32,480 nt of DNA, taken from the NCBI GenBank assembly GCA_903881425.1, contig CAIRTF010000142.1, forward strand, positions 1 through 32,480, given 5' to 3'. Below, piece by piece: positions 1-32,480 of the stretch. The translations under genes and the position numbers were made by a program. The stretch comes from an uncultured Chitinophagaceae bacterium (GTDB lineage Bacteria > Bacteroidota > Bacteroidia > Chitinophagales > Chitinophagaceae). The first letter of the stretch is position 1, and each line of letters starts with the position of its first letter. A model generated the notes under the pieces. That model was given only the letters and a program-made list of their open reading frames with translations. It ran no database searches and was not told the DNA's origin.

Positions 1-9
1 AATATCAGA

Positions 10-28
10 CCCCTAACCCCTAAAGGGG
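10..28 (+). repeat. REP-like palindromic repeat, copy 1 (left orientation)
   Basis: The sequence has a CCCCTAA lead followed by the imperfect palindrome CCCCTAAAGGGG. It matches the repeat at 8247-8270 in the same orientation. It faces the inverted copy at 135-157, so 10-157 forms a 148-bp left/right pair. The pair lies just past the 3' end of the kinase/RapZ gene and holds no convincing gene. Confidence 0.7.
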
Positions 29-134
29 CATTATTCCCGTTACTCATTAACATTCCGTTTTAATAAATACCATATGCTTATTAAAATTCTATATGTTATT
101 TTCTATTTCTTCTTTTCCCATGAAACGTTCACAT

Positions 135-157
135 CTCCCCCATTAGGGGGTTGGGAG
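135..157 (-). repeat. REP-like palindromic repeat, copy 2 (right orientation)
   Basis: The core is CCCCCATTAGGGGG followed by TTGGGAG, the inverse of the left-type copies. It supplies the last codons (L-P-T-P) and the stop of the upstream kinase/RapZ gene. Beyond the core, read on the minus strand, the flank contains AACGTTTCAT (positions 129-120). The same ten bases occur at 8276-8285, at a similar distance from copy 3, so the homologous unit may be longer than the palindrome. Confidence 0.7.
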
Positions 158-1591
158 ATTCCAATTCCCTTCATTTGTATGATTCAATATCACTTTTACT
201 TTATACTTATTTCTTAAATGTCTGGCTGTTTGTTCGGCAGCATACACACTTCTGTGTTGACCGCCGGTACAACCAAAATTAATTTGCAAATGCTTAAACC
301 CTCTTTTTAAATAATCTTCTACAGTAATATCAATCAAATCCCAAACACTGTTTAAAAATTCATTGATGCGTGTACGTTGTTCCAGAAAATCTTGTACCGA
401 TTTTTCTTTGCCGCTTAATGTTTTGTATTCATCAAATCTTCCCGGATTTAAAATACCCCGCATATCAAAAACAAATCCACCACCATTATCTGTTTCATCT
501 CTGGGGATACTTTTTTTATAACTGAAGCTATTCACTTCAATCAACAAAGGTGTTTCTTCATTGGCTTGCGGCGGTGAGAATCTTTCAATGATCTCCTCAC
601 TTACCATCAACTTCAACATTCTGTCAAACTCAGGTGTTACAATACCTACACGTTTGTGTTCAATAAAAAATTTCAAATTGCGCAATGCCAACGGAATACT
701 GGATAAAAAATGTGCTTTGCGTTCAAACAAACCTCTGAAACCATAAGCACCCAATACTTGTAATAAACGAATGAGTACATAACCATTATACTGACTCACA
801 AAAGTGGTACGATCTAATTTTTCAGAAAACAATTGATCTACTTCATCCATATAATACGTCAGCAAATTATTTTTCCATGCTTCGCTTAGATCTGCTTTTG
901 CCTGCCACAATAAACTGGCCACATCATATTGCAATGCACCTTTCATACCACCCTGATAATCGATGAAATGCACTTCATTGTTATTGATGATGATGTTTCT
1001 GCTTTGAAAATCACGAAACATAAAATGTTTGTGTTCGGTGAAGGTGAGATACGTACTCAATGCTTCAAAATCATCAATCATCTGTTGTTTATCATATGGC
1101 AATCGAAGTGTATCTAAAAAATAATATTTAAAATACAATAGATCACTTAAGATGGCTTGCTTTCCAAATTCTTTGGCTGTTAAACACCAATCATAATTCA
1201 ATCCTTCATCACCTTTTATTTGAATAACAGCCAATGCTTTCAAAGTTTTTTGAAAGAGTTGATATACTTCATCGGTATATCCTTTTGTTTCTAATCTATT
1301 CAATAAACTTTCTGTTCCCAGATCTTCCTGAATATAAATGGTATGATCCTCATTCAAGCAATAAATGTCAGGAACGGGTAATTGTTTGCTTTTAAAATGC
1401 CGGCTGAAATGAATAAAAGTTTTAGTCTCTTTTATATTCAAGTTATACGTAGCAATGAAAGTTTCTTGTTGAGTATAAATGCGAAAATAAATTCTGTCGC
1501 TTCCGCTTTGAGGTAACTTTTCTATGCGTTCTGCAGTAATATTTTTAAATGAAAAAAATAAAGCATGTATATTTTTGATGATCTCTTCCAT
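143..1591 (-). CDS. AmgK-like sugar/aminoglycoside phosphotransferase fused to a RapZ C-terminal domain
   Basis: This is a 482-aa two-domain protein. Residues 1 to about 330 have the aminoglycoside-phosphotransferase fold. The catalytic loop reads FRDFQSRN, with Arg in place of the usual His, and the metal-binding motif is IDYQGG. These resemble AmgK, the anomeric MurNAc/GlcNAc kinase of cell-wall recycling. Residues about 370-478 match the C-terminal domain of RapZ, with FVFDMRG and GCTGGQHRS. In Enterobacteria that domain binds GlcN6P and the GlmZ/GlmY RNAs. The RapZ P-loop ATPase half is absent and the kinase takes its place. A link to amino-sugar or peptidoglycan recycling is inferred; the substrate is unknown. 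The last four residues (LPTP) and the stop lie in a palindromic repeat. The start is the ATG at 1591, divergent from the TonB receptor across 128 bp. Confidence 0.85.
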   Translation of the reverse strand: MEEIIKNIHALFFSFKNITAERIEKLPQSGSDRIYFRIYTQQETFIATYNLNIKETKTFIHFSRHFKSKQLPVPDIYCLNEDHTIYIQEDLGTESLLNRLETKGYTDEVYQLFQKTLKALAVIQIKGDEGLNYDWCLTAKEFGKQAILSDLLYFKYYFLDTLRLPYDKQQMIDDFEALSTYLTFTEHKHFMFRDFQSRNIIINNNEVHFIDYQGGMKGALQYDVASLLWQAKADLSEAWKNNLLTYYMDEVDQLFSEKLDRTTFVSQYNGYVLIRLLQVLGAYGFRGLFERKAHFLSSIPLALRNLKFFIEHKRVGIVTPEFDRMLKLMVSEEIIERFSPPQANEETPLLIEVNSFSYKKSIPRDETDNGGGFVFDMRGILNPGRFDEYKTLSGKEKSVQDFLEQRTRINEFLNSVWDLIDITVEDYLKRGFKHLQINFGCTGGQHRSVYAAEQTARHLRNKYKVKVILNHTNEGNWNLPTP

Positions 1592-1719
1592 GAGTGAAGT
1601 AAAATAAATGGATTTAAAAATAAAGTAATTGCCAACAAATGCAGCATTTTTTATTGCTGACCGCTCTTGAAAATATTATATTCTATTTTTTTTCTTTATT
1701 TTGAATAAAACAAAGCAGC

Positions 1720-4572
1720 ATGTTAACCGAACAAAAAACAAAATTATGGTTCACTTTATTTGCCCTGATTTTATCATCGGCAATTTTTGGACAACAAATA
1801 GTTAACGGTAAAATTACAGATGCAAAAGGTTTACCGGTAGAAGGTGCAAGCATTACCAATAAAACCTCCAAATTAGTTACCACTTCTTTAAAAGATGGCA
1901 GTTTTAAAATTAATGCTGTTGTAAAAGATGTGCTAGAGATCAGTTCTGTTGGATTTAAAACAACTACCACTTCTGTTAAGGGAATAACTGTAAATGTAGT
2001 GCTTGAATTATCGATCACTGATCTGCAGGAAGTAGTAATGGTAGGCACTCGCAGGGCAGGGAGAAGTAAAACAGAATCACCTGTTCCGGTGGATGTGATC
2101 AATGTGAATCAGGCAAGTGTACCTACTGCAAAAATGGATCTTACTTCTGTTTTAAATTATGCAGCGCCTTCCTTTAATTATAACAAACAAAGTGGTGCTG
2201 ATGGTGCCGATCATGTTGATTTGGGTACGCTGCGTGGTTTGGGGCCCGATCAAACATTGGTATTGATCAATGGAAAAAGAAGACATCAAACTGCATTCGT
2301 AGCTTTATTCGGTACAAGGGGTCGTGGTAATTCGGGTGTTGATTTGAATGCATTTCCGGAAGCATCGGTTGATAGAATAGAAATATTACGCGATGGTGCT
2401 TCTGCACAATATGGTTCTGATGCAATGGCAGGTGTGATCAATATCGTTTTGAAAAAAGATATCAATCATTGGAATATCAATGGCGGATGGAGCGGTTACT
2501 ATGATCATAAATACAATGCATTGAACAGTTTTGATCCCAGTCAATTTTATACAGGTAATCAAATAGATGGCGGTACTGTTTCTCTTTCGGTGAACAATGG
2601 TTTTGCCATTGGCCATAAAGGAGGCTTCATTAATATTGCTGCAGATTTTTTAAATCAAGGCAAAACATTTCGTCAGGTACCTGATACCAATGTGATGAAA
2701 AATCCGAATGCATTGCCGTTAAATAATTCTCGTCGTGCTTTTGGAGATGGTTCTGTAACCACCGGCGGTATTATGTTTAACATGGAAATTCCATTGCAAG
2801 GCAAAACAAGTTTTTATTCTTTTGGCGGATATAATTACAAAGCATCAGATGCTTTTGCTTATACCAGAAACTGGAGTGCAAGACCGGATCGTTTTCCTGT
2901 TAAACCAAATGGTGGTTTAATTTTTGTTCCGGGAATCATGCATACATCCAGTGATGGAGAAATATATTATAACCCGCATATTCAAACACATATCACAGAT
3001 ATTTCTTTAGCAGCAGGTATCAAAGGTGTTACCGCCAATGATTGGAATTGGGATTTGAGTAATACGATCGGTAAAAATGATTTTCATTATTTCGGTGATC
3101 AAACTTTTAATGCTTCTAATATTGGTAATCCTTTTCAAACACATTTTGATGATGGCGGATTTAATTTTTTACAAAACACATTGAATCTTGATTTCAATAA
3201 AAATATTAAATCTGTAGCCGAAGGTTTGAACCTTGCATTTGGTGCCGAATACAGATATGAGCGTTATGCCATTTATAAAGGTGAAGATGCTTCTTATTCA
3301 AATTATAATACTTTCTTTGGTCCGGCATACAGTCAGGCACCCGGCTCACAGGGGTTTCCGGGATTTAGTCCTGCAGACCAAGTGGTTGCCAACAGATCGA
3401 ATCTTGGTTTATATGGAGATGCAGAATTAAATGTTTCTAAAAAATTATTATTGGACGGTGCCATTCGTTTTGAAAATTATTCTGACTTTGGTTTTGTAAG
3501 CACATTCAAATTAGCAAGTCGTTATAAACTGACAGATAATTTTAATATCAGAGGTTCTGTAAGTACAGGTTATCGTGCACCATCTTTACAGCAAATGTTT
3601 TTCAGCAATACACTTACTTCATTTAGTGGCGGACAATTAGTGCAATCACGCATTGCTGCAAATGGAAGCAAACTGGCCAATGCAGCAGGTATTCCTAAAT
3701 TAAAAGAAGAAACATCTGTTAATGCCAGCATCGGTTTTAGCTGGAAGCCTGCTAAAGCATTTACCTTTACTGTTGATGGATATATGGTGAAGGTTCAGGA
3801 TAGAATTGTATTATCAGGATTATTTGATGGCTCTCTATCCACTTCATTCGGCAATCAATTAAATGCATTGGGTGTTTCTACTGCACAATTCTTTGATAAT
3901 GCAGTCAGCACCACCAATTATGGTGTAGATATTGTTGCTGACTATACAAAAAAATGGAGTAATCATACTTTCAAAGTATTGTTAGCAGGTAATGTTCAAA
4001 GCATGAATATTGATGCGGTGCATTATCCAACTTTATTGGGTGATACTTATTTTCATAGAAAAGTATTTTTCAGTGACAGAGAGGAAGCATTCTTAAAAGC
4101 TTCTGCACCTAAAGCAAAATTCTCTTTAGCATTAGATTATACTGTGGGTAAATTCGGATTTGGTTCTCACTTGACTTATTTCGGTAATTTAAAATTATTA
4201 GGTTTTGGTTGGACCGGTTTAGCAAGTGCTGCTGGTACCAACGGACCGGGAGATCCTAATATTTCCGGCGCATTCCTGGGTATTGATCCTTATGTTGATA
4301 TTGATGGTTACAGCGACCAGGTGCATGTATTACCGGAAGTATTTAATCAAACAGCAAAAATTACTACAGACATTTATGCATCTTATAAATTATGCAAAGC
4401 AGCTACCTTATTTATGGGTGCAGATAATTTGTTTAATGTGCATCCCGATTTAAGTGCAGTACCCAAAGCTCGTTATGAAGCATTGGATAATGAAAGCGGC
4501 GGACCTTGGGATTCTGTTCAAATGGGCTTTAACGGATTAAGGGTATTTACTAAATTGGTTTTAAATTTTTAA
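1720..4572 (+). CDS. TonB-dependent outer membrane receptor
   Basis: This 950-aa protein has a signal peptide (about residues 1-25, ending FGQQ) and a carboxypeptidase-regulatory-like domain from about 27 to 105 (GKITDAKGLPVEGASI). A plug domain follows at about 120-250, with the conserved stretches VLINGKRRHQ and RIEILRDGASAQYGSDA. The rest is a C-terminal beta-barrel ending in Phe (KLVLNF), the usual outer-membrane insertion signal. It imports a ligand across the outer membrane using TonB-ExbBD energy. The substrate cannot be read from the sequence. There is no SusD-like partner next to it, so it does not look like a polysaccharide-utilisation locus. It is transcribed alone: a strong hairpin follows the stop. 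Confidence 0.92.
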   Translation: MLTEQKTKLWFTLFALILSSAIFGQQIVNGKITDAKGLPVEGASITNKTSKLVTTSLKDGSFKINAVVKDVLEISSVGFKTTTTSVKGITVNVVLELSITDLQEVVMVGTRRAGRSKTESPVPVDVINVNQASVPTAKMDLTSVLNYAAPSFNYNKQSGADGADHVDLGTLRGLGPDQTLVLINGKRRHQTAFVALFGTRGRGNSGVDLNAFPEASVDRIEILRDGASAQYGSDAMAGVINIVLKKDINHWNINGGWSGYYDHKYNALNSFDPSQFYTGNQIDGGTVSLSVNNGFAIGHKGGFINIAADFLNQGKTFRQVPDTNVMKNPNALPLNNSRRAFGDGSVTTGGIMFNMEIPLQGKTSFYSFGGYNYKASDAFAYTRNWSARPDRFPVKPNGGLIFVPGIMHTSSDGEIYYNPHIQTHITDISLAAGIKGVTANDWNWDLSNTIGKNDFHYFGDQTFNASNIGNPFQTHFDDGGFNFLQNTLNLDFNKNIKSVAEGLNLAFGAEYRYERYAIYKGEDASYSNYNTFFGPAYSQAPGSQGFPGFSPADQVVANRSNLGLYGDAELNVSKKLLLDGAIRFENYSDFGFVSTFKLASRYKLTDNFNIRGSVSTGYRAPSLQQMFFSNTLTSFSGGQLVQSRIAANGSKLANAAGIPKLKEETSVNASIGFSWKPAKAFTFTVDGYMVKVQDRIVLSGLFDGSLSTSFGNQLNALGVSTAQFFDNAVSTTNYGVDIVADYTKKWSNHTFKVLLAGNVQSMNIDAVHYPTLLGDTYFHRKVFFSDREEAFLKASAPKAKFSLALDYTVGKFGFGSHLTYFGNLKLLGFGWTGLASAAGTNGPGDPNISGAFLGIDPYVDIDGYSDQVHVLPEVFNQTAKITTDIYASYKLCKAATLFMGADNLFNVHPDLSAVPKARYEALDNESGGPWDSVQMGFNGLRVFTKLVLNF

Positions 4573-4589
4573 TACTGCTTATTATTGAG

Positions 4590-4625
4590 ATACAAAGCCG
4601 AAACAATGTTTCGGCTTTGTATTTT
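4590..4625 (+). terminator. Rho-independent terminator after the TonB receptor gene
   Basis: A perfect 16-bp inverted repeat (ATACAAAGCCGAAACA at 4590-4605 and its complement at 4607-4622) is followed by a short T run. It ends 14 bases before the next start codon, so it insulates the SAM hydrolase gene or partly overlaps its leader. Confidence 0.85.
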
Positions 4626-4639
4626 AAAAAAAATATTTT

Positions 4640-5539
4640 ATGCGATTACTGAAAACAATATGGCTTGTTTTTTTATTGAATAACTATTTCATTGTTGATG
4701 CACAAAATAAGGTGGTCGTATTTCAATCAGATTTTGGATTGAAAGATGGTGCGGTTAGTGCGATGAAAGGTGTTGCATTGGGTGTTTCGAATGATTTGAA
4801 ATTGTATGATCTTACACATGAAATTCCTGCTTACAATATTTGGGAAGCAGCTTATCGGTTACAACAAACTGTTCCCTATTGGCCTGCAGGAACAGTCTTT
4901 GTTTCTGTCGTAGATCCCGGTGTAGGAACAAAAAGAAAATCTGTTGTGGCAAAAACGAAGAGCGGACATTTTATTGTTACACCTGATAATGGTACGCTTA
5001 CTTTAATGGCAGAAAGTTCAGGCATTGATGACATAAGAGAGATTGATGAAGCAGTGAACAGAAGAGCGTCTTCACAAAAATCGTATACATTTCATGGACG
5101 TGATGTATATGCTTATACCGCTGCACGTTTGGCTGCGGGTGTCATTCGTTTTGAAGAAGTAGGACCATCCTTACCGAATGAAGTAGTGAAGATTCCTTAT
5201 CAAAAAGCAGTGATAGAAAATAAAAAATTGAAAGGCAATATTTCCATTCTCGATATTCAATATGGAAATATCTGGACGAATATTTCTGATTCCTTGTTCA
5301 ATCTTTTACAAATAAAATATAAAGACTTGTTGCATGTAGCCATGTATTATCATCAACAAAAAGTGTATGAAGGTGATATGCCTTATACGCAAACATTTGG
5401 TGCGGTTGCCAAAGGAAAGCCATTGGCTTATTTAAACAGTTTGATGCAATTATCTTTTGCATTGAACCAGGATAGCTTCGCTAAAAAATATGCCATTGCC
5501 AGTGGCAGTGAATGGAGTGTGGAAGTTTGGAAGAAGTGA
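4640..5539 (+). CDS. SAM hydrolase (SAM hydroxide adenosyltransferase, DUF62 family) with a signal peptide
   Basis: This 299-aa protein belongs to the family that splits S-adenosylmethionine with hydroxide into adenosine and methionine and is related to fluorinase and chlorinase. The catalytic Asp-Arg-His set known from archaeal members is visible as D92 and R99 in VDPGVGTKR and H152 in FHGRD. The N-terminal SDFG and DLTHEI motifs are also present. Unusually, the family core starts only at about residue 24. Residues 1-22 form a hydrophobic signal-peptide-like segment ending VDAQ, the common Bacteroidota cleavage context, so the enzyme is predicted to be exported. Most family members are cytoplasmic. 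What SAM it would meet in the periplasm is unclear. It follows the TonB receptor but a terminator separates them. Confidence 0.85.
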   Translation: MRLLKTIWLVFLLNNYFIVDAQNKVVVFQSDFGLKDGAVSAMKGVALGVSNDLKLYDLTHEIPAYNIWEAAYRLQQTVPYWPAGTVFVSVVDPGVGTKRKSVVAKTKSGHFIVTPDNGTLTLMAESSGIDDIREIDEAVNRRASSQKSYTFHGRDVYAYTAARLAAGVIRFEEVGPSLPNEVVKIPYQKAVIENKKLKGNISILDIQYGNIWTNISDSLFNLLQIKYKDLLHVAMYYHQQKVYEGDMPYTQTFGAVAKGKPLAYLNSLMQLSFALNQDSFAKKYAIASGSEWSVEVWKK

Positions 5540-5629
5540 ATACACCTTCTTGCTGATTTTAATGCAGCATCTTTTCCGTTGTTTGGTTTCGATAATATCC
5601 CGAAACAAGTTCAGGGTAACATTCAATAC

Positions 5630-6733
5630 TCAGAACAACTTCCCCTGTTCTCCCGGTCTTCTGAATTGTGTGCAATCTAATTCCCAACGCTCTGCATTCA
5701 AGCCGTATATTTTATTATACTTTTTAAATTGTTGTCGCACCAATTCAGCTATCGGTCCTTCACCACGCATACGAACACCGAAGCGACTATCATTTACTTT
5801 ACCATCATGTGCATGTTCTATTAAATGCCAAACTTTATCGGCACGATCAGGAAAATTTTTATACAACCAATCATGAAAAATTAATTTGATGGCGCCGTTC
5901 AATCGTATAAAAGTATAAGCAGAGAATGTGGCACCATGCTCACCGGCCGATTGCATGATGCGTTGCATTTCATGTTCATTCAATCCGGGTATCATCGGCC
6001 CTAACATCACACCCATTCTTACACCGCTATCACTTAATTCTTTAATAATACGCAAACGCTGTAATGCAGTAGTGGTGCGTGGTTCCATCACTCTTCGCAG
6101 ATCTTCATTGAATGAAGTGATAGACACCAAAATACTGATGAGTTTTTTCTTTGCCATTTCCTGCAAGAGATCTTTATCGCGTAACATACCCGCATTCTTG
6201 GTGATCATGCCAACAGGCTGATTAAATTCGTTACATACTTCTAATAATTGCCGGGTGATGCGAAATTTTTTTTCTGCCGGTTGATAACAATCGGTATTAC
6301 CACTTAATGCAATAGGTACACATTCCCATTTGGGGTTCATTAAAAACTTGCGCAATAATTCGGGTGCGTTTTTTTTAACGATGATCTTTGTTTCAAAATC
6401 AGTGCCTGCACTCCAACCCCAATATTCAAATGAGTTGCGTGCATAACAATAAATGCAACCATGCTCACAACCCTGATAAGGATTCATGCTGTACCACATA
6501 CCCACATCAGGACTATCTACTTTATTCACGATGCCTTTTGCAATATCTTCAATATAAGTAGTAGCAGTATTGGTTTCACTCCAATCGTCGATTGATTCAA
6601 TCTGATCTCTTACTTTCTCATTTTTTAAAAATCGATTTTTTGGATTGAATTGTGCACCTCTGCCTTTTTTATATTGCCCCATTTCATTAACGGGTACAGG
6701 TTTTTGATTGGGATTATCATTCGTGTTTTTCAT
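5630..6733 (-). CDS. PA0069-family radical SAM protein
   Basis: This 367-aa protein carries the [4Fe-4S]/SAM-binding motif C89-x3-C93-x2-C96 (GCEHGCIYCYA). It is preceded by the family-typical N-terminal GRGAQFNPKNRF element. The family is related in sequence to spore photoproduct lyase, which repairs UV-damaged DNA, but no reaction has been established for PA0069-type proteins to my knowledge. It is the third gene of a minus-strand run (7754 to 5630) that diverges from the umuD/umuC genes. A DNA-repair role fits this setting but is inference. The gap to the upstream 2H phosphoesterase gene is 26 bases, consistent with co-transcription. Confidence 0.85.
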   Translation of the reverse strand: MKNTNDNPNQKPVPVNEMGQYKKGRGAQFNPKNRFLKNEKVRDQIESIDDWSETNTATTYIEDIAKGIVNKVDSPDVGMWYSMNPYQGCEHGCIYCYARNSFEYWGWSAGTDFETKIIVKKNAPELLRKFLMNPKWECVPIALSGNTDCYQPAEKKFRITRQLLEVCNEFNQPVGMITKNAGMLRDKDLLQEMAKKKLISILVSITSFNEDLRRVMEPRTTTALQRLRIIKELSDSGVRMGVMLGPMIPGLNEHEMQRIMQSAGEHGATFSAYTFIRLNGAIKLIFHDWLYKNFPDRADKVWHLIEHAHDGKVNDSRFGVRMRGEGPIAELVRQQFKKYNKIYGLNAERWELDCTQFRRPGEQGKLF

Positions 6734-6759
6734 AGAAATATTTTATGCGGATGAGAATA

Positions 6760-7407
6760 TTATATAAATAAGGATGCTTGTTGTACTTGCTTGACTTGAT
6801 GCAACAAAGGAAATTTTCCAATCACCTGATACGCTTTGTGTTGTTCATTTCTTCTCAACAAGATCATTTGATTTGCGATAAAAGAAGCAGTGAAATTTTT
6901 TTGCTGATATGCTGTCCATGCTTTTTCATATTGCCAGGGTAATAATTTTCTGGCAACAGAAATATGCGGTTCGGTAATAAAATGCGGTTTGTTCTCCGCA
7001 TCTAGTTTTAATAACGATTGTATCTGTTTTAATTCTTTTACCAGATCAATGACGGAATTTTTTGTCTGTACATTAATATAAATAGTATGCGATGGAAAAC
7101 TGCCGAAACCATTTAATTCAATACTAAAAGGATATTGTTGCATTGCAATACTTTGCAAGCGATGAACAATTTTTTGCTCCATCATTTCATATTGTTTGAA
7201 TAATAATAATGTGAGATGTGGCTTTAAATATTTAGCCATTGCACAATCAAATTCTTTGGCGAATGATTGTTTGATATCAATCATCTTATTATATAAATCC
7301 TCATGCGGTTGAAGGATCAATAGATATTCATTCACTTTCCATTCAGTTGGAATAACGGATATCTTTTGTTTATCGGATCGGTCAATAAATGGATGTTGTT
7401 TTGCCAT
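6760..7407 (-). CDS. 2H phosphoesterase superfamily protein (2'-5' RNA ligase/LigT-like)
   Basis: This protein of about 215 aa carries the two H-x-T/S signatures of the 2H phosphoesterase family: HLTLLLF in the first half and HISVARKL in the second. Such enzymes hydrolyse or form 2',5'- or cyclic phosphodiester bonds in RNA or nucleotides; the substrate here is unknown. The reading frame is open to a GTG at 7470. I chose the ATG at 7407 because it begins two bases after the TAG of the upstream gene and the residues before it resemble no family member. The tight spacing implies an operon with the 114-aa orphan and the radical SAM gene. Confidence 0.8.
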   Translation of the reverse strand: MAKQHPFIDRSDKQKISVIPTEWKVNEYLLILQPHEDLYNKMIDIKQSFAKEFDCAMAKYLKPHLTLLLFKQYEMMEQKIVHRLQSIAMQQYPFSIELNGFGSFPSHTIYINVQTKNSVIDLVKELKQIQSLLKLDAENKPHFITEPHISVARKLLPWQYEKAWTAYQQKNFTASFIANQMILLRRNEQHKAYQVIGKFPLLHQVKQVQQASLFI

Positions 7408-7409
7408 TA

Positions 7410-7754
7410 CTATAACAATATGCGATTGATCAATTTCTCTTCTTCTCCATTTTTTGTTTTGTATAAACACATGGCTTGCAAATGCGATTGCCGATCACCA
7501 TAAGTAATATGATTCAATAACTGCATTTGCGGAATACTGAATGATGTTTGCCATTGCTGCATCAACTCACACAAGAGATGATGCATGGTAATAATACTGC
7601 CATTGCTTAATACGCATACATTATGCAAATGCCTGAATAAAGTGGCTTCTGTTTGCTCTTCTGCACAGAAACCTGCCAATGCTACAGATGTTGATGCTGA
7701 ATGGCACTCTGCCACAATTCTGTATTGCTGATGTAATCTGTCGGATACTTTCAT
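7410..7754 (-). CDS. Hypothetical protein, His/Cys-rich, 114 aa
   Basis: I do not recognise this family. The protein has no signal peptide or membrane segment. It is rich in histidine (8) and cysteine (5: C17, C30, C47, C62, C96), but they are not in a clear zinc-finger spacing. It is the first gene of the minus-strand operon with the 2H phosphoesterase (two bases apart) and the radical SAM protein. Its start lies only 28 bases from the divergent umuD-like start, so its expression is probably tied to the same control region. A role in the DNA-damage response is guilt by association only. Confidence 0.65.
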   Translation of the reverse strand: MKVSDRLHQQYRIVAECHSASTSVALAGFCAEEQTEATLFRHLHNVCVLSNGSIITMHHLLCELMQQWQTSFSIPQMQLLNHITYGDRQSHLQAMCLYKTKNGEEEKLINRILL

Positions 7755-7782
7755 AAAATAAATAGAAACTAATTTTTGTAGT

Positions 7783-8262
7783 ATGAAATTACTAATTAAT
7801 TTAGCATCACAAAATTTATTTTATATGGAAGGGGAAGATTTCTACTCGGCCGCTTATACCGGCAGCAAAAAATTTACGCAGCATGATGTGCGAACAGCCA
7901 ATGCCACCGGCTTTGGTGCTGCTGCCGATGATTATATGGAACGGGGCATTGATTTGAATGAACAACTTATCAGAAATAAACCGGCTACTTATTTTTTTAA
8001 GATGAACAGCGATGCGATGGAGCCGGCCCATATTTGCATCAATGATATTTTGATTGTTGACAGAAGTATTAAAGTTTCCAACGGAAAGATTGTTGTGGTT
8101 TCTGTAAATGGAGATTTAGTGGTGCGTCGCTATCATCAAAGCTTTAATAAGGTTTTGCTCATTGCGGATAATAAAAAATACAAAGACATTTCGATTGATG
8201 AGTTTATGAATATTACTATTTGGGGAGTGATCATTTATAATATTCACTCCCTAACCCCCTAA
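7783..8262 (+). CDS. umuD: UmuD-like S24 family protein, predicted catalytically inactive
   Basis: This 159-aa protein aligns along its length with UmuD, the RecA-activated subunit of DNA polymerase V: DDYMERGIDLNEQLI, ILIVDRSI, KIVVVSVNGD, and the C-terminal WGVIIYNI. Three functional sites are altered. The nucleophile motif GDSM reads SDAM (A78 instead of Ser60 of E. coli UmuD). The general-base Lys97 corresponds to R115 (VVRRY for TVKKL). The Cys-Gly cleavage site corresponds to T42-G43. The codon for A78 is gcg at 8014-8016, so this is not a translation slip. Self-cleavage is therefore predicted to be lost. There is no helix-turn-helix, so it is not a LexA repressor. An internal ATG at 7825 would put the former cleavage site at residue 28, closer to E. 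coli UmuD (24), and is a possible alternative start. The last codons (L-T-P-stop) come from a palindromic repeat. Confidence 0.85.
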   Translation: MKLLINLASQNLFYMEGEDFYSAAYTGSKKFTQHDVRTANATGFGAAADDYMERGIDLNEQLIRNKPATYFFKMNSDAMEPAHICINDILIVDRSIKVSNGKIVVVSVNGDLVVRRYHQSFNKVLLIADNKKYKDISIDEFMNITIWGVIIYNIHSLTP

Positions 8263-8270
8263 AGGGGGAG
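8247..8270 (+). repeat. REP-like palindromic repeat, copy 3 (left orientation)
   Basis: The core is CCCCCTAAAGGGGG preceded by CTCCCTAA. It encodes the end of the umuD-like gene, whose stop codon falls in the loop at 8260-8262. On RNA it would form a strong hairpin between umuD and the DUF559 gene. Its inverted partner is at 8661-8684. Confidence 0.8.
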
Positions 8271-8285
8271 TTCAAAACGTTTCAT

Positions 8286-8702
8286 ATGAAAAAGAAAATG
8301 TTTAGAAAAGCAGGTCTGTTAATTTTCTCAAATGCCAAACAATTAAGAAACAATATGACTAATGCAGAAATAATTCTTTGGCAATATTTAAAAACAAAAC
8401 CATTAGGTTATAAATTCAGAAGGCAACATCCTATTCATCAATCCATCGCTGATTTTTATTGTCACGCTTTACAGTTAATTATTGAAGTTGATGGAAGTAT
8501 TCATGAAAAAGAAGAAAATAAAACAGCAGATGAAGAACGAGATCACCGATTTACATCTACAGGAATCACAACACTTCGATTTTCTGATACACAAATATTT
8601 CATTCAATAGAAAGTGTTATCGCTGAAATAAAAAACAGCATTATTCAATTAGAAAAAAAATTTCCCCTTCAGGGGGTTAGGGTGTATGAAAGCCATTGTT
8701 GA
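8286..8702 (+). CDS. DUF559 domain protein, Vsr-like/PD-(D/E)xK endonuclease fold
   Basis: This 138-aa protein has the DUF559 core from about residue 26 to 117: AEIILWQYL, FRRQHPI, then ADFYC, IIEVDGSIH and TTLRFSD. The D56, E67 and D69 region corresponds to the acidic metal-binding part of the Vsr/restriction-endonuclease-like fold. Nuclease activity has not been shown for most members. The C-terminus (FPLQGVRVYESHC) is encoded by the right-hand palindromic repeat, and the gene overlaps the umuC start by 17 bases. It interrupts what would be a umuD-umuC operon. In this window it is the only nuclease-like gene associated with the repeats, which makes it a candidate partner of the repeat family. 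Confidence 0.8.
   Translation: MKKKMFRKAGLLIFSNAKQLRNNMTNAEIILWQYLKTKPLGYKFRRQHPIHQSIADFYCHALQLIIEVDGSIHEKEENKTADEERDHRFTSTGITTLRFSDTQIFHSIESVIAEIKNSIIQLEKKFPLQGVRVYESHC
8661..8684 (-). repeat. REP-like palindromic repeat, copy 4 (right orientation)
   Basis: The core is CCCCTTCAGGGGG followed by TTAGGGTG, the inverse of copy 3. It ends one base before the umuC ATG at 8686. A hairpin here would sit on the umuC translation start region. Confidence 0.8.
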
Positions 8703-9966
8703 TTGTAATAGTTTTTATTGTTCCTGCGAAAGAGTATTTCGTCCGGATCTGGCCAATAAACCTGTAGTGGTATTGAGTAATAACGATGGCTGCATCATCT
8801 CCCGCAGTGACGAAGCAAAACAACTCGGTGTGGAAATGGCCGGACCTTATTTTAAGGCAAAACCATTAATTGAAAAATATGGCATACATACTTTTTCATC
8901 GAACTATCATTTATATGGCGACATGAGTTGGCGTGTAATGGAAACATTGCGCATAATAGTTGGCAAAGAAAATGTAGAAGTGTATTCTGTTGATGAAGCT
9001 TTTTTAAATTTAGATCATATTCCGCCTCACGCTATTCATCATCTTGCAAAAGAAATAAAAGAGACGGTTGAAATGTGGACAGGTATTCAGGTATCGGTGG
9101 GTGTAGCACCTACAAAAGTTTTATCAAAAGTAGCCAACCGTTTAGCTAAAAAAAATAAACAAGCCACTCAGTGTGTTTTGGTATTGGATACAGAAGAAAA
9201 AATAAATAATGCATTACAAAAAACACAGGTGGATGATGTGTGGGGTGTTGGTGGCAGGTATGCTTATAAATTGCATCAATGGCAAATTGATAATGCGTAT
9301 CAATTGAAAAATATGGATATAGAATGGGCGAGAAAAAATTTAGGCGGTGTAATGGGTGTTCGTTTGATAAAAGAATTGCGCGGAGAAATTGCCATTATCA
9401 TGGAAGATGAGCTCATTCATAAAAAAATAATCGCTACTACCAGAATGTTCGGTGCACCTGTTGATAATATCAAAGACATTAAAGAAGCCATTGCCACCTA
9501 TACTTCACGTGCTGCAGAAAAATTACGCCGACAAAACTCTGTTGCTAAAACCATCAGTATATTTATTGTAAAAAAAGAAGCATCACACACAACACATTTC
9601 AGGCACGGACCAAGCATTGGTACTTATATGCATTTACCCATTGCAACTTCTATCACACAAGAATTAATAAAGCCTGCAGTGAAATTAGTAGATGAATTAT
9701 TTGAAGAAGGTGCGCTTTATAAAAAAGCAGGCGTGCTATTAAGTGATATTATACAAGATCATTCTGTTCAGGGAAATTTATTTGTTCCTGAATCAGCCAA
9801 TAAAAATCGTTTGTTGATGAATATGATTGATAATGTTAACTTTTCGATGCGGGATGATGTATTGAAATTTGCATCATCAGGCACTGCAAGAGATTGGAAG
9901 ATGCGACAAGAACTCAGATCAAAAAGATATACCACCAGATGGGATGAATTGTATGAATTGAAATGA
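8686..9966 (+). CDS. umuC: Y-family translesion DNA polymerase, UmuC subunit of Pol V type
   Basis: This 426-aa polymerase synthesises DNA across damaged template bases. The catalytic acidic residues are visible: D6 in the N-terminal VDCNSFYCSCE motif, and D103 and E104 in YSVDEAFLNL. Other UmuC-type markers are LSNNDGCIISRSDEAK, the helix-hairpin-helix region around VWGVGGRYAYKL, and the C-terminal KRYTTRWDELY signature. Length is normal for UmuC (422 in E. coli). Its start overlaps the DUF559 frame, so translation may be coupled. Its cognate UmuD-like protein at 7783 looks non-cleavable, which would change how this polymerase is activated. The gene converges on the DUF72 gene with a three-base gap. 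Confidence 0.95.
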   Translation: MKAIVDCNSFYCSCERVFRPDLANKPVVVLSNNDGCIISRSDEAKQLGVEMAGPYFKAKPLIEKYGIHTFSSNYHLYGDMSWRVMETLRIIVGKENVEVYSVDEAFLNLDHIPPHAIHHLAKEIKETVEMWTGIQVSVGVAPTKVLSKVANRLAKKNKQATQCVLVLDTEEKINNALQKTQVDDVWGVGGRYAYKLHQWQIDNAYQLKNMDIEWARKNLGGVMGVRLIKELRGEIAIIMEDELIHKKIIATTRMFGAPVDNIKDIKEAIATYTSRAAEKLRRQNSVAKTISIFIVKKEASHTTHFRHGPSIGTYMHLPIATSITQELIKPAVKLVDELFEEGALYKKAGVLLSDIIQDHSVQGNLFVPESANKNRLLMNMIDNVNFSMRDDVLKFASSGTARDWKMRQELRSKRYTTRWDELYELK

Positions 9967-9969
9967 TAT

Positions 9970-10878
9970 TTAAAATAAAGAAGGTGTTACAGAGATAAAT
10001 GTTGGTTTCTGCAAATTCAATCCGCATAAAGCATTCATTCGATCAACAAGATACACTGTTAATTCCGGAGAAAAAGCTTCATCATGCATGTGCATGAAAA
10101 AATAAATCTCTTTCATACCGTTATCCATCCAATATTTCATTCTATTGATCCAAGCATCAACACGTGAATAATCTGTAGGATGCAAGCTATTACCTACATA
10201 ACGAATAAACACTTTTGGAATAGTGATATGCATATGGCAACAATCTCTTCTGCCGCTGGTATCGGTAATCACTGCGCCCATATTTATTTCTTTTAAAAAA
10301 GAAAATAATTCTTTTTTGATGGTTTCATTACTAAACCATTCAGGATGACGTACTTCCAAAAAAAATTGCATATCAGTTGGAAGTGATTGTAAAAAATCAA
10401 ACAATTCGTTTTTTCTTTTGGGCGAAAAACTATCACTCACTTGCACAAATACAGGACCTAAATGTTTTTCAAAAGCAACAATACCTCTCAAAAATTCGGT
10501 AGTGATAAAATCTTTCCCCTTCAAATTTCCCCGATGTGTTACACCCTGATACATTTTCGGACAAAATAAAAAATCTCTATCGCCTGCTTTAGCAGCCCAT
10601 TTGGCAATACCGGCTGCACCATATACTTTATAATGAGTAGCATTTAGTTCAATACTGTTATAATGCTGCACATAATGATCTAAAAAATCTTTTTCTTTTG
10701 TTTTTAGCGGATATATTTTTCCCAGCCATTCTGTCCTTCCCCATTTGGCACAACCAATATATATTTTAGGTTGCTTTGCTTTTATACCTTTCAATATTTG
10801 TTGATTGAACAAAGGCTCAGCAGGCAATGTAAAATCAATACTATTTAATTCGTTTTCAGATACTCGTCCGAATTCCAT
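9970..10878 (-). CDS. DUF72 domain-containing protein (YecE-like)
   Basis: This 302-aa protein has the TIM-barrel-like DUF72 features: IGCAKWGRTEWLGKIYP near residue 41, YNSIELNATHYK, FLFCPKMYQGVTH, FFLEVRHPEWF and FFMHMHDEA. No biochemical function is established for the family. It is convergent with umuC and carries its own TAnnTTTG box upstream. Closeness to umuC, a radical SAM protein and a 2H phosphoesterase is suggestive but proves nothing about role. Confidence 0.88.
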   Translation of the reverse strand: MEFGRVSENELNSIDFTLPAEPLFNQQILKGIKAKQPKIYIGCAKWGRTEWLGKIYPLKTKEKDFLDHYVQHYNSIELNATHYKVYGAAGIAKWAAKAGDRDFLFCPKMYQGVTHRGNLKGKDFITTEFLRGIVAFEKHLGPVFVQVSDSFSPKRKNELFDFLQSLPTDMQFFLEVRHPEWFSNETIKKELFSFLKEINMGAVITDTSGRRDCCHMHITIPKVFIRYVGNSLHPTDYSRVDAWINRMKYWMDNGMKEIYFFMHMHDEAFSPELTVYLVDRMNALCGLNLQKPTFISVTPSLF

Positions 10879-10894
10879 AATCGCTTTTAATCAT

Positions 10895-10902
10895 CAAATC
10901 TA
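10895..10902 (-). promoter_or_regulatory. Putative -7 box for the DUF72 gene
   Basis: On the minus strand this reads TAGATTTG, an exact match to the Bacteroidota -7 consensus TAnnTTTG, 17 bases upstream of the ATG at 10878. No clear TTTG -33 element is seen at the usual spacing. Confidence 0.45.
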
Positions 10903-10983
10903 AATACTTCAAACGAATCAGCAGAGTTGAAAGAAAAGTTAAAGCCGTATTTTTACAGGTGATTGTTATCAATTCCCTAAATC

Positions 10984-10998
10984 TGGCACAGTTTTGAT
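10984..10998 (+). promoter_or_regulatory. Weak sigma-54-like promoter candidate
   Basis: TGGCAC at 10984-10989 matches the -24 element, and a T-rich tract with TTGAT follows. The -12 element is imperfect: TTGA instead of TTGC, with spacing one base short. It would give a leader of about 55 bases for the secreted protein at 11064. Confidence 0.25.
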
Positions 10999-11063
10999 GA
11001 TACAATAAGAGAGATTAAACCCTCACTGTTCATTATCATCTAAAAATCATACAACTCTTGATT

Positions 11064-13304
11064 ATGAAAACTTTACTTAGTCTATTATCATTCATTATTT
11101 CATCTTCCCTATTTGCTGTAACAGGAAATGTACAGGAAGAATGGCCAAAGATTATTGCAGCGAGTGATGGCTCGGTTATTAAAATTTATCATCCGCAACC
11201 GGAATCGTTTTCCGGTGATATTTTAAAACTTCGTTCTGCCATTTCAGTAACCGAAGCCGGTAAAACAGATCCCGTATTTGGAACATTTTGGTCTGTCAAT
11301 ACAGTAGAAACAGATCGTGACAATCGCAATGTGAGTATTGTATCTGTTCAGGTACCTAATATAAAATTCGGAACAGATATAGATGCCAATAGAATTAATT
11401 ATTTAAAATCTACTTTGGAAACTGAAATTCCCAATTTGCATATTGACTTGCCGATGGATGAATTGCTCACTATGTTGCAATCAACAACAGAGGAAAAAAA
11501 ATTATCCAAGAATTTAAATACAGCTCCGCCAAAGATCATCTATTCAAACAGACCATCTACTTTAGTGTTGATTGATGGTGCTCCGAAGTTGCAACGCAAT
11601 AATGATTGGGGAATGGATGTAGTCATTAATTCTCCATTTACTATTGTAAAGAATAATAATACCTATTATTTATATGGTGGTAAACATTGGTATAGCGCAA
11701 CATCTGTAACAGGTCCATACAATTATGCGAATAATATTCCTTCCAATTTATATAAAGTTCAAACTACTGTTGATAATGCTGCAAGTAATGATCCGGGCTT
11801 TATCAGTGATTCTGCTGCTGCAAAGAATAATGTTATCACAGATATTATTGTAAGTACGGAACCTGCCGAGTTAATTCAAACAAACGGAGAAGCCAATTTA
11901 TCTCCGATTGACGGAACTAATTTGTTGTACGCCACCAACACCGAGAATGATATTTTTATCGATCAATCATCACAACAATATTATGTGTTGTTATCAGGTC
12001 GTTGGTATAAAGCAGCCAACTTAAACGGACCATGGCAATACATTGCATCGAATAGTTTGCCGGCAGACTTTACAAAAATTCCGGAAGGCTCACCAAAAGA
12101 TAATGTATTGGCCAGTGTTGCCGGAACACAAGCTGCACGTGAAGCCATTATGGATGCACAAATTCCGCAGACAGCAAAAGTAGATCGCAATAAAGCGAGT
12201 GCTACTGTTACTTATGATGGTGAACCAAAGTTTGAAAATATTCAAGGCACCAATATGCAGTATGGTGTGAACACACAAAGTTCAGTGATCAGATACAGAA
12301 ATAAATATTATGTAGTTGAAAATGGTGTTTGGTTTGAATCTTATAGTCCAAACGGACCTTGGGTTGTTGCAACAGAAAGACCGGAAGAAGTAGATATCAT
12401 TCCGCCAACAAGTCCGGTATATAATTTAAAATATGTGTACATCTATGATGTAACGCCTGATTGGGTTTATATGGGATACACGCCGGGATATTTAAACAAT
12501 TTTATTTTCGGACCAACAGTTGTGTACGGAACAGGATTTTATTATTCACCTTGGTTTGGTTATCATTATTATCCGCGACCATATACATGGGGTTTCAGGA
12601 TGCATTATAATCCATGGTTAGGCTGGAGTGTTGGTTATGGTTATAGTTTTGGTTGGTTTAATTTTGGATTTGGTTTTGGAGTTAATCTATGGTCTGGCTG
12701 GGGTGGCGGTTGGTTTGGCCCTGTTGGTTACCATCCTCCGTATCGTTGGTATGGTGCGGGTTACAGAAGTGTCGGATATTATGGTAACAGACCATTTACA
12801 GCAAACATCATTCATAATAATATTCGCATCAATAATTATTCAACCAATATTTATAATAACAGAAGAGATGTGATTACCAGAAATAATAGTGTGATCAATA
12901 ACAGAAACAATACCATTATTAATAACGGAAGAATTGAGAACAGAAAAATCTCTTCGCCTGCCGTAATGCCAAGAACACAAAACGGATTTGTTAATCCAAA
13001 TACCATGCGTCAACAAGGACCAACGATTACTACTGACAGAGAAGGAAATGTTTTTCAAAGAGGTATTAACGGACAAATTCAGCAACGCCAAGGTAATCAA
13101 TGGCAACCCGTTGACAACAGCAGAAATAATGTGATTCAAAATTTAAATCGTCAACAAGAAAATCATGACCGCGGTCAAATGCGTGTACAGAATTTTCAAT
13201 CACAAAGAAGTGCGCCGGCAGTTCAACCAAGCAGAGCCCCATCCAATAACAATGGTGGAAACAGAAGTGGCAATAGTGGCGGCAGAAATGGAAGAAGAGG
13301 ATAA
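11064..13304 (+). CDS. Large secreted Trp/Tyr/Gly-rich protein of unknown function
   Basis: This protein of about 746 aa has a clear signal peptide (MKTLLSLLSFIISSSLFA). Two or three internal units share the pattern Y-x-G-x-W-Y followed by N-G-P-W (GGKHWYSATSVTGPYNY, LSGRWYKAANLNGPWQY, ENGVWFESYSPNGPWVV). The middle contains REAIMDAQIP and TVTYDGEPKF, which I recall from a widespread uncharacterised family sometimes labelled 'carbohydrate-binding V/XII'; that label is not functional evidence. About residues 455-570 form an aromatic- and Gly-rich tract, and the C-terminus from about 590 is Asn/Arg/Gln-rich low complexity. A cell-surface or envelope role is likely. The frame is open from a TTG at 11058, but the ATG at 11064 starts the signal peptide. 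It is monocistronic, followed by a terminator. Confidence 0.75.
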   Translation: MKTLLSLLSFIISSSLFAVTGNVQEEWPKIIAASDGSVIKIYHPQPESFSGDILKLRSAISVTEAGKTDPVFGTFWSVNTVETDRDNRNVSIVSVQVPNIKFGTDIDANRINYLKSTLETEIPNLHIDLPMDELLTMLQSTTEEKKLSKNLNTAPPKIIYSNRPSTLVLIDGAPKLQRNNDWGMDVVINSPFTIVKNNNTYYLYGGKHWYSATSVTGPYNYANNIPSNLYKVQTTVDNAASNDPGFISDSAAAKNNVITDIIVSTEPAELIQTNGEANLSPIDGTNLLYATNTENDIFIDQSSQQYYVLLSGRWYKAANLNGPWQYIASNSLPADFTKIPEGSPKDNVLASVAGTQAAREAIMDAQIPQTAKVDRNKASATVTYDGEPKFENIQGTNMQYGVNTQSSVIRYRNKYYVVENGVWFESYSPNGPWVVATERPEEVDIIPPTSPVYNLKYVYIYDVTPDWVYMGYTPGYLNNFIFGPTVVYGTGFYYSPWFGYHYYPRPYTWGFRMHYNPWLGWSVGYGYSFGWFNFGFGFGVNLWSGWGGGWFGPVGYHPPYRWYGAGYRSVGYYGNRPFTANIIHNNIRINNYSTNIYNNRRDVITRNNSVINNRNNTIINNGRIENRKISSPAVMPRTQNGFVNPNTMRQQGPTITTDREGNVFQRGINGQIQQRQGNQWQPVDNSRNNVIQNLNRQQENHDRGQMRVQNFQSQRSAPAVQPSRAPSNNNGGNRSGNSGGRNGRRG

Positions 13305-13321
13305 AAAAATAACACAAATAA

Positions 13322-13352
13322 AAAAGCCCGCTGATAATCAGTGGGCTTTTTT
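13322..13352. terminator. Bidirectional Rho-independent terminator
   Basis: The 13-bp stem AAAAGCCCGCTGA/TCAGTGGGCTTTT (one G-T pair) has a TAA loop and ends in a T run. A-rich sequence on the left makes it work in the other direction as well. It lies between the convergent genes ending at 13304 and 13372. Confidence 0.88.
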
Positions 13353-13371
13353 ATTGATAGTAGTTTGACTG

Positions 13372-13965
13372 CTATTCTTTAATATCAAATGTCTTAAATA
13401 TTTTAAATGAAAAAGAAGGTCGGTCAGGATTGGTTTTATCGCCTACTGCTTTATATTGAATCACACGCTTACCTATCACTTCCATTTTTTTTGTAGTACT
13501 ATCCGTAATTTTATACAAAGGGAATTTTCTAATCAAAAATCCTTCCATGATAGAGAACTCATCATGCCCCTGATATCCCTGTCGTAATTTTGGGTCAGCA
13601 TAAATATCTGTCATAAAAATAGGCACACAAGATTTGTTTTCTGAAGATGCCAATGAATAAACCTGAGCTCTGTCTTTTTCATCATAAGAATAAAATATCA
13701 GATCCGGATAACCATCACCATTAAAATCATCAATTGCAGCTTTAACGATTCTCCCCGTAATCATAAAGTCCATAGTTCTTGTATTATTACCGACAAAGCC
13801 AATAGGCGTGATGGAAACAATATTGCTTTCCGGACTTTTATTGTTGCACATTATTCTATATCCAACCTTATCTGATCGAAGTGTTGAATCGAATTTTAAT
13901 TTTTGTGCTTGCACAGGAATGATAAACAATATCAAAACTGCCAAAAAGATCATTCTTGTAAACAT
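13372..13965 (-). CDS. Exported hypothetical protein with one FG-GAP/VCBS-like calcium loop
   Basis: This 197-aa protein has a signal peptide ending PVQAQ at about residue 21. Residues 75-93 contain IDDFNGDGYPDLIFYSYD, the Asp/Asn-rich calcium-binding loop of FG-GAP/VCBS or EF-hand-like repeats. Only one such unit is present, so this is not a beta-propeller. No enzyme motif is seen. It lies 36 bases downstream of icmF on the same strand but has its own TAnnTTTG box at the end of icmF, so it may be transcribed separately. Function unknown. Confidence 0.7.
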   Translation of the reverse strand: MFTRMIFLAVLILFIIPVQAQKLKFDSTLRSDKVGYRIMCNNKSPESNIVSITPIGFVGNNTRTMDFMITGRIVKAAIDDFNGDGYPDLIFYSYDEKDRAQVYSLASSENKSCVPIFMTDIYADPKLRQGYQGHDEFSIMEGFLIRKFPLYKITDSTTKKMEVIGKRVIQYKAVGDKTNPDRPSFSFKIFKTFDIKE

Positions 13966-13991
13966 GGGATTTTTTTAGAAATCAATTTCTG

Positions 13992-13999
13992 CAAATATA
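13992..13999 (-). promoter_or_regulatory. Putative -7 box for the exported hypothetical gene
   Basis: On the minus strand this reads TATATTTG, an exact TAnnTTTG match followed by C. It lies 26 bases before the ATG at 13965, between it and the icmF stop. Confidence 0.5.
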
Positions 14000-14001
14000 G
14001 G

Positions 14002-17000
14002 CTACATATTTCTTCTGTACTGACCACCCACTTCGTATAAGGCATGAGAGATTTGTCCGAGTGAACAATATTTTACCGTTTCCATCAATGCTTCAAATAA
14101 ATTACCATTATTAATGGCAACGGTTTTTAACTCATTTAATTTTTCTGTTGCCTTATTTTTATTGCGCTGATGAAACGCTTGCAGGTTTTGTATCTGTTGT
14201 TCTTTTTCCTCTTTGGTAGAACGAATGACTTCTGTTGGTAAAATAGTTGGACTACCTTTTTTATTGAGAAAAGTATTCACACCAACAATCGGCAATTCGC
14301 CGGTATGTTTTAATGTTTCGTAGTATAAACTTTCTTCCTGAATTTTATTTCTTTGATACATTCTTTCCATCGCACCCAATACACCACCGCGTTCGTTGAT
14401 ACGATCAAACTCAAGCAGCACAGCTTCTTCCACCAAATCGGTTAATTCTTCAATTGCAAAACTTCCCTGAATAAAATTTTCTGTTTTGGCAGAACCCAAT
14501 TCACGATTAATTATTAATTGTATCGCCATTGCTCTGCGAACACTTTCTTCTGTGGGTGTTGTAATGGCTTCATCATAAGCATTGGTGTGTAGCGAATTGC
14601 AATTATCATAGATCGCATACAAAGCTTGTAATGTTGTTCGGATATCATTGAAATCTATTTCCTGTGCATGCAAACTTCTGCCACTTGTTTGTATATGATA
14701 TTTTAATTTTTGTGAACGATCATTCGCTTTGTATTTTAATTTCATTGCCTTCGCCCAAATTCTTCTGGCGACTCTGCCTATTACACTATATTCTGCATCC
14801 ATTCCATTACTAAAGAAGAAAGATAAGTTGGGTGCAAAATCATCTATATTCATTCCTCTGCTTAAATAATATTCCACATAAGTAAACCCATTCGATAAAG
14901 TAAATGCTAATTGAGTGATGGGATTAGCACCTGCCTCTGCAATATGATAACCGCTGATAGAAACACTATAAAAGTTTCGTACTTTATTATCAATAAAATA
15001 CTGTTGTACATCGCCCATTAATTTTAAAGCAAACTCTGTTGAGAAGATACAAGTATTCTGCGCCTGATCTTCTTTTAAAATATCTGCCTGCACTGTTCCC
15101 CGAACTTGTGATAATGCTTCTGCTTTTATTTTTTCATAAATATCTTTCGGCAATACTTCATCACCGCTTAATCCCAATAGTTTTAATCCTAAACCATTAT
15201 TGCCTTCGGGTAATCTTTCGGGAGAAGATGGGTTGTAATAAATAGGCTTATTAGAAATTTTGAATTTATGATTTGCAATCTTTTCAACTTCACTCCATAA
15301 ATTATTTTCATCAATATATTTTTCACATAATTGATCGATGGCTGCATTCATAAAAAACGCCAATATCATTGGTGCCGGCCCGTTGATGGTCATGGATACA
15401 GAAGTTTTTGCATCGCACAAATCAAAACCACTGTATAATTTTTTAGCATCATCCACAGTAGCAATACTAACACCACTATTACCCACTTTTCCGTAGATGT
15501 CGGGACGAAAATCAGGATCTTCACCATATAATGTAACACTATCAAATGCAGTGCTCAAGCGAATTGCTGGCTGTCCGAGTGAAACATAATGAAATCTTTT
15601 ATTCGTTCTTTCCGGTCCGCCTTCTCCTGCAAACATTCTGGTAGGATCTTCTCCTTGACGTTTTAATTCAAACACACCGCTTGTATATGGAAATTCTCCG
15701 GGAATATTTTCCTGCAATTGCCATTTAAGGATATCGCCCCAATCTTTATACTTTGGCAACACCACTTTTTTGATTGTTGTACCACTTAATGATTTTGTAG
15801 TGAGCGATTGTTTAATGGTCTTATTTCTGACTTCATACTCAAAAAAATCTTGATTGTATTTCTTTACAAGTATACTCCATCCTTCAATTAATTTTTTACA
15901 ATCAGGATGTAGTTGTTGTTCATATTTTTTTTGAAGTGATTTTAGTTCAGGAATATCACTTGTTTCTTTTTCACCAATCACGCCATTGATCTGATACAAT
16001 TTGGAAGCAATCACACATTGTTCATTTACCCATGCATCATAACTTCTGTTGTTATCAGAGATCTCTGATAAGTAACGAACACGTTTAGCAGGAATGATTT
16101 GCGATTTGGAAGATGTATCTTTTGTATGTTGATGAATATCCATTTTACCAAAGTGAATATTCGTTTTCTTTTCAATGGTGGTAATTAGTTTTTCGAATAG
16201 TTCATTCACACCCACATCATTAAATTGAGCGGCAATGGTTCCAACAATAGGTAAGTCCTCATCTTTAGCATCCCACAAATGATGATTGCGTTTGTATTGT
16301 TTGCGTACATCATGCAATGCATCCAATGCACCGGCTTTATCAAACTTATTAATACAAACCACATCTGCATAATCCAACATATTGATCTTCTCTAACTGAG
16401 AGGCAGCGCCATATTCAGGCGTCATCACATACATGCTAACATCACAATAATCTAAAATAGATGCATCACTCTGACCAACACCTGCGCTTTCTAAAATAAT
16501 AAAATCAAAACCGGCAGATTTACAAATATCAATGGCTTCTTGTACATATTTACTCAATGCTGTATTATCATCACGTGTTGCTAAACTGCGCATATATGCA
16601 CGTGGATGAGAGATGGCATTCATTCTTATTCTATCACCCAACAATGCACCACCTGTTTTTTTCTTAGACGGATCTACAGAAATAACAGCAATGGTTTTAT
16701 TAGTGAATGTGTGCAAATAACGACGAACGATCTCATCGGTGACAGAGCTCTTTCCTGCACCACCTGTTCCTGTAATTCCGAGAACCGGGATTAGCCCCTC
16801 ACCCCCTAAAAGGGAGATGTTGATTGGATTAAATTTTTTTATTTCATCTAAAATTTGAGAATAGCTTTCTTGATTTTCTGCTTTTGTAATCGCTCTTGCT
16901 ATTAACCGTATATCTTTTACTTCTCCTAATGGTAGTTTTTCATTCCATCTTTGTTTTGTAGCTTCCCCTTTAGTGGATGGGGGGGTATCACATTGTTTAA

Positions 17001-17406
17001 TCACGTCTTCAATCATTCCTTCTAAACCCATATGTCTTCCATCATCAGGCGAATAAATTTTAGTGATGCCATAATGATGTAATTCTCTTATTTCTTCAGG
17101 TAAAATTGTTCCTCCACCACCACCAAATATTTTGATATGACTGCAATCGTTTTGATCCAGCAGATCTTTCATGTATTTGAAGAACTCAACATGTCCGCCT
17201 TGATAAGATGTAATAGCGATGCCTTGTACGTCTTCTTCAATAGCTGCTTCTACAATTTCGTGCACACTCCTATTATGACCAAGATGAATAATTTCTGCAC
17301 CCTTGCTTTGCATAATGCGACGCATGATATTGATAGCAGCATCATGTCCGTCGAATAGACTGGCTGCAGTAACAATGCGAACTTTATGTTGTAATCTAAA
17401 CCCCAT
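14002..17406 (-). CDS. icmF: Fused isobutyryl-CoA mutase (IcmF): B12-binding, G-protein and mutase domains
   Basis: This 1134-aa enzyme interconverts isobutyryl-CoA and n-butyryl-CoA (related acyl-CoAs also possible) using adenosylcobalamin. The domain order is diagnostic. First comes the B12-binding domain (about 8-137) with the base-off ligand H21 in DGHD, then SYQGGH and GGGGGT. Next is a MeaB-like GTPase chaperone with the P-loop GTGGAGKSS at 213-221 and NKFD at 353-356. Last is the mutase domain from about 545 to the end, with [23 protein letters not shown], the IcmF rather than the methylmalonyl-CoA mutase version of the substrate site. The linker between the first two domains carries two peptides encoded by palindromic repeats: TPPSTKGE (about 141-148) and ISLLGGEGL (about 197-205). 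Both keep the frame. It diverges from the aldose epimerase gene and has a good -7 box. Confidence 0.95.
16795..16817 (+). repeat. REP-like palindromic repeat, copy 5, inside icmF
   Basis: A CCCCTCA lead and CCCCCTAAAAGGGAGA match the left-type copies with a few changes. Read on the minus strand it is translated in frame as ISLLGGEGL, just before the IcmF GTPase strand [15 protein letters not shown]. It faces copy 6. Confidence 0.65.
16963..16987 (-). repeat. REP-like palindromic repeat, copy 6, inside icmF (degenerate)
   Basis: TTCCCCTTTAGTGGATGGGGGGGT aligns to the right-type copy at 8661 but its palindrome is partly eroded. On the minus strand it encodes D-T-P-P-S-T-K-G-E in the linker after the B12-binding domain. 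With copy 5 it forms a 193-bp inward-facing pair around otherwise native linker sequence. Confidence 0.5.
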
Positions 17407-17429
17407 ATTTTAACTGTTTCCTTAAAAAA

Positions 17430-17437
17430 CAAAATTA
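17430..17437 (-). promoter_or_regulatory. Putative -7 box for icmF
   Basis: On the minus strand this reads TAATTTTG, an exact TAnnTTTG match, 24 bases before the icmF ATG. A small inverted repeat, TTAACT/AGTTAA (17435-17452), overlaps it and could be an operator, though it is short and AT-rich. Confidence 0.5.
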
Positions 17438-17516
17438 ACTGATAAAAGTTAACGATTGTTAGTTTTTAGCGATTGTTTATCAATTTGGTTTTACCTTTCA
17501 TGATAAATAATACCAT

Positions 17517-18458
17517 ATGCGATTTACAGTTACGATAGATCATTCACAAAATACACCAATAGTAAAACTAAAAGATACCATCACTCAAACTGAAGCAGAA
17601 ATATATTCATTCGGCGGATTATTAAATGCATTCAATATTCAACTAAATAATAAAACGTTTAATTGTATAGAGGGTTTCAATTCTGTTGCTGATGTACAAC
17701 AAAATATCACCAACGGTTTTAAAAGTGCAAAGATTGCTCCGTTTGTTTGCAGATTGAAAAATGGTGAATATAATTTTAATGATACTCATTACAAGACGCA
17801 TAAATTTTATTTAGGCGAACATGCAATTCATGGTTTGGTTTATGATCAGGTTTTTGAAATATTGACCACTCATGCAGATGAACATCATGCTACTGTTGGA
17901 TTAAGATGTAAGTATACAGGCACGGATGCCGGTTATCCATTTGCTTTTGAACTTTTAATCAACTGGAAATTAGAGATCAATAATAAATTATCAGTTACTA
18001 CTACTGTATTACATCATAACAAACATGCTATTCCCTTTGCTGATGGATGGCATCCTTATTTTACTTTAGGAACTGATGTGGATGATTATTATGTAGCATT
18101 TGACAGCAACACACAAATTGAATTTGATGCATCGCTTATTCCAACTGATAAAGAATTGAAAGATGAGCGTTTCATTCATTCAACTTCATTAAAAAATATT
18201 GCATTAGACAATTGCTTTGTGTTAAACAATCCCCGACAATCAACATGTATTTTAAGAAACAAACAATTGCAATTAACGATCCATCCCGAAAAGTCTTACC
18301 CTTATTTACAAATTTATACACCGCCGCATCGCAAAAGTATTGCTATCGAAAATTTAAGCAGCATACCGGATGCATTCAACAATAAAAAAGGATTGATATG
18401 GTTAGAACCCAATCAATCCAAATTATTTACAACCAGTTATCAGATAACAATTTTATAA
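17517..18458 (+). CDS. Aldose 1-epimerase family protein
   Basis: This 313-aa protein has the galactose mutarotase-like beta-sandwich fold, which interconverts alpha and beta anomers of hexoses or related sugars. The expected active-site residues are visible: His in GEHAIHG, His in DGWHPYF, and the C-terminal catalytic Glu in SIAIENLSSIPDAFN. There is no signal peptide, so it is cytoplasmic. The exact sugar is not predictable. Its stop overlaps the 3' end of the convergent RidA gene by six bases. Confidence 0.85.
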   Translation: MRFTVTIDHSQNTPIVKLKDTITQTEAEIYSFGGLLNAFNIQLNNKTFNCIEGFNSVADVQQNITNGFKSAKIAPFVCRLKNGEYNFNDTHYKTHKFYLGEHAIHGLVYDQVFEILTTHADEHHATVGLRCKYTGTDAGYPFAFELLINWKLEINNKLSVTTTVLHHNKHAIPFADGWHPYFTLGTDVDDYYVAFDSNTQIEFDASLIPTDKELKDERFIHSTSLKNIALDNCFVLNNPRQSTCILRNKQLQLTIHPEKSYPYLQIYTPPHRKSIAIENLSSIPDAFNNKKGLIWLEPNQSKLFTTSYQITIL

Positions 18459-18839
18459 ACTTACAGTAGCGGTCATACTGATCTCCACATTTACATTCTT
18501 CGGCAATCCTTTCACAGCAACAGTTTCACGTGCAGGATAATCGCCGTTAAAATAACTGCCATACACTTCATTCACTTCTGCAAACAAACTCATATCACTT
18601 AAAAAGATGGTTGTTTTTACTACATGCTCAAAAGTAAGTTTGGCTTCATCTAAAATAGCTTTTAAATTTTTCATCACTTGATGTGCTTCATCTTTCACGC
18701 TTCCTTTTATCAAATCATTTGTTGAAGGATCAATGGCTACTTGTCCGCTGATAAATAATAATTCTCCTGTTTTCACAGCTTGATTATATGGACCGATCGG
18801 TGCAGGTGCTTTATCTGTTTTGATAATTTGTTTTGACAT
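18453..18839 (-). CDS. ridA: RidA family reactive imine/enamine deaminase
   Basis: This 128-aa protein hydrolyses reactive 2-aminoacrylate-type enamines released by PLP enzymes. The family signature is clear: APAPIGPYNQAV near the N-terminus, LFISGQVAIDP, and ARETVAVKGLPKNVNVEISMTAT, with the substrate-binding Arg and catalytic Glu at the end. I chose the ATG at 18839 (MSKQIIKTDKAPAPIG) because the extra upstream residues are not found in the family. The gene overlaps the 3' end of the aldose epimerase gene. Confidence 0.9.
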   Translation of the reverse strand: MSKQIIKTDKAPAPIGPYNQAVKTGELLFISGQVAIDPSTNDLIKGSVKDEAHQVMKNLKAILDEAKLTFEHVVKTTIFLSDMSLFAEVNEVYGSYFNGDYPARETVAVKGLPKNVNVEISMTATVSL

Positions 18840-18890
18840 ATTATTCGTTTTTAAATAATCGGCAATTAACTTCATTTCCTTCAATCAACC

Positions 18891-18898
18891 TATTTTTG
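18891..18898 (+). promoter_or_regulatory. Putative -7 box for the 3HCDH-tsaB pair
   Basis: TATTTTTG is an exact TAnnTTTG match, 15 bases before the ATG at 18914, in the short divergent gap with ridA. Confidence 0.5.
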
Positions 18899-18913
18899 TG
18901 CAAATCATTTTAA

Positions 18914-19522
18914 ATGCAGTTGGCAGTAAAAGCAAATCAGGAGCAGCGAGAAGAATTTCTGTCAAAATCAATTCCGGCAAATATTTCTATTATTTGGGCA
19001 GATAAAAATATTCCGGATGCAGAAGTATATTTTGATTTATTGTTTGAAGAAGAGGGGGCAGCATTTAGTTCAATCAATAATAAACCTGTTTTTGTAAATG
19101 CAGTGATTGAAACATGCCAAACATTACCAAAGAATTTTATTCGAATTAATGCATGGAACGGTTTTTTAAAAAGAGATATTGTTGAAGTGGCTGCAAAAGA
19201 ATCAATGAAAATGGAAGCAGAGAAAATATTAAACAGTTTGCAATGGAAATTTGAATGGGTAGTTGATGAACCCGGTATGATTGCTGCAAGAATTATTGCG
19301 ATGATTGTTAATGAAGCTTATTTTGGTTTGGGGGATGAGATCAGCAGCAAAGAAGAAATTGATATTGCCATGAAACTGGGTACTAATTATCCATATGGTC
19401 CATTTGAATGGAGTGAAAAAATTGGTTTACAAAAAATATATGCCCTCTTAAAAAAATTATCGCAAACAGATAAGAGATACAATGTAGCACCGAGTTTAGA
19501 AGAAGCAATTCATCAACTATAA
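18914..19522 (+). CDS. 3-hydroxyacyl-CoA dehydrogenase C-terminal domain protein lacking the NAD motif
   Basis: This 202-aa protein has, from about residue 85 on, the helical C-terminal (substrate/dimer) domain of 3-hydroxyacyl-CoA dehydrogenase: NAWNGFLKRDIVEVAA, then MIVNEAYFGLGDEISSKEEID and MKLGTNYPYGPFEW. The N-terminal part resembles only the second half of a Rossmann fold, and the GxGxxG dinucleotide-binding loop is missing. Ordinary enzymes are about 290 aa. The frame is clean and the conserved motifs are intact, so this looks like a stable reduced form rather than a fresh pseudogene. Dehydrogenase activity alone seems unlikely. It starts an operon with tsaB, one base apart. Confidence 0.8.
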   Translation: MQLAVKANQEQREEFLSKSIPANISIIWADKNIPDAEVYFDLLFEEEGAAFSSINNKPVFVNAVIETCQTLPKNFIRINAWNGFLKRDIVEVAAKESMKMEAEKILNSLQWKFEWVVDEPGMIAARIIAMIVNEAYFGLGDEISSKEEIDIAMKLGTNYPYGPFEWSEKIGLQKIYALLKKLSQTDKRYNVAPSLEEAIHQL

Positions 19523-19523
19523 A

Positions 19524-20213
19524 ATGGCATTGATATTAAATATAGATACAGCAACAGAACATGCATCGGTATGTTTGAGTAAAGATTCAAGTGTATTAGC
19601 ATTGGAAGAAAATGCAGAGCAAAAAAATCATGCTGCATTTATTCAGCCTGCTATTCAAAAAATATTTTCAGTAACTAATTTAGCATTGTCGTCTATCGAT
19701 GCAATTGCCGTTACTAACGGACCGGGAAGTTATACAGGCTTACGTGTTGGCTTATCATCTGCAAAAGGTTTGTGTTATGCTTTAAACAAACCGTTAATTC
19801 TTTTAAACACTCTGGAAGTAATGGCAAATGCGGCCATCAATGAATTAAAAAAACAAAATGCTGATATTCAAAATACATTGTTTTGCCCAATGATAGATGC
19901 AAGAAGAATGGAAGTATTTACAGCTTTGTTTGATGCATCTTTAGAACTCATTATTCCCTCAACTGCTGTTATTTTAGATGAGCAGACATTTGCAGATTAT
20001 CTTTTAAAACAATCCATTGTTTTTAGTGGTAGTGGAACAGAGAAATGTCAAAAGATTGTAAAACATTCAAACGCTATCTTTCAATCCATGCAACAGAATG
20101 CTTCCCACATGATTCACATATCAGAACAAACATATACTCGTAAACAGTTTGCAGACCTCGCTTATAGCGAACCGTTTTACCTGAAAGAGTTTTTTACTCC
20201 ACTAAAAAAGTAG
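19524..20213 (+). CDS. tsaB: tRNA threonylcarbamoyladenosine biosynthesis protein TsaB
   Basis: This 229-aa ASKHA-fold protein partners TsaD and TsaE in making the t6A modification at position 37 of ANN-decoding tRNAs. The N-terminal LNIDTATEHASVCL, the central AVTNGPGSYTGLRVGLSSAKGLCYAL and the length are typical. It follows the 3HCDH-like gene by one base and is surely co-transcribed with it. Confidence 0.93.
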   Translation: MALILNIDTATEHASVCLSKDSSVLALEENAEQKNHAAFIQPAIQKIFSVTNLALSSIDAIAVTNGPGSYTGLRVGLSSAKGLCYALNKPLILLNTLEVMANAAINELKKQNADIQNTLFCPMIDARRMEVFTALFDASLELIIPSTAVILDEQTFADYLLKQSIVFSGSGTEKCQKIVKHSNAIFQSMQQNASHMIHISEQTYTRKQFADLAYSEPFYLKEFFTPLKK

Positions 20214-20218
20214 ATTTG
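20211..20218 (+). promoter_or_regulatory. Possible -7 box for the ArsR-family gene
   Basis: TAGATTTG matches TAnnTTTG and overlaps the tsaB stop codon. It would give a leader of about 90 bases before the ATG at 20317, longer than for the other boxes in the window. Confidence 0.3.
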
Positions 20219-20316
20219 TTTATTGATTTATTTTAAAAATAAGTTGATAGTTTCAACAAATATTTTTTTAACTTTATGCAATCGAGCTATTGTCTAACCC
20301 CCCCAATTATTATTTT

Positions 20317-20652
20317 ATGACACATTCACAAAATTTCCTTACGCTTAGTAATGGAAGAGCGCTTGTAAAAATCGATCTTGTGCAAAGCAAAAAAGCGGCC
20401 ATGACTTTGAGGGCAATCAATCACAAACTTCGCCAGCAAATGTTAAAACTGCTCGATGAAAACAAGCGTATGACTGTAACAGAATTGTATGTTAAACTTC
20501 GTTTAGAACAATCTGTTGCCTCACAACATTTAGCGATTTTACGTCGTGCTGGAATTGTTAGTACACAACGTACCGGCAAGTTCATTTTTTATTCTCCTAA
20601 CTACAATCGTATTGCTGAAGTAATCAAATTTGCAACAGATTTAGTAGGATAA
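20317..20652 (+). CDS. ArsR/SmtB-family winged-helix repressor without cysteines
   Basis: This protein of about 111 aa has a winged helix-turn-helix: NHKLRQQMLKLLDE, then the recognition region RLEQSVASQHLAILRRAGIV and the wing STQRTGKFIFYSPN. The frame is open upstream from a TTG at 20290, but that stretch (SNPPNYYF) is not family sequence, so the ATG at 20317 is preferred. It contains no Cys residue, so it cannot sense persulfides through a dithiol as BigR/SqrR do, nor bind metal through cysteines. It lies just upstream of the persulfide dioxygenase gene, but a terminator separates them. It may repress itself, that gene, or targets elsewhere. Confidence 0.85.
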   Translation: MTHSQNFLTLSNGRALVKIDLVQSKKAAMTLRAINHKLRQQMLKLLDENKRMTVTELYVKLRLEQSVASQHLAILRRAGIVSTQRTGKFIFYSPNYNRIAEVIKFATDLVG

Positions 20653-20686
20653 TCTCGACACAAAAATTCTTTGTTGTTCAATTTAT

Positions 20687-20715
20687 AATGGCACGCCAAA
20701 AGCGATGCCATTTTT
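20687..20715 (+). terminator. Rho-independent terminator after the ArsR-family gene
   Basis: The stem AATGGCA-CGC pairs with GCG-(bulged A)-TGCCATT around a CAAAA loop and is followed by five Ts and an AT-rich tract. It ends 31 bases before the next start codon. Confidence 0.75.
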
Positions 20716-20721
20716 ATTTTT

Positions 20722-20729
20722 TATCTTCG
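20722..20729 (+). promoter_or_regulatory. Possible -7 box for the persulfide dioxygenase gene
   Basis: TATCTTCG differs by one base from TAnnTTTG and lies 17 bases before the ATG at 20746, directly after the upstream terminator. That is a plausible place for a promoter. Confidence 0.35.
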
Positions 20730-20745
20730 CAAAAATTATTCGTTT

Positions 20746-22161
20746 ATGTTTATTCAGCAATTATATACCGGATGCCTGAGTGAAGCAGCTTATTATATTG
20801 AAAGCGAAGGAGAAGCTGCAGTAATTGACCCATTGCGTGACATTGATGAATATTTACAATTAGCCACTTCACGCAAAGCCAAGATCAAATATATTTTTGA
20901 AACACATTTCCATGCCGATTTTGTAAGCGGTCATTTAGACCTGGCGGCTGCAACAGGCGCAAGCATTGTCTATGGCCCAGATACGGTTACTAAATTTCCG
21001 GTGCATGTTGCAAAAGATGGAGAAATATTTTCATTAGGCAAATTAACGATACAAGTATTACATACACCCGGACATACTTTGGAAAGCAGTTGTTTTTTAT
21101 TGAAAGATGAAAACAAAAAAGACCATGCCATATTTACCGGTGATACTTTATTTGTTGGCGATGTAGGTAGGCCTGACCTTGCGCAAAAAGGTGAAGCATT
21201 AACCATGCAAGATTTAGCCGGTATGATGTATGAAAGTTTGCAAAAAAAGATTATGCCCTTGGCTGATGACGTAATATTATATCCTGCACATGGCGCCGGA
21301 AGCAGTTGCGGTAAAAATTTAGGTTCAGAGACTTTTAGTACCATCGGCGAACAAAAGCAAACTAATTACGCATTGCAACAAAGTAGTAAAGAAGATTTTA
21401 TTCAAGCAGTTACAGAAGGGTTGGCATCACCACCTGATTATTTTCCTATCAATGCAAAAATTAATAAAGAAGGTTACGAAAGCTTGAACAGTATCATGGA
21501 AAAAGCATTACAACCTCTAAATGTTGATGCATTCAAATTAAAAATGAAAAATGATGATACAATTATATTAGATACCAGAACAGCTAATGTATTTACACAA
21601 GGTTTTGTACCGGGTTCTATTTTTATTGGATTGGAAGGTCGTTTTGCAGAATGGGCAGGCAGTTTATTACCATTTGATAAAACAATTATTTTAGTTACTG
21701 AAAAAGGAAAAGAAAAAGAAACCGTTGTTCGTTTAACAAGAGTGGGCTTTGAAAAAATTGAAGGTTATTTACAAGGCGGTTTTGAAGCATGGCAAACTGC
21801 AGGTGAACCTATTGATATTATTATTGATGTTGAAGCAGATGAACTAGCCATGGATATTCCTTTTGATGAAAACTTAGTAATTGTGGATGTGAGAAAAGAA
21901 ACTGAATATGCTGACGGACATATCAAACAAGCACTCAATATTCCTTTATTAGAATTAAAAGATCCGGCAAGTATGGCAAATATGGAAGACACGCATAATA
22001 TTTATGTGCATTGTGCCGGTGGTTACAGAAGTGTGATTGCTTCTTCACTTATTAAAAAAGAAGGCATTCATAATATACGCAATGTTGTTGGCGGATGGGG
22101 CAGCATTAAACAATTACCCGATAAATTTGAAATTGAAAAAACAGTTGAAGCCTTGAATTAA
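20746..22161 (+). CDS. Persulfide dioxygenase-like metallo-beta-lactamase fold protein with two rhodanese domains
   Basis: This 471-aa protein has three parts. Residues 1 to about 250 are an ETHE1-like MBL domain: THFHADF (H54, H56, D58), HTPGH (H110) and TGDTLFVGD (D133), matching the His-His-Asp iron site of persulfide dioxygenases, which oxidise glutathione or low-molecular-weight persulfides to sulfite. Residues about 262-356 are a rhodanese domain with no active-site Cys (TEKGKEKE in place of the loop). Residues about 370-468 are a second rhodanese with the intact loop HCAGGYRS, C423. It likely detoxifies sulfide-derived sulfane sulfur in the cytoplasm. The neighbouring ArsR-type regulator suggests regulated expression. 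Confidence 0.9.
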   Translation: MFIQQLYTGCLSEAAYYIESEGEAAVIDPLRDIDEYLQLATSRKAKIKYIFETHFHADFVSGHLDLAAATGASIVYGPDTVTKFPVHVAKDGEIFSLGKLTIQVLHTPGHTLESSCFLLKDENKKDHAIFTGDTLFVGDVGRPDLAQKGEALTMQDLAGMMYESLQKKIMPLADDVILYPAHGAGSSCGKNLGSETFSTIGEQKQTNYALQQSSKEDFIQAVTEGLASPPDYFPINAKINKEGYESLNSIMEKALQPLNVDAFKLKMKNDDTIILDTRTANVFTQGFVPGSIFIGLEGRFAEWAGSLLPFDKTIILVTEKGKEKETVVRLTRVGFEKIEGYLQGGFEAWQTAGEPIDIIIDVEADELAMDIPFDENLVIVDVRKETEYADGHIKQALNIPLLELKDPASMANMEDTHNIYVHCAGGYRSVIASSLIKKEGIHNIRNVVGGWGSIKQLPDKFEIEKTVEALN

Positions 22162-22196
22162 TAATAAAGCTCCGGAATATTCGGAGCTTTATTATT
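22160..22196. terminator. Bidirectional Rho-independent terminator
   Basis: A 15-bp stem, AATAATAAAGCTCCG paired with CGGAGCTTTATTATT, surrounds a short loop and has T-rich flanks on both strands. It sits between the convergent persulfide dioxygenase and acyltransferase genes and touches both stop codons. Confidence 0.88.
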
Positions 22197-23077
22197 TATA
22201 CAACAAGATTGCTATGTTTACCTTCATCGAATTGATACTTCCATCGTTTATGACTCCACAAATAACCTGATGGATGTTGGCGAACAGTTTCTTCAATAAA
22301 TGCTGCCAACTGTTTTGTAATTTCTCCGTGAGGCAATGTCTTAGGTTCTTCACTTAATAATTTTAAATCCGAACGATAATACCCTCTTTTAATTTTATAA
22401 AAATTACAAAGCACTACTGCTGTATTATCAAACTTAGCACTACGCTCGGGCCCCTTTACAAATGGTGTCATTCTTCCGAAGAAGCTTGTCCAGTAAGCAT
22501 TTTCAGGTCCACCTGGATTTTGATCTCCAACTAATGCCAAACAATATTGTTCTTTGGAATAAGCACTGAAGTTCTTTTTGAATTCAGTAGCTGGTATCAA
22601 TACTGTACCAAATTTTTTTCGGTAATTATAAAATATTTTATCAAACACTTTATTTTGAATAGGCATGTAAACACCTAGAAATTTATACAATAAATTATTT
22701 GAATAAGCTAAGTTCGCAAACTCCCAATTAAAAAAATGACCTACTAATAATTGAACATTTTTTCCGGAGCTATGGATATTATTGATCACACTATAATCTG
22801 CAGTAAATCTTTTATTCAATTCTTTTTCAGAGATAGAGATCAATTTAAAGACTTCAATAAATGTATCAGTAAATTGCTGATAGAACTCCTTGGCAATTTT
22901 TTTTCTTTCGGCTAAAGTTTTATCAGGAAAAGCAATGGATAAATTATTCATCACCACTTCTTTTCTGTATCCAACAATGTAATAAACAATCAAATAAAAA
23001 AAATCGCTCAATAAATACAAAACACGCCAAGGTAATAATGATAATACATAAAATAGGCCGTACACAATGTAATACAT
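22196..23077 (-). CDS. LpxL/HtrB-like lysophospholipid (lipid A) acyltransferase
   Basis: This 293-aa inner-membrane protein has an N-terminal membrane anchor (about residues 5-35). The acyltransferase H-x4-E motif is visible as H114 and E119 in LVGHFFNWE. Other family features are VGDQNPGG, FFGRMTPFVKGPERSAK and the C-terminal LWSHKRWKY. Family members add a secondary acyl chain to lipid A or transfer acyl groups to related membrane lipids. The exact acceptor in Bacteroidota cannot be told from sequence. It lies four bases after ispG and is probably its operon partner. Confidence 0.88.
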   Translation of the reverse strand: MYYIVYGLFYVLSLLPWRVLYLLSDFFYLIVYYIVGYRKEVVMNNLSIAFPDKTLAERKKIAKEFYQQFTDTFIEVFKLISISEKELNKRFTADYSVINNIHSSGKNVQLLVGHFFNWEFANLAYSNNLLYKFLGVYMPIQNKVFDKIFYNYRKKFGTVLIPATEFKKNFSAYSKEQYCLALVGDQNPGGPENAYWTSFFGRMTPFVKGPERSAKFDNTAVVLCNFYKIKRGYYRSDLKLLSEEPKTLPHGEITKQLAAFIEETVRQHPSGYLWSHKRWKYQFDEGKHSNLVV

Positions 23078-23081
23078 ACAA

Positions 23082-25112
23082 TCAAAGTTTAGAAACTGAT
23101 GCAGGTTCTATCCATGCTTCATTTTCTTTCAATAAATTAATTAATTCATCAACAGCAATATCACTATCAATATTACGCTTCACAATTTCTTTGCCTTTGT
23201 ATAAAGTAATTTTTCCAACACCGCTTCCCACATAACCAAAATCAGCATCAGCCATTTCCCCGGGTCCATTTACTATGCAACCCATAATAGCGATCTTCAC
23301 CCCTTTTAAATGATTTGTTCTTGAACGAATTTTTGCAGTGGTTTCCTGCAGATCAAATAATGTTCTTCCGCAACTCGGACAAGAAATATATTCTGTTTTG
23401 GAAATTCTTGTTCGGGTTGCTTGTAATATCGAGAAGGCTGTGCTATTGATGAATTGTTCAACAGAAATATTATTAGAATAATTTCTACCGCTTGCATTCT
23501 TATAACTTGAATCTTGCAATTGGTAACTTTTATTTGTCATTCCAAAACAAACACCATTACCGAAACCATCCAATAATAATGCGCCTGCTTCTGTTGCATA
23601 ATGAATGAGATGCTCATCTGCTGTTTGCCAATGACTGTCACAAGTGATGATAACCGGATTTAAAATCTTCCTGTTTGATAGCTCAACAAACATTCGTCTT
23701 ATCGCAAGCATGGCATGTTGATGAGTACTGCTTAAGCACAACACAACTGATTTATCATTGCCCAGTTCATCCAGAAAAGTAAAATCATTAATGGGCGTTT
23801 CATCACTAAAGCAATCAATCATTACAAAATTGATCAGCTCACTTTTTTGTTCTGCTTCAACAAATCCACCGCCATCAAAAATGGGAAAATATTTTTCTTT
23901 ATCTGTTGCCAATACCCATGCAGCAGGATATACAATCACTTTCAATGTACCCGGTAATGCAAAATCTAATAACTGATGTCCGGTAAAAATATAATCAGCT
24001 GCGGTATCACCGATTGTCCATTTGTCTGTTATTTCATTATAGGTGTAACCGATACTTTCTAAATGTTGTGTTGTAATTTTTTCAATCTTACTTAAATCAG
24101 CAATTACAACAGGAACATGTTTTGCACCAATATTATCAACTGCAAAAGTTTCTCTTTGTTGATAATTAAACGAATCGTAAGGAAATTTTTCGACTGATTG
24201 AATACTATGGACTATAGGCTGAGAACTATTGATTGTATAACGTTTCACCAAATCTTTACAAACAGGAATTTCCAATTCAGGATCTTCTGTTAATGAAACA
24301 CGAATGGTATCACCGATACCATCTTCCAATAAAGTACCAATACCCACTGCACTTTTTACTCTGCCATCTTCACCATCACCTGCTTCTGTTACACCCAAAT
24401 GCAATGCATAGCATTCATTGAATTCTTCAAACATTTTATTGATGAGTGTTCTGTAAGCCTGCACCATCACTTGCGGATTGCTGGCTTTCATACTCAATAC
24501 AATATTGTAATAATTTTCAGCACGTGCAATACGTAAAAATTCCATTGCACTTTCTACCATGCCCATTGGTGTATCACCATATCTGCTCATGATTCTGTCA
24601 CTCAATGAACCATGATTGGTGCCAATGCGCATAGCTGTTCCATATTCTTTACAAATTTTTATCAATGGCGTAAATCGTTCTCTTATTCTATCTATTTCTT
24701 CAACATATTCTGCATCGGTATATTCAATCTGTTCAAATTTTTTCTTATCAACATAATTACCCGGATTCACTCTAACTTTCTCCACAATTCTTGCAGCGAC
24801 TTCGGCTGCATTAGGCGTAAAATGAATATCCGCCACTAACGGCACATGATAACCCCTTTTGTGCAATTCGTTTTTGATATGTAATAAATTCTCTGCTTCT
24901 TTTTTGGATGGTGCTGTAATGCGCACTAATTCTGCACCGGCTTCAATACAACGAATGGTTTGTTCTACAGTTGCAATGGTATTCATTGTGTCGGTAGTCG
25001 TCATCGTTTGAACACGAATGGGATGACCATTGCCTAATAATAAATCACCAATCTTCACTTCATTAGTGATGAGTCTGCTATATTCCGTTAACGAGTTACA
25101 ATATAATTGCAT
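23082..25112 (-). CDS. ispG: 4-hydroxy-3-methylbut-2-enyl-diphosphate synthase, long three-domain form
   Basis: This 676-aa enzyme converts MEcPP to HMBPP in the non-mevalonate isoprenoid pathway using a [4Fe-4S] cluster. The N-terminal TIM-barrel begins with VKIGDLLLGNGHPIRVQTMTTTDT. Cluster ligands are C578 and C581 in CPSCGRT and C612 with E619 in GCIVNGPGE. The protein is nearly twice the E. coli length because of an insertion of about 270 residues between the barrel and the cluster domain, the form known from plants, Chlamydia and Bacteroidota. It is the first gene of a pair with the acyltransferase. Confidence 0.96.
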   Translation of the reverse strand: MQLYCNSLTEYSRLITNEVKIGDLLLGNGHPIRVQTMTTTDTMNTIATVEQTIRCIEAGAELVRITAPSKKEAENLLHIKNELHKRGYHVPLVADIHFTPNAAEVAARIVEKVRVNPGNYVDKKKFEQIEYTDAEYVEEIDRIRERFTPLIKICKEYGTAMRIGTNHGSLSDRIMSRYGDTPMGMVESAMEFLRIARAENYYNIVLSMKASNPQVMVQAYRTLINKMFEEFNECYALHLGVTEAGDGEDGRVKSAVGIGTLLEDGIGDTIRVSLTEDPELEIPVCKDLVKRYTINSSQPIVHSIQSVEKFPYDSFNYQQRETFAVDNIGAKHVPVVIADLSKIEKITTQHLESIGYTYNEITDKWTIGDTAADYIFTGHQLLDFALPGTLKVIVYPAAWVLATDKEKYFPIFDGGGFVEAEQKSELINFVMIDCFSDETPINDFTFLDELGNDKSVVLCLSSTHQHAMLAIRRMFVELSNRKILNPVIITCDSHWQTADEHLIHYATEAGALLLDGFGNGVCFGMTNKSYQLQDSSYKNASGRNYSNNISVEQFINSTAFSILQATRTRISKTEYISCPSCGRTLFDLQETTAKIRSRTNHLKGVKIAIMGCIVNGPGEMADADFGYVGSGVGKITLYKGKEIVKRNIDSDIAVDELINLLKENEAWIEPASVSKL

Positions 25113-25179
25113 TGAATCTGATTATGCTGTGATGCAAATGTCATTAAAAAAGAAGTATTTTTAATCAATAATGATAACA

Positions 25180-26043
25180 ATGAAACAATTGCTTTGTTTA
25201 GGGATGATTTTTAACATTTTGCTCTTGCAGGCACAAACCGCTGAAATGCCCGCCGGTAAATCATTTCGCATCAGCAGCCCTTATTCGATGTTCCCGGATT
25301 CTTTGCGTAACAAAGAGCCGAGAGTGTATGATAATAAAATCTATTCTGCACAAGAACATTATAATGACAGCAGTGCTTATATTTTTGTTCCTGATTATTT
25401 TGACAAGAATAAACCTTTTCATTTTGTAGTTTGGTTTCATGGGTGGGGAAATAATATTGATTCTGCCCTACCATATTATCATTTGAAAGAGCAATTTTAT
25501 GCTGCTCATTTAAATGCAATTTTTCTTTTTCCTGAAGGACCCAAGAATGCTCCTGATAGTTATGGCGGCAAGTTTGAGAAAGCAGATACTTTCAATTATT
25601 TTATGAACGATGTAACGAAGTTTTTACAAACAGAGAAATGCATCACTAAAAATATTTCTTTTGATATGATTTATGGCGGGCACAGCGGCGCCTACAGAGT
25701 GATGAGTTATTTATTATTGCATTCGAAATATAATTGCAAAGGGGTTTTATTGTTTGATGCATTATATGGGGAGTTGGAAAAGTTTGCTGTGCATTTGCAA
25801 AAAAATCCATTAGGCAAAATGATCAATATTTATACAGACAATGGCGGCACTTTACAGAACTCTTTAAATATGGCAAAAGAAATGAAAGCTTGGAAATGGA
25901 AATATGTATTGAAAGAAGAAGATGATTTCTTGAAAGAGGATGTTCGAAAAAATCAAGTAGTCTTTTTGCACAGTAAGAAACTGCATAATGATGTAGTGGC
26001 AAATCAAAATAATTTTCAACGATTTTTAGAAGCCCTGAAGTAA
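25180..26043 (+). CDS. Exported alpha/beta-hydrolase-like esterase
   Basis: This protein of about 287 aa has a signal peptide (MKQLLCLGMIFNILLLQAQ). An alpha/beta-hydrolase pattern follows: oxyanion-hole FHGWGNN (about residues 86-92), the nucleophile elbow GGHSGAY with Ser169, an acidic residue in LLFDALYG, and a late His in LHNDVV. Substrate and family name are not certain; it looks like a feruloyl-esterase or PHB-depolymerase-like secreted hydrolase. An in-frame ATG at 25171 would add three residues; the later one fits the signal peptide better. Its stop abuts the stop of the convergent batC-like gene. Confidence 0.7.
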   Translation: MKQLLCLGMIFNILLLQAQTAEMPAGKSFRISSPYSMFPDSLRNKEPRVYDNKIYSAQEHYNDSSAYIFVPDYFDKNKPFHFVVWFHGWGNNIDSALPYYHLKEQFYAAHLNAIFLFPEGPKNAPDSYGGKFEKADTFNYFMNDVTKFLQTEKCITKNISFDMIYGGHSGAYRVMSYLLLHSKYNCKGVLLFDALYGELEKFAVHLQKNPLGKMINIYTDNGGTLQNSLNMAKEMKAWKWKYVLKEEDDFLKEDVRKNQVVFLHSKKLHNDVVANQNNFQRFLEALK

Positions 26044-26652
26044 TTACCAATCTTTATCGGGTTTTACTTGCTTGATTTTTTGCTTTTGCATCTCCTGCAA
26101 ACGTTTTTCCTCTTGCCTTAATTGATTCAACAAGTTCTCGGCTTGTTGTTTATTCATTTTATTCTCTTGTTTTTTATCCTGCGGTTTTTGATCTTGTTTT
26201 TTGTTTTGATTTTGTTGTTGTTTATTTTGTTTGTTCAATTCATTCAATGCTTTTTGTAAATTCTCTCTGGCATCATCATCTGAAGGATTCACTCTCAAAG
26301 ATTGTTTGAATGAGTTGATCGCTTCCTGTAATTGTTTTTGATTGACCTCCGCAATCCCTTTATTGTATAATGATCTGGCTCTTATAGAAGTATCTGTTGA
26401 ATTTTCTGCTGATGATTGAAACAGTTTAGCGGCATCTGTATAATTCTTTTGTCGCTGCAAAGCCACGCCTGTATTGAATTGTGCTGTAGTATTCTTTTCA
26501 TCTTTCTTCAACACTTTTTCATATTCAGTCTGCGCTTGTTTATAATCACCTTTTTTATACCATTCATTACCCTTCACCAAAAAATCATTCACGGTTTGCG
26601 AAAATGATGCTGTTGAAATGAATAAAAACGATATGATTATTATTTGCTTCAA
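26044..26652 (-). CDS. batC: BatC-like TPR protein (aerotolerance operon)
   Basis: This 202-aa exported or membrane-tethered protein has a signal peptide ending TASFSQ. About three tetratricopeptide repeats follow (residues 22-135, for example KGNEWYKKGDYKQAQTEYEKVL and LYNKGIAEVNQKQLQEAINSFKQSL), then a Lys/Gln/Asn-rich charged tail predicted to be coiled-coil. The gene overlaps batB by four bases (ATGA), a sign of translational coupling. Bat proteins form an envelope complex linked to oxygen or stress tolerance in Bacteroides and Leptospira; the precise role is unsettled. Confidence 0.8.
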   Translation of the reverse strand: MKQIIIISFLFISTASFSQTVNDFLVKGNEWYKKGDYKQAQTEYEKVLKKDEKNTTAQFNTGVALQRQKNYTDAAKLFQSSAENSTDTSIRARSLYNKGIAEVNQKQLQEAINSFKQSLRVNPSDDDARENLQKALNELNKQNKQQQNQNKKQDQKPQDKKQENKMNKQQAENLLNQLRQEEKRLQEMQKQKIKQVKPDKDW

Positions 26653-27650
26653 GCTATTGATAATTTTTTTTCTGAGATAAAAAATTCTGCGACTAATAAT
26701 AAAATAGCCGCCAATAAAAAATAAACATAGTATGATTGATACTCAATAAAACCTCCGGCATTACTGATACTTTTCTTTTCCATGCCATTTAATTCATTTA
26801 CCAATGCATCCGATACAATAGATAAATTATTTAACGAATGATATGTTCCATTTCCTGCTTGTGCCAGATCTTTCAATAATTGCTCATTCAATTTAGAAAT
26901 AACCGTTTGACCGTTCTCATCTTTTTTATATTCATTTGTTCCCGGCTCAATGATCGGTGATCCATCTGCAGAACCAACACCAACTGTATGAATAATGGTT
27001 CCATGATCTGCCAATTCTTTTACCGTTTCCAATGCTCTATCATCCTGATCTTCTCCATCAGTAATTAATATTGCCGCTTTATATTTTTTTTCTTTTGTAT
27101 CCAATGAAACATCACACAAACGCAATGCATCACTGATATTCGTTCCCTGCACCGATACCAATTCCGGCGAAGCACCACTCACAAACATTTTGGTGGCAGC
27201 AGCATCTGCAGTCAATGGCATTTGCAAATACGCTTGTCCGGCAAATACAATCAATCCAATTCGATTGTTTTCTAATTTATTTGTAAGTTGATTGATGAGC
27301 AATTTTGCTTTTTCTAAACGCGATGGTTTCTCATCCTGACTCAACATACTTTTACTTACATCCAAGGCAATCATCACATCAATACCATTTGCCATAGAAC
27401 CTTTTCCCTGTGCAGGTTTTCTAAGATTGGCAGCAGCAATAATACTCAATGTCAATGCAATAAATGCTATAATGATTTTAGTTTTGTATTTATCAGGAGA
27501 ATAATAATTCATTAATTTCTCTACCAATCTTACATCGCCTAATTGTTGTTTTACTTTTTGTTTCCATTTGATTACATATACTAACAAAAAGATAAGCGGC
27601 AATAATATGAATAAGCCTGATAAGAATTCTATGTTTTGAAATTGAAGCAT
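26649..27650 (-). CDS. batB: BatB-like von Willebrand factor A membrane protein
   Basis: This protein of about 333 aa has two N-terminal transmembrane segments (about residues 8-27 and 58-76), a periplasmic or cytoplasmic VWA domain, and a C-terminal transmembrane segment (YYVYFLLAAILLLVAEFF). The metal-ion-dependent adhesion site is complete: DVSKS (D97, S99, S101), the Thr in QGTNISDAL and the Asp in LITDGEDQDD. The frame runs back to a TTG at 27659, but the ATG at 27650 is the natural start. The usual partners (MoxR ATPase, DUF58, BatA, BatD) are not in this window; upstream is a beta-lactamase gene instead. Confidence 0.85.
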   Translation of the reverse strand: MLQFQNIEFLSGLFILLPLIFLLVYVIKWKQKVKQQLGDVRLVEKLMNYYSPDKYKTKIIIAFIALTLSIIAAANLRKPAQGKGSMANGIDVMIALDVSKSMLSQDEKPSRLEKAKLLINQLTNKLENNRIGLIVFAGQAYLQMPLTADAAATKMFVSGASPELVSVQGTNISDALRLCDVSLDTKEKKYKAAILITDGEDQDDRALETVKELADHGTIIHTVGVGSADGSPIIEPGTNEYKKDENGQTVISKLNEQLLKDLAQAGNGTYHSLNNLSIVSDALVNELNGMEKKSISNAGGFIEYQSYYVYFLLAAILLLVAEFFISEKKLSIA

Positions 27651-27699
27651 TGTGTGCAAGCTACTTGCAGAAACTGATAATGAAAAACTAAAAATGATT

Positions 27700-28515
27700 T
27701 TATCTCTTTCCTTTCAAAAAACCCTGGTTATCTAAAATATGCATCAACATATTTTTTCTGATGGTAACGATATCTGTATCATGTGTTCCTTCAATATTCA
27801 ATACAAAAAAATAAGGATGTTTATTTTCTTCGATCCAACCTACAATCCAACCCAATGCATTACCGTTTTCTCTATATCCCATACCTGTTTTATAAGCTAG
27901 AATGTAATTAGCATTACTTTCTCTTACCATTACTTTTTTTACAATATCCGTTGTGGTTTTTGAAAAAGGCAGTTGACTGAAATATAATTTCTTTACCAAG
28001 CCCAATTGCTCATCAGCAGTGATTTTTAAAGAATTATCCAACCAAAAAGTATCTATCCGATTACCGATTTTGTGATTACCATACTTTAAACTATCTAACC
28101 ATGCTTGCATTGTATCTTTTCCAATTCTTCTTGCTACTTCCTGATAATACGGAACACAAGAAACTTTAAATGCTTCTTCCATTGTCAAATCTTTATTCCA
28201 ATCCTCATTCCAACGCTTGATACCATCCCACTTAATAATCATTTTTTCATTTTCAATTCTGCCGGTTTGTAAACCTATCAATGAATTCACAATTTTAAAA
28301 GTGGAAGCCGGTAAATATGCGGAATCTTTATAACGCGATAAATTATAAATAGTGAAGCGACCCAGTCCATTATCAAACAAAGCAAAACTTCCGGCAACAT
28401 GATTACTGTCGAAATATTTTTTTAGAGAATCCTCAATGGTTACGTTATTCGGGCTGCATGCTGAAAAGAAGATAATGGATGACAGAAAAAAGATGACAGA
28501 AAAAAATAGTCGCAT
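27700..28515 (-). CDS. Class D beta-lactamase-like lipoprotein
   Basis: This protein of about 271 aa has all four class D serine beta-lactamase motifs: S71-T-F-K74, S119-C-V121, Y145-G-N147 and K209-T-G211, followed by the GWIVGWIE strand. An N-terminal lipobox (FFSAC, Cys20) predicts a lipoprotein. By family it would hydrolyse beta-lactams through an acylated Ser71 with a carbamylated Lys74, but BlaR-type sensor domains share the fold and activity cannot be read from sequence. The frame extends to an ATG at 28542 that overlaps the upstream stop (ATGA). The ATG at 28515 is preferred because it begins the signal peptide and a -7 box lies between the two. Confidence 0.88.
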   Translation of the reverse strand: MRLFFSVIFFLSSIIFFSACSPNNVTIEDSLKKYFDSNHVAGSFALFDNGLGRFTIYNLSRYKDSAYLPASTFKIVNSLIGLQTGRIENEKMIIKWDGIKRWNEDWNKDLTMEEAFKVSCVPYYQEVARRIGKDTMQAWLDSLKYGNHKIGNRIDTFWLDNSLKITADEQLGLVKKLYFSQLPFSKTTTDIVKKVMVRESNANYILAYKTGMGYRENGNALGWIVGWIEENKHPYFFVLNIEGTHDTDIVTIRKNMLMHILDNQGFLKGKR

Positions 28516-28529
28516 AAAATTAATTTCCG

Positions 28530-28537
28530 CAAAAATA
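28530..28537 (-). promoter_or_regulatory. Putative -7 box for the beta-lactamase gene
   Basis: On the minus strand this reads TATTTTTG followed by C, an exact TAnnTTTG match, 15 bases before the ATG at 28515. It implies the beta-lactamase can be transcribed independently of the TonB/DUF4249 genes and favours the downstream start. Confidence 0.45.
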
Positions 28538-28538
28538 A

Positions 28539-29450
28539 TCATCTCAACGTATCTACAGCAATTGAATATGCAGTAAAAAAGCCGTATCCGTTTTTTACGT
28601 TTTGAAATACATTGGTTGGTTCTGCAAAAGGATTATCTTTTGCAATGTCGTAATCATTTACCGTTTTGATATAATTAAAATAATCCCGTGTAATATGCAA
28701 TAATTCTATATATGGTCTTCGAACTCTGCCAGAAGTAAAGCCCGTTGTCATCTGGTCATCAGAAACAAATACTTCTACTTTTTTTGTTTGTCCGCTGAAA
28801 TGAATATCACTCAGCAATAATTTATTTCCATCAATACAAGTTTGTGTAGTAAATGGATTGTTGAAAATCATTTTCTCGAAATCTGTATCAGTGGTATTGA
28901 TGCAATTAGCATAACTGCCATCCGATCTATGAATACGAATCAAATAATAATCAGTTGATGCAGTAGCATCAGTAAAATTAAAACTGATCTTATCCATTAT
29001 ATTTCCGGCTGCATCATAAGCTGCATTTTTCTGGAGTAAAGTAGTATTAATGGTCATTAAAGATGGCAAAGCACCGGATGCTGATACATCAGTAAATCCA
29101 TTAACCGATGCATCTACTTCATAATTAGCACTAAGAATTGTTTTTTTGGTTTTGTTGATATACCTGAAATTGATGGAATCATATTTCAATGTATCGATCA
29201 CAACATTATTTTGTTTGATAGTGATGAATGCGTTCTTTACTTCATAAGTTCTGATCAAGCTGGAACCTGTGTCAACAGGATCATTGATGCCTCTGCTTCT
29301 TGTTAAGCGAACAATAAATTGTTGTGCTTGCTGCCATTGTCCGTTCAATACCAAAACAGGTTGTGCGGATGGTACATCAATCTGTAAAGATTTATTACAT
29401 GCCAGTGGCATTAATAAAAAAAACAAAACTGATATACGCCATCTTTTCAT
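28539..29450 (-). CDS. DUF4249 outer-membrane lipoprotein
   Basis: This 303-aa protein has a lipoprotein signal peptide (LLMPLACN, Cys18). The DUF4249 pattern follows: VLVLNGQWQ, then VKNAFITIKQNN, SANYEVDASVNGF and late VRRPYIELLHITRDYFNYIK. In Bacteroidota this family is typically encoded directly behind a TonB-dependent receptor, as here (three-base gap), and presumably acts as its surface partner. The ligand is unknown. Confidence 0.85.
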   Translation of the reverse strand: MKRWRISVLFFLLMPLACNKSLQIDVPSAQPVLVLNGQWQQAQQFIVRLTRSRGINDPVDTGSSLIRTYEVKNAFITIKQNNVVIDTLKYDSINFRYINKTKKTILSANYEVDASVNGFTDVSASGALPSLMTINTTLLQKNAAYDAAGNIMDKISFNFTDATASTDYYLIRIHRSDGSYANCINTTDTDFEKMIFNNPFTTQTCIDGNKLLLSDIHFSGQTKKVEVFVSDDQMTTGFTSGRVRRPYIELLHITRDYFNYIKTVNDYDIAKDNPFAEPTNVFQNVKNGYGFFTAYSIAVDTLR

Positions 29451-29453
29451 TTG

Positions 29454-31802
29454 CTAAAATTTAAATTGATAACTGACTGATGGTATAATAGGAAACAACG
29501 CAAATTCATTAAACTGGTTTTTATAAGTATGTGTTGCAGCATCATAAATAGTTGTGCGATAAATAAAATAAGCATTTAATCTGCTGTACACATTATAAAT
29601 ACTCAGTACCCAATCTCTTTCGAATTTCTTTTTTTGTTTGATAAATGTTGCAGAAATATCTAACCGATGATAAGCAGGTAAACGATAACTGTTTCTGCTG
29701 TTATACACTTCCACTTCATGATTATTAATATCCAAATAAACCGCCACAGGCAATGTGGTAGCCATTCCTGTACCATATACCCAATCTGCACTTAATAAAA
29801 TATTCTTCTTCCATTCATGCACTACCGCTATTTTAATATCGTGTCTTCTATCGTATTTATATGGGAATGTTTGTCCGTGATTCAAGTCAGCAAATTGCCG
29901 ATTGCTCCAACTTAATGTGTATCCGATCATTCCTGTTGTTTTGCCTTTCTGTTTTTGTGCCATTAATTCCAATCCGTAAGTAGTACCTGTTCCGATTACA
30001 ACTTTATTTTCCCAGGTTGTTAATGCATTCACGAAAGAAGAACCTTCAGCATATTCAATCACATTCTGCATTTTTTTATAATAGGCTTCCGCACTAAAAG
30101 CAAAATGATTTTTTCCATTATAATTCCAACCAATGGCCGTTTGCGTACTGATTTCTGCGGGTACATTATTGGTTGCAGGTACCCACAAATCTGTTGGCAT
30201 ACCCACACCACTATTGGTTAATAAATGAATGAACTGATTCATCTGCGTAAAAGAAATTTTAATACTCATGTCGTTATTTAATAAATAACGCGCAGATACT
30301 CTTGGTTGTAACGAAGAAAAAAATGTATTGCGTACACTAAATCCTGCCCAATGCAAACCAATATTGGCTTTTATTTTTTGTGAGAACCGAATATCATCTT
30401 CTGCATACAAATCATACTCCGTTGAACTGATAAAATTTGCCTGATAAGAAGAATCATAATTATAAGATGCATTGGTGATCTGTGTTTGATAAGCACCCGG
30501 ACTATAATTATGCCAGGTAACCGAAGCGCCTGTTTTAATAAAATGATCAGGGCTTGGCAAATAATCCATATCTATTTTTACACTTTTATCTTCAATACCG
30601 GAAGAATAAGCCTGAATATAATTTCCATTGGAAGAAGTTGATTGCGTGATATTTTGTGTGGTGGAAAGATCTAACTGATATTTGGTATAATTAGCAGTGA
30701 TATTACTGAATAATCTTTTACTGAATTGATGATTCCATCTCATCATGGCAGTATTATTTCCCCATTGCATTTTTACTCCATAACGATCTCCGCTCACCAA
30801 TAAAGTATCTTTATTAAAATCATAATTTTCATTGCCATCAAATTTATCTTTTCCAAAAAAGCCACTTAAGTATAAATGATCTTTCTCGCTTAAATAAAAA
30901 TTGAATTTGGCATTCACATCATAAAAATAATAACCCGCTTCAGCACCTTGATTATTTAATGATTTAATTAAAGGCCGCATATATAAGTCTGCAAAGGTTC
31001 TTCTCGCACTAATCATATAAGAAGATTTCTTTTTGGTGATAGGTCCTTCAATGGTCATCCTTGCAGCCAACAAACCAATACCACCCTCTCCATGCAATTC
31101 ATTATTATTGCCTTCTTTCATTCTGATATCTAATACAGAAGATAATCTTCCGCCGTATCTTGCAGGAAAGCCTCCTTTTATTACATCTACTGTTTGCAAT
31201 GCATCAGTATTGAACACAGAAAAAAATCCAAACAAATGCATGGCATTATACACAGGAACGCCATCCAATAAAATTAAATTTTCATCTGCACCGCCACCAC
31301 GAACATAAAATCCGGCATTGCCCTCGTAACCCGCTTGCACACCGGGCAACAATTGAACAGCTTTCAACACATCACTTTCTCCTAAAACAGCAGGCAACTT
31401 TTTTATTTGATCAGGTTGTAATTGTACCAAGCTCATCTGACTTCTCTGTACCGGATCATTTCTCTTTGCAGCCATTACCACAACTTCCTGTAAGGTATTA
31501 ACCGATTGCAAAGCCACATCTAATCTTTCATCTGCTTTCAATAATAATTTATATCGTGCAGATTGATAACCCACAAAAGAAAATTGTAATTCGATAGAAT
31601 CTTTAACGATTGGAATGGTGATAGAATAAAAACCATAATTATTAGAAGTAGTACCCCGATTAAAATTAACAGCTAACACAGATGTACCAAATAATCTTTC
31701 GCCGGTCGATTGATCGGTAATATATCCATGAATAGTAATTTTTTGAGAAAAGAGTTCTGTTGATAAAAATAAAAGAAAGGTTATATAAAAAAAGTGGCGC
31801 AT
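29454..31802 (-). CDS. TonB-dependent receptor with carboxypeptidase-regulatory-like domain
   Basis: This protein of about 782 aa has a signal peptide (MRHFFYITFLLFLSTELFSQ) and a regulatory-like domain (KITIHGYITDQSTGERLFGTSV, about residues 21-105). A plug follows with GFYVRGGGADENLILLDGVPVYN and GGFPARYGGRLSSVLDIRMKEG, then a beta-barrel ending SVSYQFKF. The frame is open from a TTG at 31820; the ATG at 31802 begins the signal peptide. It is paired with the DUF4249 lipoprotein three bases downstream and forms the head of a same-strand gene run. The transported substrate is not predictable. Confidence 0.92.
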   Translation of the reverse strand: MRHFFYITFLLFLSTELFSQKITIHGYITDQSTGERLFGTSVLAVNFNRGTTSNNYGFYSITIPIVKDSIELQFSFVGYQSARYKLLLKADERLDVALQSVNTLQEVVVMAAKRNDPVQRSQMSLVQLQPDQIKKLPAVLGESDVLKAVQLLPGVQAGYEGNAGFYVRGGGADENLILLDGVPVYNAMHLFGFFSVFNTDALQTVDVIKGGFPARYGGRLSSVLDIRMKEGNNNELHGEGGIGLLAARMTIEGPITKKKSSYMISARRTFADLYMRPLIKSLNNQGAEAGYYFYDVNAKFNFYLSEKDHLYLSGFFGKDKFDGNENYDFNKDTLLVSGDRYGVKMQWGNNTAMMRWNHQFSKRLFSNITANYTKYQLDLSTTQNITQSTSSNGNYIQAYSSGIEDKSVKIDMDYLPSPDHFIKTGASVTWHNYSPGAYQTQITNASYNYDSSYQANFISSTEYDLYAEDDIRFSQKIKANIGLHWAGFSVRNTFFSSLQPRVSARYLLNNDMSIKISFTQMNQFIHLLTNSGVGMPTDLWVPATNNVPAEISTQTAIGWNYNGKNHFAFSAEAYYKKMQNVIEYAEGSSFVNALTTWENKVVIGTGTTYGLELMAQKQKGKTTGMIGYTLSWSNRQFADLNHGQTFPYKYDRRHDIKIAVVHEWKKNILLSADWVYGTGMATTLPVAVYLDINNHEVEVYNSRNSYRLPAYHRLDISATFIKQKKKFERDWVLSIYNVYSRLNAYFIYRTTIYDAATHTYKNQFNEFALFPIIPSVSYQFKF

Positions 31803-31844
31803 GATAGATAAAGTTAACAATCATTATTGCTCATTTAATATTGC

Positions 31845-32480
31845 CTATTGAATTTTCAATACTCCCAACTCTTTACCCACTTTTGTAAATGCAGCAATAG
31901 CTTTGTCTAAATGTGTTTGTGTATGTGCCGCACTTAACTGTACTCTTATTCTTGCCAAACCTTTTGCAACAACAGGATAAAAGAAACCAATTACATATAC
32001 GCTTTCGTCTAATAACTTAGCTGCGAAAGTCTGTGCCAATACTGCATCGTAGAGCATAATAGGCACAATGGGATGATCGCCGGGTTTAATATCAAATCCC
32101 GCTTCCGTCATCATTATTCTGAAATATTTAGTGTTATATTCTAATTGATCTCTTAACTCAGTTGTTTCTGTTAACATATCTAACACCGCAATACTTGCAC
32201 CCACAATACTTGGTGCAACAGTATTTGAAAATAAATATGGACGAGAACGCTGACGAAGCATTTCTATAATTTCTTTTCTGCCCGATGTAAATCCACCACT
32301 TGCACCACCGAGAGCTTTACCCAATGTACCGGTAATAATATCAATCCTTCCCATTACATTTCTGTATTCATGTGTACCTCTTCCTGTTTTACCCAAAAAC
32401 CCTGAAGAATGACATTCATCAATCATTACAATTGCATCATATTGATCGGCCAGATCACAAATTTTATCTAATTGTGCAAT
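31845..32480 (-). CDS. kbl: Glycine C-acetyltransferase (2-amino-3-ketobutyrate CoA ligase), partial
   Basis: Only the C-terminal 211 codons are in the window; the frame stays open to the right edge, so the start lies beyond it. The enzyme is a PLP-dependent alpha-oxoamine synthase that cleaves 2-amino-3-ketobutyrate with CoA to glycine and acetyl-CoA in threonine breakdown. Visible features are the cofactor-contacting DECHSSGFLG, the PLP-lysine motif GTLGKALGGASGG, RQRSRPYLFSN, GFFYPVV and the C-terminal ARIRVQLSAAHT. These match Kbl more closely than serine palmitoyltransferase or BioF, though those relatives cannot be wholly excluded from a fragment. The gap to the TonB receptor gene is 42 bases. 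Confidence 0.88.
   Translation of the reverse strand: MAQLDKICDLADQYDAIVMIDECHSSGFLGKTGRGTHEYRNVMGRIDIITGTLGKALGGASGGFTSGRKEIIEMLRQRSRPYLFSNTVAPSIVGASIAVLDMLTETTELRDQLEYNTKYFRIMMTEAGFDIKPGDHPIVPIMLYDAVLAQTFAAKLLDESVYVIGFFYPVVAKGLARIRVQLSAAHTQTHLDKAIAAFTKVGKELGVLKIQ

Follow-up and report, generated by a model that had tools for sequence, protein, structure and literature searches.

A DUF559 nuclease gene and the two inverted REP-like repeats around it probably form a mobile unit (we put this at roughly 0.6), REPtron-like in its working but with an enzyme resembling homing endonucleases, as judged from sequence comparisons. The association of gene and repeats, their orientation, mobility by comparison of genomes, co-occurrence and a conserved motif are directly supported; from these we infer cleavage, its substrate and the copying of the unit. 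The unit was found in the window, i.e. the whole stretch of 32,480 nucleotides analysed here from an uncultured Chitinophagaceae bacterium (contig CAIRTF010000142.1), in which the following features were located:

7783–8262, + strand: umuD, host gene upstream, umuD-type S24 peptidase
8247–8268, + strand: left REP-like end; outward lead CTCCCTAA (8247–8254) and palindrome CCCCCTAAAGGGGG (8255–8268)
8286–8702, + strand: DUF559 gene, predicted Vsr-fold nuclease of 138 aa; conserved core 8328–8639, ExDGxxH motif intact
8663–8684, − strand: right REP-like end, inverted; palindrome CCCCTTCAGGGG (8664–8675), then outward lead GTTAGGGTG to 8684
8686–9966, + strand: umuC, host gene downstream
9–157, no strand assigned: gene-less inverted REP pair; palindromes at 17–28 and 138–149, leads outward
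16795–16815, − strand: solo REP in frame within icmF; peptide SLLGGEGL, directly ahead of VLGITGTGG

The umuD–umuC locus and its DUF559 enzyme

The first-pass annotation of this DNA had described inverted repeats, each a lead plus a palindrome, enclosing a DUF559 gene between umuD and umuC. Coordinates and gene identities were confirmed, as was the position of the right repeat one base before the umuC start codon (the lead ends at 8684, the ATG is at 8686). The last residues of UmuD and its stop codon (IHSLTP-stop) sit within the left repeat, and the DUF559 frame passes through the right repeat and stops at 8702, overlapping the start of umuC by 17 bases; umuD, DUF559 and umuC are therefore still tightly packed. 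The loops of the two palindromes are unlike, TAAA on the left and TTCA on the right. With up to two mismatches allowed, the palindrome matched six times at five places in the window (one of them on both strands), compared to a shuffle mean of 0.04. The pair at 9–157 has the layout of the DUF559 unit minus the gene, with one member matching imperfectly.

The window protein matched Pfam PF04480 with 101.1 bits (gathering cut-off 20.6). Its AlphaFold model (pLDDT 87) had as best Foldseek matches 3hrl, a DUF559 protein of N. gonorrhoeae, and the homing endonuclease I-Bth0305I (3r3p; E = 5.5e-4, probability 1.00). A sequence profile also found both structures (I-Bth0305I with E = 5.1e-6), while the fold matches to Vsr and TnsA were far weaker (E = 0.2–0.5). 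Judged by sequence and model, the window gene fits an EDxHD/Vsr-type homing endonuclease by its predicted Vsr-like catalytic domain, related to that of I-Bth0305I; PMC12350094 describes EDxHD/Vsr domains as known homing endonuclease domains. A role in defence was rejected, as PADLOC and PHROGs gave just weak matches, the best in PADLOC being the methyl-directed restriction enzyme mREase_II (E = 7.1e-8).

Repeats beside DUF559 genes and across genomes

PF04480 matched in 94 of the 195 genomes of the window's family, 79 of them with E < 1e-10. We compiled 94 distinct family units from 30 loci and 60 regions of the PF04480 search, one locus of another search and the window itself; the 60 regions were taken in score order among the matches listed, and the units are not a random draw. 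As L045 and L111 had too little flank, 92 family units could be tested. A named set comprised 81 units in 80 loci, the best 80 of at least 578 relatives; three were without flank, leaving 78. One unit is present in both sets (L056, identical to L250).

Under a strict rule, requiring a C-rich arm and a C-rich lead pointing outward, repeats were found on both sides of 41/92 family units and 35/78 named units (76/170 when pooled, window included and one unit counted twice), compared to 0/1360 random intervals and 0/29 GIY-YIG genes. At least one strict end was present in 66/92 family and 60/78 named units, against 25/1360 random intervals and 3/29 GIY-YIG genes. Independent scoring gave palindromes on both sides of 33/92 family units versus 0/540 random intervals and 0/90 neighbouring ORFs, and inverted flank similarity (score of at least 12) in 55/92 versus 7/540 and 4/90, respectively. 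Named units had palindromes on both sides in 24/78 cases versus 0/640 random intervals, and inverted flank similarity in 46/78 versus 10/640. The expectation of the first-pass annotation that such repeats are commoner beside DUF559 genes than in the background was thus borne out, with values far above those of random intervals, neighbouring ORFs and GIY-YIG genes.

Both strict ends were found in 36/59 in-frame or fused family units versus 5/33 free-standing ones. Inward leads on both sides occurred in 8 family and 9 named units. The low share among free-standing units counts against the bracket model, as do the 26/92 family and 18/78 named units that had no C-lead repeat on either side. From palindrome to palindrome, the 76 units with both ends measured 471.5 bp in the median (IQR 448–530.5), and the lead at a unit end is often CCTCACCCC plus a few bases, followed by a G+C-rich hairpin.

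That small nucleases in general attract palindromes was rejected as an explanation: palindromes stood on both sides of 5/29 GIY-YIG genes, but the window-type repeat bracketed none of them. The GIY-YIG nuclease genes of the same family (L276–L305) often have other palindromes, ACCTGCCTGCCGGCAGGCAGGT and TCCGCCNNNGGCGGA. A tRNA gene lies within about 300 bp in 10 of the 15 GIY-YIG loci scanned, and in L299 and L304 the nuclease gene stands between two copies of one tRNA gene (Phe and Pro, respectively). GIY-YIG genes and their palindromes are possibly a second nuclease–palindrome element, settling at tRNA genes.

The genome of the window (G000; 2.75 Mb, 99.4% complete) has CCCCTNNAGGGG at 40 sites and the reversed control at 0, and together with the shuffle counts in the window this rules out chance palindromes. 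Its one DUF559 gene is that of the window. A profile search of the genome gave no PF01797 match, i.e. no hit to a Y1/RAYT transposase, and the classic RAYT explanation was therefore rejected for this genome. The repeats are asymmetric, consisting of a C-rich lead and a hairpin; 16 sites are oriented one way, 16 the other way and 8 are ambiguous. Four gene-less pairs less than 125 bp apart show the outward leads of the DUF559 unit (L023, L029 276/398, L038 and L041). Among the other gene-less pairs within this distance, L034 has an ambiguous left member, and L029 244/276 is in direct orientation. Of the 40 sites, which were not chosen by their lead, 1 had GTAG or CTAC no more than 8 bases from the hairpin.

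To compare the 195 family genomes, we counted the excess of two palindrome types and called a genome rich at five or more. Rich genomes were 49/79 of those with DUF559 versus 16/116 of those without strong DUF559 (Fisher test, p = 2.4e-12, not corrected for phylogeny). Against the link, 30/79 DUF559 genomes were not rich in the counted palindrome types, and the 16/116 others were rich. Within the 24 genera containing both kinds of genome, 15 went up, 3 down and 6 were tied (sign test, p = 0.0075; Wilcoxon, p = 0.0029). Genus g25 is contrary, with 29 and 23 repeats in its DUF559-less members versus 7 in the DUF559 member, and so are g21 and g41, with small counts. The palindrome type beside DUF559 also predicted the type elsewhere in the genome (p = 0.017, 10 versus 55 genomes; p = 1.9e-5, 12 versus 53 genomes). 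A Y1 transposase was present in 144/195 genomes; when these were split by enzyme, 42/66 with both DUF559 and Y1 were rich, 7/13 with DUF559 alone, 15/78 with Y1 alone and 1/38 with neither. The first-pass annotation had regarded DUF559 as enzyme partner or passenger of the repeats. Genome co-occurrence, also where no Y1 match was found, favours a partner with a putative enzymatic role.

Units within protein genes, alleles and taxonomic spread

By open frame, 60/94 family units lie in frame in, or are fused to, larger genes, defined by an open frame that extends more than 90 aa past the domain in one or both directions; a few of them, such as L074, may be merely long frames. Assigned by sequence pattern, 17 units are at LeuS site 1, 7 at LeuS site 2, 6 in MetH, 5 in AroC, 4 in IcmF, 4 in N-terminal fusion to an amino-acid kinase, 3 in CinA, 2 in adenine deaminase, 2 in MetG, 10 at other sites and 34 are free. 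Two genomes, G014 and G123, have units at both LeuS sites together. For 9/10 representative host pieces the Pfam families agreed with these labels, one "other" host being GcpE, and the host piece of L132 had no Pfam match. No splicing (Hint) domain was found by Pfam among the 10 host flank pieces (one side per host), and units of about 470 bp leave no space for such a domain, which argues against inteins. An in-frame insert would be translated within the host protein, and this invasion of essential genes goes beyond what the first-pass annotation foresaw. The ExDGxxH catalytic-type motif is present in 92/94 family units and is intact in 58/60 in-frame or fused ones, suggesting that the nuclease is under selection.

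Some loci stand out individually. A single open frame of 1380 aa (L046, on G053:C9) contains a DUF559 insert as well as a GIY-YIG insert. The DUF559 unit of L164 (G051:C10), which is flanked by CCCCCGC-type palindromes, is interrupted by a stop codon and apparently decaying. L222 has a pair of near-identical DUF559 units separated by about 1.8 kb, and one of the pair is likewise interrupted by a stop codon.

A search for LeuS in 30 further genomes located it in 28, with site 1 readable in 25 and site 2 in 19. Read by eye, site 1 was a short allele without repeat in 22 genomes (including G000, G121 and G177), carried a solo repeat in frame but no DUF559 in G148 and G162, and was a longer allele without clear repeat in G086; G069, a congener of G148, is filled. 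Site 2, likewise read by eye, had solo repeats in G165, G138 and G162 and no clear repeat in the remaining 16. Among loci with a unit at site 1, a solo repeat stands at site 2 in G133, G045 and probably G124. In icmF, the position before VLGITGTGG is taken by the solo repeat in the window and by a DUF559 unit in G141, G182, G031 and G124.

Among the 30 UmuC loci read, two have DUF559 at the umuD–umuC junction, the window and G138, and their DUF559 proteins are 52% identical. In the window, about 471 bp separate the WGV codons of UmuD from umuC; the distance is 461 bp in G138 and 216 bp in G189, where the right repeat is present and DUF559 is absent. In the eight empty junctions measured (G058, G087, G166, G025, G001, G049, G118 and G172) it is 38–89 bp. 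Empty junctions, a question raised by the first-pass annotation, thus exist in relatives, and they rule out a fixed ancestral umuD–DUF559–umuC operon. In seven other genomes (G121, G100, G126, G028, G182, G086 and G067), a Y1 gene precedes umuC by no more than about 0.6 kb, and umuD–umuC therefore appears to be a hotspot of palindrome-linked elements. A RAYT label for the junction transposase of G121 (L078) was rejected, as it scored over the IS200 cut-off and under the RAYT cut-off of NCBIfam and is of Y1/IS200 type. Y1 genes occupy the junction itself in L078, L089, L092, L094 and L102, and on visual inspection the Y1 genes of L078 and L094 have short GCCTNAAGGC-type palindromes next to them.

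In G065, two units that are 98% identical across about 470 bp sit at unrelated places. On the right their identity ends at the outer repeat edge; the left border is unclean, identity beginning about 28 bp outside the inner palindrome and the outer-left repeats having diverged. No target-site duplication was seen by eye at this pair, and exact borders elsewhere are uncertain. The core of a LeuS-embedded unit is identical in Ilyomonas limi (L250) and G065, which makes Chitinophagaceae the probable family of the genomes compared. On the DUF559 tree the site label changes 26 times (minimum 10, shuffled 55.8), and neighbours at different sites occur, such as G069 at LeuS site 1 with G107 at LeuS site 2 (support 93); with so short a domain, firm resolution is limited to a few forks. 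At the level of sequence, mobility is supported by the near-identical G065 units, the many insertion sites, the empty alleles at LeuS and umuD–umuC, and the solo-repeat alleles.

Both strict ends were present in named Bacteroidota such as Sediminibacterium (L200), Pedobacter (L202), Xanthomarina (L215) and Prevotella (L247, L268), among others, and beyond Bacteroidota in three Patescibacteria (L223, L255, L274) and in Balneolales (L256). A single strict end was found in Acaryochloris (L266, within a large open frame), Parcubacteria (L248), Candidatus Viridilinea (L275) and Sandaracinobacter (L267), and none by the strict rule in Brevundimonas (L259). The undescribed small mobile element of Bacteroidota suggested by the first-pass annotation is supported as regards mobility, while confining it to Bacteroidota is too narrow. 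A Myxococcota DUF559 unit (L261) has 137-bp inverted ends (2838–2974 and 3430–3566) that are 90% complementary, and adjoins an array of repeats of about 20 bp.

Mechanism, alternatives and related systems

The mobile unit, of which the umuD–umuC feature is one copy, would be widespread and about 0.47 kb long, with two inverted REP-like ends, leads outward, and one DUF559 gene between them, and would settle at gene junctions (umuD–umuC) and in frame within protein genes. The DUF559 nuclease presumably cuts the repeat, nicking or cleaving DNA where a repeat hairpin or a similar site occurs; the break may then be mended by host repair, which would copy the unit or a repeat into it. This would be a REPtron-like spread by a homing-like route in place of a Y1 transposase. 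Solo repeats and gene-less pairs could be non-autonomous relatives, landing pads or scars of the unit; the origin of the solo repeats is not accounted for, since recombination between inverted repeats inverts and does not delete. A wider reading, plausible if tentative, is that of a new class of autonomous element, in which a palindrome-recognising, homing-like nuclease would drive its own REP families in Bacteroidota and at least some Patescibacteria and live unspliced in essential proteins, its ends open and tolerated in frame. The same tentative reading would extend to Cyanobacteria, Chloroflexota and Alphaproteobacteria, where the versions are looser or one-sided, and to the Myxococcota unit with its long inverted ends.

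We consider it rather unlikely that another enzyme such as Y1/RAYT spreads the repeats and that DUF559 hitchhikes between two of them. Y1 transposases are indeed widespread in the family (144/195 genomes), they track the repeats in genomes without strong DUF559 (15/78 versus 1/38), and they lie just upstream of umuC in the seven genomes named above, the one checked being IS200-type. However, the genome of the window has 40 repeats without a Y1 match, 7/13 DUF559-positive, Y1-negative genomes are repeat-rich, GIY-YIG genes, which represent another small nuclease family, are not bracketed (both sides 0/29, either side 3/29), and the catalytic-type motif of DUF559 is retained.

Quite improbable is a homing-type parasite at fixed permissive sites, whose repeats would be recognition or insertion remnants without spread of their own. 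While the similarity of DUF559 to a Vsr-like homing endonuclease and the recurrence of the same LeuS, MetH, IcmF and AroC sites across genera, with clustered labels (26 changes versus 55.8 shuffled), fit such a parasite, the units occupy many unrelated sites, close copies stand at unrelated loci, and the dispersed gene-less pairs and solo repeats match the unit ends. As hairpins are common at gene ends and DUF559 has weak PADLOC matches (mREase_II), the gene might also be an ordinary accessory or defence nuclease adjoined by transcription terminators, but this is very improbable: the outward lead makes each hairpin asymmetric, the two hairpins form an inverted pair, they occur in frame inside ORFs with DUF559, and neighbouring ORFs are without such pairs (0/90).

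The mobile DUF559–REP unit can be set beside several known systems. RAYT genes are bracketed by an inverted REP pair, and the window gene is likewise flanked by an inverted repeat pair, with repeats dispersed through the genome. Unlike in the REPtron, the enclosed enzyme is DUF559 with a predicted Vsr-like fold and not a Y1 HUH enzyme (TnpA-REP), the repeat has a C-rich lead and not GTAG, and the whole unit occurs in frame within essential genes; because it has neither the Y1 enzyme nor the GTAG tag, the DUF559 unit is not a REPtron member. It resembles the EDxHD/Vsr homing endonucleases (I-Bth0305I) in fold and sequence and in returning to the same sites of conserved genes, whereas it differs from them in ending in palindromic repeats dispersed genome-wide, and no splicing domain was found in the tested hosts. 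Rickettsia palindromic elements are in-frame palindromic inserts in protein genes, as DUF559 units are, but they are not known to have a nuclease gene inside. CGTC REPs, palindromes without a dedicated transposase, are similarly short palindromes in genes and intergenic space; their lead differs, and a candidate enzyme is identified for the DUF559 repeats. PMC3733652 describes the same REPs of REPtron (REP–RAYT) systems as dispersed as singles and pairs, mostly intergenic and sometimes intragenic, and the enzyme behind the CGTC repeats as an open question.

No DUF559–REP link appeared in the titles and abstract openings of the literature searched, subscription journals being mostly outside it, which is weak evidence of novelty. 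DUF559 might supply the enzyme that REP families without a transposase lack, and the mobile unit names it as a candidate for such palindromic repeats. It would also give a concrete role to a large family that Pfam still labels as of unknown function, and it suggests that essential enzymes such as leucyl-tRNA synthetase contain an insert that is translated, apparently without being spliced out, and whose nuclease motif is intact.
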